DNA of 64,000 nucleotides from Clavibacter sp. VKM Ac-2872. Lineage in GTDB: Bacteria; Actinomycetota; Actinomycetes; Actinomycetales; Microbacteriaceae. A program made the position numbers and the translations under genes. The stretch lies in the NCBI RefSeq assembly GCF_015351105.1, contig NZ_JADKRR010000005.1, forward strand, positions 15,243 through 79,242. The letters run 5' to 3'. The notes under the pieces are model-generated. The model did no database searches. It had not been told where the DNA came from and saw nothing but the letters and a program-made list of their open reading frames with translations. Positions 1 to 64,000 of the stretch are shown one piece after another (position 1 is the stretch's first letter; the number at the start of each line of letters is the position of its first letter).

Positions 1-165
1 TGGACTTGGTGTCTGTTCCCTGGCTGGGGCTGGACTTGGTGTCCGGTCCCCTTGAAGCGTGATGAGAAGGTAGCACCTGGTTGAGATGAGTCAGAACGAG
101 TTCTCCACAGGGCTTAGGTGGGTGCGAAACGATCTCCTCGCTGGCAGCGCTGTCCCTGCGGCGAG
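1..165. repeat. Left copy of ~165 bp direct repeat (IS-end-like)
   Basis: This segment matches 3450-3615 with only scattered substitutions. It contains two copies of a 12-base core, ggacttggtgtc, at 2 and 31. It continues through a shared stretch (gatgagaaggtagcacctgg and onward) to about position 165. The window edge cuts it, so more core copies may lie upstream. Clusters of short repeats at element ends are known for IS21-type elements and serve as transposase sites; no transposase gene is present here. Together with the right copy it brackets the oxidoreductase/isopentenyltransferase cassette. Confidence 0.8.
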
Positions 166-190
166 GCTGCAGGCAGCCTCGAGAGAGGGC

Positions 191-1243
191 TCATGCTGTC
201 TCAGCTGGCGTGCGGACGAAGCGTCGGGCTAGCTCTGCCAGCCGCTGACGATCCGAGCCCGTCACATCGAGGACCTCGGCGTCGGCGTATCGCGCGAACC
301 AACGGACCTGACGCCGGGAGTAGTTCTTGGTCACTCGCGTGGTGGATGTCACGGCATCCTCTATTGAGCACCGGCGGTCTAGGACTGCAATCGCCTGAGG
401 GTATCCGTGTGCGGTACTTGCGGTCTGTCCGGCTTCGAGTCCCTGCTGGCGGAGCCTATCGACCTCGTCGAGGAGACCATCACGGAACATGCGTTCTGCT
501 CGTGCATGTAGGGCAGGGAACAACTGCTCGCGGTCCCGTCGTAGGTGGACCGCACGGTAGCCGCGCCACACGTGGGGTGCCGGGGGCAACGAAGGTACGC
601 TCTGGCCGCTCCGGATCGCAATTTCCAGTGAGCGGATCAACTGGCGGGGGTTTCGACGGTCGATCCTCGCTGAGGCAACTGGGTCAAGCGCATGTAAACG
701 GGCCAGTAGGTCGTCTGGACCCAGCTTCTGATGATCACGCTCGAGTTCCGCACGCAGGTCGGGGTCAGTGGCGGGGAAATCGAGGTCATGGAGAACTGCG
801 GATATGTAGAGTCCGCTACCGCCGACGAGGATCGCGACGTTGCCGCGACCGATGATGTTGTCGATGTCAGCCCGGGCTCTCGCGCGGTAGGTGGCTGCGG
901 TCGATCGTTCCGTCACATCGAGCACGTCGAGTTGATGGTGCGGGATGTCATGCCGGTCTGCAACAGGAATCTTGGCGGTCCCGATGTCCATGCCTCGGTA
1001 AAGCTGCATGGCATCGGCATTGACGATCTCCGCGGTCACGCCCAGTTCGCGATACCGAATTGCGACTTCAACGGAGAAATCTGTCTTCCCCGTTCCCGTC
1101 GCTCCAACGATCCCGATCAGATTGTCATGGTGACGCGCAGGCGCTGGAGCAGCACATCTGGGTGCGAGCGCAGCGCCGCCAGCGGCGCCGCCGTCGCGTA
1201 ACGCTTGGGTAAGAAGCGCATCATCGTGGTTTGGCGGGATCAC
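191..1243 (-). CDS. MiaA-family dimethylallyl (isopentenyl) transferase
   Basis: This 350-residue protein belongs to the tRNA dimethylallyltransferase/IPT family, which transfers a dimethylallyl group from DMAPP to N6 of adenine. Visible motifs are the P-loop GATGTGKT (residues 47-54), a NADAMQLYRGMDIGTAK segment matching the family's substrate-binding D-S/A-x-Q-x-Y motif, PHHQLDVLDV, VGGSGLYI, and the C-terminal RQVRWFARY close to the MiaA R-Q-x-T-W-F signature. The start is a GTG at 1243 that overlaps the TGA of the upstream oxidoreductase (GTGA), which implies translational coupling. The N-terminus has about 40 extra residues before the P-loop. The family also includes cytokinin-producing enzymes of plant-associated bacteria. 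Its position on a repeat-bounded cassette beside an oxidoreductase, rather than next to the usual miaB or hfq-type partners, suggests a special role, but housekeeping tRNA modification cannot be excluded. Confidence 0.85.
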   Translation of the reverse strand: MIPPNHDDALLTQALRDGGAAGGAALAPRCAAPAPARHHDNLIGIVGATGTGKTDFSVEVAIRYRELGVTAEIVNADAMQLYRGMDIGTAKIPVADRHDIPHHQLDVLDVTERSTAATYRARARADIDNIIGRGNVAILVGGSGLYISAVLHDLDFPATDPDLRAELERDHQKLGPDDLLARLHALDPVASARIDRRNPRQLIRSLEIAIRSGQSVPSLPPAPHVWRGYRAVHLRRDREQLFPALHARAERMFRDGLLDEVDRLRQQGLEAGQTASTAHGYPQAIAVLDRRCSIEDAVTSTTRVTKNYSRRQVRWFARYADAEVLDVTGSDRQRLAELARRFVRTPAETA

Positions 1244-2817
1244 TGCTGTTCCTCGTCCCACCCGTGGTGTCCGCGTCTCTCGAGCTCCCGCGCCAGCCGC
1301 CGGGCAAGCGCGACCATGGTGAGGAACGGATTCCATGACCCGTGGAACGGGAATGCGGCGCCGCCCAGGATGAACAAGTTGGTTGTACCTCGGAGTCGAC
1401 CCCAGATGTCGGTGACCGAGCTTGCCGCGTCGGTGCCCATGCGCAGCGTCCCTGTCTCGTGGAACGCCGTCGGCACTCGCCGGGTCGGAAGGCGCCCCTG
1501 CCATTGGTCCTCAACGGCATTCCAGTATTCGACTCGCGCGCCTCCGGCGACCGAGGACACCACCGCATCGATTGCCTCGTCCATCTGGTCCCAGACGTGC
1601 CTGTCGAAGTCGTCGAGGTGGATGGAGCTGATGGTCCGCCCACGCGTGTCAATCCAGATCCTGTTCATGTCTTGGCCGATTTGGCATAGCCCGTGGACGA
1701 GCAGGACCACGTGCTCTGGGTCGCACATGCGCTCGGGTGTGCCATCGCCGAACATGTCCGGCAACAAGTGGAAGACGCGTTGAAGGTCCCGTGCGGGCGC
1801 GGATGTGGCAGCGGCCGTGAGGTGCAGATGGAAATCTCGCGGCCCTGCCGTGCCGTTGATGTAGAGCGCGGCGAGCTCTGGTCGGTCGTGTGACAGGCCG
1901 CGAAAAGCAGTGCGTGGAATGCGGCAAGTTAAGAAGCTGGCGCCGCTAGCTGATAGGCGTTCCCCGGCGAGAGGTGTGCCCAGCTCCGGTTGGGAACGCA
2001 GAACGATGCTGGTCGCTTCTGCGCTACCGGCGGCGAGGATGACCCGTGTACCGCGCACGTCAACATCGCCGTGCTGCGTGCGTATGGCTACGACTTCACC
2101 GTTCGTCACCGACAGCGAATGGACCATGCAGCCGGTCAGAATCTGGATGCCGTTGTGATCAGCGGCTGCGCGTACGAGCGGGACGATGGCGGCGAACTTC
2201 TGGCCTCCGCCGTCGACATGGGGTAAGTAGGCGAGCGGCGCATCGAGGTCCTTGTCGCACGCGGGGGTGACGAGACTCCTCTGGCGAACGGTGGCGCGAA
2301 CGGATGACTTTCGTATGGCTGTATGCAAGGCGGCGTACTCGGGACCGGTGTCCACTGCGGGACGCGCTCCGAGCCAACTCCGGGCGTCATGCCAGTGTGC
2401 GTCGAGGTCGTCGATGATGTCTCGCGGCCAGCTGCGTAGCTGATCGCCTGTCGGTTGTGGACACGAGCCGCTCCACACGAGCGTGCGCCCCCCGAGATGT
2501 GGAACTTGCGGAGCCAGCGAAAGGTCGCCCTCGGACTCCCATGGCGATGCTCCCATCGAAGCCATCAGGGGCTGGTACGAGACACCGAGGTTCTGCGCAT
2601 GTGTGGGAGTCATCGAGCCCCCCTGTTCGAGGACCAGGACCCGCGCCTCTGGGCGTTGCTCTAACGTGGCATCGATGAAAGCGGCCGCGGTCCCGCCGCC
2701 GCCGACGACGACGTAGTCGAATGTTCCGTCGATCTCGTCGAGTGGGGATCCGGTGGGTGAAGGAGCCTGCTCCCGGGCTTGGCCGGAGTTGAGGCGATGG
2801 ACCTGTGTGGGTTGCAT
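1240..2817 (-). CDS. GMC-family FAD-dependent oxidoreductase
   Basis: This 525-residue flavoprotein is of the glucose-methanol-choline type, which oxidises alcohols or sugars. The dinucleotide-binding Rossmann motif DYVVVGGGGTAAAF lies at about residues 33-47. A following acidic-strand segment (RVLVLEQGG) is also present. The C-terminal GMC block is clear: FHETGTLRMG, then NLFILGGAAFP and HGSWNPFLTMVALA, giving the family His and Asn positions. ATG at 2817 was chosen because AGAGGGGG sits 6-7 bases upstream; an earlier in-frame start at 2925 has no such site. It is the first gene of a two-gene unit with the downstream isopentenyltransferase, their stop and start overlapping. The substrate is unknown; a prenyl alcohol or a cytokinin side-chain hydroxyl is one speculation from context. 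Confidence 0.85.
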   Translation of the reverse strand: MQPTQVHRLNSGQAREQAPSPTGSPLDEIDGTFDYVVVGGGGTAAAFIDATLEQRPEARVLVLEQGGSMTPTHAQNLGVSYQPLMASMGASPWESEGDLSLAPQVPHLGGRTLVWSGSCPQPTGDQLRSWPRDIIDDLDAHWHDARSWLGARPAVDTGPEYAALHTAIRKSSVRATVRQRSLVTPACDKDLDAPLAYLPHVDGGGQKFAAIVPLVRAAADHNGIQILTGCMVHSLSVTNGEVVAIRTQHGDVDVRGTRVILAAGSAEATSIVLRSQPELGTPLAGERLSASGASFLTCRIPRTAFRGLSHDRPELAALYINGTAGPRDFHLHLTAAATSAPARDLQRVFHLLPDMFGDGTPERMCDPEHVVLLVHGLCQIGQDMNRIWIDTRGRTISSIHLDDFDRHVWDQMDEAIDAVVSSVAGGARVEYWNAVEDQWQGRLPTRRVPTAFHETGTLRMGTDAASSVTDIWGRLRGTTNLFILGGAAFPFHGSWNPFLTMVALARRLARELERRGHHGWDEEQQ

Positions 2818-3130
2818 GGAACCCCCTCTGTCGGTGGGATCGGTAGCGCCTAGGGTGGCCACGCCACGAGGCGTCCGCGAATTCTCTGCACACCCCTCAT
2901 TGCGCGCTTGTGGGGATGACCTCACGGAATCGCGTCAGCGGTGGTTGCTTCGATGGCCTTCGAGTCACGCGGAGAGTGGCCAGGAGTTCCGTGACGGGAC
3001 CGTCCGCGCAGACACGTCCCACAGGATTTGCGGATCCCTGTCGCCGCACGAGAAGGCGACCTGTCCATCGCGGCCAGCGGGTTTTGATCCAGGCGGCATT
3101 ATGCAGGATGTAGTGTAGGTCGTACATTTC
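2818..3130. other. Upstream region of the GMC/IPT unit, no certain gene
   Basis: This stretch should hold the promoter of the oxidoreductase gene. A minus-strand open frame (about 2897-3154) overlaps it but has no convincing ribosome site or recognisable motif, so it is not called. Confidence 0.4.
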
Positions 3131-3308
3131 CACTAGAGCGCGTTGCGTGCGCACCGGCCGGTGTCGAAGAAGTTGCCTCCTTCGCGATCCCGCAGGCCTT
3201 GGGTTGCGGGACAGGTGTGGACTTCGCCCTGCCCCTATTCGTCGGCGCCGTCCTCGGCCTCACGGCAACGCAGACCGGCGCGCTCCTGGCCGCGGGGCTC
3301 GCCGAAGT
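3131..3308 (+). pseudogene. N-terminal fragment of an MFS transporter
   Basis: The frame reads a segment with GVDFALPLFVGAVLGL followed by TATQTGALLAAGLAE. This resembles the first membrane helices of the MFS protein encoded at 54141-55349 in this window (VIEFVLPLY, LGLSAAWTGLLLGAAL). The similarity stops abruptly near 3308, where sequence leading into the repeat cluster begins. It is therefore best read as a transporter gene cut by insertion of the repeat-bounded element. No start codon with a ribosome site was found. Confidence 0.5.
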
Positions 3309-3329
3309 TTCATGCGATGAAATCAGTAA

Positions 3330-3359
3330 CGCCCCGGGTATTTACACCTGCCCGGGGCG
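3330..3359. terminator. Hairpin at the element junction
   Basis: Perfect 9-bp inverted repeat CGCCCCGGG / CCCGGGGCG with a 12-base loop, followed by a short T-rich run. It lies between the truncated transporter and the first right-hand repeat core. It could be a terminator or part of the mobile-element end. Confidence 0.5.
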
Positions 3360-3380
3360 CTACCGATTTTACCTGGGGCT

Positions 3381-3615
3381 GGACTTGGTGTCCGGTCCCG
3401 GGTGAGGTACGGACTTGGTGTCCGTGCCTCGTTGTGGTTGGCCAGGGAATGGACTTGGTGTCTGTTCCCTGGCTGGGGCTGGACTTGGTGTCCGGTCCCC
3501 TTGAAGAGTGATGAGAAGGTAGCACCTGGTTGAGATCAGTCAGAACGAGTTCTCCACAGGGCTTAGGTGGGTGCGAAACGATCTCATCGCCGGCAGCGCT
3601 GCCCCTGCGGCGAGA
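3381..3615. repeat. Right repeat cluster and right copy of the ~165 bp direct repeat
   Basis: Four copies of the core ggacttggtg(tc) lie at 3381, 3411, 3451 and 3481, spaced 30, 40 and 30 bases. From 3450 on the sequence repeats the left copy, including the tail through the ctcatcgccggcagcgctgcccctgc-like segment. The regular spacing suits binding sites for an element-encoded protein. Confidence 0.8.
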
Positions 3616-3729
3616 AGCGGTCGGAGCCCGATACGGAACACCGCAGCCGCGACTGTCCCGCAACCATGGCCCGCACGGGCCGGCCGAGCCAGGCAAGCTC
3701 ATCGCCGGTTGCGTGACGGGTAGGGCGGC

Positions 3730-3830
3730 GTGGGGAAGCTCATCGGGTACGCGCGGGTCTCGACCGGCAGCAGGGCACGGATCGCCAGATCGTCACAGCG
3801 CTCGGACAGTGCAGCGGATCCTGTGCATTT
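3730..3830 (+). pseudogene. Broken N-terminus of a serine resolvase
   Basis: The frame begins GKLIGYARVSTG, the diagnostic start of serine recombinases including the catalytic serine. A shift to another frame then gives a continuation resembling RQQGTDRQIV. The rest of the gene is missing. An intact relative lies on the opposite strand at 4512-5141. Confidence 0.7.
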
Positions 3831-3948
3831 GTGGTGGGATCCCGTCACCCGTGAGACACTGGGCGGGTCGCCCCATTGCGGTGGGGTTGAAAGTGAGTCT
3901 CGGGAGTTCCTGCTGGAAGTAGGGCCCGAGACTTTGCGCTTTAACCGG

Positions 3949-4515
3949 TCAGCCGTCGACGGTGATGATCTGGATGTCGCCGAGGGCGGCGAGCGGTTCG
4001 GGGTTGCCCACGCGGTCCTGCACGATCGCGCCGCAGATGATGTCCGCGACCCACAGGACGGGTTCCACGGGGCCTCGTCGGTGATCGAGCCGGAGCGGTC
4101 TGTTGAGGGCGCGTGCGGCGCGGAGCGTGTCGAGGTGGTCGCGATCCCGCCGGTCATCTGCCGGTCCACGCGACTCCGCTACGAGGAGCGCGACGTCGCG
4201 CATCGTGAGTTCATGCAGAAGCCGTTCCATCGTCTTCCGGCGCCGTCGCTCGAACGGTTCGGTGCTGTCGACCGAGCGGACCACCACCAGCCGTTCGAGA
4301 GCGAGCTCTGCGACTGCGGCGGCGAGTTGCAGGCGCCGGGGTTCGCTCTCCTCATGCCAGTGCACCTTCCTGACCTTGGTCCGCCGTAGTCCGTGCATCA
4401 CGTCCCGCACCGTGTCGAGGTGCTGCTCGTCGCAGATCGCGGCGGCGAGGATGTAGGTGCCGGGGTCGCGGTTCTCCTGGGATCCAGACTCGTCGACGAA
4501 CGCGGTCCGGGTCAC
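3949..4515 (-). CDS. DUF3800-like protein coupled to the resolvase
   Basis: This 188-residue protein starts with an AFVDESGSQ motif and ends with WVADIICGAIVQD. These are the two hallmark regions of DUF3800 proteins, a family with an RNase H-like fold suspected of nuclease activity. The acidic residues in VDES and WVAD match the positions expected for metal binding in such folds. Its GTG start overlaps the TGA of the resolvase gene (GTGA), so the two are translated as a pair. The role is unknown; association with mobile elements is common for this family. Confidence 0.65.
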   Translation of the reverse strand: MTRTAFVDESGSQENRDPGTYILAAAICDEQHLDTVRDVMHGLRRTKVRKVHWHEESEPRRLQLAAAVAELALERLVVVRSVDSTEPFERRRRKTMERLLHELTMRDVALLVAESRGPADDRRDRDHLDTLRAARALNRPLRLDHRRGPVEPVLWVADIICGAIVQDRVGNPEPLAALGDIQIITVDG

Positions 4516-5141
4516 GTCGTCGGTTCGTCGTCGACGCGGGGCAGGGTGACCTCGGCGCTCGTGGTGACCGGGTGCCGGTCCAGCGCCCGGTACACGGTGG
4601 CTCGGCCGATCCCGAACAGCTCCACGAGCTCGGAGACGGAGTGATCGCCGGCGCGGTGCAACGCGACCAGGTGCCGCTCCTGGGCGGGCGAGAGCTTCGG
4701 CTTGCGCCCCTTCAGCTTCCCTCGAACTCTCGCAACAGCCATTCCTTCACGGGTGCGGGCGCGGATGAGGTCGGACTCGAACCCGGCCACCATCCCGAGC
4801 ACGTTGAACAGCAGCCGGCCCACCGGGTCGGTGGGGTCATAGACCGCGCCGCCGAGGTTCAATCGGACTTCGCGTTGCGTGAGCTCTTCGGCGATATCCG
4901 TCGCGTCACGGAGGGATCGAGCGAGGCGGTCGAGCTTGGTGACCACGAGCGTGTCGCCCTCTCGGCACGCCGCCAACGCCGCACGCAGTCCCGGTCGGTC
5001 CCGGTTCGTGCCGGTCATGCCCTTGTCGCTGTAGATGAGCCGCGGCGGCACTCCGAGGGCCCGCAAGGCCTCCCGTTGTGCGGTGAGGTCCTGGGCATCG
5101 GTGGAGACGCGAGCGTAACCGACGAGGACGGACGAAGTCAT
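4512..5141 (-). CDS. Serine recombinase (resolvase/invertase)
   Basis: This 209-residue small serine recombinase has the catalytic Ser13 in GYARVSTDAQ, the TKLDRLARS arginine motif near residues 68-76, and a C-terminal helix-turn-helix (SVSELVELFGIGRATVYRAL). The length and layout are typical of Tn3-type resolvases and invertases. It would act at a nearby site; the inverted repeat directly upstream (5149-5201) is a candidate. It is coupled by a 4-base overlap to the DUF3800-like gene. Confidence 0.93.
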   Translation of the reverse strand: MTSSVLVGYARVSTDAQDLTAQREALRALGVPPRLIYSDKGMTGTNRDRPGLRAALAACREGDTLVVTKLDRLARSLRDATDIAEELTQREVRLNLGGAVYDPTDPVGRLLFNVLGMVAGFESDLIRARTREGMAVARVRGKLKGRKPKLSPAQERHLVALHRAGDHSVSELVELFGIGRATVYRALDRHPVTTSAEVTLPRVDDEPTT

Positions 5142-5148
5142 GAGACCA

Positions 5149-5201
5149 GTCTCACATAAGGCACCGTCACCGGACCCTCATGCGGACCACCTATGTGAGA
5201 C
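5149..5201. promoter_or_regulatory. Inverted repeat upstream of the resolvase
   Basis: gtctcacataagg (5149-5161) and cctatgtgagac (5190-5201) form a 12-bp inverted repeat with one bulged base, 8 bases before the resolvase start. The position suits a res subsite or operator bound by the resolvase. Confidence 0.6.
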
Positions 5202-5396
5202 GTCCGATTGTGCGCAGGTTTGAGGAGAGCCGCCGACCGGAGTCATGTCCGGTTGATGATCGGCTGTTGAGACACCGGTGAATCGCACACGTCACACCGC
5301 CGAAGGCGGCCCAGTGTCTGATTCGGGACGTTCCTGTGCGGACGGGATTGCCTACCGCGTTCAAGCGGCTGGCTGCCCCGATGGAGTGGCTGCCGG

Positions 5397-6410
5397 TCAG
5401 TCTTCTCTGCCACCGCCGGGGTTGCAGTCAGCGGCGATAGTTCGGGCGAGTCCTACGTCGGGGCGCTTGCTGTCCAGGTTCCAGCTTGGCTTGTTGGGCG
5501 CGCGCAAGCGGACTACCTGCCAGTGGCATGTGAACTGGTCGTGAAGGTTGTTGTGGTCGAGACGTGAGCGAGTGGTCTTCTCAAGCGCTTCACCCCACAC
5601 TGCTTCGTTTGCAGCGTATGGAGCGAAGATGATGTTCCGGCCGGCCTCGGTAGGGTAGATCTCCGCTGTCGGGCCCCACTGGTCTCCTGGGGTCCAATCT
5701 ACGTGGCTGATCAGTGCCACGCCGATCCAGGGGTCGGTGACGATGGGGTATTGGAAGTGGCCAGCCTTGTGATCCACGAACTGGGTCAGCGTGTCGCCTG
5801 AGATACCGAAGTGCGTTGGCACAGCCGTACCAGAAGCATCCTTCGCCCACGGAGCCGATACCCCAGCGACCCACTGGTTCTTGCTGTTCACGACGCTGAC
5901 CGACCCGCTGTCGCCGTTAGACGACAAGTGCGTCCCTGCGGGAAGGTTGAAATCGTAGGTGAAGGACGCCGGGGCGTCGATGTTACGAATCACCGTCGTG
6001 AACTCGACTGCTCCTTCGTTCTTCGGGAGCACAACGGTGCTCGATCCGTTGCCGTTGTCGAAGGTGCTCTCGGTCGAAGTCGATGTGATCTAGTGCGCAT
6101 CCCGTGCGAACGGCAGCGCGACCTCGATCGGTGCCTTGCCCTGAGTTGAGATGCTCACTGGCTGCTCCGCATCGGCGGGAACAATAGCCGTCGTGCCCCA
6201 CTGATCAAGGGTGTACGCACGTCCGGGCTGGCCACCGACACCAGCGTCATCCGAGGACGTTGCCGTTGCCCGGAAGGCTTCGGGGGCTATCGTTCGCACT
6301 GCGCTGAGGCCGCTGACATCCGTAAGTGCGTTCGCGGTGGTGGGATGGATGAGTCCGGTCGCGACGAGCCCGACGATTCCGAGCGCCGATCCCCAGTGAC
6401 GTACTGACAT
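5397..6410 (-). pseudogene. Secreted DUF2599-type protein with in-frame TAG
   Basis: The frame starts at ATG 6410 with a signal peptide (hydrophobic segment ALGIVGLVATGLIH, then PTTANA). It runs to 6092, where a TAG interrupts it, and continues in the same frame to 5397, about 336 sense codons in all. The C-terminal region, with DPWIGVALISHVDW, DQFTCHWQVV and WNLDSKRPD, resembles DUF2599 domains of exported actinobacterial proteins. The preceding segment is beta-rich. Because both sides of the TAG keep one frame, this is either a CAG-to-TAG mutation or readthrough. Without readthrough the exported product would be a 106-residue fragment lacking the domain. Confidence 0.65.
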
Positions 6411-6516
6411 AGCGATGTCCCCTGTCCTAATGCGGGGCAGTGCCGTCCAGATTGTTGGGTCACCCGTGCGCCGCGGTCGGACCATAACTGTCTGCGACGA
6501 GTTCAGTGTGAGTTGC

Positions 6517-6937
6517 TCACACGGGGTTGGTGTGGCGTGTGTCTCTCGCGTGTCGATTCGCACGAACCGCGGACACTGCGGCCACGGCCACGAATCCAAC
6601 CAACCCGAGCAAGACTCCGATGTACGAGCCACCCAAGGCCACCTTGAGCGCAACGGGTACATCTGCGCTGCTGTCGGACAGGTCGAACGCGACGCCCCAC
6701 AGCTCCCACGCGGTCACCGCTGAAACAAGGAACACCAGCGCAAGCGCACCCGCCGTAACGGCCCAGGACCAGCGGTTCACTGACCGTGAGTACATCGACG
6801 TGAGTCCCATCCCGCCGACGAGTACCGCGAGAACCCCGACCACCGCAAGCGGGGGGGAACACGGCTGCCACGACCAAGCAGGCCGGACCAGCTACCCCCA
6901 TGAGTAGGACCCAACGCTTCACGGCACTTTGAGACAT
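6517..6937 (-). pseudogene. Small membrane protein split at a G7 run
   Basis: The first frame starts MSQSAVKRWVLLMGVAG at 6937 and contains one membrane helix. At the run of seven G bases (6851-6857, C7 on the coding strand) the frame changes. The second frame continues with three more helices (VVGVLAVLVGGMGL, VTAGALALVFLVSAV, YIGVLLGLVGFVAVAAV) to the stop at 6517. Joined, they give one four-helix protein of about 139 residues. A homopolymer slip, real or from sequencing, is the simplest cause. Function unknown. Confidence 0.6.
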
Positions 6938-7209
6938 GACGACTCCCTCGCGCCGCTCACTGTGGCTACGTCATCGTCGCGCCATCGCTCGATTCCCACC
7001 TAGACGATCCACAAGGGGGTGGTGTTGAAGCACGCGCATGCGTTGGTGAGGGCACACCGCAATCAGGTGATGAGTCGCGGCCGCAGCTCTCCGTAACTAG
7101 ACCGGACAGGCATCCCCTATCGGACAAGGCAACTCATCGAAGGAGGGACGTACAGTGACCGCGCGCGAGCAGCCCGCGAGATGGGGGTCACCAGCAGAAG
7201 GGGAGCAGC

Positions 7210-8052
7210 ATGACGAAGCCAGAAGACAGGGCTCGTCCGGATGAGGGCGATCTGGAGAGATGGGCTCGCAAGATCGTGAGCGAGAGCATCGGCGTCCCCG
7301 TCGACAGATACGACGACGGACTGGAGAACGGGCAAGTGGACGCAGTGATCCGGACCGAAGCAGGTCCAGTCCCTCTTGAGGTTGTTGGCGACCACGACAG
7401 CGCGTTCACGAAGACCTGGAACCGGCTCAAGGCGAACAAGTTTCGCTTCGTCGCAGACCCGGAACAGCCCTCCTGGCACGTCATCGTCAGCAGGAACGCG
7501 CAGCTCAAGAAGCTGGAACAGTCCCTGCCGGCACAGCTCGCGTCGATGACCTACGCCGACAACCCCTTTGACTACCCGTCGTCCAACAACTTCGACAGCG
7601 AAGATGACTACGCGGAGCGGCTGCGCACGCGTGAGGCTCTTGAGCGGCACGGGGTGCAGTGGCTGGCGCCGATCGATGGCATGGGCATGATCCGGGCCTC
7701 CGTCGGGGGGTGGAACAGCTGGGAAGACCCCATCGAGTTTCTACCGTGGATTCAGCGCATCCTCAACCGGCATCCCGACAAGGCCACAAAGCTCCAGAAG
7801 TTCGGCGGCGCTGAGACGCACGTCTTCATCTGGGCGACCGTGGGCAAGGTCTGGTCAGTCAACTCGATGCTGATGCAGGACGACGACGATCAACCGTCAA
7901 TGCCCGAAGGGGCGCCCGTGCTTCCTGACGGCGTGACGGATGTTTGGATCGCCAGCACGATGAGTAGGCGAGACTGTCTGCACTGGTCTCCTCGTACGCA
8001 GTGGGAGCGCTTCGAGTGGGAACCAGACGACGAGTCGGCCTCCTTGACATAG
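7210..8052 (+). CDS. Uncharacterised cytoplasmic protein, 280 residues
   Basis: ATG follows GGGGAGCAGC. The protein is acidic and lacks signal or membrane segments. Its N-terminal part has D-A-V-I-R-T-E-A-G-P-V-P-L-E-V-V, which superficially resembles the D...ExV core of restriction-like nuclease folds. The rest has aromatic-rich motifs (EFLPWIQRILNRHPDK, HVFIWATVGKVW). I do not recognise the family. It stands alone between the membrane pseudogene and the small secreted pair. Confidence 0.7.
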   Translation: MTKPEDRARPDEGDLERWARKIVSESIGVPVDRYDDGLENGQVDAVIRTEAGPVPLEVVGDHDSAFTKTWNRLKANKFRFVADPEQPSWHVIVSRNAQLKKLEQSLPAQLASMTYADNPFDYPSSNNFDSEDDYAERLRTREALERHGVQWLAPIDGMGMIRASVGGWNSWEDPIEFLPWIQRILNRHPDKATKLQKFGGAETHVFIWATVGKVWSVNSMLMQDDDDQPSMPEGAPVLPDGVTDVWIASTMSRRDCLHWSPRTQWERFEWEPDDESASLT

Positions 8053-8206
8053 GCAGGTGAGCGCCGCCCCGAGGCGCCTCCCCTGTCGAGGCGCGGAGCG
8101 TTGCAGTGTCCTGAGCGCGGACGCCGGCACCGATGGTCGGTGTGGCAAGGCGATGATCTTCGCCTCCTGAGCTAAGGTCGATCCACGGTTGAAGAAGGGG
8201 AGCGCT

Positions 8207-8464
8207 GTGACAACCATGAAGCGAAAGATCGTAGGAGCAGCAATAGTTGCAGGGGTCGCCGCAGGCCTGGCGACGGTACCAGGGGCTGCCTTTGCCGCCC
8301 CTCGAGACGCCGAGCGCGTCAAGGTCGACTTTGCAACGACATCGGTCGCCCCTGGCCTGGGGATTCACGACACCAAGAGCCTGGTTGCCTTCATCGCTTC
8401 CGATCGGCACAAGACCATCAACATCGACACGGACACCAACGCCGTCACCTCCGTCTCGGGCTGA
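8207..8464 (+). CDS. Small secreted protein related to its convergent neighbour
   Basis: This 85-residue protein starts at GTG 8207, with GAAGAAGGGG 6 bases upstream. It has a Sec signal (KRKIVGAAIVAGVAAGLATV, cleavage near AFAA). The mature part contains LVAFIASDRHKTINIDTDTN. This aligns with LTAFEKSATPKVITIDPTTN in the protein encoded convergently at 8524-9087, including the following V-x-S-V. The two genes thus share a mature N-terminal module, and this one lacks the second domain. Function unknown. Confidence 0.7.
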   Translation: MTTMKRKIVGAAIVAGVAAGLATVPGAAFAAPRDAERVKVDFATTSVAPGLGIHDTKSLVAFIASDRHKTINIDTDTNAVTSVSG

Positions 8465-8478
8465 CGCCAGGACGCGAG

Positions 8479-8511
8479 AAGGGGTGAGCGGCGTTTCGCC
8501 GCTCACCCCTT
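8479..8511. terminator. Bidirectional terminator between convergent genes
   Basis: Perfect 15-bp stem (aaggggtgagcggcg / cgccgctcacccctt) with a 3-base loop. The A and T bases at the ends serve both directions. It sits between the convergent stops at 8464 and 8524. Confidence 0.9.
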
Positions 8512-8523
8512 GTCATGTGCTGG

Positions 8524-9087
8524 CTATGAAGTGACCACGACCTTAAGTCCTCGGACGTTGTTCACGGTCGAACGGTCGAAGGTGATCTCCGAGTTGTGGC
8601 CGAATGGGTCGGTCGTCGACGAGGCTCCGCTGTTGTTGATCGTGTAAGTCAGTTGGCCGCCCCAGTTATTGGAATCCATTGTGCCGCGCCATGGCCAGGA
8701 CCCGTTGTAAGTGCCAGCTCCAGAGAAGCCGAAGTTTGCATACGGAGTCTTCGCTGCGGACCAGCAGAGGGCACCCGACTCGCAGGGGTTGCTGATGCCA
8801 TCCAACTGTGCAGTCTTCGTGGTCTCAGTCACCGACTGGACCGTGTTCGTCGTGGGGTCGATCGTGATGACCTTCGGTGTTGCACTCTTTTCGAACGCCG
8901 TGAGCTGGTCCTCATTGGTGATCAGGGTCCTGGTCGAGACAGTGGTCTGGCCGATGGTGGTGACGTGGTGGCCGTCGCTCGCGGGGGCGGCGGAGGCCGC
9001 GATGGCCGGCGCCCCGAACGCCAGAGCAGCAGTGGCTACCCCGCTGACGATCGTGACGGCGGTGAGTCGCCGTGATGACTTGGACAT
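8524..9087 (-). CDS. Secreted two-part protein
   Basis: This 187-residue protein has a signal peptide (LTAVTIVSGVATAALAFGAP, cleavage near ASAA). An N-terminal module is shared with the 85-residue protein next door. A C-terminal part of about 80 residues has paired cysteines (NPCESGALCWS) and glycine/aromatic-rich strands (ANFGFSGAGTYNGSW, WGGQLTY). The second part loosely recalls small extracellular beta-proteins such as I36-type protease inhibitors or gamma-crystallin-like folds; this is weak. The start at 9087 was chosen to give an intact signal peptide. Confidence 0.7.
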   Translation of the reverse strand: MSKSSRRLTAVTIVSGVATAALAFGAPAIAASAAPASDGHHVTTIGQTTVSTRTLITNEDQLTAFEKSATPKVITIDPTTNTVQSVTETTKTAQLDGISNPCESGALCWSAAKTPYANFGFSGAGTYNGSWPWRGTMDSNNWGGQLTYTINNSGASSTTDPFGHNSEITFDRSTVNNVRGLKVVVTS

Positions 9088-9596
9088 TGCATCTCTTTCG
9101 ATCCCGGGGCGTGTACCCAGCTGCGCTCTGCAACCACTGCCCACGCGGTGATCTTGACCCTCCGGCGGGACGCGCCGAGCGTCCATTCCACCGCGCTGAC
9201 GCGCCGCCGTCGCGCTCGGCGACGGCTAGGGCGTAGGCGAACCACTCGGCACCGGCACCGACCAGGCGTGGGTACCAAGGCGGAATGTCTCGGCGACGCC
9301 GCGCCTGTTGACATCGAGGGGTGCGACCGGGAGCTCACGCAGCGTAAGGGTGCTCATGTGCCGAGGGCTGCGGGCGCGAGCGAGGTGGCCAGTTCGGCCT
9401 CGCGCGCGGCGGGCACATGACATAAGGTACATTATCGGCGAGGGAGTTAGCTCGAGTAGAGGGGTCCGAACGCGGTCGCCAGGACAGTGCCCGGGCGCCC
9501 GGATCCAGTTGCCAGCGGCGGACGTCGGTGTGGTGACCGTGAGCCGGTGAGGCGCGCGAGTTGTGGCCGCACGCCTCACCGGTCCTGGCCCGAGGG

Positions 9597-9731
9597 CTAC
9601 ACCCGGAGGGTGAAGTGCCGCCCGCAGTGCGTGCAGCGCTTCGGCCCTGCCACGAGTCGGCTGTAGGGGCCGAGGTTCCGGCGGCAGCCCGGGCACGTCA
9701 CGAAGAGTCCGGAGACGCGTCGCGCGCTCAC
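9597..9731 (-). CDS. 44-residue zinc-ribbon protein
   Basis: GTG start; the product contains CPGC and CTHC separated by about 20 residues, a compact zinc-ribbon pattern. Its start overlaps the stop of the preceding 41-codon gene (GTGA), so the pair is probably translated together. Small zinc ribbons usually bind nucleic acid or a partner protein; the specific role is unknown. Confidence 0.6.
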   Translation of the reverse strand: MSARRVSGLFVTCPGCRRNLGPYSRLVAGPKRCTHCGRHFTLRV

Positions 9732-9853
9732 GAGCGAGCTCCGTTGATCCGGAGGATGCTCTCGATGGCGAGGTGGGGAACCCCTGCCGTCCGGTTGCGG
9801 TGGGGTTCTCCTGAGGGGATCTGCCGGGTACTGCTGGTTGTCGTCATGGACAT
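9728..9853 (-). CDS. 41-residue small protein
   Basis: ATG at 9853 follows GAAAGGAAG. The product is polar, with a C-terminal VPHLAIESILRINGARS helix-like segment. It is coupled by a 4-base overlap to the zinc-ribbon gene. No family recognised. Confidence 0.5.
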   Translation of the reverse strand: MSMTTTSSTRQIPSGEPHRNRTAGVPHLAIESILRINGARS

Positions 9854-9920
9854 GGTGCTGCTTCCTTTCGCCCGGAGGCGATCAGGTAGCCGTGGGAGGT
9901 CGTGATGTCGCATACAGCGA

Positions 9921-9948
9921 GGAGGGCAGTGCTCTCGCACTGCCCTCC
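9921..9948. terminator. Terminator hairpin
   Basis: ggagggcagtg / cactgccctcc, an 11-bp perfect stem with a 6-base loop. It lies just downstream of the 42-residue gene that ends at 9956 on the minus strand. Confidence 0.75.
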
Positions 9949-9955
9949 CAGGGAG

Positions 9956-10084
9956 TTAGCCCTTGCCGAGTGTCGCCGCGGCGTTCGACTTGGCTGCCTT
10001 GCTCGACGAGTCGGACGCGAGGGTCCTTCCCGCACGGCTCAGCTGGGCGGTCGAGGGCTTGGACGAGCGCGAGGACTTAGCCAT
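9956..10084 (-). CDS. 42-residue basic Ser/Ala/Lys-rich protein
   Basis: ATG at 10084 follows GAAGGAG. The product (MAKSSRSSKPSTAQ..., ending ATLGKG) is rich in Ser, Ala and Lys. It looks like the very small basic proteins that recur in actinobacterial genomes. A strong hairpin terminator follows. Function unknown. Confidence 0.6.
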   Translation of the reverse strand: MAKSSRSSKPSTAQLSRAGRTLASDSSSKAAKSNAAATLGKG

Positions 10085-10882
10085 CACGGAACTCCTTCAC
10101 TGCTACTTCACGAAGCAGGCCCCGACTCCCCCTGTCCGGGGGACAAACGGAGTCATCGGGGAACTGGGTCCCCTAGAATCGAAGTTGTCCTACCAAGACA
10201 CTCCGGCCCCGACCTGCTGCATCTGCCTTCAACGGTGATGTCACTGTCGGGGCCTTCTGCGTTCATCACTGTACCGCTCGAAGCCGACATTTGCGCCTAT
10301 GCCGCCGCGGATCCCTACCTATCCCTAGTTGTTGACGGGCTAGCCCGTCAAATCGCCGCTACGGGCCTCCAGTGGCGTTTGAGCCGCATGCAAGCATGGA
10401 GTACCCCCGAACTTATCCACAGGTGGAGGCGGCGGTTTACCGCGCTACTCACCCCTGGCTGCATAGGGAGTCCGCGTGCGCGAGGGAATCGTGTGCACAG
10501 GATTGCCGCTTCTCTCCACACGAGCGTTTGGAAATCCGGCACTGGTGTGCTGTCCGCGCGCCGCGCGGCGCCGCGCCCCCGTTTTGGGGCATGTAACGGA
10601 TTGGTATCGTTGCACCCATCGGGTGCTCTTCCTCGACAACTCCATGCGTACGCATGACTTATATCTGTATATAAGGATATAACGGCTCGATCGACACAAG
10701 ATGTTGGGTATGCACACTCCCCAGCTGGTGCGTGACGGCTGCGGATCGCGGTGGGCCCCGAGAGCCACGGTCGAGCGTCTCGTTCCGCATCATGCCGGTG
10801 CCTGCAGTTAGCTGTGAGCGGTTCGAGAACGCAGGTAGGGTGCTCTCTTCGGGCGATGCCTGGAGTCTGGTGAGGAAGAACG
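10085..10882. other. Intergenic region with palindromes
   Basis: No convincing gene. It holds a 20-bp perfect palindrome at 10332-10351, an inverted repeat ggccccgac / gtcggggcc near 10206-10246, a GC-rich block near 10555-10580, and an AT-rich island near 10655-10682 (ttatatctgtatataaggatataa) with partial dyad symmetry. The AT island and palindrome suit an operator, promoter or origin element. Confidence 0.5.
10332..10351. promoter_or_regulatory. 20-bp perfect palindrome
   Basis: ttgacgggctagcccgtcaa reads the same on both strands and contains the rare CTAG core. It has no loop, so a dimeric DNA-binding protein site is more likely than a terminator. Confidence 0.5.
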
Positions 10883-11170
10883 ATGCCGCTCCTGCTGCAC
10901 GTGTACATCTACCGCGAAGGCCGCTACTGGATCGTCGTCATTCCCGCAGTGGGCGCGGTCACGCAAGCGCGATCGACACAGGAGATCCGCATCATGGCGC
11001 GGGACTGCGCGGCACTCGTTCTCGACGTTTCCCTCGAGCGAGTGCGGATCGGCGCCGTGCGGACGCTGGCTCAAGCGCAACTCGCCCTGATGGAGCAGGT
11101 CGCGCCCCTTGGCCCCGTCTCGCCGGGCGCGTGGCGCGTCCGACGGAAGGGATGGGACAGGAAGAGCTGA
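10883..11170 (+). CDS. HicB-like antitoxin-fold protein
   Basis: This 95-residue protein starts at ATG 10883 after GTGAGGAAGA. The core HVYIYREGRYWIVVIP, followed by VGAVTQARSTQEIRIMARD, matches the HicB-like fold (partial RNase H fold) found in HicB antitoxins and related stand-alone proteins. No HicA-type partner is seen next to it, and it lacks the C-terminal ribbon-helix-helix of full HicB. It may therefore be an orphan or act with an unlinked toxin. Confidence 0.6.
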   Translation: MPLLLHVYIYREGRYWIVVIPAVGAVTQARSTQEIRIMARDCAALVLDVSLERVRIGAVRTLAQAQLALMEQVAPLGPVSPGAWRVRRKGWDRKS

Positions 11171-11223
11171 GCGGGCGGTCCGGTCGTCGACCTCACCACT
11201 GGGGTCCTCGACTCTGCCTGCGA

Positions 11224-11408
11224 CTACTCGTCGAGACGCGGGCGGACGAGAGCGACGGCCGTGGCGGCCGTGAGGCTGTCCGTGCCGGTGGCGTCCATGA
11301 GCATGGCTCGGCTTCCGCGCGGGCGGCGTGGCCGCGCCTCTGGGTACCCGGGATTAGCGCGAGCTCACCGCGCTCGGCGCGCTCGGCGAGCTCGTCGTAG
11401 TTGGTCAT
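11224..11408 (-). pseudogene. Small plasmid protein split by a 1-base shift
   Basis: ATG at 11408 follows CAAGGAGGAGAAC. The frame reads MTNYDELAERAERGELALIP, then loses sense near 11308. The next frame reads a coherent C-terminus with MDATGTDSLTAATAVALVRPRLDE to a TAG at 11224-11226. One restored base would give a 61-residue protein rich in charged helices, a type common on actinobacterial plasmids. Function unknown. Confidence 0.55.
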
Positions 11409-11456
11409 GCCCGTTCTCCTCCTTGAGTAGGTGCTGCCGTCGTCAGGTGGTGGTCA

Positions 11457-11888
11457 TCAGCGCTCGGTCTTCGGGGGCTCCGGCTCGGCGGTGAGGATCC
11501 TCTCCCCGGATCGTCGCGCTCTCCTGAGTAGGTCCGCGAAGAACCTCAGGACCTCGTCACCGGGCATCAGCGCGAAGATCATGCCGACTTCCCACTCGGC
11601 GGCCGTCTCCTGCCGTGCCCTGTCCAGATCCACGGCGGCGATGCCAGCGTCGCGGATAACTGCTTGTGCGGCGCCATCTATGCGGGCTGCGCATGTCTCA
11701 TTGTCCTCGGTTTCGCCCACTCCCGGGAGGCGAACCAGCCGGGCAAGGCCCTCGAGGATGAGTACCGCGTCGATGGAGGTCTGGTCGTCAAGGGTCATGC
11801 GGTCAGCGTCGCATCGCGCCAGGATGTGGCGAGCGGCAGACGCACACGGCCCCTGTCCGGAGCAGGATTCGGCGAGGCGGGGCCGCAT
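11457..11888 (-). CDS. Uncharacterised helical protein
   Basis: Up to 143 residues, predicted to be mainly helical. An alternative start at 11798 (MTLDDQTSIDAVLILEGLAR) would give 113 residues. Neither has a clear ribosome site. It is divergent from the 164-residue gene at 11906, so a shared promoter region lies between them. No recognised domain. Confidence 0.45.
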   Translation of the reverse strand: MRPRLAESCSGQGPCASAARHILARCDADRMTLDDQTSIDAVLILEGLARLVRLPGVGETEDNETCAARIDGAAQAVIRDAGIAAVDLDRARQETAAEWEVGMIFALMPGDEVLRFFADLLRRARRSGERILTAEPEPPKTER

Positions 11889-11905
11889 GTAGGAGGAGGT
11901 GGGGT

Positions 11906-12400
11906 GTGGCGTTCCAGGGGGAGATCCTGTCCGTGACGGAGATGATCCGGCTCGCGGAGCTGGCGCCGCCGGCGCCGCGGAGCTCCGCGGGGGTGCTACA
12001 CACCGCGGCGGGCGCTGCCCGCGACGCCGCTGAGCTCGTCGACGCCGGCGAGCCGTCGACGGCCGGCTGGCGGTTCGGAGTTCTCCAGACTCTCGACGAC
12101 TACACGTCCACTTGCCGGCGCGGCGGCACGGAGCTGGGCGCGCAGGTGTTCACCGAACCACCGGCCCCGACAGGATCCCTCGAGCTCGACGCGGCGTTCG
12201 CCGCGCTGGCGGACTACCTCGCGGAGCGGGACGGCTGGGCAGCCCCAACTTGGATCCACGATGCGTGGCGGACCGTGAAGCCCGGCCAGTGGTGGGCGTC
12301 GACGCCCAACATCTACCGCGAGACCGCGCTCGAGGAGAGCCCCCGAGCGTTCCGCGAACGCGGCATCTTGATCACGCTCAGCGGCCTGGCTCGGGCATGA
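11906..12400 (+). CDS. Uncharacterised protein upstream of VbhA/Fic
   Basis: GTG at 11906 follows TAGGAGGAGGT. This 164-residue protein is soluble, with an N-terminal helical half and a C-terminal WTPNIYRE-like, ESPRAFRERGILITLSGLAR tail. The tail has the look of conserved actinobacterial accessory proteins of unknown function. It precedes the VbhA-type antitoxin by about 120 bases on the same strand. Confidence 0.6.
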   Translation: MAFQGEILSVTEMIRLAELAPPAPRSSAGVLHTAAGAARDAAELVDAGEPSTAGWRFGVLQTLDDYTSTCRRGGTELGAQVFTEPPAPTGSLELDAAFAALADYLAERDGWAAPTWIHDAWRTVKPGQWWASTPNIYRETALEESPRAFRERGILITLSGLARA

Positions 12401-12518
12401 CCACGTCGTGATCGGCGTGGCCCGTCCGGCCCCTCGTAACCGGTCCCTCACGGGGTCACGATTCCCAGGCGGACAACGCTCACAACCCGTATAATTTCAG
12501 GTGAGCAGGGGGGTTCCC

Positions 12519-12728
12519 ATGAGCACCAAGATCACGCAGCGCAGTGCGCCGACGGTCGACGTCGAGCAGGGCATGGCGCTGGTCGAGAAGGCGCAGCAGC
12601 TCGCCGGTCACTTCCCGAACGCCGAGGCGCTCGGCCGTGCCCGTCGCGTCCTCGAGGGGACGATGACCGAGGACGAGGCTCGCGCGGAGGTCGCAGCGAA
12701 GTACGGGTTCCCTCTCCGCCAGCGCTGA
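12519..12728 (+). CDS. VbhA-type antitoxin of a Fic module
   Basis: This 69-residue protein starts at ATG 12519 with a G6 run 5 bases upstream. The segment VEKAQQLAGHFPNAEALGRARRVLEGTMTEDEARAEVAAKYG matches the VbhA antitoxin helix pattern, where an S/T-x-x-x-E/G helix blocks the Fic ATP site. It directly precedes a Fic-domain gene (12754), as in vbhA/vbhT. A decayed copy with the same leader sequence lies at 17217. Confidence 0.7.
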   Translation: MSTKITQRSAPTVDVEQGMALVEKAQQLAGHFPNAEALGRARRVLEGTMTEDEARAEVAAKYGFPLRQR

Positions 12729-12753
12729 GCGCCGGCGTCGCCCTGACGATCGC

Positions 12754-13552
12754 ATGAGCGTCGACGACAAGTACACGTACCCGGGCAGCGTCGGCGTCCT
12801 CATCAATGAGGCGGGCATCCGCGACCACGTACAGCTCGACGAGGCCATGAACGACGTCGCGTTGTTCGTGCTCGCGAGGATCTACACCGAGCCGGCGCCG
12901 GAGAGCCTGGACCTCGAGTACCTCCGGGGGATCCACGTGCGCATGTTCGGGGATCTCCTCCCGGGGATCGCCGGCCGGATCCGCGACGTCGACGTCCAGG
13001 CGACGGGACCGGGATCCCGTACTGCAGGCCCGACTTCATCGAGGACTACCTCACCGGCCTCGACGCGGACACGTTCACCGAGCGGCTGGCTGATCGGTGG
13101 GGTGAGCTCTCCGCGATCCATCCCTGGCGCGACGGCAATACCCGCAGCCAGTCCATGTTCGTGGCCGCGCTCGCGCAGCGGGCTGGCCACCCGATCGACT
13201 GGGTGAGCATCGACGTCGACGAGCTCCGCCACCACCGCCTGCAGGCGATCACCGGCCCCGACCGCCCCTCGCTGGCTACCTCCGAGCTCACCTGATCGAC
13301 ACCGCGCCGACTAGGGTCCCCGAGGGCTTGGCGCCCCTCGGCGCTGCGCGCGCCGCCGGCCGCGAGCAGGGGGCGGCGCGCGACGCAGGCGAGGCGCCGG
13401 CCTATAGCCGTCGCGAGCTCGCCGAGCGCGAGATGCTTCGCGCGGCGGGCATCGACCCGAACGAGCGCAGCACACCGCACCGCGAGTCGTCGTCGATCCA
13501 GGGACCGCACGAGCCTCACCGTTCTCGCGGGGACGAGTCCCTCGAGAGATAG
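12754..13552 (+). pseudogene. Fic-domain toxin, frameshifted
   Basis: Fic proteins AMPylate targets. The frame opens MSVDDKYTYPGSVGVLIN and covers the flap region and IHVRMFGDLLPGIAGRIRD. A one-base loss near 13007 shifts it. The next frame reads IPYCRPDFIEDYL and then the Fic motif HPWRDGNTRSQS (13119-13154), ending at TGA 13293. The motif differs from the canonical H-P-F-x-D/E-G-N-G-R-x-x-R: T replaces G and the last Arg is S. A third frame (13296-13552, REQGAARDAGEAPAYSRREL) may be the displaced C-terminal tail. The toxin is probably inactive while its antitoxin is intact. Confidence 0.7.
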
Positions 13553-13715
13553 CCGACGCTCAACGACAGCGAGTCGTCGTCGTCAACCCCTGGTTGCACG
13601 GTGAGGAGGCATGGATGTGTGCCAAACCAACGCGAACTGCCGGCTGCTGGACGCCGCGCCGGCGCCGAGGAACCGCTCGATGCCTCGGCTCACCATGGCG
13701 CTATGGTCGTGGGCC

Positions 13716-14375
13716 ATGGGATCTGCTGATCGTCGACGAGCCGCACGAGACAACGCCGCACAGCGCCGGGCGTACCTGGCTGCCGCGCAGATCACATACT
13801 GGCACGGCGGCTACCCCGGGCTCTCGGTCGGACAGGTTCTTCGCCCGCCCAAGGACATCCCGGGCGCGGCCGAGTACCTCCGTGAGCAGATCGCCTCCAT
13901 GCAAGGGACGTCCTACGGTGAGCACCCCGGCGAGTTCGACCGCGTCTACATCACCATCGACCGGCAGCTCGCTCGCGCCTTCGCTCACAAGATGCGCAAC
14001 CAGCTCGGAGAGTCCGTCGGCGCGCTGTACCGGGTGCAGCCGGTCGGCGCTCTAGAGCCGGATCCTGACTACGAGGACGTCGTCCCCGGGCTCTCCTCAA
14101 GCTGCCCTGTAGCCAGGCTCGAGGAGGACCCCGTCGTGATGACCCTCCTGGAGGAGCGCGCCGCGGCCGGCAAGTACCAGACATGGAAGACCGGTGGTCC
14201 GATGTACGACGCCGACGGCTGGATCCTCCCCAACGACGGGCTACGCGCATTCGGCCTCACCGAGGCCGACACCCGAGCACTTTGGGCCCCATGGACCCCC
14301 TGGCAGGAGTTCATCGTCGAGGACGAGCGCGTGAGTCGTTACCTGGCCGAGAAGCGCCAGCGCGCCACCTCGTAG
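13716..14375 (+). CDS. Arr-like ADP-ribosyltransferase candidate
   Basis: 219 residues from ATG 13716 (254 from an earlier start at 13611). The order YWHGGYPGLSVGQVLRPP, then DRVYITIDRQLARAFAHK, then ALYRVQPVGALEPDPDYED, and finally a V-x-x-L-x-E strand matches the layout of rifampin ADP-ribosyltransferase (Arr) folds, with H/G near the start, YVYxTxD...A and Y-x-V-x-P-x-G-x-L-x-P-D-x-D. It is longer than Arr (about 140 residues), with an added C-terminal part rich in Trp. NAD-dependent modification of a small molecule or protein is inferred only from this pattern. Confidence 0.45.
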   Translation: MGSADRRRAARDNAAQRRAYLAAAQITYWHGGYPGLSVGQVLRPPKDIPGAAEYLREQIASMQGTSYGEHPGEFDRVYITIDRQLARAFAHKMRNQLGESVGALYRVQPVGALEPDPDYEDVVPGLSSSCPVARLEEDPVVMTLLEERAAAGKYQTWKTGGPMYDADGWILPNDGLRAFGLTEADTRALWAPWTPWQEFIVEDERVSRYLAEKRQRATS

Positions 14376-14544
14376 AGCAGAGCCAGCCGCGAGCTCCAAC
14401 CCGTCGACGTCGTCGGCGGTGATTCCCGGCGCGGCTCCCCCGGGAGGCCTTCCAGGGCTGCATCAGCCGGCACCGGCTCGCCGGATCCTTGACCTGAGCG
14501 GAGCCGCTGCGCGGCGCCGTTCACCTCAGCGGGGGCGGCGCCCC

Positions 14545-14880
14545 CTAGTCGGCGAACGGCGTCCAGTGCGGCAGCTCGGAGAGCCGCAGAGTGCTCGCGC
14601 CGTATCGCGCCGTGGTGCGGACCACGACCATCACACTGCCGCCCTCCTCGCCCGCCGAGACGGAATGCTCGACATTGGTGACCACCGACTGATCGACCAG
14701 GCCGAGACGCAACACGTCAAAGACGGCACGAAACGACTCGTGATGGAGAGCCACTACCTCCCCCATGCGTGGGAGCGCCTCCGACTTCAAATGCCATAGC
14801 ATTGCCCAGCCGATGGTATTATCCGGCTCCGTTGAACTGATGCTCTTGACGACATGCAGGCGTAGATTCCAGGTAATCAT
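14545..14880 (-). CDS. Uncharacterised 111-residue protein
   Basis: Starts MITWNLRLHVVKS and reads coherently to 14545; no family recognised. No clear ribosome site. The frame continues further upstream through the repeat region, but codons there look non-coding, so the ATG at 14880 is preferred. Confidence 0.45.
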   Translation of the reverse strand: MITWNLRLHVVKSISSTEPDNTIGWAMLWHLKSEALPRMGEVVALHHESFRAVFDVLRLGLVDQSVVTNVEHSVSAGEEGGSVMVVVRTTARYGASTLRLSELPHWTPFAD

Positions 14881-14928
14881 CGTCACAGTGTGTCGGACCC
14901 TGCGCTGCTGCGGGGTGCGTGACGACAG

Positions 14929-15052
14929 CCTGAGCGGAGCCGCTGCGCGGCACCGTTCACCTGATCGGTGCCGCTGCTCGGAGGTGTTGGTCTGAGCTGT
15001 GCCGCTCCGCGGCGCCCTCTGCCTGATCTGAGCCGCTGCGCGGCGCTGTGTG
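14929..15052. repeat. Four tandem 31-bp repeats upstream of parB
   Basis: Units start at 14929, 14960, 14991 and 15022, exactly 31 bases apart. Each has the form c/tctgaKc.g.gccgctgcgcggc..., with a gccgc-tgc-gcggc dyad at the centre. A further single unit lies at 14493-14523 and matches the first unit almost completely. The array sits about 250 bases before the broken ParB gene, so an iteron or centromere role is plausible. Confidence 0.8.
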
Positions 15053-15075
15053 GGCCCTGGCGGGCCCGTCTTTTT
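15052..15075 (+). terminator. GGGCCC hairpin with T tract
   Basis: gggccc-tggc-gggccc followed by gtcttttt, directly after the 31-bp repeats. It is a compact intrinsic terminator on the plus strand. Confidence 0.65.
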
Positions 15076-15284
15076 GCCGTGAAGCCTTCGGCGGCTCGGT
15101 CGCTGCGCTCCCTCGTAGCCACCTGCGGGCTCCGCGCAAGCGGCTGCGCCGCCGGCTCCTCCGAGATTTTCGGGACGCGGTCGCAAGCTCCCTTATTTCG
15201 CCCCGAAATTTTCTCCCCCACCGCCCTTCGGGTTGCACTACGCCCTCCGGTCGCTAAGGCGTAAAAACGCCTTCACGGCAAAAA
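15071..15284. repeat. 14-bp perfect inverted repeat flanking 186 bp
   Basis: tttttgccgtgaag (15071-15084) and cttcacggcaaaaa (15271-15284) are exact reverse complements. The enclosed segment is gene-free, with many tcggtcgctgcgctccctcg-like GC-rich dyads, and ends just before the ParB ribosome site. It could be part of a partition site, origin or former element. Confidence 0.65.
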
Positions 15285-15306
15285 ACGAGTGGAAGAGAGA
15301 ACACAC

Positions 15307-16387
15307 GTGACGATTACCGAGAACACCACCAGCACCAACGGGGTCACCGAGTACCTGGACCCGAACACGCTCATCATCGAGGAGAACGTGCGCCCCAGCG
15401 CGGACCTCACCCGTGAGTTCGTGCGAAGCATCACGGCGAACGGTGTCCTGACGCCCGTCCTCGCCCGCAGAGACGTCGAGGGCCGCGTGCTCGTCCGCGC
15501 CGGACAGCGCCGCACCCTCGCCGCACGCGAGGTCGGCCTGACCACGATCCCCGTGCACATCATCGAGGGCGACGACGCCACCGCCGAGCGGATCGTGCAG
15601 CAGCTCGTGGAGAACGACCAGCGCAGCGCGCTCACGGACGTAGAGCGCACGGTCGCGTTCAAGCAGCTCTCCTTGGAGGGCATGAGCATGGCCACGATCT
15701 CCAAGCGCACCGGTACCGGACCGCGAGTGGTCAAGAAGACGCTGAGGGTCGCGAACACGCCTTCCCCGGCCGCGGCGCTCACCGACCACCAGCTCACCTT
15801 GGATCAGGCCGCCGCGCTCGTCGAGTTCGACGAGTACCCGGAGATCCAGGCTCGCCTCATCGAGACGGCGCGCACGCGCCCGGCGCAGTTCGATCACGAG
15901 CTGCGGTTCTCACAGCAGGAGCGGGCACGGAAGCAGGCCGTGCAGGCGGCGATCAGCGACCACGAGAGCCGCGGCTACGTGATCGTGGATCCCCAGAACC
16001 CCGAGCACGCGGACTTCGTGCCGGTGCGTGATCTCGTGACGGTCGAAGGCGGCGACGCGCTCCTGACTTCGGAGAAGATGGACGCTCGACGGCCGCGGGG
16101 TGCGCGTGGTCGCCTACCTTCGCGAGCCGGTGGCGGTGTACTACCTCCGCGACCCCGAGGCCGTCGGCTACCGCCGAGACGAGACCACCGGAACGCCCAC
16201 GAGCCCAGCCACGGGCGCGGGCTCCCAGTCGGAGGAGCAGAAGGCCGAACGCCGACGGGTCATCGCCAACAACAAGGCATGGGCCGCTGCCGAGAGCGTG
16301 CGGCGCGAATTCGTCGCCGCGCTCGTCACCCGAAAGGCGCTCCCGAAGGACACCGGTCATCGCGGCCGGGCTCACGACCCAGAGTGA
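15307..16387 (+). pseudogene. ParB-family partition protein, frameshifted
   Basis: Starts at GTG 15307 after GGAAGAGAG. The ParB/Spo0J nuclease-like core is clear: LDPNTLIIEENVRPS, then GVLTPVLARR, RVLVRAGQRRTLAARE and QQLVENDQRSALTD, followed by a helix-turn-helix (MSMATISKRTGTGPRVVKKTL). About residue 258 (nt 16082) an extra base shifts the frame. The tail reads on as GRGVRVVAYLREPVAVYYLRD to 16387. A further shift near 16352 would extend it with TPVIAAGLTTQSE. No ParA gene is adjacent; the intact ParA is at 43159. Confidence 0.8.
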
Positions 16388-16439
16388 GCGGAATGGGGGC
16401 GCGGTCGCCCCTACTCGAGCTGATGGCCTGATCTGCGTA

Positions 16440-17056
16440 TGCCCGATAGCCGATCCCACGGGTCGCGCCTCGACGCGATGCCGGAGGCGGAGCTCGTGGC
16501 CGAATTGTCTCTTGATCCGGTCGACCTCGGAACGCTCGGTGGCTCGTCTGCCGGCCCCGTGGCGACGCGCTGCCACGTCGCTGTAGAAGTACAGCTGGTC
16601 GGGTGCGGTGACGAGGCGTACCCCGCGTATCATTTGCGGGTTCGCGAGGTCGGCGACCGTGGTGATGAGGAAGTCGCGTGCGCGGTGTCAGTCGATCGTC
16701 GCGGGCGTGTTCGCGGGGATGGCGGAGCCGTACAAGCCGATCGCGTCTTGAGGCAGCGCGGCCATTTCGTTCTGCAGGGGCGGCTTCCGGCGCCGTGCTG
16801 TCGCCGGTTCGGGACGACGGCGAGCGTGTGGATCGATAACCAGCCCAAGTTGTGGGGGCGCTCATCGGTGGAGCTGAATCCGTTGCTGCGTCCGATGGCT
16901 ACGTGCCCGCCGATCATGGCCACGCAGGTGAGGACGCGGTCGTCAGGGGTCTGTAAGGGCTGCCGTCCAGCCGAAGATCGTTCCTGCGATCTGCTGCGTC
17001 TGCCGGGTGAGCTCCTGCTCGTCATCCCGTACTGCTGGCCGGATGTTGATCGTCAC
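16440..17056 (-). pseudogene. Multiply frameshifted gene remnant
   Basis: Starting at GTG 17056, coherent protein pieces occur in successive frames: RPAVRDDEQELTRQTQQIAG, then DDRVLTCVAMIGGHVAIG, then EMAALPQDAIGLYGSAIPAN, then RGVRLVTAPDQLYFYSDVAA. At least three shifts are needed to join them. The family is not recognised. The decay matches that of the neighbouring ParB and antitoxin copies. Confidence 0.5.
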
Positions 17057-17216
17057 GGTGCCCGCCCTCTCGTGCTCGGTCTGGTGATCCACGCACGCCA
17101 ACCAGCAACGGTCGCAGGGGCCGGACTCCGGCCACAGACCCAGTGAGCGATCCCCCGCTTCTCACGCGCAAGGGCCGAGGTGTCACATGATCGCCGGTGA
17201 GCAGGGGGACGATCCC

Positions 17217-17350
17217 ATGAACAGCAAGTTCACGCACCGCGCGAGTGAGGCGCTCGACGTCGAGCACGAGATGGCGCTCGTCGGGAAGGCGCAACAGCTC
17301 GCCGGCCACTTCTCCCGACGAGGGGACCCTCCGGCTCGCTCGATGCGTGC
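17217..17350 (+). pseudogene. Decayed second VbhA-type antitoxin
   Basis: MNSKFTHRASEALDVEHEM and VGKAQQLAGHF align with the antitoxin at 12519. The leader gtgagcagggggacgatccc is also alike. After HF the frame shifts; the next frame gives PDEGTLRLARCVLEG, matching the continuation. No Fic gene follows. It is a duplicated antitoxin that has lost its frame. Confidence 0.7.
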
Positions 17351-17678
17351 TCGAGGGGCCATACCCACGAGGCGCGTGAGTGCGTGGACGAGACCACCTC
17401 CTGTCCACGGGTCCGAGCGTCGAAGACGTCGTCTATGAGCCAGCGGGTGTCCGGGCCGCACTGCTCGTCGAAGGATGGCTCCGGGACGCAGCCGACGAGC
17501 CGTCCGGTCCACCCGCGCGCTGCATGAGCAAGATGGTCGGGGTGGGGACGATCGGCACGGGGCGTGGAGCGGATCAGTAAGGTCTCCCGCGACACGTCAT
17601 CGGGCAAAGCGTTTCTCGGGCCGAGCCCTGACGTCTATTCCGCCCGGCGGTCATTCGCAAGACGAACGGAGAGCAACC

Positions 17679-19502
17679 GTGATTGATGAGACGGCATCTC
17701 ATGACAGCAGCCCCCTGAGCCGACGGGGCTTCATCGCTGTTGCCGCCACGGTCGGGGCGTCCGTCGCCTTGCAGGCGGCAGATGCAGCTGGTACTACGGC
17801 TCACGCGACCACGACGAGCGCCCAGGTCGACCGGATCGTCCGGGGCATGTCCCTTGAGGAGAAAGTCGGGCAGCTATTCGTCCTTGCCGTCTCCGGGCAG
17901 GCGGCTGACAGTGCCGACGACGCGGCCGCCACCGCGAACCGGGCGGCCTACGGAGTCGCCACCCCGGCGGAGGTCGTGGCGCGCCACAAGCCGGGCGGCA
18001 TCATCTACTTCGCCGGAGCTCGAGGCAATCTTGCCGAGCCCGGTCAGATAGCGCGGCTCTCCGATGCTCTGCAGCGCGCCTCGGTGGAGGCGGGAGGGAT
18101 ACCCCTCCTCATCTCTACAGATCAGGAGCAGGGAGGCTACGTCGTGCGTGCTCCTGGGACCCTCCTTCCCGGCCAGATGGGACTCGCCTCTAGCCCGACT
18201 GCGTCCGCTGACGTGCGCGCGGTCGCAGCGATCACCCGTGACGAGTTGCGAGCCATGGGGATCCACCAGGCTTTCGCGCCGGTGGTGGACGTGGCGTCCA
18301 ACCCGGCCAACCCCATCATCCACGTGCGCTCCTTCGGCGACGATCCGGCCCGCGTCGCATCGCTCGCGCAGTCCCAGATCGGCACGTTCCAGAAGGGACA
18401 GGGGATCGTGGCCGCGGCAAAGCACTTCCCCGGCCATGGAGACACTGACACCGACAGCCACACCGGCCTACCGGCCATCGGCCGGAGCCGCGCGGAGCTG
18501 GAGCGCATCGACCTCCCGCCGTTCGCCGCGGCGATCCGGGCCAGCGTAGGCGTCATCATGTCCGCCCACATCGTGGTCCCGGCGCTCGACCCCAGCGGGG
18601 ACCCAGCGACGCTGTCCCACGCCATCATCACCGGCGTCCTCCGTCAAGAGCTCGGATACGACGGCGTCGTGATCACGGACGCGCTCGACATGGCCGGCGT
18701 CCGTCAGCGCTACAGCGATGCTCGTGTTCCCGTGCTGGCGCTGAAGGCTGGCGTCGACCAGCTCCTCATGCCGCCAGACTTCCCCGCCGCGCGTGACGGG
18801 GTGCTCGCTGCCGTCCGCGACGGCGAGCTGTCGCAGGAGCGTATTGACCAGTCCGTCGTCCGCATCCTGCGTCTCAAGCAGCGGTTCGGCATGCTCACGA
18901 CGGTGCCGATCGCCGGCGACCCCTCTAGCGTGGCCAGCGGGGCGCACCTCGCTACCGCTGCTCAGGTCACCAACCGCACCATCACGCTCCTGAAGGATGA
19001 CGGCGGCCTCCTGCCGCTGCCGGTCGGCCCTCGGAAGGTACTGGTCACGGGTTGGGGCGTTGGCACGACCACGAACCTCGCGGGGGTCATCACTGCCCAC
19101 GGAGACACCACCACGCTCTTGACCACCGGCATCTCACCGGATGCGGCGGCCATTCAGAACGCCGCGTCGCTCGCGAAGCAGGTCGACCTCGTCGTGGTCT
19201 CCACACGCAACCTGGGTGCTGACACTAGCTCCGGGCAGCTGGATCTCGTCTCCGCGCTGATCGCGTCCGGCGCGCCGGTGATCTCCGTAGCGGTACTCGA
19301 GCCGTATGACATCGCTCGTACTCCTGAGGTGGGCACGCATCTGCTGACGTACTCCTACGCGAAGAATGCCCTTGAGGCACTGGGCCGTGTCCTGTACGGA
19401 GAGGTCGTCCCGACGAGCCGGTTGGCGGTGGACATCCCACGGGGCGACGGCACGGGAGTGCTGTACCCGCGGGGAGCGCATGTGGAGCTCGCGCGCTCCT
19501 GA
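17679..19502 (+). CDS. GH3 beta-N-acetylhexosaminidase (NagZ-like), Tat-exported
   Basis: This 607-residue secreted glycoside hydrolase of family 3 is likely to cleave terminal beta-N-acetylglucosamine residues. A Tat signal (LSRRGFIAVAATVGAS) lies at about residues 12-35. The GH3 barrel has MSLEEKVGQLF, STDQEQGG and the NagZ hallmark KHFPGHGDTDTDSHTGLP, which carries the His/Asp catalytic dyad. DALDMAGV carries the nucleophile Asp. A C-terminal GH3_C-like domain follows (TLLKDDGGLLPLP). GTG at 17679 has GGAGAG upstream. The gene stands alone. Cell-wall recycling or chitin/glycoprotein degradation are the likely roles. Confidence 0.92.
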   Translation: MIDETASHDSSPLSRRGFIAVAATVGASVALQAADAAGTTAHATTTSAQVDRIVRGMSLEEKVGQLFVLAVSGQAADSADDAAATANRAAYGVATPAEVVARHKPGGIIYFAGARGNLAEPGQIARLSDALQRASVEAGGIPLLISTDQEQGGYVVRAPGTLLPGQMGLASSPTASADVRAVAAITRDELRAMGIHQAFAPVVDVASNPANPIIHVRSFGDDPARVASLAQSQIGTFQKGQGIVAAAKHFPGHGDTDTDSHTGLPAIGRSRAELERIDLPPFAAAIRASVGVIMSAHIVVPALDPSGDPATLSHAIITGVLRQELGYDGVVITDALDMAGVRQRYSDARVPVLALKAGVDQLLMPPDFPAARDGVLAAVRDGELSQERIDQSVVRILRLKQRFGMLTTVPIAGDPSSVASGAHLATAAQVTNRTITLLKDDGGLLPLPVGPRKVLVTGWGVGTTTNLAGVITAHGDTTTLLTTGISPDAAAIQNAASLAKQVDLVVVSTRNLGADTSSGQLDLVSALIASGAPVISVAVLEPYDIARTPEVGTHLLTYSYAKNALEALGRVLYGEVVPTSRLAVDIPRGDGTGVLYPRGAHVELARS

Positions 19503-19972
19503 CGCTTACCCCCGCGACAGGACGTCCTGTACTCGTCGGGTGGGGCGTCCGGTGCACCAGGGCCCCGCCCATGCGCGCCTGGTTCTTCCCCACCCCCCAC
19601 CGGGTGCCTCACCGGATCGGCACCGACGGCGTGTCGGCTGGGCGGTTGGGGTGCGCCACCTGACGGCCACGCGGGTGCCGACGTGGCCTCCCTCAGCGTT
19701 AGGACGCCCAAGTCGCGGAGAGTCTTGTGGGTCAACCCCGCTTCTGCCAGACGCACGTCGTGCTCCGCGTCTAATCGTGACTCGGCGGCCGCTCGCTCGG
19801 CCGAACGGCACTCCAATTTGTTCAAGAGCTTCCGCTCCGCCTCGTGCCACGCGAGAACATTAATTGCCGCCGCCGTCAACTTCCGCGCCTCATCGAACTC
19901 AGTTGTGGTTCGCCTGTAGATAACACCAACTCCGATCACAGGGACGGGGAGGGCGGCGATGTGGAAGTCCAA
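19355..19972 (-). CDS. Doubtful ORF overlapping the GH3 3' end
   Basis: Only the first ~90 residues read like protein: a short hydrophobic N-terminus (ALPVPVIGVGVIY), then a charged helix (FDEARKLTAAAINVLAWHEAERKLLNKL). The start is a TTG without a ribosome site. The C-terminal half is low-complexity Pro/Gly/Arg over the opposite-strand GH3 gene. It may be a short real gene with a lost stop, or spurious. Confidence 0.25.
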   Translation of the reverse strand: MDFHIAALPVPVIGVGVIYRRTTTEFDEARKLTAAAINVLAWHEAERKLLNKLECRSAERAAAESRLDAEHDVRLAEAGLTHKTLRDLGVLTLREATSAPAWPSGGAPQPPSRHAVGADPVRHPVGGGEEPGAHGRGPGAPDAPPDEYRTSCRGGKRQERASSTCAPRGYSTPVPSPRGMSTANRLVGTTSPYRTRPSASRAFFA

Positions 19973-20104
19973 GATGGTCTAGGCAAGCTGCATATTGTGA
20001 GCACAATGGTTCCGCAGCTCTGAACTCTTAGCATGTCGGCACTGATCCGCAGAAGACGATGCGAGTATGGACGTCGTGGATGATGGTGTGGTCGAACATC
20101 TGCG

Positions 20105-20533
20105 CTACGTCCTCGTGTCGGCTTCTGCGAGCCGCTCTGCAAGCGGGCCCCCGATGCTTTGACGGAAATTGCAACCAAGGAGTTGCGGGACGTCGACCGT
20201 CGCTACGGACAGTAGCGGCTTGAGCATGCGAATGTGGCTCTTGAACTGCGCGCACTGGTCAGGGTTGTCCATGCCGTCGTCGAATTGCTCGAGCAAGGGC
20301 CCGACTATTTCGGTGATGTAGTGGAGGTCGCCGGGTGTGAGCGGCTGAGCCACCAGCTCCTGCTTGTAGGCCTGGCGGGATGCGGGTCAGCTTGCTCTTG
20401 TCGACGAGGAGCTCGGACACGATCTAATCGAGGGCGGCGACTTGCTCGTTTGCTGACTTCGACGTGCGCATCGCGCCGCGCTTGCTGTCAAGTGCGCGCC
20501 GAGGCCGGTGAGTTGCTGTGTGTAGTCTTCCAC
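20105..20533 (-). pseudogene. Decayed helical protein with TAG and two shifts
   Basis: A consistent protein can be followed through three frames: EDYTQQLTGLGAHL, then SKRGAMRTSKSANEQVAALD, a TAG at 20424-20426, IVSELLVDKSKLTRI, then RQAYKQELVAQPLTPGDLHY to the stop at 20105. The last 82 codons also form an independent frame with GTG 20353 and AGGAG upstream. Family not recognised. The TAG is in the position of a likely Gln. Confidence 0.5.
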
Positions 20534-20630
20534 CTCATGACCGTGCCGCCGAAGGGCTCTGCTCGACTCTGTCAGATGCCGCCGCCGCCCCCGACCGCGC
20601 AGTCAATCGTATGCGCGGGTGCTTCCGTGA

Positions 20631-21821
20631 TCAGGAGTCGCCGAGTTCATCCACGTCGTTCTGTCTGCGGATGAAGGCGTCCATGTTCGGGACGGTGAAG
20701 CTGACGTACCCACGGCGCTCGGGGTAGATGATGCCCTTCTCGATCAAGGACTGACGAACCGGGCTCAGTGAGGCGGCGGGCTTGGTCAAGCCAGCTGCGA
20801 TGGCGGACGTGCTGGCCGTGCTCCCTCCGAGCTCGGCGATTTGGCGGAGGTACTCGCGCTCGAGCGGCGTTGTGCGGTCCCACCTCGCGGGGAAGAAGCC
20901 TTGGTCGAGGTCGGCGTTGCCTTCTTCGATGCCGGCGATGGCGACCTGGGCGTCGATGTTGCGGTCGGGGGCGAGTTCCCACACGGCCTTGCCGTAGGTC
21001 TGCAGGAAGAACGGGTACCCATTGGCGGCACCGAGGATCTCTTGGAGAGCTTCGGGCGTGAACTTGGCCCCGAACTTCTCGGCGGGCTTGGACAGAGCGA
21101 TGGCGGCGTCGGCGGGTGGGAGGGCGCCGACTTCGCGGATCGTGAATCGTTCGGCGTAGGAGCGGGACTCGGCCAGGGTGCGGCGGAGCGTGGAGAGGCC
21201 GGCGCCGATGATGTAGAACGGCCAGTCGTTCTGGCCGGCCCGGTGCTGGACGGCGAGCAGGGCTGTGAGGAGGTCGGGGTCGAGGTCTTGCATCTCGTCG
21301 ATGAAGATCGCGAACGCACTGTTGTTCTTCCGAAGCGGCAGGGCCAGGTCCGACACGAGCTCCTCGAGGTCGACCTCGAGGAGTCCAGAGTTGGCGCGGT
21401 GGGGTGAGGGCTCGACGCCAAGGGAGATGCCGCTGCCGGCGATGGTGGCGGTGAATGAGGTCACGCTCGACAGGGCGGTCTTCACCTCGTCGGCAGCGTG
21501 GCGGAAGCGCATCATCTTCCGTCCCGCCATCGCGATGCCCCGTGCAAGGGAGTGCCGGGCGATCAGCTTCCCGGCCTCCCCCGGCCGGGCTTCCAGCTGG
21601 ACGGTCACCCACCCGGCGCTCTCCACGATGTGCTGCAGCCTCAGCAGGAGGACGGTCTTGCCCACGCCGCGCAGCCCGTAGAGGATCAGCCCGCCGTCGT
21701 TGCGGTGGACGCGGCTGTGGGCGACCATCAGGTCGACGAGGTCGGTCTCGGCCTGGCGGCCCACGAGCTCTGGTGGAGTGATGCCGGCACCGGGCCGGAA
21801 GGGGTTGATCAGTGGGTCCAC
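20631..21821 (-). CDS. AAA ATPase with C-terminal winged helix
   Basis: This 396-residue ATPase has the Walker A motif YGLRGVGKT at about residues 49-57 and Walker B AFAIFIDEMQD. RRTLAESRSYAERF forms a sensor region, and there is a C-terminal winged-helix-like segment (GLTKPAASLSPVRQSLIEKG). The layout fits the AAA_16/archaeal-type ATPase group often found on plasmids and in conflict loci. It opens LINPFRPGAGITPPELVGRQ, a common N-terminal signature of these proteins. No partner effector is fused; the downstream 197-residue gene on the same strand may be unrelated. Confidence 0.75.
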   Translation of the reverse strand: MDPLINPFRPGAGITPPELVGRQAETDLVDLMVAHSRVHRNDGGLILYGLRGVGKTVLLLRLQHIVESAGWVTVQLEARPGEAGKLIARHSLARGIAMAGRKMMRFRHAADEVKTALSSVTSFTATIAGSGISLGVEPSPHRANSGLLEVDLEELVSDLALPLRKNNSAFAIFIDEMQDLDPDLLTALLAVQHRAGQNDWPFYIIGAGLSTLRRTLAESRSYAERFTIREVGALPPADAAIALSKPAEKFGAKFTPEALQEILGAANGYPFFLQTYGKAVWELAPDRNIDAQVAIAGIEEGNADLDQGFFPARWDRTTPLEREYLRQIAELGGSTASTSAIAAGLTKPAASLSPVRQSLIEKGIIYPERRGYVSFTVPNMDAFIRRQNDVDELGDS

Positions 21822-21907
21822 GCCTCGACTCTACGGGAATCTAGTTGTATATGTCAGATTTACTAGATAGGCGTATAGATCTGCCGAATCGGTGACGCCA
21901 GCAGGGG

Positions 21908-22501
21908 TTAGGCGGGTGCGAGTTCGTCGAGGCGGTTCTTGTGGATCTTCTGTCCGAGGAAGGAGCAGACGCGGGGCCAGCGCCCGTCGATCGGCTCGAG
22001 CCTCGCGGAGTCGCTCGTGTCGCAGGGCTCGCCCAGGAGTGCGCCGCAGTCGAGGCAGGTGTGCTCCATCACTGCTTGCGCGTACAGTGCGCCGATGCTG
22101 GTCTTCTCGTCGGTGGTCAGGTGTCGCCAGCATGCGGGACCAGGTGCGTCACGGGGCAGGGTGACGACGTGCACTTGGCAGTCGTCGCCTCGGCCGCAGG
22201 GGGCCTGGGCGACTGCGTCGAGGATGGCTCGAACGGCTGCTTCGGTGGCGCGGTTCTCGTCGAGCTGCTGCGCGTAGGGCTTGCCCTCATTGTTGCCGCC
22301 GGCCCTGACCTGCTCGATGAGCTCGCGCGGCGCGAGCTCGTCGGTCCAGCGCTTGCCACGTGGGGTGAGCTCGGGCACGAGCCAGTCGGCGGTGAGGATC
22401 TTCTCCGCGAAGCTCACCTCCAGCGCGAGCTCCTCGAGGTCCTCCCGGGGTTGGAGGGGGTCGTATATCGCGCGTGGGCGGCGTAGCCGGTATGCAAGCA
22501 A
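21908..22501 (-). CDS. Uncharacterised protein with Cys-rich C-terminus
   Basis: 197 residues from a TTG. The C-terminal half has CGRGDDC, CWRHL and CLDCGALLGEPC, possibly a metal site. Coding-like sequence continues about 28 codons upstream in the same frame (AAADATAAAFDQLEAASHEF) to a TAG at 22586-22588, with no ATG/GTG between. The true N-terminus may therefore be cut by that TAG. No recognised family. Confidence 0.5.
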   Translation of the reverse strand: MLAYRLRRPRAIYDPLQPREDLEELALEVSFAEKILTADWLVPELTPRGKRWTDELAPRELIEQVRAGGNNEGKPYAQQLDENRATEAAVRAILDAVAQAPCGRGDDCQVHVVTLPRDAPGPACWRHLTTDEKTSIGALYAQAVMEHTCLDCGALLGEPCDTSDSARLEPIDGRWPRVCSFLGQKIHKNRLDELAPA

Positions 22502-23070
22502 GAACTCGTGCGACGCGGCTTCCAGTTGGTCGAAGGCGGCGGCGGTCGCGTCGGCGGCCGCCTGAAAGCGCGCGCTCAGCTCGTGCTACGGAGCGGCTCC
22601 CCTAGGGGGCCGGTCTCCGGTGGGTGCTCTTTTTGCGTCGGCTGGCTCGCCCGTACAGCCAGGGCGCAACAGCGCCCGCCTACGCCCGGGCAACCCCGGG
22701 AATCGCTTCTCATGACCGAGACGTGCCCAGACTGTTCATGACCACGGCCGCGTCATCGACGGCGACGAGGCCGCTCATCGAGCACGGCGGATGGTGTCCG
22801 TTCCGTGGCCGCACGCATATCGTCGACGGGGAAGCAAGGATCATGCCGCACGAGCTCACCGTCTTAGCACGCGTCCGCGTAGGTCTCCTGCGTGAACGGG
22901 TCGCCGAGCTCGCCAGGTGCCGGGTCACGTACCCGAGCGCATGGAATTTCAGACGAGGCCGATGATTGGAGTGGCCTTGTGGATCATTCGAGTCCTCCAT
23001 GTTATCACGCACTAAAGTGCAAGAAGCCGTACAACATCTCACTTCGGCTATCTATCTAGGAGTATGCGAA
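22502..23070. other. Intergenic region with a doubtful small ORF
   Basis: A plus-strand frame from ATG 22738 to 22965 encodes 75 residues (including ATRPLIEHGGWCPFRGRTHI). It has no clear ribosome site or known family and is not called as a gene. From about 22966 the base composition becomes AT-richer, marking the start of the protease island. Confidence 0.35.
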
Positions 23071-23925
23071 ATGCGATGGAAAAGCTCGACGAAACGGCTC
23101 AAGGGTCCCGCCCTCGTGGTTATTGCGGCCCTGGCTTTGTCTATGACTGCACCTATGGCTGCCAATGCGCGAACCACCCCGGACCGCAGTAGCCTGCCTA
23201 TTGTGGTCGGCTCCCAGCTATGGGGTAAATGGTCGGGGCAAGACTGCACGGCCGGAGTGGTGCTTAAAAAAACAGGGGCGCATGCCTTTTTCTCACCTCG
23301 AGAACGTGGCGCTCGGTATGTAGTGATGGCCAAGCATTGTTTTAGGCGCGTTACTGAACCCGTCATAATGTATCTGCACGGTGGCCACACGGAAATCGAG
23401 GTGGGTCAAGTGAAGGCTTTCGCGGACCCGGATGATCTGGCCTTGGTCCGCATAGAAGGAGTCCGTCACAATTTCCACCACTGTGGCGGAGGTTCGGGAG
23501 GGCATCAGTGTACTGTATCATTCTCGTTCACGCCCCGTGCGTTTAACAAAGTACTACTTCCCGGTTTCGGCCCAGGGCACGAGACAACCCTGCCGATGGT
23601 CTCGCAGGGCGTTCCTGCGCCTCAGGAGAGATTCTGCACCGGGGGTGCTATCACACTGTCAATGTGCATCTGGACCAGCACCGCAGTTCCTGGTGAATGG
23701 GTTCCCAACCAGGTCTACGCTGCGGGAATAAGTGACAACGGTGACAATTTGCTCAAGGGTGATTCCGGGGGGCCCGTGATGAGCCGCACTGGTACGTTTT
23801 ATGGAATAGCGACCGATTCGGGCAGATACTCGACCAATCACCAAAATCACGATATTATGGGCTATACGGACGCAGCCAGGGTGCTTCAGGATTTCCCCGG
23901 ATATGTCATGGCGCCAGCGGGCTGA
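23071..23925 (+). CDS. Secreted S1-family serine protease (Pat-1/Chp-like candidate)
   Basis: This 284-residue exported protease has a signal peptide (LKGPALVVIAALALSMTAPM, cleavage near ANA). The chymotrypsin-fold triad is visible: His89 in VVMAKHCF, Asp121/122 in DPDDLALVRI and Ser232 in GDSGGPV. Cysteine pairs (Cys59/Cys90 and others) suit disulfides. ATG 23071 follows TAGGAG. The gene is AT-richer than its neighbours, with codons such as gga, aaa and att, suggesting transfer. In Clavibacter, low-GC S1 proteases of the Pat-1/Chp/Ppa group are plant-interaction factors; membership is inferred from fold, size, export and composition, not alignment. The gene ends exactly where a cut histidine kinase begins. 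Confidence 0.8.
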   Translation: MRWKSSTKRLKGPALVVIAALALSMTAPMAANARTTPDRSSLPIVVGSQLWGKWSGQDCTAGVVLKKTGAHAFFSPRERGARYVVMAKHCFRRVTEPVIMYLHGGHTEIEVGQVKAFADPDDLALVRIEGVRHNFHHCGGGSGGHQCTVSFSFTPRAFNKVLLPGFGPGHETTLPMVSQGVPAPQERFCTGGAITLSMCIWTSTAVPGEWVPNQVYAAGISDNGDNLLKGDSGGPVMSRTGTFYGIATDSGRYSTNHQNHDIMGYTDAARVLQDFPGYVMAPAG

Positions 23926-24567
23926 GTCCGAGCCGTTGTCTCGCACGAACTCCGAACCCCCTTGGCTGAGATGACCGCCGTCGCCGGGGTCCTCGCGGCG
24001 GATGCGAAGCACCTGACCGGCGATACCGCCGAGGCGGCGCATCTCGTAACCCAGCAGACGGGATCGCTCGCGCGGCTGGTGGAGGACCTCGTCGAGGTTT
24101 CCCGTTTCGACGCCGGGACCGCAGAGCTGTCCCTGGACGAGATCGAGCTCAATGAGCTGGTCCAGCGGACGCTCGCGATGAGGCGCTGGAGCCACATGGT
24201 CGACGTGGACGTCCCCGTCGGCCTGCGGGCGGTCGTGGACCCTCGCAGTCTCGACGTCGTCGTGGCCAACATCGTCGGCAACGCCGTTCGGCATGCCCCC
24301 GTTGCGGCCATCCGCATCGTGGCCCGTGTCGAGGACGAGACCCTTCGCATCGTGATCGCTGACGATGGTCCCGGCATGCCCGCAGAGCTCCTGCCTCGCG
24401 TCTTCGATCGCTTCGTCAAGGGGGACCCAGCGCGTGCGCGAAGCGAGGGCAGCGGGCTCGGCCTCTCGATCTCGCGCGAGAACATCGCTCTTCACGGCGG
24501 CACCCTCGAGGTGGAGAGCGCCACGGGAACCACTTTCACGATCGTGCTCCCGTGCGTGCAGGCGTGA
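23926..24567 (+). pseudogene. Histidine kinase lacking its sensor half
   Basis: From 23926 the frame reads VVSHELRTPLAEM, the phosphorylated H-box. It continues with the dimerisation helix and a full HATPase domain (NIVGNAVRHAP, VIADDGPGMP, GSGLGLSISRENI). Nothing of a sensor, HAMP or membrane part is present. The sequence just upstream is the protease gene, whose TGA is in the same frame. The only starts are TTG 23962 or ATG 23971, after the catalytic His, so any product lacks the phosphoacceptor. It is a 5'-truncated kinase at an insertion junction. Confidence 0.8.
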
Positions 24568-24943
24568 CCGCACGGAGACTCAGCGCGATGCGACATCTCG
24601 CGACGGCCGAGCGGCCCGGTAACACGCCAAGCGCAGCCCGAGAAGGAGCCGGCCCCTTGCCCCGGGCCAGCGTCGCGACAGGGCTTCTCGTCCGGACGCA
24701 GGAGAAGCTCCGAGCTCTGGTCACCGGTGCCGCAGGATCGTGCGGAGGCGATCGCGGGTCCGGGAGAGCCCCCCAGAAGAGCGCAACGACGCGGTGACAC
24801 TCCACCTCGATGCTCGCGAGCCCGGCTTCCCGGCCCGTGAGGACGCGCTGGCCGACGACGGAGGGGACCGCCTGGCGGGCTTCGTCAGCGGAGAATCCGA
24901 CGCGGTACATCACCACGATCTCCACGCGCGTCTCCGTGTTCAC
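24536..24943 (-). CDS. Uncharacterised protein
   Basis: GTG at 24943 follows CCGGATGAGAC. The first ~60 residues (RVEIVVMYRVGFSADEARQA, VLTGREAGLASIEVECHRVV) read like protein. The rest is Pro/Arg/Ser-rich and may be read-on past a lost stop. It overlaps the end of the kinase fragment on the other strand. No family recognised. Confidence 0.4.
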   Translation of the reverse strand: MNTETRVEIVVMYRVGFSADEARQAVPSVVGQRVLTGREAGLASIEVECHRVVALFWGALPDPRSPPHDPAAPVTRARSFSCVRTRSPVATLARGKGPAPSRAALGVLPGRSAVARCRIALSLRAVTPARTGARS

Positions 24944-25050
24944 GTCTCATCCGGAAGCCTGATCCGCGTGACGGGATCCCGTACCAGCGTCCCACGCGTG
25001 TCCCCTCCCGGCCCGATGTGCCCGAGGGAGACATCGCCCAGGATCGTGGC

Positions 25051-25806
25051 ATGACCATTACAGGAGAATCCGCCCGCGCCACACGACGACGCCCGCGCTC
25101 GTCCCGTCTCGCCCGATCGGCCACCGTCCTCGCAGGTGCCGTCGCGCTGAGCGTCCTCGCCGCCGGCTGCAGCCAGGGCCCCGCTTCGTCCGACGCCGCT
25201 TCGGCCACGTCGGTGGCGGCTGAGCCGGTGACGGCCGTCCCCCAGGGCACGATCAACACTGTGCACTTCGACGAGGGCTATGTGCAGTTCGGGAAGGGGG
25301 ACAAGGTCCTCGACATGTGGGTCGACCCGATGTGCCCGTACTGCAAGGCATTCGAGCAGCAGAATGGGCAGCTGATATTCGGGGACGCCCTGAACGAGAA
25401 GCTGACCGTCCGCGTCCACCCGACGGCTATCCTCAACTCGCTCTCGCAGGGGACCGACTACTCGTCGCGATCGAATGCGATGTTCGTCGCCCTCGCCGCG
25501 CAGGAGCCCAGCGCCGCAATCACCTTCTTCAGGTCGCTGTTCGAGAACCAGCCGGAGGAGAACACTCCCGGCCTCAGTGACGAGCAGCTCACCGAGCTCG
25601 GCCGCCAGGCGGGCATGGAGAAGGCGTTCACCGACATCAGCGGCTACCGCGAGTGGGTTGATCAGCGCACCGCGGCCGCGACCACCGGCCCGCTGGAGGC
25701 GACCCAGGACATCCCCGGGATCACCAAGGTGCCTACGGTGGCCGTGAACGGCAAGGTCTTCACGGGTCAGGCGGACGGATTCGCGGACTTCTACCAGTCG
25801 AACTGA
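25051..25806 (+). CDS. DsbA-like thioredoxin-fold lipoprotein
   Basis: 251 residues with a lipoprotein signal (ATVLAGAVALSVLAAGC, lipobox LAAGC), a linker rich in Ala/Ser, then a thioredoxin_4/DsbA-type domain with the active site DPMCPYCKAF. The domain ends with the cis-Pro region GITKVPTVAVNGK. It should act outside the membrane in disulfide formation or reduction. ATG 25051 is preferred over GTG 25018 because it gives a normal signal length. A related protein anchored by a helix is encoded at 62033-62842. Confidence 0.88.
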   Translation: MTITGESARATRRRPRSSRLARSATVLAGAVALSVLAAGCSQGPASSDAASATSVAAEPVTAVPQGTINTVHFDEGYVQFGKGDKVLDMWVDPMCPYCKAFEQQNGQLIFGDALNEKLTVRVHPTAILNSLSQGTDYSSRSNAMFVALAAQEPSAAITFFRSLFENQPEENTPGLSDEQLTELGRQAGMEKAFTDISGYREWVDQRTAAATTGPLEATQDIPGITKVPTVAVNGKVFTGQADGFADFYQSN

Positions 25807-25846
25807 GTTCCGCCCCGTCACCGCCGCTCAGCGGGACGGCCGGGAG

Positions 25847-25886
25847 GGCCCCTGGTGGGACGCATCCACGCGTCCGGCCAGGGGCC
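25847..25886 (+). terminator. Long terminator hairpin
   Basis: ggcccctgg...ccaggggcc outer stem (9 bp) and ggacgc...gcgtcc inner stem (6 bp) separated by a small internal loop, 40 bases after the DsbA-like stop. Confidence 0.7.
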
Positions 25887-26660
25887 TCTCCATGGAAGGC
25901 GGATCGCCCTCCCGCAGGCATCGCGGATTTCCACTGGGAGGGCGTCATCCCGCAGATCTCGCGCAGGTCCGGGCCCCCGAGCTGTGCCTGCGCGCTCGGG
26001 TCAGGAACGGCGATGCGGCCGTCGAATCCCGCACAACCGGATCGCGCCCCTCTCCTTCGTGGATGCCCATCGCGCATCCCGACAGCATCGGAGCCTCGGG
26101 TTTCGATCCCATATCGGCACGGTGGGCGGGTGATGTTCGAGGTGAGATGCTCGTCATGATTTGGGTGGAGCCCTGGGCGACCGCTTGACTGCCATGGAGC
26201 AGCGAATCGGTTGCGAATACGAAGCGTTCTGGCTGGAAGAAGAGGTGATGATGCAGCGCACCTCGATATCTAGTCGTGAATCAAAGCTGGCGAGAACGCC
26301 AGGGGCCCCAGGGGGCCATGTCGGCGCACGGATGCAGCCGCGTCGCCTCTCTCGTTCTCTCTTGCGCGGGCGAGGCTGAGCGATGGGACCCATCGCCCTC
26401 GGTCATTCGCCAGCAACCGCCATAGAGGCTCCGCCCATGGTGGCCCATGTCGCGTGCTCCCTGATCGTGAGCACCTGCCGGCAGCGGCAGGGCACCGCGG
26501 TGTCGACGGAAGGCGTCGCCATCGCAGCAGGGACGGTTGCCGGATGAGCCCGTTGATGGGGCCGACCCTCGATCGCCGATCGGCCGATGCACCCCCGGGA
26601 TCGAGTCGCCGGTCCGCGGTGCCTCACGTCTGCGGGAGAGGGCGACACGAGGAGAAGGCC
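25887..26660. other. Gene-poor stretch
   Basis: Several overlapping open frames on both strands, none with a ribosome site, motif or protein-like composition. I see no supported gene. Confidence 0.4.
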
Positions 26661-27044
26661 GTGCACGACGTCCCGGAGTCCATCCGCCGCCTCCTGCTTG
26701 CCGCAGCAGCGGAGGAGGGCACGGCCGCGGGGCCCGATCTCCGCGAGGCGAACCGCACGACGCGCTACCTGCTGGCGGGCTGCCGACGGGCCGGTGTCCC
26801 CGTCCCTGGGCTCGCGGCTCTGCTCGACGTGCGTGTGGAGGCGATCCGGTCGCGGGGCAGCTCGGACGGGATCGTCTCCGGAGCTGCCTTCGCTCGGTTG
26901 TCGGGCATGACGCTGGACGACGTGACGAGGTGGCAGAGGGACGGTCTGCTCCCGCCGGCCACGCCGGACGCCCTTCACCGCACCGGTTACCCCGCATCTG
27001 CCCTGGTCGCGGCGATGCTGTCCGCCGGGGAGACGCCCGCCTGA
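26661..27044 (+). CDS. Probable DNA-binding helix-turn-helix protein
   Basis: 127 residues; GTG 26661 follows GAGGAGAAGGCC. Mostly helical. Two tandem segments look like helix-turn-helix units: VPVPGLAALLDVRVEAIRSR and VSGAAFARLSGMTLDDVTRW, with RDGLLPPATP after the second, as in MerR-like winged helices. No ligand domain. It may regulate the neighbouring membrane protein gene. Confidence 0.55.
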   Translation: MHDVPESIRRLLLAAAAEEGTAAGPDLREANRTTRYLLAGCRRAGVPVPGLAALLDVRVEAIRSRGSSDGIVSGAAFARLSGMTLDDVTRWQRDGLLPPATPDALHRTGYPASALVAAMLSAGETPA

Positions 27045-27314
27045 TTCCCGCGTCCGTCCGAGGTGGGAGACGTCTTCCCGGTACGACCAGGGAACGATCG
27101 CCGTGACGCCTGGCGGTAATGGTTCCGTGTCGTCCGGAGTGCGTGTGAGCTCGGCGCGCCCTCACCGCGCCGATGTCAACCTCGCGTGCCACGAACGTCA
27201 TCTCCCCCGACGATCCGTTGCCCGAGCCGCGTGCCTACGCTCGGACGTGCACATGATGCGCGGGACAGGAGGGGGTGTCCCGCCGATCGACGACCTACTT
27301 CGGAGGAGAAGGAC

Positions 27315-27686
27315 ATGGAACGGATCACCGACAGGGGCTGGGCTCTGAGGCTCAACCGTCCGAGCGGCTGGTTCGCAGCCACTGGCCTGCTGGCCCTCAT
27401 GACGTGGACAGGCGCCGTGTGCGTCGGGTGGTTCGCGCCCGCCGTGCTCGGAATCGCCACGGTCCTGTCTGGTGGGGTGGGGGTCGTGCTCCTCCTCGGC
27501 GGTCACCCCCGCAGATGGTTCCTCGCGAGCGCCCTCCTCGGGTCGCTCGCCGTCGTCGCGGAGCTCACCGTCGGTTGGTTCGCTCCGGCGGCGATGCTCT
27601 CGGCCGCGCTGTGCTGCTCCGGGGTGGGCACTGCGCTGGCGGCCCGGTCGAGGTGGGCGAGGCGTGCCGCCTCGCCGGACCGGTAG
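27315..27686 (+). CDS. Small integral membrane protein
   Basis: 123 residues; ATG follows CGGAGGAGAAGG, an excellent ribosome site. Four hydrophobic segments (TGLLALMTWTGAVCVGWF, VLGIATVLSGGVGVVLLL, LASALLGSLAVVAELTV, AAMLSAALCCSGVGTAL) form two repeats, each containing VGWFAPA, suggesting an internal duplication. Function unknown. Confidence 0.65.
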   Translation: MERITDRGWALRLNRPSGWFAATGLLALMTWTGAVCVGWFAPAVLGIATVLSGGVGVVLLLGGHPRRWFLASALLGSLAVVAELTVGWFAPAAMLSAALCCSGVGTALAARSRWARRAASPDR

Positions 27687-27948
27687 GGCTTCGCAGGGCA
27701 CGGTGCAGTGCGATCGGAACCGCGCTACCGCGCGGTCCAAGGGGTAGGGGGCATCGGTCGTCGTCGTTTCGTGCGATCGGGAACCGAAAGCCGAATTCAC
27801 CGGCTCCGGAAATGCTTTTGCAGAGTTTCCACCCCGACGCGGATCATCACTCCGGATGATCTGAATCCTCTAGATGGCGCCGTGCGGTTGACGAATGCGG
27901 TGCCGAGGTGCGATGCGCGGGATCCAGGAGCGCTGACACGGTTGAGCC

Positions 27949-28701
27949 ATGAACAATCGCCAGGAACCCATCATCAGAATCGACCAGGTGTCCAAGCACT
28001 TCGGGGAAGCCTCTCGTCGGGTGACGGCACTCGACAACGTGAGCGTCGACATTCGCGCGGGCGAGTTCACGGCGGTCATGGGCCCGTCGGGCTCCGGCAA
28101 GTCGACCCTCATGCACGTCGCCGCAGGCCTGGATTCCGTATCGGCCGGCAGCATCGAGATCGACGGTGAGGACATCACCCGGCTCGCGGATCGCGAGTTG
28201 ACGGAGCTGCGTCGCGAACGTCTCGGATTCGTCTTCCAGTCCTTCAACCTGATCCCGACCCTGGACATCAGCGAGAACATCCGGCTCCCCTTCCTGCTCG
28301 GCGGGAGGAAGACCGGCAAGGAGGAGAATGAATGGATCGATCGCCTCGTCGAGCTGCTGGGGCTCCGGGATCGGCTCTCGCACCGCCCGCACCAGCTGTC
28401 CGGCGGTCAGCAGCAGAGGGTCGCGATCGCGCGGGCCCTGGCATCGCGTCCCGCCGTGGTGGTCGCTGACGAGCCGACCGGTGCGCTGGACTCGCGGACC
28501 GGCCGCGACGTGCTCGGGATCCTCCGCGGCGCCGTCGCGGAGTGGGGCCAGAGCGTCGTCATGGTCACGCACGATCCGGTCGCCGCCGCCAACGCGGATC
28601 GCATCCTCTTCCTCGCGGACGGGCGCATCGTCGCCGATCGGTCGGCGATGAGCGCCTCGGACATCTCGGCGACCATGCTCGGGATGGAACCCGCGTCATG
28701 A
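27949..28701 (+). CDS. ABC transporter ATPase, MacB/LolD type
   Basis: 250 residues. Walker A GPSGSGKST (residues ~44-52), Q-loop FVFQSFNLIPTL, signature LSGGQQQRVAIARAL, Walker B VVVADEPTGALD and the switch His in VMVTHD are all intact. The sequence is typical of ATPases that pair with FtsX-fold permeases. Its TGA overlaps the ATG of the first permease (ATGA). The three-gene unit probably exports a peptide, lipid or antibiotic, or acts as a mechanotransmitter. Confidence 0.93.
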   Translation: MNNRQEPIIRIDQVSKHFGEASRRVTALDNVSVDIRAGEFTAVMGPSGSGKSTLMHVAAGLDSVSAGSIEIDGEDITRLADRELTELRRERLGFVFQSFNLIPTLDISENIRLPFLLGGRKTGKEENEWIDRLVELLGLRDRLSHRPHQLSGGQQQRVAIARALASRPAVVVADEPTGALDSRTGRDVLGILRGAVAEWGQSVVMVTHDPVAAANADRILFLADGRIVADRSAMSASDISATMLGMEPAS

Positions 28702-30086
28702 GGTCCCTTCGCACGTTCTCGCCCACCATCATCGTCGCGGCCCTGGGCACGCTGTTCGGGTCGGTGCTCGTCATCGTCCCCGGCCTGCTGAGGTCGGTGA
28801 TGCGTCTCGAACCCGGGAGCGCCGACGACGTGGAGGTGCGGCTCCAGATCCTCGGCATGGTGTTCCTCGGGATCGCGCTCTACGTCGGCACGATCGTGAC
28901 GGCGAACACCTGCGCGACCCTCATCGCCGGTCAGACCCGGGTGCTCGCCCTCCAGCGGCTCATCGGCGCCAGCGGGGCGTCCCTCCGGCGTCACATCACC
29001 CGGACCGGCATCGTCGTGGGTCTCCTCGGCGCGATCATCGGCACGGTCGTCGGCGTCTCCGTGAGCGTCCTCGGCGTCGGGGCGCTCGTGCATGCGAAGG
29101 TCATGCCCGCAGATGTGACCTACTACTTCTGGCCCTGGCAGCTCGTGATCCCCATCGTCGCGGTCGTGATCACGACGTGGGGTGCGTTCCGCACCGGATC
29201 GCGTGCGGTGTTGACCGTGGCGCCGATCGACGCACTCTCCGCCGTGGTCGAGACCGGCTACGGGGAGGCGAAGGTGCGCATGGCGCGCAAGGTCTGGATG
29301 GTCCTCCTCTTCGCCGTGGGTGCCGCGTTCATGATCTGGTCCGCGCAGTCCCCCGCCGACCACAGCGAGTACGCCCTGCCGGCGCTGCTCGGTGTCATGT
29401 GCGCCGCGACAGGCGGGATCGTCGGCTCCGGTCTCCTGATTCCTCCTGTGCTGCGGGTGGTCGGAATGATCGGGCGGCGGGACCCGGTCGTCCTGCTCGC
29501 CGGTCGGAACGCCATGCGATCCCCGATCCGCGCGGCGCGCGCGACGCTCGGCCTCGTGATCGGCGTGTCGCTCCTCGTCGCCTTCAGCGTCGGGCTCCAG
29601 ACGCTGCAGGTGGTCCTGGAGACGCACTACGCCCAGGAAGGCTGGACCCCGGAGGATCAGGAGCGGGTGAAGCAGATGTTCGTGATCATGAACATCATCG
29701 TCATGATCCTCGTCGGGTTCTCCGGCGTGGTCGCAGCGGCCGGCGTCATCAACGCGCTCGCGCTCAACGTGATGCAGCGTCGGCGGGAGCTCGGGCTGCT
29801 GCGCGTCCTCGGGCTCACGGGCTCGCAGGTGCGACGCATGATCGTGTGCGAGGCGGTGCAGATGGTGGTCACCGCGGTCGTCTCCGGGCTCGCGCTCGGC
29901 ACCCTGTTCGGCTGGGACGTCATGCGCGCGGCGGTGGGGCCCGGAGGAGGAGTGCCTCCCGTCCTGTCGCCGACGTTGATCGCCGTCGTGTCCGTGGGAG
30001 CGCTCGTGATCGCGGTGGCGGCGTCGATCGTGCCGGTGCGGCAGGCCATGCGCGTATCCCCGACAGAAGCCCTCGCCGGTGAGTGA
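28698..30086 (+). CDS. FtsX-like ABC permease 1
   Basis: 462 residues. A membrane helix near residue 15, a three-helix FtsX unit (VGLLGAIIGTVVGVSVSVLG and others) after the GQTRVLALQRLIGAS coupling segment, and a second unit after RRRELGLLRVLGLTG. The two halves are repeats of the FtsX domain without a large extracellular MacB domain, as in actinobacterial exporters. Start at 28698 overlaps the ATPase stop. Its end is followed within 30 bases by permease 2. Confidence 0.9.
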   Translation: MRSLRTFSPTIIVAALGTLFGSVLVIVPGLLRSVMRLEPGSADDVEVRLQILGMVFLGIALYVGTIVTANTCATLIAGQTRVLALQRLIGASGASLRRHITRTGIVVGLLGAIIGTVVGVSVSVLGVGALVHAKVMPADVTYYFWPWQLVIPIVAVVITTWGAFRTGSRAVLTVAPIDALSAVVETGYGEAKVRMARKVWMVLLFAVGAAFMIWSAQSPADHSEYALPALLGVMCAATGGIVGSGLLIPPVLRVVGMIGRRDPVVLLAGRNAMRSPIRAARATLGLVIGVSLLVAFSVGLQTLQVVLETHYAQEGWTPEDQERVKQMFVIMNIIVMILVGFSGVVAAAGVINALALNVMQRRRELGLLRVLGLTGSQVRRMIVCEAVQMVVTAVVSGLALGTLFGWDVMRAAVGPGGGVPPVLSPTLIAVVSVGALVIAVAASIVPVRQAMRVSPTEALAGE

Positions 30087-30114
30087 GCAGGTGACGAATG
30101 GAGAAGAGGTCCTC

Positions 30115-31572
30115 ATGGACACAACCAGGAACACGACCATGGTCGTAGGTCGTGCGCATGCACGTTCCCGCGTCCGGGGGTGGTCGCCGCGGGCGATGCG
30201 GGGCCTCGGCTCCACTGTCTTCATCGCGGTGATGTCCTCGAGCCTCGGGGCGCTGGTGCTGATCGCATCCGCCGCGGCGAGGCGCGTCACCGAACTGGGG
30301 AAGGCGACGGGGAACAGCATGACCGTCGCCTCGCTCCTGCCCGTGGTCGGTGTGACCTTCCTCATCGTGGCCCTCTACGTCAGCGCCATCGTCACGGCGA
30401 ACACCTGCGCCACCGTCATCGCCGGTCGTACGCGCGAACTCGCCTTGCAGCGCATCCTCGGCGCGACGGGCTCGGGGCTGCGGCGCCAGATCATCGGGGG
30501 TGGCTTCCTGGCCGGCATCGTGGGCAGCATCATCGGCGTCGGCGGATGCGTCCTGCTCAGCAACGTGGCGCTCATGCTCGCCGCGCAGGCGGACGTGCTC
30601 CCTGAGGTCGGCTTCCTCGTCCCGACGTCGCTCCTCCCGCTGGCGATCGCCGTGGTCCTCATCACGGTCGGGGCCTTCGTCGTGTGCTCCCGGGTGGTCC
30701 TCACCGTGGCACCGCTCCAGGCGCTGACGACGACGGTGGAGGAGGATCCCGGGCGGACCAGGTCGACGGGGCGCCTCATCACCTCCCTCGTCCTGTTCGT
30801 CGGAGGGAGCGTGGGGCTCGTGCTCGCGATCTCGGTCGCCTCGGCGCAGTATTACGCGCTCTTGATCGCGGTCGGCGCGGGCGTCGTGTCCTTCACCGGG
30901 GTGGTGGTCGGCACTCCGCTGCTCATCCCGGCGCTGCTTCGTGTGATGGGGCGACTCTTCCAGGGCAGCCCCATCTCGATGCTGGCGGCCAGGAACTCCG
31001 TGCGCTCCCCGCGCCGAGCGGCGCGGACGACGGTGGGCCTGCTCATCGCGATCGTGCTCATGGTGATGTTCGCCGTCGCCCTCGCGACCTACTCGCACAT
31101 GCTCCAGGTGCAGACCGAGATGCACCCGGAGACCTACAGGGGCACCGAGGAGACGGTCGCGCAGGTCGCCGCGATGATCACCGTGCTCGCGTCGGTGGCC
31201 GGAGTCATCGCCTCGATCGGCGTGGTGAACGTCACTGCGCTCACGGTGCGCCAGCGAGCTCGGGAGCTCGGCCTGCTGCGCGTGCTCGGAGCCACGCGGC
31301 AGCAGGTCCGCGCCGTGATCGTGATCGAGAGCAGCATCATGGTCATGGTCGCCACGGGCGTCGGGCTCGTTCTCGGGATCGCCTACGGCTGGGCGGGGTG
31401 CTACTCGCTGTTGGGGAAGACCGAGGGCGCGGTCCTCGCACCACCGGTGATCCCGATCTACGTCCTGGTGGTGGTCGTCATCGGTGCAGGGCTCACGGCG
31501 CTGGTCTCGGCGCTCGGCCCCGCCGCGAGAGCGGTCCGGCCGAGCCCGGTCTCCGCCCTCGCGAGCGAGTAG
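30115..31572 (+). CDS. FtsX-like ABC permease 2
   Basis: 485 residues, homologous to permease 1 throughout (AIVTANTCATVIAGRTRELALQRILGAT against IVTANTCATLIAGQTRVLALQRLIGAS). It was written as a tandem duplicate gene, giving a heterodimeric permease with the shared ATPase. ATG 30115 follows AGAAGAGG; an upstream GTG at 30079 overlaps the permease 1 stop and is an alternative. A hairpin terminator follows. Confidence 0.9.
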   Translation: MDTTRNTTMVVGRAHARSRVRGWSPRAMRGLGSTVFIAVMSSSLGALVLIASAAARRVTELGKATGNSMTVASLLPVVGVTFLIVALYVSAIVTANTCATVIAGRTRELALQRILGATGSGLRRQIIGGGFLAGIVGSIIGVGGCVLLSNVALMLAAQADVLPEVGFLVPTSLLPLAIAVVLITVGAFVVCSRVVLTVAPLQALTTTVEEDPGRTRSTGRLITSLVLFVGGSVGLVLAISVASAQYYALLIAVGAGVVSFTGVVVGTPLLIPALLRVMGRLFQGSPISMLAARNSVRSPRRAARTTVGLLIAIVLMVMFAVALATYSHMLQVQTEMHPETYRGTEETVAQVAAMITVLASVAGVIASIGVVNVTALTVRQRARELGLLRVLGATRQQVRAVIVIESSIMVMVATGVGLVLGIAYGWAGCYSLLGKTEGAVLAPPVIPIYVLVVVVIGAGLTALVSALGPAARAVRPSPVSALASE

Positions 31573-31594
31573 CCGCCGGAGGCGGTCACCGCGT

Positions 31595-31627
31595 CGGCTG
31601 GTCCTCGTCCGTCGACGGGACCAGCCG
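31595..31627 (+). terminator. Terminator after the ABC unit
   Basis: cggctggtcc / ggaccagccg, 10-bp stem with a 13-base loop, 22 bases after the permease 2 stop. Confidence 0.75.
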
Positions 31628-31739
31628 GCGTCGCCGCCCGGGCGGAGCCCGACGCATGGCGCGTCCTGTGGCCTTCGGCCGGGCCGCGGGGGACAGGTGT
31701 CGAGGTCCCTCGCGCTCCCGCTGCAGGTGCACGTCTCTG

Positions 31740-32108
31740 ACGGTGCCGTACGGGATCGTCGTCGCGATGGATGCGGCCGTTTTTGGGTCTCGGACGGGGG
31801 CGGGCGCCAGCCGGCGGTGTGGCCGACGCGATACGCGTACCAGGAGGCGACCGAGACGGCGCTACCCGCCATCACGCTGCTGCCGCTGCACGGGTGCGAA
31901 GTGCCGCTCTGCGTCCATGTGGATCCTGATCCGCTGCGAGCCCATGTCATGCCCGGCACGCATCGGCAGAACCTGCTCGACAGGTCGAGCAAGGGGCGCC
32001 ACGTCAACGGGTGGACGGTCGTGTGACGCCCTCCGCGACCATGGGTGGGACCCGGGACGCATCCGCGAAGCTCTCCATGGCATCCGTCCAGATCAGCCGC
32101 TCCTCTGA
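31740..32108 (+). pseudogene. Remnant of an unrecognised plasmid gene
   Basis: One frame reads YAYQEATETALPAITLLPLH and GCEVPLCVHVDPDPLRAHV, then GTHRQNLLDRSSKGRHVNGW. After a shift near 32022 another frame continues RDALRDHGWDPGRIREALHG to 32108. Together they look like a single protein end. No start found and no family recognised. Confidence 0.45.
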
Positions 32109-32165
32109 TGATCGACCCGAACCTGACGCCCACCACGCACTAGAGCATCTCCCCCCTCGTGCCGC

Positions 32166-32507
32166 CTATCGGTCGGCCTCGGGCTTGGGCACATCTCGCA
32201 GGGCAATCCCCAGCCGGGTGGCGACCTCGCTCCGCGTGATGCCTTGAGCGAGCATGCGGCCCGCGATGCCTGCAGCGTCTCGGCGGACCTTCGTGCTGGC
32301 GTCGTCGGCCCGAGCTCTGGTCTCCTCGATCTGGCGTTCCGCATCCACTTCTATCTGCTTGAGCGTGTCCAGGGCCACGAAGTAGTCGACGGCGAGCTCC
32401 TCAAGCGCGCTCTCGCGACGACGGAACTCGGCTGCTCGTTCCGTCGCCCGTTCTCGGGCTGCTCGTCGTGCGGCGGACTGCCTGCCGGCTCTCCGGATCT
32501 CGGTCAT
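32166..32507 (-). CDS. Coiled-coil protein of the mobilisation region
   Basis: 113 residues; ATG 32507 follows GAGGAGGAGACG. A basic N-terminus (RRAGRQSAARRAARERATER) leads into a long coiled coil (residues ~30-85). A short C-terminal HTH-like stretch follows (ITRSEVATRLGIAL). It is divergent from the relaxase-like gene, as accessory mobilisation (MobC-type) or regulator genes often are. The 30-bp dyad at 32570-32599 lies in its promoter region. Confidence 0.6.
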   Translation of the reverse strand: MTEIRRAGRQSAARRAARERATERAAEFRRRESALEELAVDYFVALDTLKQIEVDAERQIEETRARADDASTKVRRDAAGIAGRMLAQGITRSEVATRLGIALRDVPKPEADR

Positions 32508-32955
32508 CGTCTCCTCCTCGTTCCTCGTTCCTCGTCCTCGGATCGTCGAGCGGTGCGGCCATGGTGGCGGTGAGTGCATGCATGTATTCATGCACTCACG
32601 GCCAACGACGCTCCTGCCGTCGCCTGCCTCCCGCAGGCCGATGACGTGCGGTGACCCCTCCGGCGGGGCAAGTCGCTCCTCGTTCCTCGTCGCTCCCATG
32701 CCCGCCTCGCGGTCTTCGCCCGTCCACCGCGCTCACTCCGACTCCGCAGAGCTCCGTCTGCGTTCCCGGCCGCCACAGCCTGCTGCGTTCCTCGTTCGTC
32801 CCTCGCTCGGCTCTCCACAGCCTGATTCGTCACACCTCAGGCATTACGAATGATTGAGGTACCTTCGCGCCGTGTTTCAGAGGCGATCGCTGACTCTGCC
32901 CGGCTTCGTCCAAGGGTGTCCCACGCCATTCGCTGCTGAAAGCGAGGGCACGTGG
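32508..32955. promoter_or_regulatory. Divergent intergenic region, oriT candidate
   Basis: Between the coiled-coil gene and the relaxase-like gene. The 10-mer cgttcctcgt occurs at 32519, 32526, 32681 and 32786, and ccacagcctg at 32773 and 32814. A strong dyad lies at 32570-32599. Repeats plus a dyad next to a MobF-type relaxase suit an origin of transfer, but no nick site can be named by eye. Confidence 0.45.
32570..32599. promoter_or_regulatory. GCATGC-type dyad
   Basis: gtgagtgcatg (32570-32580) and catgcactcac (32589-32599) form an 11-bp perfect inverted repeat around catgtatt. The core shares tgcatgca with the motif cluster in front of parA at 42955-43164. Confidence 0.65.
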
Positions 32956-33576
32956 ATGGGTGGTGTCCCGGCTGGTGTAGACCCGACGGTTCCGGTGTCG
33001 CGGTCGCAGTTTCGGGACGTCGCGGCTCGCGTGACTGATCCCGTCGCCGTCTCTCCGGCCCTCCTGGAGCTCAGGTTCGACGTTCCCCGTTCGGTGTCTG
33101 CCCTCTGGGCCACGCAGTCCGAGGAGATCCGTGTACTGCTGACGGAGACAGTTCTCCGTGCGGTCGATGACACGGTGCAGATGCTCGACTCGGCGTGGGT
33201 GTTCGCTCGTCGTGGTGCTGGTGGTGTCGCGCAGGTCGCTGTCGCTTCTCCCGTCGCGGTGTGCGCGTTCATGCACTACTTCGACCGTCAGGGGAAGCCG
33301 GGCCTGCATGTCCACATCGACGTCATCAACGTGGTGCTCGGCTCGGACGGGCAGGCCTCGGGCATGGACGTGTCCACCTTCCGATCCGCGGATGAGCTGG
33401 CTCACGAGAGGTACGCGTCGTCGCTCATGTCCGGACTGCGGGAGCTCGTCGGCGTCGCATCCGACATCTCCTACGGAGACGACCGCCGCACGCACTTCGA
33501 GGTTGCCGGTGTCGACCCGGAGCTGATCTGGGATCTGCCCCGGGTACCGCTCGCTCCCGGGGATCCACGCTCGTGA
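32956..33576 (+). CDS. Stand-alone relaxase-like domain without catalytic Tyr region
   Basis: 206 residues from ATG 32956 (GAGGG 7 bases upstream). It parallels the middle of the following relaxase: FDVPRSVSALWA against CSPSKSVSVLWA, FARRGAGGVAQVAV against TRAGTNGVAQIEV, FMHYFDRQGKPGLHVHIDV against FRHYDSRNGDPQLHDHVVV, and EVAGVDPELI against EIAGVDPDLI. The three metal-binding His positions are kept, but there is no N-terminal tyrosine segment and no helicase. It may be an accessory relaxase subunit, a regulator or a shrunken duplicate. It lies directly upstream of the relaxase on the same strand. Confidence 0.65.
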   Translation: MGGVPAGVDPTVPVSRSQFRDVAARVTDPVAVSPALLELRFDVPRSVSALWATQSEEIRVLLTETVLRAVDDTVQMLDSAWVFARRGAGGVAQVAVASPVAVCAFMHYFDRQGKPGLHVHIDVINVVLGSDGQASGMDVSTFRSADELAHERYASSLMSGLRELVGVASDISYGDDRRTHFEVAGVDPELIWDLPRVPLAPGDPRS

Positions 33577-33613
33577 GCACGGTCGCCGCTACGCGCCGAC
33601 GGCGACTCCGCGA

Positions 33614-36019
33614 GTGCATCCGGCGACGTTCCTCATGATGACGATGCACGTCCTCTCCGCCGGGGACGGGTATACCTACTACACGAGCGAGGTCGCGACC
33701 GGCGACGCGAAGCGCGATCGCGACCGCGAGCTCGGCGACTACTACACCGTGGACGGGAACCCTCCCGGGCGGTGGATGGGTGGCGGGGCCGACGTCCTCG
33801 GCGTTTCGGGGACGGTCACCGAGGAGCAGATGAAGGCCCTATACGGTGAGGGGCTGCACCCGGACGCGGACCGCATCATCGCCGACGCCCTGGCCGAAGG
33901 GGTGTCCGCGAAGGAGGCACAGCAGCGCGCCAAGCTCGGCCGCTCCTACTACGCCTACCGTGCAGGACCCACCACGCTGCAGGGGCGGATCCAGGCTGGC
34001 TACGACACGTTCCAGCGTCTCAACGGGCACGAACCTGACGCCGAGGAACGCCGGCTCATCCGGGCCCGCGAGGGTGCGCAGGCGTTCCGCGACGCCAAGG
34101 GTCGCGAGCCGGCGGACAAGGAAGAGCTCGGCAAGTTCATCACCGCCGCGACCCGCCCCGATCAGTCCGCGGTCGCGGGATTCGACCTCGTGTGCTCCCC
34201 GTCGAAGAGCGTCTCCGTCCTCTGGGCACTTGGCGACATGGACACCCGGAAGGCGATCGAGGCGGCCCAGGAGCAGGCCGTGCGGGACACGATCGGCTAC
34301 CTCGAGCGGGAGGCCATAGCCACCCGCGCCGGTACCAACGGGGTCGCGCAGATCGAGGTCGAGGGCGGCATCGCGGCGACCGTGTTCCGCCACTATGACT
34401 CGCGCAACGGGGACCCGCAGCTGCACGATCACGTGGTGGTCGCGAACAAGGTCAAGGGCGTCGACGGCAAGTGGCGCACCATCGACTCCAAGCTCCTGCA
34501 CCGCATGAACGTGCCGGCGTCGGAGTTCTACAACGCCGCCGTGATGTCCGAGGTGTGCCGGCGGCTCGGGGTCACGACGACCGCCCGGGTGCCCTCCCCC
34601 GGCAAGCGGCCGGTGATGGAGATCGCGGGTGTCGACCCGGACCTGATCGACACGTTCTCCTCCCGCTCGGCCGCGATCCGCACCATCACCGCACGCCTGA
34701 CGGAGGAGTACCAGCGCGACCACGGCCGTGCCCCGGACGCGAAGACCCTCATCCGCATCGCCCAGCAGGCGACGTTGGAGACCCGCCCGCAGAAAGACCA
34801 CGTCCGCTCCCCGCAGGCGATCCACGAGGCCGCGGTCGCCCGCGTCGGCGCCGACCGCGCCGCCGGCCTCCTCGGCGCTGCGCGCGATCTCGCACGAAGC
34901 GTCACAGCAGCCGTAACCGCTGACGTCGACGAGATCACGGCGCAGGTGCTTCGCACGGTGGAGGAGCATCACGCGGTGTGGGGCGCGCACGTCATCGAGG
35001 CCGAAGCGCGCCGTCACCTCGCCGCCCGGATCCCCAACCAGCGCATCGCGGAGCCCATCGTGCAGAAGGTCACCCGTGCGGCCGTGGGCGCCTCGGTGAC
35101 CCTCACTCCCCCGTCGCCGCATGGCGCGTTCACGCCGCTCACGCGGTCGGACGGGTCGAGCATCTACGACCACAAGGGCAAGACCTTGTTCACGTCGACG
35201 CGGATCCTCGACGCCGAGGACCAGCTCCTCGCCGCCGCGCGCACCCGCACCGTTTCCCCCATCAGCCGGGACGCATTCGAGCGGACCGCCGCGACGCACA
35301 CCGGACCGCTCGACGCCGGCCAACGGGATCTCGCCCGCGAGTTCGCGACCTCCGACCGCGAGCTCGTGGTCGGCATCGGGCCCGCCGGCGCCGGCAAGAC
35401 GACCGCGCTGCGCCTGGCCGCGACCGCGCTCGAGGACGGCGGCTGCCGCATGATCGGCCTCGCCCCCTCCGCCCCCGCCGCGTCCGTGATCGCCGAAGCG
35501 GTCGGCATCGAGGCGACCACCATCCACGGGTTCCTGACCGCCCACGCGCAAGCCTAGCTGTCCGCGAAGTACGAGATCCGCGCGGGCGACGTCCTGGTCG
35601 TCGACGAGGCCGGCATGGCCGGCACCCAGCGCCTCGCCGCCCTGCACACCATCGCCCGCGAGCACGGCGCGCACGTGCGCCTCATCGGCGACGACCGCCA
35701 GCTATCCGCCGTCGAGGCAGGCGGGGCGCTGCGCCTGATCGACCGCGAGGTGGGGTCCGTGCGCCTCGAGCACGTCCACCGCTTCCAGGACGCCGACGAA
35801 GCCGAAGCCTCGCTGCACCTGCGTGACCCGCTGCGCCCCGGTGACCCGTTCGCCTGGTACCAGGCGAACGGTCGCGTGGTCGGCGGCGACGAAGACCGGA
35901 TGACCGACGCCGTGTTCGCCGGCTGGCAGACCGACACCGACGCCGGTCTCCGCTCGCTGATGCTCGCGCCCACCGGCGCCACCGTCACCGAGCTCAACGC
36001 CCGCAGCGACAGCTGGTGA
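33614..36019 (+). pseudogene. MobF/TraA-type conjugative relaxase with in-frame TAG
   Basis: The N-terminal TrwC-like relaxase domain has HVLSAGDGYTYYTSEVA (tyrosines), SKSVSVLWA, and the His triad in FRHYDSRNGDPQLHDHVVV (about residues 258-277). A helicase part has Walker A GIGPAGAGKTTAL (~587) and Walker B VLVVDEAGMAGT, then IGDDRQLSAVEAGG. A TAG at 35555-35557 separates the A and B motifs; the frame continues uninterrupted to 36019. At that point the protein stops short, without the C-terminal helicase motifs. Without readthrough a 647-residue relaxase with half a helicase would be made. Start may be GTG 33614 or ATG 33647. Confidence 0.8.
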
Positions 36020-36633
36020 GCGGACGCGTCCGCGAGGAGACGGTCATCGCCGCGGCGCGCGCCGTCGACACCAACCCGGTACGGGCGCTGTCGGCCTTCC
36101 AGGAATACGACGGCCTCGAGCAGGGCATGCGGGCTCCGACGATGGCGGAGGTGCTGTCGCAGGTGACCTTGGACGACGCGTCGGCGGCCCTGCTGCGCCG
36201 CCGCGGCAGTCGCCACGCGGCGCTCCTCAGCGGGGAAGCGGCGTGGGCTGATCCGCCTCAGCCGAACAGCCTGAAGGCGTGGATCGACGCCGTCGACGCG
36301 GGCGGCATCCGGCTGCAGCTGACCGAGCGCCTCGGCATGTCGTCGCAGCAGCTGTCGCGCGACATCACCGGGAACGCCATGAAGCCCCGCCACCTCATCG
36401 AGGCGGCCCGACTTGCCCACACGTCGCTCACCAGCGGTTTGGCGGCGGCCGGGGTGGTTACCCTGCAAGAGGCGGGGTGGCCAGCTGATGCGCGCGACCG
36501 GGCGGTCGAGCGGCTGTCCGAGGTCGAGCTGATCGAGTTGGTCCAGGCGAGGCTCGCCACCGCGCATCGTGTCGCGCGCCGCCGTGCGGACGATGACGCC
36601 GCCGCCCGCCGCATCGAAGAGAACCTGGGATAG
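36016..36633 (+). CDS. Uncharacterised helical protein coupled to the relaxase end
   Basis: 205 residues. GTG 36016 overlaps the relaxase TGA. The middle contains an HTH-like segment (TERLGMSSQQLSRDITGNA). The C-terminus is a charged coiled coil (QARLATAHRVARRRADD). It may be a DNA-binding helper or a displaced part of the relaxase region. Family not recognised. Confidence 0.5.
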   Translation: MSGRVREETVIAAARAVDTNPVRALSAFQEYDGLEQGMRAPTMAEVLSQVTLDDASAALLRRRGSRHAALLSGEAAWADPPQPNSLKAWIDAVDAGGIRLQLTERLGMSSQQLSRDITGNAMKPRHLIEAARLAHTSLTSGLAAAGVVTLQEAGWPADARDRAVERLSEVELIELVQARLATAHRVARRRADDDAAARRIEENLG

Positions 36634-36636
36634 AAC

Positions 36637-37285
36637 ATGCTGATGACGTACCTCGCCGCCGTCGTGCTCGTGGCGTTGGCGGTCACCCGCCTGCCCTCGG
36701 CGATCCGGGGGCAGAACGTCCTCATCGCGTCGTCGGCCATCGCGGTGGCCGTCGCGTTCACCCTCATCACCCCGCCGGTCTACGTCGCCCTCGACACGCT
36801 CGCGCCCTTCCCGAACTTCGTGGACCTGGTCGCCAAGCTCGCGCTCTTCCTCGGGCTCCTTCTCGCCGGCACGCAGGTGGCCCGCGCGTGGGAGGCGCCT
36901 GCTACGCAGCGATGGGTTGCCGGACCTCCTGGCCTGGTGGTGTTCGTGGCCGTGTTCGTCCTGGAGGTGGTCCTGTTGGCATTCGCGCGTCACGGTGCTC
37001 ACGCCCCGGACGGCGTACATCGCCGCCCTGCTCCTCCCCCACCTCCGAGCCGGTCTGTCATCGACGAATCGGACGGCGCGTGCGACCTCCACGTTGCTGT
37101 TCATCGGCTTCGGTCTCGCCGTCGTGCGGTTCGGCTTCGGGCTCGTGACGCTCGTCCTGCCGCCGGCCTACTTCGTGGGCCAGGCGGTCAGCGGCCTCGC
37201 GGCGGTCTTCGTCGCCTTGGGGCTGGCCACGGCCTTCTTCGCCCGTATCCAGCGGAAGCGCCGGGCCGCGCACTCCGCGAGCTAG
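36637..37285 (+). pseudogene. Multi-pass membrane protein split by a shift
   Basis: ATG 36637 lies three bases after the previous stop. Hydrophobic segments TYLAAVVLVALAVTRL, VLIASSAIAVAVAFTLI, LALFLGLLLAGTQVA and LVVFVAVFVLEVVLLAFA read in one frame to about 36985. The remaining helices (AYIAALLLPHL, TLLFIGFGLAVVRFGF, AVSGLAAVFVALGLATAFF) read in another frame to 37285. The joined protein would have seven to eight helices. One-base change. Function unknown. Confidence 0.6.
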
Positions 37286-37307
37286 GTCACATGCAGTCGT
37301 TCCGCCT

Positions 37308-37625
37308 CTAGAGGGCGCCGGTGAGCGCCATCGACAACGCCTTCAGCATCGCGTCGACGCGCTTCTGCTGTGCGACGTAGCGCCGCGGCTTGCGGTCCGG
37401 CTCGGATCGCGGCGGGTCCAGCGTCACCACCCCGAGCTCCTCGAGCAGGTCGAGGTTCTTCGCCACCATCGAGCTCGAGAGGTCCATCTCGCGCGCGAGC
37501 TCCGGGCGCGTCTTCGGCCCGTGCGCCAGCAGGTGTCGGAGCAGGGCCACGCGCACCCGGCTGCCGAGGGCGTCGATGCTGATGCCGACTTCGGTGGGCA
37601 GGGGCGGGTCGACGCGTTTGGGCAC
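37308..37625 (-). CDS. Winged-helix transcriptional regulator (ArsR-like)
   Basis: 105 residues from GTG 37625. The segment SRVRVALLRHLLAHGPKTRPELAREMDLSS followed by SMVAKNLDLLEELGVVTLDP is a classic winged helix, with a C-terminal helix for dimerisation. No cysteine metal site is seen. It is divergent from the 123-residue gene, with a small dyad between them (37665-37681) as a candidate operator. The start is uncertain because no ribosome site is evident. Confidence 0.7.
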   Translation of the reverse strand: MPKRVDPPLPTEVGISIDALGSRVRVALLRHLLAHGPKTRPELAREMDLSSSMVAKNLDLLEELGVVTLDPPRSEPDRKPRRYVAQQKRVDAMLKALSMALTGAL

Positions 37626-37664
37626 CTCGCGAGTGTGGCCAAGTCGTGCGCCTAGGGCATCTAC

Positions 37665-37681
37665 TGGTATATAAAGTACCA
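37665..37681. promoter_or_regulatory. Dyad in a divergent promoter
   Basis: tggta-tataaag-tacca, a short inverted repeat with an AT-rich centre that could also be a -10 region. It sits between the winged-helix regulator and the 37699 gene. Confidence 0.45.
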
Positions 37682-37698
37682 ATCATGGAGGAGGGGCC

Positions 37699-38070
37699 AT
37701 GCGGGTTCGGATGCACGGGACGATCGTCGACGGGCCCGTGCTCGCGGACACGGGCAGCGGGGAGCTCGCGGCGACGTTCACGTACGCCGACACCGCCGGC
37801 CGCACCGTCGTGCCACTCCCCCGGGCGTGCTGCGAGGTGGTCTGTCGTGGATCCCTCGCCGTCGCCGTCCTGCTCGATCTTCGCACCGGCGCCGACGTCC
37901 GCATCGACGGCGAGCTGCGGCTGCACCGCCCGCCGCGCACCGGAGAGGATGAGGACCTCGTGCTCGCCACGGTCGACGCCCGGAGTGTCTCGTCGCAGAC
38001 GACGCGTGTCGCGCGACTCGGATCGGACACGCCGCCGAAGAGGCCTGTTTCTGAATCAGGCCGCCACTAG
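37699..38070 (+). CDS. Uncharacterised beta-rich protein
   Basis: 123 residues; ATG 37699 follows GGAGGAGGGG. Alternating short strands (VRMHGTIVDGPVLADTGSG, LAATFTYADTAG, DVRIDGELRLHR) and length are compatible with an OB-fold such as a divergent single-strand-binding protein, but key signatures are absent. It precedes two small ribbon-helix-helix candidates and the replication gene. Confidence 0.5.
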   Translation: MRVRMHGTIVDGPVLADTGSGELAATFTYADTAGRTVVPLPRACCEVVCRGSLAVAVLLDLRTGADVRIDGELRLHRPPRTGEDEDLVLATVDARSVSSQTTRVARLGSDTPPKRPVSESGRH

Positions 38071-38080
38071 TGTCTGAGGC

Positions 38081-38320
38081 ATGGCTGCACAGCGACACCA
38101 CGGAGGACGACCCGCGAAGGGCGACCGTCAGGCGCTCCTCTCCCGGGTCCCCGCGCCCCTCGGCGAGGCCGTCAAGTCCCAAGCCGACATGCGCGGCATG
38201 AGCGTGAGCGACTACATCGCCGCACTGCTCGCCCAGAACCTCGGCATGGCCGAGCTCGTGGCAAACCCTCCCGCAGTCATCCCCACACGTCAGGAGCTGC
38301 CCATCGCGGACGTGGCCTAA
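38081..38320 (+). CDS. Small ribbon-helix-helix-like DNA-binding protein
   Basis: 79 residues opening AAQRHHGGRPAKGDRQALLSRV. GRPxKGDR followed by VPAPLGEAVKSQADMRGMSVSDYIAALLA gives a strand-helix-helix (Arc/HicB-type) pattern, seen in small plasmid regulators of actinobacteria. Eleven bases after the previous stop; a hairpin terminator follows. Confidence 0.65.
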   Translation: MAAQRHHGGRPAKGDRQALLSRVPAPLGEAVKSQADMRGMSVSDYIAALLAQNLGMAELVANPPAVIPTRQELPIADVA

Positions 38321-38326
38321 AACGAC

Positions 38327-38354
38327 GGAGCCCGCCGCTTCCGCGACGGGCTCC
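38327..38354 (+). terminator. Terminator hairpin
   Basis: ggagcccg / cgggctcc, 8-bp stem with a 12-base loop, 7 bases after the 79-residue gene. Confidence 0.65.
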
Positions 38355-38442
38355 TGAACGAGTTGTAGCTCTGACCCTCACTGCTTGCCGGCTCCGAGGT
38401 TCGAGCTAATCAGATCAACCAGCCTTCACAGGAGGTCTTTCT

Positions 38443-38811
38443 ATGTCCACGAGCATAGCCCAGGAACACGGGGTTGTCGCCGTACACGCCACGGCATCTG
38501 TCTACGGACCCGACGACACGGCCGCCCGCCTCCGACTTAGTGGACCCCTTAATCGCCAGGCTTGCGCCATGACGCGCAACCACGCCGGCACCAGACGCAA
38601 CCGTCGACCCACCGGCGAGATCGCCGTCTCCCGCAAGATCCGACTGGCTCCCGAGACCGAGGCCGCCTTCCAGGCTGCCGGCGAGGCATCCGGGAACCTC
38701 TCGATGTCGCTCTACCTCGAGCGACTCGCAGCACAGCTGCGCACCGACTTGGGAGCACTGCCCGTGCTCTTCCCTGCGACCGCTTCTGAGGAGGCCGACA
38801 CGACGACCTAA
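38443..38811 (+). CDS. Second ribbon-helix-helix-like protein
   Basis: 122 residues; ATG 38443 follows AGGAGGTCTTTCT. The second half reads IAVSRKIRLAPETEAAFQAA and SGNLSMSLYLERLAAQL, a strand-helix-helix pattern like the 79-residue neighbour. It lies between two hairpins and just ahead of the replication gene, so a copy-control role is possible. Confidence 0.55.
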   Translation: MSTSIAQEHGVVAVHATASVYGPDDTAARLRLSGPLNRQACAMTRNHAGTRRNRRPTGEIAVSRKIRLAPETEAAFQAAGEASGNLSMSLYLERLAAQLRTDLGALPVLFPATASEEADTTT

Positions 38812-38816
38812 CGAAT

Positions 38817-38847
38817 AAGGGCCCGTCGCTACCAACGACGAGCCCTT
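38817..38847 (+). terminator. Terminator hairpin before the replication gene
   Basis: aagggcccgtcg / cgacgagccctt, 12-bp stem with one mismatch and a 7-base loop. It is followed by repeated short words (ccgag/ctaccaac) leading to the replication gene. Confidence 0.6.
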
Positions 38848-39015
38848 GAAGATTCGTAGCTCCGACCCAACCACGGCTACCAACCACGGGTCCGAGCTCC
38901 AGCACATACCTACCGGCTACCAACCGGGGCTTTGCCATACCTCCGAGGAGATGTCACCATAGTAGCTTCATCGCGCCCGCAAGCGCCAGGACCACGACCT
39001 GAGAAGACCATCGGC

Positions 39016-40932
39016 GTGTCGCCGTCTGTCGACTCCGCGTGGGAGCTGACGCGCCGCTTGAGTCCACGCGATCAAGTGCGCGCGATGCTCCGCGACGCCT
39101 ACGGCCGCCTGGACAGCAACAGCTATCCGCGGCTGCACTCGCTCGGCCCGGACGCGCCCACCACACCGTGGGCGATCCGTCTTGCCGACACCGCCGGCCG
39201 GTATCGACTCCTCTGCTTCGACTTCGACGGGAAGGACAGTACCGGCGTCGTCCCCGAGCTGATGGAGCAAGCCCAGGACCAGGCCGCTGTGCTCTCTCGC
39301 ACGCTCGATGAGCTGGCGATCGCGCACGTCGTCTGCCGCTCCTCCGGCGCCGGCGGCCGCCACGTCTGGGTGGCCGTCGACGGCGGCGCCGGAGCCGCGC
39401 AGATCGGCGCCCTCGCGACGGCGGCGCGTGCGAACTTCTCCACCCTGGACCACGGCATGCTCCGCAACCCCGCGGAAGGTGCCGCCCGTCCGCCGCTCTC
39501 GCCGCACCGCGACGGCACGAGTTCCCGCGTCCTCGCCGGCGACGTCGCGGCGCTCCTGGCACCGTCGACGACGACGGCCGACCTCGACGCGCTCACCGCG
39601 CTCCTCACCGACCGCATGCCGACGCGCGGCGCCGAGAGCGGCCCGTCTGGGCCCGTCGATGCCCGCCACCAGGCGCACCGGACGCTCAGTCGCGCCGGCA
39701 CCGCGCACATGGGCACGATCGACGGCGGCGGTAACCCGTCGTGGACGGGCTTCATGTGCCTGCTGTCGGCTGCGAACGCCGGATGGACCTTCACCGACGT
39801 CGAGCACGCCGCGCGCACCGCGCCGGGGATGGAGCACTACCGGACGAAGAACACCGGTCGAGGCGCTCGTAAGAAGCGCAGCTCCGCCGAGGCGCGCGAG
39901 CGCCTCGAGCGGCAGTGGGCCAAGGCCCAGCAGTACGCCGCCGTCCAGAGGCCGCTCCCCCGCCGGGAGCCGCAGGACCTCAGCGAGCTGCAGGCGATCG
40001 TCGCGGACGTCGACGCCATCCTCACCTCGTTCCGGGTCACCCCTGGACGGTGGGGACGCTCCGAGGCCGACTTCTCTCGGCGCTCGATCCTCACCGCGCT
40101 CGTCTACCTCACGCTCCAGACCGGGAAGCGGACCGTGGCGGCGTCGATCCGGGATCTCGCCCTCATGTCCGGCCTCGGCCGGACGACGGCCGCGGACGCC
40201 CTCCACGCCCTTCAAGAGACCGGATTCATCACTCGCGTCACCGTGGCGGACGCCGGCAACGCCGCCGAATGGCGAGTGACTTGGCGCCTTTCCACAGGTC
40301 AAGGACCTGTCCGGTCACAACCACTAGACAACCCCCGCCCCCCGTCCGAGCTCTTCGCACACCGCGGGGAGCTCGTCGCTCGCCTCGAGCGGGAACTCAC
40401 GGACCAGAGGCACGACCTGTTCACCCGCTCTGGCCTCGGACACCTCGCCGGCAGGCTCTACGCCACTCTCGGTCAGCACGCGTCTCTCACTGTCAACAGT
40501 GCAGCCCGGATCCTTGGTGTCAGCACTCGTCACATGGCGTCGATCCTCGGCCGACTCCGTCGACACCGCCTCATCAAGACCCACCCCGAGGGATGGGCCC
40601 GAGCCGTACGTGACCTCCGTGACACCGCCGCCCGCACCCTCGACGTCCTCGGGATACTGGCCGACCGAGCACACCGCTACCACGCGGAGCGCGAGGTCTG
40701 GGCTTGGTGGAACGCCGAGCTCACGACGATGCACACCACTCCCCGAGCCCGACCCCGACGCCCTGCCGTGTCGAGCCGGCCCTTGTTCGCGGCGCCGGGC
40801 GGGGGCGAACGCGTCTGGCCCCGCTACCCCCGTACGGCGATGCGTGGGGACCATCGCGCAGCTCGAAAGCTCGTCCTCGACGGTGCCCTCGATCCCGAAG
40901 CCCGCTGGCAATACCTCGGCGAGGCCGCGTGA
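39016..40932 (+). CDS. Plasmid replication initiator with primase-like domain
   Basis: 638 residues from GTG 39016; an in-frame TTG at 38932 would add 28. An archaeo-eukaryotic-primase-like core is visible: LLCFDFDGKDS (metal-binding D-x-D), then SSGAGGRHVWVAV (S-x-H motif). Two winged-helix segments follow: AASIRDLALMSGLGRTTAAD with ALHALQETGFITRV, and LTVNSAARILGVSTRHMASI with LGRLRRHRLIKTH. Primase plus DNA-binding helices is the layout of several actinobacterial plasmid initiators. The small DNA-binding genes upstream may control it. Confidence 0.75.
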   Translation: MSPSVDSAWELTRRLSPRDQVRAMLRDAYGRLDSNSYPRLHSLGPDAPTTPWAIRLADTAGRYRLLCFDFDGKDSTGVVPELMEQAQDQAAVLSRTLDELAIAHVVCRSSGAGGRHVWVAVDGGAGAAQIGALATAARANFSTLDHGMLRNPAEGAARPPLSPHRDGTSSRVLAGDVAALLAPSTTTADLDALTALLTDRMPTRGAESGPSGPVDARHQAHRTLSRAGTAHMGTIDGGGNPSWTGFMCLLSAANAGWTFTDVEHAARTAPGMEHYRTKNTGRGARKKRSSAEARERLERQWAKAQQYAAVQRPLPRREPQDLSELQAIVADVDAILTSFRVTPGRWGRSEADFSRRSILTALVYLTLQTGKRTVAASIRDLALMSGLGRTTAADALHALQETGFITRVTVADAGNAAEWRVTWRLSTGQGPVRSQPLDNPRPPSELFAHRGELVARLERELTDQRHDLFTRSGLGHLAGRLYATLGQHASLTVNSAARILGVSTRHMASILGRLRRHRLIKTHPEGWARAVRDLRDTAARTLDVLGILADRAHRYHAEREVWAWWNAELTTMHTTPRARPRRPAVSSRPLFAAPGGGERVWPRYPRTAMRGDHRAARKLVLDGALDPEARWQYLGEAA

Positions 40933-40964
40933 CATGATTCGAGACTGATCAATGGGTGTTGGGA

Positions 40965-41099
40965 CTAGCGGTCGGGGCGCCAGACGTCGGGGCTGGGCAT
41001 ACCCAGTTGATGCCATCCGATGTTGCTGTTGTCTTGGCCTGTCGAGTTCTCGTTCGCGCCGGGTTTGCCGTCGGATTCCTCGTACTCAGGCCGGGCCAT
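40965..41099 (-). CDS. 44-residue acidic protein, tiny paralogue 2
   Basis: ATG 41099 follows GAGGGCCAAG. The product opens MARPEYEESDGKPGANENST and ends MPSPDVWRPDR. It aligns with the N-terminus of the 62-residue protein upstream (MGRPDYDDSTTGSGDANEQD). Its start lies 14 bases inside that gene's end, so translation is coupled. Confidence 0.6.
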   Translation of the reverse strand: MARPEYEESDGKPGANENSTGQDNSNIGWHQLGMPSPDVWRPDR

Positions 41100-41274
41100 C
41101 TTGGCCCTCTGTGAGGTATCCGAGGGCTGTCGTCGAGTCAGGCTCCTCGCCGTGTGTGAGGTGTCCTAGGACGTCGTCTCCCGTCGCGTACAGGGCCCCC
41201 AGATTTGACCCTGGATCCTGTTCGTTGGCGTCGCCAGATCCGGTTGTGCTGTCGTCGTAGTCGGGTCGTCCCAT
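41086..41274 (-). CDS. 62-residue acidic protein, tiny paralogue 1
   Basis: ATG 41274 lies right after the membrane-protein stop, with GGGAG upstream. It is acidic, Gly/Asp-rich and without hydrophobic segments. Paralogous to the 44-residue gene that overlaps its end. It probably works with the membrane protein of the same operon. Confidence 0.6.
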   Translation of the reverse strand: MGRPDYDDSTTGSGDANEQDPGSNLGALYATGDDVLGHLTHGEEPDSTTALGYLTEGQDGPA

Positions 41275-41275
41275 G

Positions 41276-41812
41276 TCAACTCCCAAGTGTTTCGGCTGCG
41301 AAGACGAGCGTCAGGGCAGCTGTTGCGATGGCGAGGGTCCCAAACCCGACCCACACCCACGTAGATCGAGCGCGCAGGTCCGTCTCTCGATCCCGCAGCA
41401 CCGTCGCCTTGTCTCGCACGAGCTGCGACTCGATCTGGTGTGCCGTCTGGGTGGAGTCGACGTAGCGATCAACGAGGCGCTGGGCTTCGATGCCGGGCCG
41501 CTTGCCAGGTCGCACCGCGACGGCGGCACACGCCAGTGCCACGCACGCCAGGGCCAGCGCTGCGACACCGAGAATCGCGGCCACGGTCCACACCTGCGTC
41601 GTGGATGCGGCGACAAGAATCCCGGCAGATACCGCGAGGAACGAGGCCTTCCCGGTCACGCTCGCGGTGCGTTCGGCCGCGTCAGTGCCGAGGCGGTCGA
41701 GCTCCTCATTGAGGAGCCGCACTCGCCCGAACTGCGCACGCCGATCCTTCTCATCACCCTCTGCCAATGCACGAGCTGCTTCCCCGTCTGCTTTCGAAGT
41801 GGCCCTGGTCAT
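41276..41812 (-). CDS. Two-hairpin membrane protein (SLATT/Pycsar-effector-like)
   Basis: 178 residues. Topology: cytoplasmic helix (RRAQFGRVRLLNEELDRLGT), two adjacent membrane helices (ASFLAVSAGILVAAS, VAAILGVAALALACVALAC), a long amphipathic helix with many charged residues, then a final membrane helix (VWVGFGTLAIATAALTLVFA). This order resembles SLATT and Pycsar transmembrane effectors, which form pores in nucleotide-signalled defence. No cyclase is adjacent, so the assignment is only by topology. First gene of a three-gene operon with two tiny paralogues. Confidence 0.5.
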   Translation of the reverse strand: MTRATSKADGEAARALAEGDEKDRRAQFGRVRLLNEELDRLGTDAAERTASVTGKASFLAVSAGILVAASTTQVWTVAAILGVAALALACVALACAAVAVRPGKRPGIEAQRLVDRYVDSTQTAHQIESQLVRDKATVLRDRETDLRARSTWVWVGFGTLAIATAALTLVFAAETLGS

Positions 41813-42156
41813 CCCGTGAGCCTAGGAGGGCCCGCCGACATCGGCCACATGAAGACGCCCACGAAGGAGCAGCACGTCGTCCTGTCGTCTTGCTCAGCGG
41901 CACGGAGACGTCGATCACGAAGAGACGGGCAGCACCCCTGCCATGTTGTCAGGGTCGACCTCCCGCAGCTCGAGGCATGGTGTCATCGCCGGAGCGAAGC
42001 CGAGGAGGTCGCCACCGTCGACGAGACTCCCGAGAGCGACCCGCCGAGTAGCGGCGGTGCAGGGAGCCTTCCCGGCCGAGGACGCCCACACGGTCGCCAG
42101 GCGACCGGAGAGGGGTGATTCCGCTCGCGCTCCCCCGTCAGCAACCGGAACGGGCA
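41813..42156. other. No supported gene
   Basis: Open frames exist on both strands but lack ribosome sites. A minus-strand frame (41915-42157) contains protein-like text (LATVWASSAGKAPCTAATRR) and may be a decayed gene end. Confidence 0.3.
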
Positions 42157-42327
42157 TTAGGATCGGCGACGTCGCGCGCGGACGGCGACCACGACGAACT
42201 TCACGCTGACGGCGAGGAAGAACACGGCGAAAACTACGACGGGGTTGCCCCGGCGTGAGACCCGGTCGGAGTCCTAGATGATGCGCGCTGTGGGACAGAT
42301 GCTGGCCAGCAGGAAGAACATGGCCAT
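42157..42327 (-). pseudogene. Small membrane protein interrupted by TAG
   Basis: From ATG 42327 the frame encodes a hydrophobic segment (MAMFFLLASICPTARII), then TAG at 42274-42276. In the same frame follow DSDRVSRRGN and a second helix (PVVVFAVFFLAVSVKFVVVA) with a basic tail, to TAA at 42157. The uninterrupted product would be a 55-residue two-helix protein. Confidence 0.5.
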
Positions 42328-42954
42328 GCCGATCACGACGCCGGGCTAACGTTTTCGGCGTTCATCAGCACGCCTCTCAGCGCTGTCCGAGGGCCGCGTG
42401 GATGCCGACCATGAGGTCGCTCGAGCGGAAGCCGAGTGTCCCGGCGTCTGACATGCGGGCAGACGAGAACAGCCGTTGTTCCGCAGATTGTCGGGCGACG
42501 TAGGCCATCACCTCGTGGCCGAGCAGTACATCGAGCTCCGCCCGACCCAGTCAAGACACGCGCTCTGGCGCGTCCACGATCAGCGTGTTGCCGTCATACG
42601 CGGCGCACACCGGATCCTCGCGCATTCGCCTCTCAGATCGGTCCCAGGAGGACTACGAGCCGTACCTCGCCGTGCAAGAGATCCAAGCCGGATGTCTCGA
42701 AGTCGATGTGGCGGCCAAGAGGTCGAGGAGCAGACGCCCTGACTTCAGGCGGTTCTTTCCCGAGGAGGCTTGGGCGTGGAGGGGTCGTGTGGATGTCGAG
42801 TACGGCGACTTCCGACCCCCCGCGCTTGTGCGCTGCTGTTACCCGTCGAGTGTCGCAATCCGCCGATGAAAGGCGGACTGCACTCGCTGGGGGGATGAGG
42901 GAAGGCGCAGGCGTCCCACTGCCGCCGCTCCCGTGCCTTCCTCGGCCAGGTGGT

Positions 42955-43164
42955 GCATGCATGCAAGCACTCATGGGAACAATCACCTACGAGGCGTGTG
43001 CATGCAGGCGAACGTGTGCCCGGGGGAAACATGCACGCATGCTGGTATGCCAGCTGGCAAGGGGGCATGAAGGCGGACATGCATGCATGAACGGGGACTT
43101 GCACACGAGCAAGACGGATTGCTTGCAAGCCGCCCGCAAAGCCGGCATACTTGCATGCATGCAA
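42955..43164. repeat. GCATGC-motif cluster upstream of parA (centromere candidate)
   Basis: Motifs with a tgcatgca core lie at 42955-42969, 42999-43006, 43030-43041 (catgcacgcatg), 43078-43091 and 43151-43164 (ttgcatgcatgcaa, a perfect palindrome over the ParA start). A 10-bp palindrome gcttgcaagc lies at 43121-43130. This density in 210 bases directly before a ParA/ribbon-helix-helix pair fits a partition site that also acts as operator. Confidence 0.75.
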
Positions 43165-43929
43165 ACTGTCATGGTGTACAGCGAGTCCGGTGGTGTCTCG
43201 AAGACGACCACGGCCGTGTCGCTGGCGATGATCGCCGCGACACGGGGTCTGCGCACCCTCCTCGTGGACCTCGACCCCCGTGCCGCGTCGACGAAGTGGC
43301 TCGACGTCGCGCCCGCTGAAGAGGGGCTGCACGTCGGAGCCATCCTCGGTGATGAGAATCCTGAGGGGTGGGCCGAGGACATCGCGGTTCCCACAACGTG
43401 GTCTGAGCGCCTCCGTGTCATTCCCTCCGCGCGCAACGTCTCCAACCGTGAGGCGGATCGTGCCGACCATGCCGAGCTCCGCCTGCGGACGTCTCTCGAA
43501 GACGTTCACGCCGATCTCGTCGTCATCGACTGCCCGAATCGGCAGGGTGGACCCTTGACCCTTGCCGCTCTGAACGCCGCCGACACCGTCGTCTACGCGT
43601 CGACGGCGACGAGCGATGGGATCGACGGGGTCAGCGGTGCCCGCCGGACGGTCGAGCAGTTTCGGCACAGCCGGGCACGCATCGGAGCGCCCGTCGCGCT
43701 GCACGAGGCGGGCATCGTCGTCGGGGGAGTGAGCGACACGATCATGTCCCGACCCGCGGTCGCGAGCATCGACGAGCTCCGCGAGACCGGCATGCTCCTT
43801 CTCCCTCTTGTGCCCCAGCGGGCGATCGTCCAAGAGGTCCGCCTCACGGGGGAGTGGTACGGAAACTTCAGGAAAGGGGTCCCTGTGCTCGATGCATACA
43901 GCGCCATCGCGGACCAGGTCATCCGATGA
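43159..43929 (+). CDS. ParA-family partition ATPase with unusual P-loop
   Basis: 256 residues from ATG 43159 (43171 possible). The P-loop YSESGGVSKTTTAVSLA departs from the ParA form K-G-G-V-G-K-T-T: the signature Lys is Glu/Ser and Ser replaces the Gly before Lys. The rest is typical: LLVDLDPRAASTKWL, LVVIDCPNRQG and the switch regions. No ribosome site precedes the start, which lies inside the tgcatgca palindrome, so translation may be leaderless or weak. Its TGA overlaps the next gene's ATG. Confidence 0.85.
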   Translation: MQTVMVYSESGGVSKTTTAVSLAMIAATRGLRTLLVDLDPRAASTKWLDVAPAEEGLHVGAILGDENPEGWAEDIAVPTTWSERLRVIPSARNVSNREADRADHAELRLRTSLEDVHADLVVIDCPNRQGGPLTLAALNAADTVVYASTATSDGIDGVSGARRTVEQFRHSRARIGAPVALHEAGIVVGGVSDTIMSRPAVASIDELRETGMLLLPLVPQRAIVQEVRLTGEWYGNFRKGVPVLDAYSAIADQVIR

Positions 43930-44285
43930 CCGACACGCAGCCGGAGCGGCCCGCCGATCTCCGCGCCCGCCGGCGCGCACAGCCCGCGCCCGACGAGCGC
44001 ATCGATCCGATCGACTACCGGCGTGACCCCGAGTCGGCGACTCCTACGGCTGCTGCGCCGGAGGTCGCTCTAGCGGGATCTGCGCCCGTGGCTGAGTCGG
44101 CTCCGACGCCCTCACGCGGCAACACCCGCCGCGAGGTCGCGATCCCGTTCAGCACGCGCCTCGCTCCTGACGTGCTCGAGCTGATCGACCGCGCCGTGAC
44201 CGAAGGACGCGACACGGGCGACGGTCCCCAGACGCAGCGGGCGGTGGTGGAGAAGGCCATCCGCGACGCGTACCGCCGGCAATGA
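43926..44285 (+). CDS. Ribbon-helix-helix centromere-binding protein
   Basis: 119 residues. The N-terminal half is disordered, rich in Arg, Pro and Ala. The C-terminal half (VAIPFSTRLAPDVLELIDRA, QRAVVEKAIRDAYRRQ) is strand-helix-helix. Coupling to ParA by ATGA and this layout match type Ib partition ParB-like adaptors, where the flexible arm contacts ParA. It should bind the motif cluster upstream. Confidence 0.75.
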   Translation: MTDTQPERPADLRARRRAQPAPDERIDPIDYRRDPESATPTAAAPEVALAGSAPVAESAPTPSRGNTRREVAIPFSTRLAPDVLELIDRAVTEGRDTGDGPQTQRAVVEKAIRDAYRRQ

Positions 44286-44509
44286 TCACCCAGGACGTCT
44301 CGTCTCGGATCGTGCTCATGAATCGAGCGAGAGCCCGTGGGTTGTTCGTCCCGGCCGCGTCCGACGGGGTGCCGCTCGAGGGGAACGCGTCGAAGACGCC
44401 TGGTCACTGGGCCAGAAGTCCCGCCTCAGGGAGGTGCGCTCCTACCGCAACGACTCGGAGAGCTCGCGGAAGAACGGGCGCTTCGACCATGACGCCCGGT
44501 CGCCTATGA
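44282..44509 (+). CDS. Possible third gene of the partition operon
   Basis: 75 residues; ATG overlaps the previous stop (ATGA). The first 45 residues (including RARARGLFVPAASDGVPLEG) look protein-like; the end is Thr/Arg-rich and overlaps the end of the convergent helicase gene. Uncertain. Confidence 0.3.
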   Translation: MITQDVSSRIVLMNRARARGLFVPAASDGVPLEGNASKTPGHWARSPASGRCAPTATTRRARGRTGASTMTPGRL

Positions 44510-47500
44510 CGTACAGACGTCTTCGAGCCCGGCTCGCTGCGACGTTCACGAGGTTGACCCTTTCGGATGCCCAGACCTTCGCGCCCGGAGCGGACGGATC
44601 CCCTCCGAGGACGAGGAACACCACGTCGGCCTCCTGTCCCTGCGCCGTATGGATGGTCCCGCCCTTCATGCCGGGATGTCGACGGGCGACCCCCTTGAGT
44701 TCCCGGGCGACTGCACGGAACGGGGAGACGGCGATGATGCTCTTCGGTGACACCCCCTTCTCCCCGAGGTAGGCGATGGCGAGGAGGAGGCGTTCGATCT
44801 CGCGGGGTTGGAGATGGGACCCGGGTGTCTGTGCAGGTTCGTCAGCCCAGAAGCTGGGTGCGATTCGCGGCGAAGCAGGGCCATCGAACGGGTCCGCGCC
44901 ATCGGATTCCCGACCCGCGCCGCGGATCATCATCCCGTCGTACGCGACCCGGTTGCAGAAGGAGAACATCGGGTCGTCACAGCGACGATGGACACGCAGC
45001 GGCGCGCTCACCCAGACGTCGTCGTCGCCGCGGGGGAGGAGCGTTCCAAACCGTGCAACCCTGTCGGCCAGAGTCTGGACGGACGCGGTCGACGGGAGCC
45101 ACTCCGGAGGCACCTGGTACTCCGCGGCGATAGCCCGCTCTGCCTTGTGGGGCATCGTGACCACCGGCTCGAGCTGCAGGGGGTCGCCGACGACGAGGAC
45201 CCGTCGGGAGCGCCAGATCGAGCCGACGGTGTACTGCGGGCACGCTTGCCCGGCCTCGTCGATGAGGAGCCAACCCAACGCCTCCGCGTCGAGGCCGTCG
45301 AACATCCGTCCCGCCGAGGCGAAGGTGGTGGACACCATCGGGACCACCATGAAGAGCAGTTGCCATGCCGCCTGGATGGTCGCAGCTGGGAGGTCCCTCG
45401 GGCGGTCTCCGGCGACGACGTACATCGCCGCTCGTAGGCCGGTGAGTGCCGTCGACGCACTGTTCGCGAGCCAGTCCTGGTGCAACTGGAGGGCGGCGAG
45501 GAACAGCTCGGATCGAGCCGTGTCCAGCTCCTCATCGAGCCACGGAGCACGGAGCTCGTGATCGGGATGGTTCCGGTCGGGTGTCGGATAGGCAGTGGCG
45601 AAACGCGACGCGTCGTCAGCACAGAGCTTCCGGAGCGCCGACTCCGCTCGCTGCGACTCTTCGAGCTGGCCTCGGCAGGTGCGGAGGTGACGCTCTTCGT
45701 CCGCGAAGACCTGCTCGCAGGTGACCATGTTCGACGCCGCAGCCGCGGCGGCTGAATGGGCGTCGACCCATGATCGTTCGATAGGTGCGAAGCCGTCCCG
45801 CCAGCGACGGAGGGCGGATCCGAAGGAGAGGATGGTCTCCAGCCACCCGGGTCTCGATTCGAGCGCCGCCGTCCTCTGCGCGGTCATCGACTCCAGCGTC
45901 CGATCCGCGCGGTCACGGAGCTCTGCTTGGCGGCGCATCCGCGTCTCGGCCGTCTCCGAGCGCTGCTCGGCGCTGGCGACGTCCGCCTGTCGTGCCTCGC
46001 GCTCCGCGCGAGATGGCGCGAGTGCATCGCGCCGCGCCTGCGCTGCCGCGCGGACGCCGACCAATTCTTCGACCCGGCGCTCGGCCGCGTGGAACTTCGT
46101 CCGTGCCGTCGACCAGGACGGTACTGGCTCGTCTCCGTTCTTCCTGCGCTTCAGCCAAGACTGCATGGAGGCGCCATCAGCACCGCCCAAGAACCAGAAC
46201 GCTTCACGGAAGTCCATGCGGTTGCCCTTGTTGCCGAGCTTCGCCGCTACAAGGCCCCACGCTGGGGTGGGCACCGCGTCGGCCGGGCGCGCCGTGTTGA
46301 GGATCACGCCGGCGAGGTCCGAGAAGTAGTCCGCGGTCTCCTGCCACCGGGAATGTACCGCGTCACGCCTCGGGAGCTCCACGGATATGTTCTCGACGGC
46401 GGCGTTGTTCGCGGACGCGACGACCATCTCGAATCCGGTGAGCTCCGGGCGCAGTTGCGGGACGCGTTGCAGGTAGTCGCCCGCCGTCCACCGGTGCCAA
46501 GCACTGGTGAACGCGGACTCCGGTGTTCGGAGGGCAGCGAGTCGGCGTGCTCGCTCGACGACGTTCGCGGCGAGGACGTCCCGGAGCATGGTGGTCTTCC
46601 CGGTTCCCGGGGGACCGTTGACCCCGCGGAGTCCACCCGAGCCGGCGAGGCTGGAGAGGGCCTCGTTGACAGCGAACTGCTGGCTGCGCGCGAGCGGTTT
46701 GGTCGGATCCGACGGCCATCTCCCGTGCGGGAGGCGGCTGATCCCGAGCGCCGCATCGGTGTGTTCGGGTGACGCCACCACATCGACTCGTTCTCGGTGC
46801 GGCAGGGCTTTCGGGGCGAGGTATTCGCGGAAGGCCCGACCCGAGCGGCCGGCATGGCTATGCTCCAGGACCAATCCCAGGTCGTCGAGGTAGAAGCTGT
46901 TGAGGAAGTCCTGTTCTGGGGCAGCGTCCGCCCGATCGACGGAGATCGGAACGCTGTGAACCCGGACCCGCATCGTCGCCAGATCAGTGATGCCGGCTAC
47001 ACCCGCGGTCGTGTGTGCCAGCGACAGGAGCTTCTGCACGAGGGGCCCGTCGAGCACCTGGGTCTCGGCTGGAGCTGTCTCGTCCGCAACGGCATCGTCG
47101 ACCGCCGCCGCGAATCGCGTGAGGTGCTCGTGGAACTGGTGCGCCCACCGGGAACTGCTCGTCTGGTGGGCACGGATGCGGCCGATCGCCCATAGCGACG
47201 AGGAGAGGATCGCCGAATCGCTCAGGTACCGGCCGTGTTCGTCGACGATGAGTGCCGCACAAGCGCTCTCGCCTGGAGGTCGCTCGTCGTACGCATCCCG
47301 GTCCTCCGTGAAGGCCCGATGCAACCATTCGTACGTGGTCTCCAGCTTGTACGTCCCGAGGAATACGTAGTGGCGCCACGTCAGAGCTGTCGCGCCGCGA
47401 GGCCTCGGCGGCTGCAACCTCTCCCAGGGCAGTGGGATCCCCGGATGCCAATCGCTGACCGGCCTCTCTCGGTCGGAGTCATCCGCCTTGGGTATCTTCT

Positions 47501-47705
47501 GCGGCCCGAACAGCTCCAGCATCCGCCAGCACTCGAGGACGCGTTCTCCCCACGCTGCGGTCCGTCCGTCCAGCTTCGCCTCCGATGTGCTTCGAGATCC
47601 GCGAGAGGTGCGGTAGCGCTCTCGGCGCTTCGTCGATGATCGCTCGCGTCGACCATGCTGGACTCTACCTAGGGCTGCGCCGCCGGCGCCCGCGATCCCA
47701 CGCAA
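44442..47705 (-). CDS. Large UPF1-like superfamily 1 helicase
   Basis: Up to 1087 residues. The N-terminal ~350 residues have no recognised domain (VLECWRMLELFGPQKIPKAD opens the conserved part). Motif I GPPGTGKTT is at about 363-371; a long insert with coiled coil (about 560-740) follows; then motif II WLLIDEAGQACP (~805), VVGDPLQLEPVV, HRRCDDPMFSFCNRVAY, TIHTAQGQEADVVF and VNVAASRARRRLYVIGD. This is the AAA_11/AAA_12 (DNA2/UPF1) architecture, seen in RNA/DNA helicases of mobile elements and defence loci. The first codon is unclear: 47705 is a TTG, and the only in-frame ATG (47522) may cut conserved residues. A single-gene unit; no nuclease partner found. Confidence 0.85.
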   Translation of the reverse strand: MRGIAGAGGAALGRVQHGRRERSSTKRRERYRTSRGSRSTSEAKLDGRTAAWGERVLECWRMLELFGPQKIPKADDSDRERPVSDWHPGIPLPWERLQPPRPRGATALTWRHYVFLGTYKLETTYEWLHRAFTEDRDAYDERPPGESACAALIVDEHGRYLSDSAILSSSLWAIGRIRAHQTSSSRWAHQFHEHLTRFAAAVDDAVADETAPAETQVLDGPLVQKLLSLAHTTAGVAGITDLATMRVRVHSVPISVDRADAAPEQDFLNSFYLDDLGLVLEHSHAGRSGRAFREYLAPKALPHRERVDVVASPEHTDAALGISRLPHGRWPSDPTKPLARSQQFAVNEALSSLAGSGGLRGVNGPPGTGKTTMLRDVLAANVVERARRLAALRTPESAFTSAWHRWTAGDYLQRVPQLRPELTGFEMVVASANNAAVENISVELPRRDAVHSRWQETADYFSDLAGVILNTARPADAVPTPAWGLVAAKLGNKGNRMDFREAFWFLGGADGASMQSWLKRRKNGDEPVPSWSTARTKFHAAERRVEELVGVRAAAQARRDALAPSRAEREARQADVASAEQRSETAETRMRRQAELRDRADRTLESMTAQRTAALESRPGWLETILSFGSALRRWRDGFAPIERSWVDAHSAAAAAASNMVTCEQVFADEERHLRTCRGQLEESQRAESALRKLCADDASRFATAYPTPDRNHPDHELRAPWLDEELDTARSELFLAALQLHQDWLANSASTALTGLRAAMYVVAGDRPRDLPAATIQAAWQLLFMVVPMVSTTFASAGRMFDGLDAEALGWLLIDEAGQACPQYTVGSIWRSRRVLVVGDPLQLEPVVTMPHKAERAIAAEYQVPPEWLPSTASVQTLADRVARFGTLLPRGDDDVWVSAPLRVHRRCDDPMFSFCNRVAYDGMMIRGAGRESDGADPFDGPASPRIAPSFWADEPAQTPGSHLQPREIERLLLAIAYLGEKGVSPKSIIAVSPFRAVARELKGVARRHPGMKGGTIHTAQGQEADVVFLVLGGDPSAPGAKVWASERVNLVNVAASRARRRLYVIGDRASWSKRPFFRELSESLR

Positions 47706-48259
47706 GACAGGGCCCGACGAAGCCAGCCTGGACTGTGCCGACGACGGGCTCCGCTCCGCGCGCTCACGCGGCTGCCTCCGCGTCCTCCCCGTGGTCGCAC
47801 ATCATGGCTGGCGGCTGACACCCCGAATTCCCGAGGGTGCGACCTGCGGCCGGGCGATCGTCGAACCGGCCGGCCACGCCCATTCCATGCGTGCTTCCGG
47901 TGCAACCTGTGTCCGTCGGCGGCGCATGACGCCTTCGTCTGCGATCCCACCTCGACCACCTACACGCGAAAGGAAGGGGCGAGGTTCCAGTCACCTCCCC
48001 GAGCCGTCATGAGGAGGGCGAGGTCATCACCGTCCAGATGGAGCAGCCCCCGTTTCTTGCGTCGTCCGGGGTTTCGTCACGGTCGCTGTCCTGTGGGTCC
48101 TGTCCGCGCTCGCGCTGGCGGATCCTGCTGGTCGAGCAGGCCGCACTCAACGAGGTCGCCAGCCGCCTCGCGGCGGCTGTGGTCCTTCAGTGGGCTCCTG
48201 CTCCAGCGGGCCATCCGCTGACTCGCATCGGCGCCGGCCACCGATTGAGCCGCCAACGA
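47706..48259. other. No supported gene
   Basis: Overlapping frames on both strands without ribosome sites or motifs. The segment separates the helicase from lsr2 and may hold the helicase promoter. Confidence 0.4.
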
Positions 48260-48294
48260 CGAGAGGGCCGGCAGGTGACGGGTCGGCCCTCTCG
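48260..48294 (-). terminator. lsr2 terminator
   Basis: cgagagggccg / cggccctctcg, 11-bp perfect stem with a 13-base loop, 16 bases after the lsr2 stop on the minus strand. Confidence 0.8.
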
Positions 48295-48309
48295 TGGTTG
48301 CGGTCGGCC

Positions 48310-48657
48310 CTACAGGCTGGCGCGGTACTCCTCGAGCAGGGGCGCGGCGATGCGGCCGCGTTCGGAGACCTTATGGCCATTCGCCCGCAGCCATTCGCGC
48401 GCCGCACTGAGATCCTCCTTCGGCCCCGAACCCGAGGAGCGGCGCGGAGCGGCTTTCCCCGTGGTCGCACGGCCGACGCGGCGGCCCTTCTCGATGTAGT
48501 CGTCGAGCGCAGTCCGCAGCTTCGCGGCATTGTCATCGCTGAGGTCGATCTCGTAGTTGACGCCGTCGAGCGCAAACGGGACGGTCTCGCCCTGGCCCTC
48601 GTCGATCTGCGTTCCGTCGATGTCGTCAACGAGCGTAGTAAACACTTTGCGGGCCAT
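48310..48657 (-). CDS. lsr2: Lsr2-family nucleoid-associated protein
   Basis: 115 residues. N-terminal dimerisation domain (VFTTLVDDIDGTQIDEGQGE, VPFALDGVNYEIDLSDDNAA) and C-terminal DNA-binding domain (AREWLRANGHKVSERGRI) with the R-G-R AT-hook-like core that enters the minor groove of AT-rich DNA. It is the H-NS analogue of actinobacteria and silences foreign DNA. A plasmid copy can act as a stealth factor. ATG 48657 follows GGGGAGGAAAATAG. Confidence 0.95.
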   Translation of the reverse strand: MARKVFTTLVDDIDGTQIDEGQGETVPFALDGVNYEIDLSDDNAAKLRTALDDYIEKGRRVGRATTGKAAPRRSSGSGPKEDLSAAREWLRANGHKVSERGRIAAPLLEEYRASL

Positions 48658-48805
48658 CTATTTTCCTCCCCTATGGATTCAACGCAGGTAGCGCGAACGA
48701 TGCAACCTTACCCGTGCACTGCGACAACGCGGCAGAGGCGACCACTGCGCGTACTCCGCCTCATCGTCGTCCTCTAGATCGCGTGCCATCCGCTGGCACC
48801 TCTTG

Positions 48806-49155
48806 TCAATATCGGCCTGCTCCTTGGCCTTGTCTTGAGTAGTTTCTCAGTGGAGTGAAGGAGGACCCGGCTGCTTCTTGTCCGTCCTCCGTCACGACCC
48901 GCTTATCGGCGGGGCGGTTGGCAAACGTCGTGTAGACGGAGGCGAGCGCCGCAAGCCCGCCGGTGCCACCCAAGACCTGGACAGCCTCGATGGCACGCTC
49001 GACCGCAGAAAGCCCGAGGACGGTGCCGTGATCTCGTGCTCATCGAGGAGGGCGCTGATCTCCTGGCGGCACTCGCGGGGAAAGCGTAGAAGAAGGGAAC
49101 CGCCCCTCGGCTCGGACGTCGTGCGCAGCGGTATGGAGTCGCCTGCGATGGTCAT
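48806..49155 (-). pseudogene. Small EACC1-like protein, frameshifted
   Basis: ATG 49155 opens MTIAGDSIPLRTTSEPRGGS, then LLLRFPRECRQEISALLDEH. Near 49012 one base is missing. The next frame reads LSAVERAIEAVQVLGGTGG, then LAALASVYTTFANRPADKR to TGA at 48806. The joined ~116-residue protein has the G-G-T-G-G-L-A-A-L-A region before a K-R strand that recalls effector-associated constant components (EACC1) of actinobacterial conflict systems; this is a weak, by-eye resemblance. Confidence 0.45.
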
Positions 49156-49664
49156 GAGCCGAGTGTGGACTGCGGTGTGCCTTTCGTCGGCTTCCGGCTC
49201 GAGTCGGGTGTGGAAGCGGGGAGATGTCCTCCGTGTCGAGGTCCACTATCCGCCGAGGGCGATGCGTGTCTAAGCGTGGGGGTGCGCGTCACGAAGGCGA
49301 TGTGGTTCTCGAACGCACGACGTTGAGGCGAGTCCGGTCCGCGCGTCATGGACGCGCTGCACGCATCCACGCGACAGGCGCGGCGTGATGGGTTCCACCC
49401 TCGCCGCCCTCGCATCGCGCTGGGGTTCCATCAACAGCGGGACTCAGCCACTACATGTGGGGCCTCACAACACGTCGAGCGGGTAGATGTAGTGCCTCGC
49501 CGGTAGAATTCGAGGCGGAACGCGTTCGACCCCGCACAGCGCGGGCCAGCCGAGCGGAGCGGGGTCGTGAACCAGTTGGGAAGCCGGTTCATCGAACTTA
49601 ACACCGCCGGGCACAACCGAGTGCCTTCGGCCCACACCGTCGCGTTCTGTAAGGACGAAACATC

Positions 49665-49832
49665 ATGGCTACGAACACAGGGCGCGGCTCTCGCGTCGGT
49701 GCGGTGAAGGGGCGATCCCAGTTCGTCAACCCGACGAACGGCACGCACGTGAAGCGGGACACCGCCACGGGTCGCATCATGGATGTGAAGGCGGACGGCG
49801 CGCCCTTCAAGGGCGTCCGGAAGGAGAAGTAG
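49665..49832 (+). CDS. 55-residue small protein upstream of DUF2188
   Basis: ATG 49665 follows AAGGACGAAAC. Basic, with GRSQFVNPTNGTHVKRDTAT and a Lys-rich end. Such small proteins commonly precede DUF2188 genes. The next gene starts 3 bases after its stop. Confidence 0.7.
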   Translation: MATNTGRGSRVGAVKGRSQFVNPTNGTHVKRDTATGRIMDVKADGAPFKGVRKEK

Positions 49833-49834
49833 GC

Positions 49835-50056
49835 GTGGCTCGCACGCGCTACGACGTCGTCTACAAGAACTTCGCCTGGGCCGTCACCCACGCGGGTTCC
49901 ACCGTCTCCACCCACATCACGAAGTCGGCGGCGATCCTCGCGGGGGTGAACCTGGCGCGGCAGAACGAACCGAGCCAGGTGATCATCCACACCATGGACG
50001 GCAAGATCGAGGACGAGCGCACGTACGGGAATGATCCCTTCCCGCCGCGCGGCTGA
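49835..50056 (+). CDS. DUF2188-family protein
   Basis: 73 residues; GTG 49835 with AAGGAG 8 bases upstream inside the previous gene. Pattern: FAWAVTHAGSTVSTHITKSA, then VIIHTMDGKIEDERTYGNDP and FPPRG. This is the DUF2188 layout (W-x-V, a helix with aligned Ala residues, H-x-x-D-G-x-I and a final D-P-x-P-P). Function unknown; paired with the 55-residue gene. Confidence 0.8.
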   Translation: MARTRYDVVYKNFAWAVTHAGSTVSTHITKSAAILAGVNLARQNEPSQVIIHTMDGKIEDERTYGNDPFPPRG

Positions 50057-50202
50057 GCTCTGCCCATAGGCGGCGTCACGAGGCGGTCGACACCAGCCGG
50101 TGCCGGCCGCTTCGTGGTGCGTCGACGCCACCAGGTCTCCGGAGGGCGGCTCGGTCGGGATGGTTGTGATGGCGCCTCGAGGGTTATCGCTACCGTCGCT
50201 CC

Positions 50203-50580
50203 ATGAGCTTCGGACACCACACTGCGACCACGCTTCGCCACTCGGTCATGGCTCGACTGTGGATGGGCGTCATCGCCTTGACCATCTTCGGCATCGCCTG
50301 TGGCGTTGCGCTCCTCATCGCGCTACCCATCTCGATATCGAACGCGATCAACAGCACTCCCGACCAGAACCTGCAGATGGTGAAAGAGGTGGGCTGCATC
50401 TCCTACGCGGACGGTGTCTTGGACCTGGCTAAGCAGGGCTATACCGCCGAGCAGATCCAGAACGTCTATGAGGCGGCCACGACGCCCGAGCCGGACGCCG
50501 ATCGTCTCGATGACGCGCCGTCGGGTCTCGCGATTCGCTACTGCGGAGCTCCGCAGCACATCATCGACAGCGCCAAGTAG
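50203..50580 (+). CDS. Membrane-anchored small protein
   Basis: 125 residues with one strong membrane helix (LWMGVIALTIFGIACGVALL, residues ~19-45). The extracellular domain of about 75 residues has two Cys (GCISY, RYCGAP) that could bond. Family not recognised; ribosome site weak. Confidence 0.6.
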   Translation: MSFGHHTATTLRHSVMARLWMGVIALTIFGIACGVALLIALPISISNAINSTPDQNLQMVKEVGCISYADGVLDLAKQGYTAEQIQNVYEAATTPEPDADRLDDAPSGLAIRYCGAPQHIIDSAK

Positions 50581-51170
50581 AGCCCCGTTTCTATCTCGCG
50601 TCACATGATATGTGTTACCGGCGTCGCCGCAGCAGATCGGGCCAGGGAGGCGATCGACGAGTACCTCGATCGGCACAAGGACGACCTGCATCGCCTCGTG
50701 GGTTGAGAAATCCGCGCGTGGGTGGCCGCCCGCGGAAGCCACCACCAGTCGATCGTGAGTTGCGGGACGCCCACAATCGCGTGATGCGGTGCATGACTGT
50801 CCGTCATTCGTCCGGATGATGCACGGCCATGCCGAGGGGGGATGCCTCGCGGGCCCCGATCGAGCGACCATGGTCGAGAAGGCCGGCATCCGTCCGCGAT
50901 CCACCCGCATCGAACCGTGAGAGTCCTGCCGGCTCCTCCGCGGGCATCGATCGAGTGCGTCGCATCGCCCGGGGGAGGGCGACGAGGACGTCATCCGCGG
51001 CGTCGGCGGGGCAGCCCGTCGACCCGCTGCGGTCGCCGCGTCATCGGTGGCCACGTGGAGCCGCGACCCCCGATCGGTCGCGCCGCGACCACGTGGTCCC
51101 ACCGCGATCGAGTAGCAGGCCGTGCTCGAGAGCCATCACCGCACGCCACGACGACGACCACGAGGAAGAC
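50581..51170. other. No supported gene
   Basis: Frames on both strands are Arg/Pro-rich and lack ribosome sites; I see nothing convincing until the membrane gene at 51171. Confidence 0.4.
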
Positions 51171-51503
51171 ATGATCACGCAGCCCGGCCCCCGTTCAGTC
51201 CTGGAGTCCTCGAGGGACAGCGGTACCCCCACGAGGGTCGTCGTCGCCGAGGTGACTGGGCTCGTCCTCGCCCACCGGGGAGCCTTGAGCATCCTCGTGG
51301 GACTGAGCTCGGTGCTCCTGGGATGGACCCTCATCGTCCCGATGATCGGGGTGTACCTGGGTGTCACCGCCGGCGTGCGGCACCCCGAGGCGCGAGGGAC
51401 AGCCACCTGGGGCATCCTTCTGAACGGCTTCGCCCTGGGGGTGTGGGTCATCGTCGTGATGTTCTCGTTCGCCAACACCTTGATGTGGACGGCCCGAGCG
51501 TGA
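51171..51503 (+). CDS. Membrane protein with two to three helices
   Basis: 110 residues; ATG 51171 follows GAGGAAGAC. Polar N-terminus, then GALSILVGLSSVLLGWTLIV, PMIGVYLGVTAGV and TWGILLNGFALGVWVIVVMF helices. The layout recalls DUF4190-type small membrane proteins. Function unknown. Confidence 0.65.
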   Translation: MITQPGPRSVLESSRDSGTPTRVVVAEVTGLVLAHRGALSILVGLSSVLLGWTLIVPMIGVYLGVTAGVRHPEARGTATWGILLNGFALGVWVIVVMFSFANTLMWTARA

Positions 51504-51615
51504 CTCTGCGTGACAGGCGGCATCCCCTCAGCTCAGCATCGTCGACCGCCGTGCCGCATGCCGGCGGCAGGCAGGACGTTCCCGTACTTCCCGACGCCGG
51601 CCTCATGGTGCCCCA

Positions 51616-52392
51616 GTGAGGCTGCGGATCGCCGGGGCAGCCGTCGCCGTGTCGGCTGTCACCGGGCTCGGCATCCTGTCCTCGCTCGCCGTGTCGGACC
51701 TCGAGACGGCGACGGCACCCGGCTCGGCCGCCCGGATACGAGGCGTGGCCGCCGCCCTCACCGAGGCCGGCCTCATCGACCACGGGCTGATAGACGCCGA
51801 TGCCGTCCGAGCGGTCATCGATGCGGCATCCGCAGGACCGGGTGACCCGGCGCCCGCCTACGACCGGCGCGCCTTCGGTCCGTCGTGGAGCGACACCGAC
51901 CACGATGGATGCGACCAGAGGGAGGACGTCCTCTTCCGTGACCTCGATGCTGTGGCCGTCCTACCCGGGACGCGCCGGTGCGTCGTCACCTCCGGCAATC
52001 TGTCCGACCCCTACACGGGCACGTACGTCGACTTCGTCCGCGGTCCCGGGACGAGCGACGCGGTCGGGATCGACCGTGTCGTGTCGCTTCCGTGGGCGTG
52101 GGGGCACGGTGCGGCCACATGGGATGCCGACCGGCGGGAGGAGTTCGCGTCGGACCTCGAGAACCTCCAGGCGGTGGACGGCCCCACCATGCAGGACAAG
52201 CGGGAGCGCGGACCGGCGGCATGGCTGCCGCCCGCGGAGGACTACCGGTGCGTCTACGCCGCTCGGTTCGCGCACGTCGTCGCCGCACACGGGCTGTCCT
52301 TGGATGACGGGGATCGGGATGCGCTGCGGGCGGTCCTCCGCACGTGCCCCGCGCCCGCGAAAGACGTGCATGGCCTTGAGGACGCACGCTGA
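51616..52392 (+). CDS. Secreted HNH (GmrSD_C/DUF1524-like) protein with altered catalytic His
   Basis: 258 residues from GTG 51616, signal peptide (IAGAAVAVSAVTGLGILSSL). The domain matches secreted HNH nucleases: YDRRAFGPSWSDTDHDGCDQ, REDVLFRD, DPYTG, AWGHGAATWDADRREEF, NLQAVDGPTMQDKRERGPAA and WLPPAEDYRCVYAARFAHVV. The usual I-D-H-V-V-x-L motif reads GIDRVVSLPWAW here, so the metal-site/general-base His is Arg. Either it lost nuclease activity or another residue substitutes. Confidence 0.75.
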   Translation: MRLRIAGAAVAVSAVTGLGILSSLAVSDLETATAPGSAARIRGVAAALTEAGLIDHGLIDADAVRAVIDAASAGPGDPAPAYDRRAFGPSWSDTDHDGCDQREDVLFRDLDAVAVLPGTRRCVVTSGNLSDPYTGTYVDFVRGPGTSDAVGIDRVVSLPWAWGHGAATWDADRREEFASDLENLQAVDGPTMQDKRERGPAAWLPPAEDYRCVYAARFAHVVAAHGLSLDDGDRDALRAVLRTCPAPAKDVHGLEDAR

Positions 52393-52400
52393 TCTGAGTC

Positions 52401-53225
52401 TCAGAGGGCTTCATCGCTCAGCGACGAGTGGATGAAGCGAAAGCGGAGCACGCCGTCGCGTTCGTCGGGCGTCGCGAAGTCGAGGAGCGCGGAATGGCCG
52501 CCGAGGTCTCTCGATCGCGACAGGTGCAGTCCGCTCCTCTCGAGGTCCGCGATCATCTGCTCCCGCATCTCGGGTTCCGCGCGTGGCTGGATCACCTCCA
52601 CCATCCGGCCCCTATGCCAGCCGTACATGTGGACGCTGGTCGCGTCCAGCGCATCGAGCATCCCGAGGCGCCGGAGCACCACGCTCGAGTAGCGGCTGCT
52701 CCAACGTCCTTCCCCGTCCCACCTCTCGCGTTCGTGTCGCCCGATGGCATCCATCGTGGCGAATCGGAGGGCCGGGTCGTCCGTGCGCGCCGCCTTCAGC
52801 CACGACAGCAGGGGGACGCCGGCGAAGATCACGGCGGCGTCGATCCCCGGTCGATGGATCACGGCGCCGCGCGGATGCCACGCGAGTCGTGCTCCGGCGA
52901 CCCCGCTGACGAACATGCCGTCTTCGATCAGGGGAGTCACGCCCCCCACCAGGTCGCCCAGCTCGAACCCGGGGCCGGGATGGATGGTGAGCGATCGTCG
53001 GGCTGGCTCGACACATGCGATCGACTGCGTCACCGTGCCGGGCGTCGGTCCGTAGGAGATGGACCGGAAGCCATCGAAGACCAGGCCCTCCAGTCGCTCC
53101 TGTTCGGGCGTCGGCTCCAGGGCCCGGCGGTCGGCCTGGAGCAGCCGGAGGGCGGTGCTGTAGGGCAGTCGGGTGAATCGCTGCAGCTGGGTGGCGCGGC
53201 GGGACGGGACGGAGCGGTTCGGCAC
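52401..53225 (-). CDS. Uncharacterised protein, 274 residues
   Basis: GTG 53225 follows TGGAGGATCTCC. Soluble; N-terminus RATQLQRFTRLPYSTALRLL, then a mixed alpha/beta region, ending LLDFATPDERDGVLRFRF. No motif or family recognised. Convergent with the HNH gene. Confidence 0.65.
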   Translation of the reverse strand: MPNRSVPSRRATQLQRFTRLPYSTALRLLQADRRALEPTPEQERLEGLVFDGFRSISYGPTPGTVTQSIACVEPARRSLTIHPGPGFELGDLVGGVTPLIEDGMFVSGVAGARLAWHPRGAVIHRPGIDAAVIFAGVPLLSWLKAARTDDPALRFATMDAIGRHERERWDGEGRWSSRYSSVVLRRLGMLDALDATSVHMYGWHRGRMVEVIQPRAEPEMREQMIADLERSGLHLSRSRDLGGHSALLDFATPDERDGVLRFRFIHSSLSDEAL

Positions 53226-53889
53226 GGAGATCCTCCAGTCGACGCCGACCCGTCGAGGGGAAGAGGTGCGGAAGCGGGACACGTCCGGGCGCGCGCGGAC
53301 GGCTGATCGAGCTGAGCTCGTTCTCGCCTCAGGCGGCCGTCCGGGTCGGGGACTGGCACGGGCGAGCGGATCGCAGAATCCCCGCGCCGCGACCCTAGCG
53401 CCGTCAGGAGGGAGTTCGGAAGTCGGGCCTGTCGGCGGAGACGCACTCAGGCGGCCCCAGCGCCGCGTCGGCAGCGGCGTGCGTCTTTGGCGCGCCTCGC
53501 ATCGCCCCCGGCTCCTTCGAGTGACGGCTACTCCATCGCTGATGGCGATCTCGTACCGGGGTGAGATCCGACGTGGGGCCACGGCCGGTTGTCGCGACCG
53601 GTCGGCACATCGCTGCAAGCGCGGCATATGGGTCGCGAGGGGGAGCCTCATGCGCCCTGCGGATGACTCTTGCTCCTAGTGCCCCCAAATCGGCATTCCC
53701 GACTTGATATGACGCTCTCCGACATGTGAGCATCTACCGACACCGCGGCGGCGCCATCCCCCTGGGGCTTCCGCGAGGTCACAACGCCCTCAGCCCGGGA
53801 TCGGTTCGTGGGTCGAGCTGAGGTGGTCGGCTCCGCGTGACGTGGATGGCGAATCCCATACCCGCCCCCACGGAAGGCGGAGCCGGTCA
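53226..53889. other. No supported gene
   Basis: Minus-strand frame extends upstream of 53225 without protein-like composition or ribosome site; plus-strand frames likewise. Probable promoter region of the 52401-53225 gene. Confidence 0.4.
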
Positions 53890-53926
53890 GACCGGCCTCG
53901 ACCAGGTGCTCTGGTCGAGGCCGGTC
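53890..53926. terminator. Strong 15-bp hairpin
   Basis: gaccggcctcgacca / tggtcgaggccggtc, perfect stem with a 7-base loop. It lies in a gene-free stretch; the gene it serves may be one that has been lost upstream. Confidence 0.7.
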
Positions 53927-54140
53927 CATCACTCGCGGCTATGGGCCACCGCTCTGATGCAGCCCTCTGCCTCACGTGAGTGGCGCCGGCGGCCCGGCCC
54001 CGATCGCCGATCGCGGCTCACCCGCACCCGAGACCAGGAGCGCTCATGGCATCGCCACCGAGCATGACCGGCGGCCATCCGTCGCGCACCGGCGCCCCGG
54101 GTCGTGGCTGCTCCACGGTCCCGTCATCAAGGCCGAGGTG

Positions 54141-55349
54141 ATGATCCCCGCCTCCGGTGCGGACGCGCGGATGCGGTGGATGCTCCGGAGCGTGACGCTG
54201 ATCAGCGGTGCCGGCCAGGTCATCGAATTCGTCCTGCCCCTGTACGCGGCTGATGGGCTCGGTCTCTCCGCCGCCTGGACCGGGTTGCTACTCGGCGCTG
54301 CGCTGATCGCCGCCTTCCTCGTCCGGCCGTTGGCCGGTGTCGCGGTCGACCGCGTCGACCGGCACACGATCGCAGCCGCGTCCGCTGTCATCTTGGCTGC
54401 CGCCTATGTGCTGCTCGCCACCGCTGACTCATTCGTCGTCGCCCTGGTCTCCGCTGTCATCGGACGCGCGGCCAGCACCTTCCTCTGGATCGCGTTCCGG
54501 GCGATGGCAGCGGGGCGGAGCTCCACCGAGCCGCGAGCGTCGTCGCGCATGCTCCGGGCCGAGGACCTCGGTTCATGGCTGGTGCTCGCCCCGGCGGTGG
54601 GGCTCGTGTCCCTGGTCGGTTTCGAGGCGGCCCTCGCCGCCGCCGCGGCTTGCGCGCTCGGCGGGGCGGTCGTGCTCGTGCGAATGCGCACCGTGCAGAG
54701 GGCGCCTCGTGCGGAGTCGTTGCCGATCGGCGAGCTCATGCTCGGAGACAGGAGGACCGCGCTCACGCGGAAGCTGAAGCGCGACCTCCGCCCCGTGCTG
54801 CTCGCAGTCCTCCTGATCGGTGCCGCCGAGGCGGCGATGTCGCTCCTCCTCCTCATGCACCTCCAGCGTCATCTCGGGCTCAGCCCGCTCGCCCTCGCCG
54901 TGACCGTCCTTCCCAGCCTCCTCGCGCTGACCGTCGCGCCCCAGAACGTGCGGACGCTCACGATCCGGTACGGGCGGCGACGCATGATCTGGTGCGCCTT
55001 GGCGGCGCACGTCGTGTGCGCCGTCGGCCTCGCGGTCAGTCGCGAGCCGACGATGATCGCCGCACTCTGGGCTCTCTCAGCAGTCGGGCTGTCCGCCCTC
55101 CTGCCGATCGAGCAGACCATCGTCGCCGCGGTGGCGGGCACCCGCAGGGTCGGCCGAGCCTTCGGCCTGTATGAGACTGTCGCGCTCCTCGGTGCAGGGG
55201 CGGGTGCCCTGTTCGCCGGCGTCCTCTTCGACAACTGGCCATGGCCAGCGATGTGCTTCGCCTGCGCTGGTGCCATGGTCGGCGGCGGACTCGTGCTGGT
55301 GTCCTGCGTGCCCGTGACGCGCATGGTGCCGACCCGAGTCGAGGCCTGA
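54141..55349 (+). CDS. MFS transporter
   Basis: 402 residues with about twelve hydrophobic helices. The loop 2-3 motif is recognisable (FLVRPLAGVAVDRVDRH, MFS motif A form). Central cytoplasmic loop after helix 6 (MRTVQRAPRAESLPIGELML). ATG 54141 chosen at the start of the membrane region; 53976 gives a non-membrane extension. Possible drug or metabolite efflux. A fragment of a related gene sits at 3131-3308. Confidence 0.85.
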   Translation: MIPASGADARMRWMLRSVTLISGAGQVIEFVLPLYAADGLGLSAAWTGLLLGAALIAAFLVRPLAGVAVDRVDRHTIAAASAVILAAAYVLLATADSFVVALVSAVIGRAASTFLWIAFRAMAAGRSSTEPRASSRMLRAEDLGSWLVLAPAVGLVSLVGFEAALAAAAACALGGAVVLVRMRTVQRAPRAESLPIGELMLGDRRTALTRKLKRDLRPVLLAVLLIGAAEAAMSLLLLMHLQRHLGLSPLALAVTVLPSLLALTVAPQNVRTLTIRYGRRRMIWCALAAHVVCAVGLAVSREPTMIAALWALSAVGLSALLPIEQTIVAAVAGTRRVGRAFGLYETVALLGAGAGALFAGVLFDNWPWPAMCFACAGAMVGGGLVLVSCVPVTRMVPTRVEA

Positions 55350-55718
55350 TCGCCACGTCCCGCCTCGAGCGGCTCGTGCTGTGCGATGGCGTACCGCCCG
55401 CTGGGAGTGGGCGCGACCGTGGATGGTCTTCTGCCAGGCCGCCACGACGCACGCTGCGTCCTCAGCGCGGTGGCGTGCGCGGAGCGCCCAGAGGAGGGAG
55501 CCTGGGATGGCGACGGCGATGATGACGATCGCGGCGGCCGTCGACTCCCTCGAGTCGGTGATCGTCCGGACCGCTGCGAGGGCGCACGCCGGACCGAGAA
55601 GTGCCGAGACCATGGCGACGACGAGTCGCCCGTGGAAGCTCCGCCAGCGGCGCTGCGCCTCCCGGCACAGGTCGGCGAGCTCGGCGAGCTCGTCGGCGGA
55701 GGGGCGTTCTGCGTTCAT
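55077..55718 (-). CDS. Membrane protein with two helices
   Basis: ATG 55718 follows AAAGGCGACG. Residues 1-110 are protein-like: SADELAELADLCREAQRRWR, then helices LVVAMVSALLGPACALAAV and AIVIIAVAIPGSLLWAL. Beyond about 55360 the frame runs His/Gly-rich over the opposite-strand MFS gene, so the real C-terminus may lie near 55360, with a lost stop or shift. Function unknown. Confidence 0.45.
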   Translation of the reverse strand: MNAERPSADELAELADLCREAQRRWRSFHGRLVVAMVSALLGPACALAAVRTITDSRESTAAAIVIIAVAIPGSLLWALRARHRAEDAACVVAAWQKTIHGRAHSQRAVRHRTARAARGGTWRSGLDSGRHHARHGHAGHQHESAADHGTSAGEAHRWPWPVVEEDAGEQGTRPCTEERDSLIQAEGSADPAGARHRGDDGLLDRQEGGQPDC

Positions 55719-55756
55719 CCGCGTCGCCTTTCGAGGCTGTTCCAGGTTGACAGGGT

Positions 55757-56108
55757 TCATGTGAGGTGGCCGACTCGGTGCGGCTCGCCGGCGAAGAACG
55801 GGGCGAAGCGCTGCGCATCCGCTCGTGTGGTGGCCAGCGGCCCTGAGCATTCCCGCTGGCGAACCCATATGAGGCCCGAATGCGCGGGGGAGACGTCTTC
55901 GGGAATCGACGTCGCGGCGAATGCGAGCAGGCTGCAGAGATGTGCGCGGCAGTCGACCGCGGCGATCACGGGCACCGAAGCGTTCTGCCGCGATCGACAC
56001 GGGGACGATCCGCGGATATCGCACCGGGGTTGTGGTGAGGGTCGGGATGATCGTCTCCAAGTGCTGCGTCTCCATAGGGGTGAGAAGCGGGGTTAGATCG
56101 CGGATCAC
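55757..56108 (-). pseudogene. Small protein split by a shift
   Basis: GTG 56108 follows CCGGAAGAAAGAG. The first frame reads IRDLTPLLTPMETQHLETII and RYPRIVPVSIAAE. Near 55985 the frame changes; the second frame reads ASVPVIAAVDCRAHLCSLL, then AFAATSIPEDVSPAHSGLIW to 55757. The joined protein has about 117 residues and directly precedes the two-helix membrane gene. Confidence 0.5.
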
Positions 56109-57251
56109 CTCTTTCTTCCGGGTCGGGTACCCGGCTCGACAGTATGCATCAGCAGATGCTCGGGCGCATGTGAATGGGTGCCGGATGTCCTTTCGTGGAC
56201 AGGTGGTGGCGCCGTGCGAAGATCACGAGCGGGCGATTCCCAGCTCCGGGCGTCGACCTGTGGTTCGACTCGGTACGAGAGAAGCGCTATTCGCTTCTAC
56301 CGTTGGTGCGGGTCCGGAATTCGGTTCAGGCTACTGGGCACACGGCCAAATCTTCTCATGTGTTGTTCCACGGGGCGGCGGTCATCCGAACCGGCGCGTT
56401 CCATGGCGCCGACATCGGCTCGGGCTGATGTCGCCAAGATCTCAGGAGTGCGGCACGAACGCCGCTCGGATTTCCGCCGACTTCCCGGGCTGCAACGTGG
56501 TGTGTGCTGGGTGCGCCGGTGGCGGACACATCCGTGCACTCATCCCGTCAGGGGCGTGCGCATCCGCATTGCGGCGGTGGAGCGGCGACGTGAACACGAG
56601 CGAAGCACGGATACTGGCCTTGCATGCGAGCCTGGGACTACCCGGCGATTCGCCGAACGCAAGATCGCGGGAGAGCCTTCGTAGAGTACGCCTGCATCGT
56701 TGTCCCCGGCCGACGACCGCGACCGCCCTCATGCGTCGTACCTGCCTTCAGGGAGACAGTGTTCTTTCCTTCAGTAGGCAGGTGGCTCTGGAGCTCCTCG
56801 AGGTGATCGATAGTGCTCGTGCAGTCGATGCCCGAGATGTCGTCGCCGACACGGTGTCGCCGGTGGGCATCCACGCACCCCTCCCGCTTTTAGCCCCGTC
56901 GCGCCAGCATGACGTGACGGGCATGAGCGCTGGATGCCCCGCTCCCGCGGCTTCAGTCCCTGGGCTGGTGCTCGGAGGTCTGAGGCGGCTCGATGCTTCC
57001 GTGATCGGAAGATGCGGCGGGAGTCTGCCTCCCGACCCCTTGAGGTCCGAAGATCTCGTGGCGAAGTCCCCTGAGCGCATGGTGCCGGTACAGGTCGGGG
57101 GTGAGAAGAGGGAGGACAAGGGTGAGGAAACGGGCGGTATCCGCGCCACAAGTTGGCGGATCCGCGCAACCGCCTATCTACTGGTGCACGCTCCCAGGAC
57201 TACCGACATCCATGACGCTGGTGAGCCCGGACACACAGTAAGGACCCAACC
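56109..57251. other. Gene-poor region before the surface protein
   Basis: A plus-strand open frame of 467 codons spans much of it, but its composition is not protein-like and it lacks a ribosome site. Composition is somewhat more AT than the flanks. I see no supported gene; the surface-protein promoter should lie near its end. Confidence 0.4.
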
Positions 57252-60200
57252 GTGCACCAACTTGTCTCTCGCCGCCGTGATGGCGCGCCTCCACGGAGTG
57301 TGGGTGCTGTCGCGGCGACACTGAGCCTCACGCTTTTCGTCGCGTCGCTCAGCGTGGTCGCCCTCACCCCCTCGTCGGCCACCGCGGCCCCCGGTAACCC
57401 GGGAACGCCCAGCGCTCCCAAGACCCTGTACACCGAGAACTTCGAGAACCAGTCCACGACCAACCCCGTGCCGCTCGGCTCTTACACCGGCGCCGACGGC
57501 ACGACCTATGGTGCGGATGGCCTCTACACGGACCAGGGCGAGTGCAACGGACTCATCTTGAGCGTCAATTCGACATATGTGGGAAACCAGTGCGCCAACG
57601 GATCTAACGCGGCCAACAACAAGATCACGTTGAAGAGCATGGTGAGCGCGCTCGGCGCGCTCAATGGCACCGGTGCGGCCAACAACGCCGTTTCAGCGAT
57701 GACGGCGCAGCAGGATGTGCCGCCGAACACCGTGGAGTTCCGGACCACGAAGGACATCTCCCTTCCGACCGCGAACGGACGCTTCATCACCTTCGGTGTC
57801 AACGTGGCGGCCGCATGTGCTGACGGAGGCGCGAACTTCAAGCAGCCCAGGATGGCATTCAACTACGTCGCGAGCGACGGAACGGAGACGTCTACGACGA
57901 ACTCTCCTGTCAATCCTTGCGATGGCGGAGGAGGCGGCATCCAGGCGAAGTCACTTGTCTCGGACAAGGGCATCCTCTTCAGCGGCAACAAGGTCGGCAT
58001 CAACATGCGCAACGTCGATGGCGGCGGCAACCGCGGCAACGACCACGCGTTCGACGACATCAAGATCCTCGACGTCACCCCGCAGCTGGACAAGTCGTTC
58101 ACCCCTGCGCTGCAGCGGACCGGCGACGCGTCGACGCTGACCTTCACCGTCACGAACACCAGCGAGCTCGGTTCCAAGGATGGTTGGTCCTTCAAGGACA
58201 AGCTCCCGGCGAACCTGACGCTGGCGAACTCCACCGTGGGCGGCACCTGCAACGCGACCACGACCGCGACGGCCGGCGGTGACACCATCGACGTCACGAA
58301 CGGCAAGCTGGCGAAGGGGGACAGGTCGTGCACGATCACCGTCCAGGTCACGTCGACGACGGCGGGCACGTACTCCAACTGCCCCACCACGAACGTCACG
58401 ACGACCGGCCTCGACCTCCCCGCATGTGCAAACGTCGAGTTCCGCGACCCCAGCTACACGACCGCGAAGACCGTCGACAAGACGACCGCGATCCCCGGCG
58501 ACAACGTCACCTACACCGTCACGGTCAAGAACACCGGTGGGGTCCCCTACACGGCCGAGAGACCAGCGACCTTCACCGACGACCTCTCGAAGGTCACCGA
58601 TGACGCCACCTACAACAACGACGCCACGCAAGGGGCGACCGTCTCCGGCAACACCCTGTCGTGGTCGGGAGCCCTCGGGGCGAACGAGACCAAGACGATC
58701 ACCTACTCGGTCAAGGTCAACAACCCCGACACCGGGGACCACCACCTCGACAACGTGGTGACCCCCACCGGGCCCGGTGGCACGTGCGAGACTCCCGGCG
58801 GCTGCGCCACGCGCTCGGACGTCAAGGAGTTCTCGACGACCAAGACCGTGGACGCCACGGCGGTCAACCCCGGCGAGAAGGTCACCTACACGATCACGGT
58901 CCAGAACACCGGTCAGGTGGCGTACACCGCCCAGGACCCCGCGAAGCTGACCGACGATCTCTCCAACGTCACCGACGATGCCACCTACAACGGCGACGCC
59001 TCGAACGGTGCGACGGTCAACGGCAACACGCTGTCGTGGTCGGGCTCCTTGGCCGTCGGAGAGACGAAGACGATCACGTACTCGTTCACGGTCAACAACC
59101 CGGACACCGGAGACAAGCGGCTGAAAAACCAGGTGGTGCCGGATGGCTCCAACGGCGGCCAGTGCATCGTCTGCTCCACCCAGGTGCCGACGCGATCTGG
59201 GACGATCACCAAGTCGGCGGACAAGACCACTGCCAACCCCGGTGACACCATCACCTACACGATCACGCTTACGAACGACGGCCAGGCCGACTACACGGCC
59301 GCCAACCCCGCGGGCTTCTCGGACGATCTCTCGCAGGTCGTCGATGACGCCAAGTACAACGGCGATGTCAGTGGCGGCGCGACCCAGAACGGGAACACCA
59401 TCTCGTGGCAGGGGCCGCTCGCGGTCGGCGAGGTGAAGTCGTTCACCTACACGGTGACTGTGAACAACCCGGACACGGGTGACCACCAGCTGAAGAACCA
59501 GGCGGTGCCCTCGGTACCCACCTGGCCCACGCCTCCTCCTGTCGTGGTGCCGGTGAAGGAGTACAAGGTCGACAAGTCGGCGGACATGAAGAACGTCCGG
59601 CCGGGTGAGACCGTCACGTACACGATCACCGTGACCAACACGGGTGCGGTCGACTACACGGCCGCGGACCCCGCGGGCTTCTCGGATGACCTGTCGCAGG
59701 TCGTCGATGACGCCAAGTACAACGGGGACGTCACCGGTGGCGCGACCCAGAACGGGAACACGCTCTCCTGGCAGGGACCGCTCGCGGTCGGTGCCGCCAC
59801 GACGTTCACGTACTCGGTGACGGTGAACAACCCGGACACGGGTGACCACCAGCTGAAGAACCAGGCGATTCCGCAGGATCCCAACATCCCGCCGCCGCCG
59901 GAGGTCGTGGTGCCGGTGAAGGAGTACAAGGTCGAGAAGTCCGCTGACAAGACTTCCGTCAAGGCCGGTGACACCGTGACCTACACGATCACGCTGACCA
60001 ACACGGGCCAGTCCGACTACACCGACACCGACCCCGCGGGCTTCTCGGATGACCTGTCAAAGGTCCTCGATGACGCCAAGTACAACGGTGACGTCACCGG
60101 TGGGGCCACGCAGGATGGGAACACGTTGTCTTGGAAGGGACCGCTCGCGGCTAGCGCCGTGAAGACGTTCACGTACTCGGTGACGGTCAACAACCCGGAC

Positions 60201-61190
60201 ACGGGCGACCACCAGCTGAGGAACCAGGCCGTGCCCCAGGACCCGACCATCACGCCCCCTCCGGAGGTCGTCGTGCCGGTCAAGGAGTACAAGGTCGAGA
60301 AGACGTCCGACAAGCCGGATGCCGCGCTGCGGTCCGGTGAGACGGTCACGTACAAGATCACCGTGACCAACACGGGTGGCGTCGACTACACGGCTGCGGA
60401 CCCGGCAGGGTTCTCGGACGACCTCGCCATGGTCACGGACGATGCGACGTACAACAACGACGTGACCGGTGGTGCGACCGTCAACGGGAACACCGCTTCC
60501 TGGTCCGGTGCTCTCGCTGCGGGCGCCGTGAAGGAGTTCACCTACTCCTTCACCGTCAACACCCCGGACACGGGCGACCACCACCTGAAGAACCAGGCCG
60601 TGCCGAACGACCCCGACTTCCCGCCGCCGCCGCCCGTGGAGCACTTCGTGCCCACGTACTCGGTCTCGAAGTCCGTGGACAAGTCCAGCGCCAAGCCGGG
60701 TGACATCGTCCGTTACACGATCACCATCACGAACACCGGGCAGGCCGCGTACACGCAGGAGAAGCCGGCATCGTTCACGGACGACCTCTCGCAGGTCGTG
60801 GACGACGCCACGTACAACCGCGACGCCAGCAACGGCGCGACGGTCTCCGGGCGCGTCCTCTCGTGGAAGGGGCCGCTGGCGGTGGGGGAGACGAAGACGG
60901 TGACGTACTCGTTCACGGTCAACACCCCGGACACCGGTGATCAGAAGCTCGCGAACACGGTCATCCCGACCGATCCGTCCGGCTCCTGCATCACGCCGGG
61001 AGGCTGCGCGACGACCACGAACGTCGTGCCGGACCCGCCCCACTTCCCGAGGGTCGCGACCGGCGGCATGGCGGTCGGCTCCGATCTGCTGTGGCCGATG
61101 GTCGGTCTTGCGGGTGGTTCCTTGATGGCGATGCTGGCACTGCTGGTGCTCGTGATGGCAGGCCGTCGTCGTGATGGCGACAGTGCCTGA
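57252..61190 (+). CDS. Large repeat-containing surface protein (DUF11-type modules)
   Basis: 1312 residues. Signal peptide (VAATLSLTLFVASLSVVAL, cleavage near ATAA). An N-terminal ~250-residue beta domain (LYTENFENQS, GVNVAAACADGGANF) is followed by a spacer module (residues ~275-395) and seven repeats of about 120 residues. Each repeat opens K-x-x-D...PG-x-x-V-x-Y-T-I-T-x-x-N-T-G and ends NNPDTGDHxLKNQ. At the C-terminus, PRVATGG precedes a membrane helix (LLWPMVGLAGGSLMAML) and a basic tail GRRRDGD, a sorting-signal layout without canonical LPxTG. The sortase gene overlaps its end, implying anchoring by it. Likely adhesin or stalk. Confidence 0.88.
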   Translation: MHQLVSRRRDGAPPRSVGAVAATLSLTLFVASLSVVALTPSSATAAPGNPGTPSAPKTLYTENFENQSTTNPVPLGSYTGADGTTYGADGLYTDQGECNGLILSVNSTYVGNQCANGSNAANNKITLKSMVSALGALNGTGAANNAVSAMTAQQDVPPNTVEFRTTKDISLPTANGRFITFGVNVAAACADGGANFKQPRMAFNYVASDGTETSTTNSPVNPCDGGGGGIQAKSLVSDKGILFSGNKVGINMRNVDGGGNRGNDHAFDDIKILDVTPQLDKSFTPALQRTGDASTLTFTVTNTSELGSKDGWSFKDKLPANLTLANSTVGGTCNATTTATAGGDTIDVTNGKLAKGDRSCTITVQVTSTTAGTYSNCPTTNVTTTGLDLPACANVEFRDPSYTTAKTVDKTTAIPGDNVTYTVTVKNTGGVPYTAERPATFTDDLSKVTDDATYNNDATQGATVSGNTLSWSGALGANETKTITYSVKVNNPDTGDHHLDNVVTPTGPGGTCETPGGCATRSDVKEFSTTKTVDATAVNPGEKVTYTITVQNTGQVAYTAQDPAKLTDDLSNVTDDATYNGDASNGATVNGNTLSWSGSLAVGETKTITYSFTVNNPDTGDKRLKNQVVPDGSNGGQCIVCSTQVPTRSGTITKSADKTTANPGDTITYTITLTNDGQADYTAANPAGFSDDLSQVVDDAKYNGDVSGGATQNGNTISWQGPLAVGEVKSFTYTVTVNNPDTGDHQLKNQAVPSVPTWPTPPPVVVPVKEYKVDKSADMKNVRPGETVTYTITVTNTGAVDYTAADPAGFSDDLSQVVDDAKYNGDVTGGATQNGNTLSWQGPLAVGAATTFTYSVTVNNPDTGDHQLKNQAIPQDPNIPPPPEVVVPVKEYKVEKSADKTSVKAGDTVTYTITLTNTGQSDYTDTDPAGFSDDLSKVLDDAKYNGDVTGGATQDGNTLSWKGPLAASAVKTFTYSVTVNNPDTGDHQLRNQAVPQDPTITPPPEVVVPVKEYKVEKTSDKPDAALRSGETVTYKITVTNTGGVDYTAADPAGFSDDLAMVTDDATYNNDVTGGATVNGNTASWSGALAAGAVKEFTYSFTVNTPDTGDHHLKNQAVPNDPDFPPPPPVEHFVPTYSVSKSVDKSSAKPGDIVRYTITITNTGQAAYTQEKPASFTDDLSQVVDDATYNRDASNGATVSGRVLSWKGPLAVGETKTVTYSFTVNTPDTGDQKLANTVIPTDPSGSCITPGGCATTTNVVPDPPHFPRVATGGMAVGSDLLWPMVGLAGGSLMAMLALLVLVMAGRRRDGDSA
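58440..61020 (+). repeat. Seven in-frame DUF11-type repeats
   Basis: Units of about 360-372 bases. Units 3, 4 and 5 are close to identical at DNA level (the stretch encoding FSDDLSQVVDDAKYNGDV recurs), showing recent duplication or gene conversion. Copy number may vary between strains. Confidence 0.85.
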
Positions 61191-61824
61191 TCGACCCACC
61201 CCCACGCGGCGCCGACGATGGATCCTCATCGTCGGCGCCGTCGGCGTCGCCCTGACCGTCGGCTCTGGCATCGGCATCGCCAGGTACTTGGCCAGCCCCG
61301 TGGACATGGCCGGAAACCACGTCGCCTATGAGGAGTTCTCCGCTCCGTCGGCGGAGGAATCCGATGCCGTCGAGCAGAACGGCACGGATCGGTTCGCCGT
61401 CGACTCGGTGGGCTTGGATGTCCCGCTGGGTGCGCTCAAGACCGTGCGGGGCGTGATCGAGCCCCCCGGCTTCACCTCCGCGTACTGGGTGCGCGATCAG
61501 GGTGTGGCTCCGGGAGATGGAGCTCAGGGCACGGTCTTCGTGGTCATGCACTCGCTCCGCGATGGAGGGCAGGGTCCGGGCAACTACCTCATCGACGTGG
61601 CGAACGGGACGTCCAAGATCGGACTCGGAGCGAAGATCCGAGTCGATGACGTCACGTACTCCGTCACGGGGACGCAGGCGATCGACAAGCCTGCAGTCGC
61701 GGATGCGTCCGCGATCTGGGCGAACGTCCCGGGCCGGCTGGTCATCATCACCTGCCTCCAGAAGCCCGGCGGGGGTGCCTCCACGCAGAACGTCGTGATC
61801 GAGGCCCAGCAAGACGGACGCTGA
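61174..61824 (+). CDS. Class E/F-like sortase dedicated to the surface protein
   Basis: 216 residues from ATG 61174 (GTG 61171 possible), starting inside the end of the surface-protein gene. N-terminal membrane anchor (RRWILIVGAVGVALTVGSGI). Catalytic His126 in VFVVMHSLRDGG and Cys194 in LVIITCLQKPGG. The Arg normally found 8-12 residues after Cys is absent (STQNVVIEA at that point), which is unusual. The gene pair implies the noncanonical C-terminal signal of the surface protein is its substrate. Confidence 0.85.
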   Translation: MATVPDRPTPTRRRRWILIVGAVGVALTVGSGIGIARYLASPVDMAGNHVAYEEFSAPSAEESDAVEQNGTDRFAVDSVGLDVPLGALKTVRGVIEPPGFTSAYWVRDQGVAPGDGAQGTVFVVMHSLRDGGQGPGNYLIDVANGTSKIGLGAKIRVDDVTYSVTGTQAIDKPAVADASAIWANVPGRLVIITCLQKPGGGASTQNVVIEAQQDGR

Positions 61825-61898
61825 GATGAGTTCCACGGGAGCGGAGTCGCAGCTGCTCCGGTTCTGGAGGGCCGGGGCTCACTGAGCGATCGGGGGAG

Positions 61899-61941
61899 GC
61901 GGGCCGGGGCCGCACGCGAGAGGCGTGCGACCCCGGCCCGC
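61899..61941. terminator. Bidirectional terminator
   Basis: gcgggccgggg-c-cgcacgc / gcgtgcg-a-ccccggcccgc, 18 paired bases with one internal mismatch and a 5-base loop, between the convergent sortase and DsbA-like genes. Confidence 0.8.
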
Positions 61942-62032
61942 GTGCGTCGAGGGGCCGGGAAGCCATCGATGCGGTGCTCTCGCGTAGACGAGATGCAGCT
62001 ACCGGGGACCCGACGATGTCGAACACGCAGCG

Positions 62033-62842
62033 TCAGGGATTCCCCATGTCGTCAGGGAGAATCGCTCCGGCGGAACGCAAGGCCTCGACGAGGTTCTGGT
62101 GCGAAGCGGTCGCGACAGTGCTTCCCTTCACGCGGAGTGTCGGCACGCTCGTGATCCCGGCCGCCGCTGCTGAGCGTGTGCTCGCGTCGATCCACGCGTC
62201 GAACGCGCCCGCGGCACTGCACGAGACGGTGTCTTCGTCGTCAGCTCCGCTGGCGATGAGCCATGTCGCGGCGTCCTCCTTCGTCCAGGAGGCGGTGCTC
62301 GTCGCGTGGTCCTCGAAGAGCTTCGCGTGCACCAACGGCCATGAAGCGGGCTGGTGCGCCAGCACGCACGCGGCGGCGTTGCCAGCGACCGTGCCGTAGC
62401 CGCTCACGAGTCCAAGGGGGTGGTAGGCGATGCGCACTTGGCCCGTCATCACGATCCGATCGAGCAGGGAACCGAAGGCCGACTCGAAGGTCCTGCACTG
62501 TGAGCACGAGTAGTCCTCGTAGATGTCGAGTGTCACGGGTGCGGTGGGTCGCCCGACGAGAACACCATCGGGAGTCGTCGTCACGGCTGTCTTCTCCGTG
62601 CCGTGCACGAGCACGACCCTCGTGTCCACGACGGGCTGGCGGGACTGCCCTTCGGTGGTCGTACGCGTAGCCACGGCGGTGACGACGATGGCGAGGAGTG
62701 CAAGGCTGACTCCGATCGACATCGTCGCGCGCACGGCTCTGTTCCTGCGGGACAGCAGCGCTCCATCGAGCCGCCTCGAGCCTCGAGCCTCCTCCGTGGC
62801 CCCCGGAGTGCGTTGCCGTGCGCGGGTGATCCTGTTGCTCAT
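62033..62842 (-). CDS. Membrane-anchored DsbA-like thioredoxin-fold protein
   Basis: 269 residues: basic N-terminus, a membrane helix (ATMSIGVSLALLAIVVTAVA), then a DsbA-type domain with DIYEDYSCSQCRTFESAFG (C-x-x-C as CSQC), a helical insertion, and the cis-Pro region GITSVPTLRVKG. It acts outside the membrane in disulfide exchange. It may serve exported cysteine-containing proteins of this region. A second exported thioredoxin-fold protein (25051-25806) uses CPYC. Confidence 0.88.
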   Translation of the reverse strand: MSNRITRARQRTPGATEEARGSRRLDGALLSRRNRAVRATMSIGVSLALLAIVVTAVATRTTTEGQSRQPVVDTRVVLVHGTEKTAVTTTPDGVLVGRPTAPVTLDIYEDYSCSQCRTFESAFGSLLDRIVMTGQVRIAYHPLGLVSGYGTVAGNAAACVLAHQPASWPLVHAKLFEDHATSTASWTKEDAATWLIASGADDEDTVSCSAAGAFDAWIDASTRSAAAAGITSVPTLRVKGSTVATASHQNLVEALRSAGAILPDDMGNP

Positions 62843-63155
62843 GGAATGGAGCTCCGTCTCGTCTCTCGGGAGGGGTGTCGGGGTGATGCGCAGGCCGCGC
62901 TGCGAGTTCTTGCCTCGCTAGGTGATGGACAGCGGGCGGTGCCGCAGGAGGAGCAGGCCGTGGCGACGGGCGGGAGGGCGACGCTCACCTCCCACGTCAC
63001 CCGCATGGCGCATCAACCTCGTCGGCGGGACACCCTGACTCCATACCCGCTCGGCCGCCCGGCGCTCGGAGTCGCGTTACGTTGGCATCGAAAGCGGCCA
63101 CGGCACCTCGCGCTCCGCGCCACGGGCTTGAGGGGCCATTCGGACAGGGGCGGGG

Positions 63156-64000
63156 ATGCGGCCGATCGGACAGGTCGACGAAGACGTCATCGGGGCAGCG
63201 CTTGTGGCCCTGCAGAACGCTGCGAGCGTCGGATGCGACCTCTCCGAGACCATCGCCGCGGCCTTCGACATGGCCGGCGCGACCGTCGCGACGATCGGCG
63301 ATCTCCTCGGTACCGCGGTGGTGTGCTCCACCTCCATCGACTACGCGACCCTCGCCGGCATGCTGCTCGACACGGGGGAGGGCCCCTGCTGGCGCGTCTC
63401 CTCGACAGGGAGCGCGGTGTTCGAGCCGGATGTAGGGGCCCAGGTGGAGACGGATCCCTCTCTTGCTCTTCGGATGATCCACGACGCCGGCGTGCGTGCC
63501 GTCTTCTCCCTGCCCATGATCGTCGCCGGGACGTTCATCGGGACTGTCGACATGTACTCGTCGCGGCCGAGGGTGTTGAGCGACGCTGAGCTCGAGGCGG
63601 CGCAGAGGTTGTGCAGCGTGGCCGCTCGCCAGGTCCTGTTCCGTGCGCTGCTCCCGGCCGAGCGGCAGGAAGCCGGGGAACTCGTCCGAGGGGACAGGGA
63701 GTCCCGCCGCTCGGTACGCGACGCCATCGACCTCATCATGGCCCAGACCGGTGAGACGGCCTACGGAGCCTCTCTCGCGTTGCGCGGCCGGGCGGACGAG
63801 ACCGGGCGCTCGATCAGGGAGGTCGCGGCGGCAGCGGTAGCAGGCACCCTGGCCTTCCCGAGCAGAGAGGAAGCCCTGCAACGCGCGTTCGATCAGCAGA
63901 CCGAGGCGACTCGACTCGATGTGCCTCATGCCCGTGGAGGTGATCCCGATCGTCGTCGGCAGGCTCCCGGATCCGGCACCGACGGATCCTCTGACCGACG
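63156..64000 (+). CDS. GAF-ANTAR domain protein (3' end outside window)
   Basis: 281 codons visible with no stop before the window end. ATG 63156 follows GGGGCGGGG. A GAF domain spans about residues 10-165 (LDTGEGPCWRVSSTG, AVFSLPMIVAGTFIGTVDMY). An ANTAR-like helical bundle lies at about 185-240 (RRSVRDAIDLIMAQTGETAY, GRSIREVAAAAV). GAF-ANTAR proteins bind RNA hairpins in transcripts and act as antiterminators under a sensed signal; common in actinobacteria. A C-terminal extension beyond the ANTAR part continues off the edge. Confidence 0.8.
   Translation, partial: MRPIGQVDEDVIGAALVALQNAASVGCDLSETIAAAFDMAGATVATIGDLLGTAVVCSTSIDYATLAGMLLDTGEGPCWRVSSTGSAVFEPDVGAQVETDPSLALRMIHDAGVRAVFSLPMIVAGTFIGTVDMYSSRPRVLSDAELEAAQRLCSVAARQVLFRALLPAERQEAGELVRGDRESRRSVRDAIDLIMAQTGETAYGASLALRGRADETGRSIREVAAAAVAGTLAFPSREEALQRAFDQQTEATRLDVPHARGGDPDRRRQAPGSGTDGSSDR

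What the first reader, a model, noticed from the sequence alone, without database searches (positions are those of the whole stretch)
191..2817. IPT/MiaA gene coupled to a GMC oxidoreductase on a repeat-bounded cassette
A MiaA-family prenyltransferase is translationally coupled (GTGA) to a GMC flavoprotein. The pair lies between about 165-bp direct repeats next to a truncated transporter. Housekeeping miaA genes are not usually in such a pair. In plant-associated actinobacteria, mobile IPT genes make cytokinins (the fas genes of Rhodococcus fascians are the known case). A prenylation-oxidation pair would be a different two-step route to a modified adenine or other prenylated product.
Basis: partly seen in the sequence, partly recalled or inferred. 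Interest (0 to 1): 0.75.

Follow-up and report, generated by a model that had tools for sequence, protein, structure and literature searches.

The report
Plasmid-borne adenine-prenylating and oxidase gene pair
Two tightly linked plasmid genes in a plant-pathogen genus, one from a family that adds a prenyl group to adenosine and one that looks like a sugar or nucleoside oxidase, probably work together to make a modified, cytokinin-like nucleoside.

Summary
On the minus strand a GMC flavoprotein (1240-2817) overlaps a MiaA-family prenyltransferase (191-1243) by 4 nt, between 165-bp direct repeats (97%), with a 34-codon MFS fragment at 3202-3303. The genome, a Clavibacter, has its own miaB-miaA-dapF, so this miaA is extra. 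The pair is no assembly oddity: it lies on plasmid pCI1 of three C. insidiosus strains (86-88% identical), and a second GMC copy (97%) with the start of a second IPT ends a contig of the same genome. dN/dS (0.24-0.33 for the GMC, 0.27 for the full IPT) points to purifying selection. The IPT groups with Curtobacterium housekeeping MiaA, on a long branch. The closest GMCs outside Clavibacter (50-54%) sit in operons with an adenylosuccinate-synthetase paralog, a HAD phosphatase and an MFS transporter. In pseudouridimycin biosynthesis a tRNA pseudouridine synthase paralog and a GMC oxidase (SapB/PumI) work in an analogous order. Best reading: a minimal mobile pathway to an oxidised N6-prenyl-adenosine. 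Product, substrate, export and plant effect are untested. The repeats belong to an array beside a scaffold gap, not to a recognisable transposon; the fas resemblance is only analogy.

The parts
191..1243 (-). MiaA-family prenyltransferase (IPT), 350 aa, GTG start inside the GMC stop
   Evidence: Pfam IPPT 222.7 bits; TIGR00174 over cut-off; 86.3% to pCI1 miaA; dN/dS 0.27 against pCI1
1240..1243 (-). 4-nt stop/start overlap (GTGA)
   Evidence: Sequence; kept on pCI1 (GTGA) and C9 (ATGA)
1240..2817 (-). GMC flavin oxidoreductase, 525 aa; predicted catalytic pair H453 and N496
   Evidence: PF05199/PF00732 over cut-off; 88.1% to pCI1, 97% to C9, 54% to G178; H453 and N496 invariant in the 8 sequences aligned, catalytic role recalled
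2822..2829 (-). ribosome-binding-site-like AGAGGGGG, 4 nt before the GMC ATG
   Evidence: Sequence; inference
1..165 (+). left direct repeat (GGACTTGGTGTC array unit), next to a 100-N scaffold gap
3450..3614 (+). right direct repeat, 97% to the left copy
3202..3303 (+). MFS transporter fragment, 34 codons, 88% to residues 28-61 of the pCI1 MFS
1..2941 (.). segment shared with pCI1 (91.5% over 2956 aligned nt)
963..3212 (.). segment shared with contig C9 of the same genome (96.2% over 2250 nt, cut by the contig end)
4512..5141 (-). neighbour: serine resolvase-family recombinase, followed by a DUF3800-like gene at 3949-4515 (20.8 bits, just under the cut-off of 21); outside the repeats

Best explanation
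The pair is a minimal mobile nucleoside-modifying pathway. Step 1: a diverged, plasmid-borne MiaA paralog adds a dimethylallyl group to N6 of adenosine, in tRNA or on a free adenine nucleotide (the enzyme family is shown by sequence; the substrate form is open). Step 2: the freed N6-prenyl-adenosine is oxidised by the co-translated GMC flavoenzyme at a sugar hydroxyl, most likely the ribose 5'-OH, giving an aldehyde or acid and H2O2. Step 3: the product leaves the cell, perhaps by the MFS transporter that lies beside the pair on pCI1 and near it on C8. The product would be an oxidised cytokinin-riboside analogue acting in the plant or on competitors. Shown: both genes, overlap, extra copy, recurrence, signs of purifying selection, plasmid setting. 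Inferred: substrate, order of steps, site of oxidation, export and purpose.
For: Extra MiaA in 2 of 18 Clavibacter species genomes, the same two that carry the GMC. Overlap kept in three distinct copies. dN/dS, window against pCI1: GMC 0.30 (bootstrap 0.21-0.44), IPT 0.27 (0.17-0.41). The IPT keeps 82 of 91 columns that are at least 95% conserved in 109 other MiaA sequences; the P-loop and the Asp equivalent to E. coli Asp42 are not among the nine departures (roles recalled). The nearest non-Clavibacter GMCs (G178, G787) lie in a tightly packed run PurA paralog - HAD phosphatase - GMC - MFS, with overlaps of 4 nt at PurA/HAD and GMC/MFS in both genomes, and of 4 nt (G178) and 20 nt (G787) at HAD/GMC. 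So the close kin of this GMC recur with an adenine-nucleotide enzyme and a transporter. The four best solved structures for the GMC profile are two pyranose oxidases, a GMC oxidoreductase family protein and 6'''-hydroxyparomomycin C oxidase, mostly oxidases of sugar hydroxyls. Precedent: SapB, a GMC-family flavin oxidase, oxidises the 5'-OH of pseudouridine (PMC10127198, passages); in that pathway a tRNA pseudouridine synthase, PumJ, comes first (PMC8724604, passages).
Against: No product, expression or enzyme data. SapB was not compared by sequence. More distant GMC relatives (about 30%) sit in mixed contexts: a purH/SAICAR-synthase/beta-RFAP-synthase locus in Mesorhizobium and Aminobacter, but no such set in Cupriavidus, G414, G1121 and G858, judged from translations without a domain search. 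None of the annotated pCI1 genes is a phosphatase, aminotransferase or nucleosidase. The MFS link is weak: no MFS match on the 29.8 kb of C9 that were read, the MFS is split into two annotated pieces in pCI1 of ATCC 10253, it has no match to the MFS of G178, and on C8 it points the other way from the pair and lies across a scaffold gap. The IPT comparison of window and C9 gives a higher dN/dS of 0.48 over only 93 codons. The pair is rare.
Confidence: 0.42

Rival explanations
1. Extra tRNA modification: the plasmid miaA works on tRNA A37 as a second or altered MiaA, and the GMC has an unrelated substrate. Their overlap reflects operon packing only.
For: The family match is to tRNA MiaA, over the equivalog cut-off, and the alignment to E. 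coli MiaA runs through residues 43-328. Changes such as R201Q (E. coli R167) and I279H beside the GYxQ motif could shift tRNA choice (inference).
Against: All 18 Clavibacter genomes searched have a PF01715 gene besides this one where it is present. The overlap is kept in three copies. None of 80 other miaA loci has this GMC in the 3.5-17 kb held.
Confidence: 0.25
2. Cytokinin maker plus side-chain oxidase: the IPT supplies isopentenyl-adenine type cytokinin and the GMC oxidises the side-chain alcohol of zeatin-type forms (from the host or from hydroxylated tRNA), tuning or inactivating them.
For: GMC enzymes commonly oxidise primary and allylic alcohols (recalled). The IPT is intact MiaA family. 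The pCI1 records come from Medicago.
Against: It needs a hydroxylation step; no annotated pCI1 gene provides it. The nearest GMC relatives sit with PurA/HAD/MFS, which points to the nucleoside core. The best solved structures are mostly sugar oxidases.
Confidence: 0.17
3. Passenger DNA: the pair is carried by plasmid recombination at the repeat array and has no selected role.
For: Mosaic plasmids; the repeat array, MFS fragment and third MFS on C11 show much rearrangement.
Against: dN/dS well below 1 with bootstrap ranges below 0.5 in three comparisons; no internal stop, and length differences of 3, 6 and 15 nt only.
Confidence: 0.1
4. Detoxification: the GMC inactivates a host or competitor compound and the IPT is a partner in that task.
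For: A GMC named chloramphenicol-inactivating oxidoreductase is in the PDB listing (8b7s).
Against: No match among defence models for 4 of 4 proteins; nothing links it with prenyl-adenine.
Confidence: 0.06

Closest known systems
Housekeeping MiaA (TIGR00174), nearest Curtobacterium
   Same: Domain, catalytic motifs, 58-63% identity to four named Curtobacterium loci; 100/99 support for grouping with Curtobacterium
   Different: Plasmid-borne, overlapping a GMC gene, no miaB/dapF match in the C8 and pCI1 stretches searched (for C8), GC3 0.65 against 0.97 for the own C6 gene and 0.87-0.92 in two Curtobacterium genes, stem of 0.59, nine departures at conserved columns
Pseudouridimycin pum/sap pathway (PumJ + SapB/PumI)
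   Same: A tRNA-modifying-enzyme relative followed by a GMC-family flavin oxidase on a nucleoside (PMC10127198, PMC8724604; passages seen)
   Different: Pseudouridine instead of prenyl-adenosine; later steps of that pathway not seen here; sequence kinship with SapB not tested
Genus g55 island: PurA paralog - HAD - GMC - MFS (G178, G787)
   Same: GMC 54% identical, tightly packed run, adenine-nucleotide enzyme next to the GMC
   Different: PurA paralog instead of IPT, plus phosphatase, one glycosyltransferase-like protein and one unassigned protein
Rhodococcus fascians fas operon
   Same: Linked IPT and flavoprotein on plasmids of a plant-associated actinobacterium (recalled)
   Different: No true PF01745 IPT in this genome; GMC is not a cytokinin oxidase; P450 and LOG genes were not searched for

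Membership tests
MiaA (TIGR00174) | Score over the equivalog cut-off | tested here: met
   191.2 bits against 148.65
MiaA (TIGR00174) | Catalytic and nucleotide-binding motifs kept | tested here: met
   82 of 91 near-invariant columns kept; the P-loop and the Asp42 equivalent are not among the nine departures; roles recalled
MiaA (TIGR00174) | Prenylates A37 of tRNA | not testable with these tools
   Needs enzyme assay or complementation
GMC oxidoreductase | N and C domains over Pfam cut-offs, FAD motif, His/Asn pair | tested here: met
   PF00732 24.9 against 23, PF05199 57.5 against 24.6; G39, G41, H453, N496 invariant in 8 sequences; roles recalled
SapB/PumI nucleoside 5'-oxidase | Sequence kinship within the GMC family | not tested
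   No SapB sequence was at hand
SapB/PumI nucleoside 5'-oxidase | Oxidises the 5'-OH of a nucleoside | not testable with these tools
   Needs assay
fas-type cytokinin operon | PF01745 adenylate IPT | tested here: not met
   Only match in the own genome is 22.4 bits (cut-off 20) over positions 3-45 of 233, on the cut MiaA copy at C9:34677-34820. The same family also rings in 9 of 14 control genomes, E. coli among them, so weak matches to MiaA are expected
fas-type cytokinin operon | Cytokinin oxidase/dehydrogenase partner | tested here: not met
   The partner gene is GMC; the rest of the genome was not searched for one
Composite transposon | Transposase or IS ends bounding the pair | tested here: not met
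   Repeats are direct. Of the ORFs in or across the repeat-bounded stretch, eight were run through Pfam: only IPT and GMC matched. Other listed ORFs there, all overlapping these, were not run. The left side is unresolved because of a 100-N gap

The most novel reading that the evidence does not exclude
A plant-pathogen plasmid pathway in which a tRNA-prenylating enzyme has been recruited, with a coupled GMC nucleoside oxidase, to make and release a 5'-oxidised N6-isopentenyl-adenosine: a new kind of cytokinin-like or anti-cytokinin nucleoside, built on the same logic as pseudouridimycin but from a prenyl-purine.
Probability: 0.27. Interest if true: 0.82.

Novelty: new variant of a known kind. 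Interest (0 to 1): 0.62.

Why it matters
If the pair works as proposed, it would be a two-enzyme route to an oxidised prenyl-adenosine in a plant-pathogen genus. It would also be, with pseudouridimycin, one of two cases known to me of a tRNA-modifying enzyme and a GMC oxidase together making a small nucleoside. It gives a direct, testable gene target for asking whether Clavibacter releases cytokinin-like compounds. The library held no paper with the words Clavibacter, insidiosus and cytokinin, none with Clavibacter and MiaA, and none with isopentenyltransferase, GMC oxidoreductase and plasmid. Thirteen papers hold Clavibacter, cytokinin and isopentenyl; I saw them as a listing only and opened none, so a mention there is not excluded.

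Tried and rejected
Rejected: (1) 'only miaA of the genome': false, C6 carries miaB-miaA-dapF. (2) 'unique to this assembly': false. (3) Defence system: no PADLOC match for 4 of 4 proteins. (4) fas kinship: PF01745 not met. (5) Curtobacterium as donor of the pair: GMC in 0 of 66 genomes of genus g32, which is Curtobacterium by identity of its MiaA rows with named loci, although the IPT groups with their MiaA. (6) A general rule 'this GMC family means nucleosides': only the 50-54% relatives and the Mesorhizobium/Aminobacter locus support it; the others near 30% do not.

Led nowhere: structure prediction of the GMC (switched off). Paper searches gave no description of the pair. Find-searches for isopentenyl and dimethylallyl in the main texts of PMC5358740, PMC8844524 and PMC7692107 found none. 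PMC4424300, read whole, does not mention the genes. PMC10127198 and PMC8724604 were seen as passages only. All other papers were seen as search listings.

Limits: in the family, class and phylum GMC scans at most three first-look candidates per genome were scored, so misses are possible. The three pCI1 records are one species. G398 (unnamed) carries a 3,030-nt stretch identical to pCI1 and is not independent. In the tree 14 of 36 inner branches are open, and the place of the IPT within the Curtobacterium group is not resolved. In one search the G178 GMC was translated in a wrong frame; its rows (again in the query file) were dropped, and the proper frame was used and later. An earlier count gave a 7-nt gap between HAD and GMC in G787; one search shows a 20-nt overlap instead.
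Full report
What is there. The window is bases 15243-79242 of contig C8 (94,384 bp) of a 3.51-Mb genome in 12 contigs. The miaB, miaA and dapF of contig C6 are 93, 85 and 94% identical to those of Clavibacter michiganensis subsp. tessellarius (L018), so the genome is very probably a Clavibacter. C8 looks like a plasmid: it carries a TrwC relaxase domain (window 33614-35557), and the first 25 kb of the window share pieces with 55 plasmid records, 35 of them Clavibacter and 11 Curtobacterium. On the minus strand lie a GMC flavoprotein (1240-2817) and a MiaA-family prenyltransferase (191-1243), overlapping by 4 nt. A ribosome-binding-site-like AGAGGGGG stands 4 nt before the GMC ATG.

Extra or only miaA. 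A Pfam IPPT search of the whole genome gives two genes: the window copy and one on C6. The C6 gene lies between miaB and dapF. Each of 18 Clavibacter species genomes has a PF01715 gene; only G000 and G398 have two. The same two of 18 carry the GMC. G398 contains a 3,030-nt stretch identical to pCI1.

Recurrence. tblastn of the GMC against 72,556 plasmid records found 7 records. Three are pCI1 plasmids of C. michiganensis subsp. insidiosus strains ATCC 10253, R1-1 and R1-3 (88.1% identity), each with miaA directly after the GMC and an MFS and a DUF3892 gene before it. The pCI1 miaA is 86.3% identical; the other 68 of 71 plasmid records matched by the IPT are below 60%. In 398 genomes of the family the next best IPT match after the window is 60-62% identical, in genus g32. 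In the own genome a second GMC (97%) lies at C9:32983-34554. It is followed by the first 281 nt of a second IPT, in frame and with ATG start, cut by the contig end. C9 also carries a TrwC relaxase, so it too looks like plasmid DNA.

Selection. Window against pCI1: GMC dN/dS 0.30 (bootstrap 0.21-0.44), IPT 0.27 (0.17-0.41). Window against C9: GMC 0.24 (0.12-0.46). Without bootstrap: GMC pCI1 against C9 0.33; the short C9 IPT piece 0.48 against the window (93 codons) and 0.24 against pCI1 (91 codons). The three GMC reading frames have no internal stop, and their lengths differ by 3 and 15 nt; the two full IPTs differ by 6 nt. This speaks for function, not decay.

Origin. In a tree of 41 MiaA rows (39 different) the window and pCI1 IPTs form one clade (100/100) with a stem of 0.59. 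They fall in one group (100/99) with MiaA of Curtobacterium and of genus g32, whose rows include exact matches to named Curtobacterium, and apart from Clavibacter MiaA; their place inside that group is not resolved. Identities are 58-63% to four named Curtobacterium loci and 52% to the own C6 protein. GC3 is 0.65 (IPT) and 0.74 (GMC), against 0.97 for the own C6 miaA and 0.87-0.92 for two Curtobacterium genes, so I infer that the transfer is old. Of 80 miaA loci fetched, 80 show miaB or dapF (76 miaB, 79 dapF) and none shows this GMC, within 3.5-17 kb of DNA held per locus. The GMC is absent from 66 of 66 genomes of genus g32.

The IPT protein. It keeps 82 of 91 columns that are at least 95% conserved among 109 other MiaA sequences. 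Departures are V116A, Q120R, A191S, R201Q, A205S, I279H, R306K and A309S, plus G290R in the window copy only. By the printed alignment to E. coli MiaA, R201Q falls at R167 and I279H at V249. From memory these lie in or near the parts that hold tRNA, so a changed substrate is possible but not shown.

The GMC protein. It is remote from known structures: no PDB match at 1e-10 with a three-sequence profile. An eight-sequence profile finds, best first, a pyranose oxidase (8qve), a GMC oxidoreductase family protein (7qf8), 6'''-hydroxyparomomycin C oxidase (7dve) and another pyranose oxidase (9fl2); 112 sequences pass 0.01, among them many other GMC enzymes. It is rare: 2 of 398 Microbacteriaceae genomes at 1e-30 (own and G178), 2 of 394 in the class at 1e-40 (own and a distant G414), 3 of 396 in the phylum at 1e-60 (own, G858, G1121), and 2 of 28 in the genus of G178 at 1e-30. 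The first three scans scored at most three candidates per genome.

The telling relatives. In G178 and G787 (proteins 70-84% identical between the two) the GMC lies in a compact run: PurA paralog, HAD phosphatase, GMC, MFS, flanked by one glycosyltransferase-like protein (25.9 bits, cut-off 27) and one protein without a Pfam match. PurA/HAD and GMC/MFS overlap by 4 nt in both genomes; HAD/GMC overlap by 4 nt in G178 and 20 nt in G787. Thus the nearest kin of this GMC work beside an adenine-nucleotide enzyme, a phosphatase and a transporter. Further out (about 30%) the picture is mixed. Mesorhizobium and Aminobacter plasmids, nearly the same locus, have the GMC beside purH, a SAICAR synthase and a beta-RFAP synthase, the kind of set described for formycin biosynthesis (PMC8724604, passages). 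Cupriavidus, G414, G1121 and G858 show no such set, judged from translations. The seventh plasmid record, of Rhizobium leguminosarum, has no annotation and was not analysed.

Mechanism. SapB is a GMC-family flavin oxidase that oxidises pseudouridine at the 5'-OH with release of H2O2 (PMC10127198, passages). In the same pathway a TruD-like tRNA pseudouridine synthase, PumJ, is proposed to make the nucleoside first (PMC8724604, passages). The Clavibacter pair has the same two kinds of enzyme: a relative of a tRNA-modifying enzyme and a GMC oxidase. I therefore propose N6-prenylation of adenosine followed by oxidation of the freed nucleoside, probably at the ribose 5'-OH, and export. Family identity, overlap, recurrence and signs of selection are shown. 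Substrate, site of oxidation, export and effect on plants are inferred.

Against it. There is no product or enzyme evidence. None of the annotated pCI1 genes is a phosphatase, aminotransferase or nucleosidase. The MFS partner is uncertain: it points the other way on C8 and lies beyond a scaffold gap, is split into two annotated pieces in ATCC 10253, has no match to the MFS of G178, and was not found on the 29.8 kb of C9 read.

Repeats and mobility. The 165-bp repeats are parts of an array with the core GGACTTGGTGTC. The array also stands after the pair on pCI1 with a period of 100 bp and at the end of C11, a 5.4-kb contig with a third MFS copy. The left repeat directly follows a 100-N scaffold gap. 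The arrays look like places of rearrangement. Eight ORFs in or across the repeat-bounded stretch were run through Pfam; only the IPT and the GMC matched.

Verdict. The cytokinin reading is plausible but untested, and the fas comparison is analogy only. I rate it a new variant of a known kind of nucleoside pathway.

Noticed in passing
L091:4859-12199 and L110:6736-14072 (genomes G178, G787): Island of lower GC3 with a PurA paralog whose motif reads GGDNAGHT where ordinary PurA has GGHNAGHT (recalled), HAD phosphatase, GMC, MFS, a glycosyltransferase-like and an unassigned protein: a likely nucleoside pathway.
   Followed up: partly
L093 and L142 (Mesorhizobium and Aminobacter plasmids): GMC gene beside purH, SAICAR synthase, beta-RFAP synthase, amidohydrolase and Rieske genes (annotations), resembling a C-nucleoside cluster of the formycin kind.
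   Followed up: no
window 1-165, 3450-3614; L088:14662-15953; C11 end: Array with core GGACTTGGTGTC (GGAC and GTCC form an imperfect palindrome), found in 18 of 143 loci, cassette loci or C11; role unknown.
   Followed up: partly
C8:15143-15242 (just left of window base 1): 100-N scaffold gap inside the repeat array, so the left edge of the cassette and the link to the MFS gene are unproven.
   Followed up: yes
C9:32983-34834 (L090): Second GMC copy with the IPT cut by the contig end, on a contig with its own TrwC relaxase (L103:14759-18586): two plasmids may each hold the pair.
   Followed up: partly
L088:9713-10931 (pCI1 of ATCC 10253): The MFS gene next to the pair is annotated in two overlapping pieces here but whole in R1-1 and R1-3.
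   Followed up: no
window 53976-55349 +: A further MFS transporter, 49% identical to the pCI1 MFS.
   Followed up: no
window 57252-61190 +; L003:31-1623 +: Large proteins with DUF11/DUF7927/DUF7507 repeats, the second with an LPXTG anchor: probable surface proteins.
   Followed up: no
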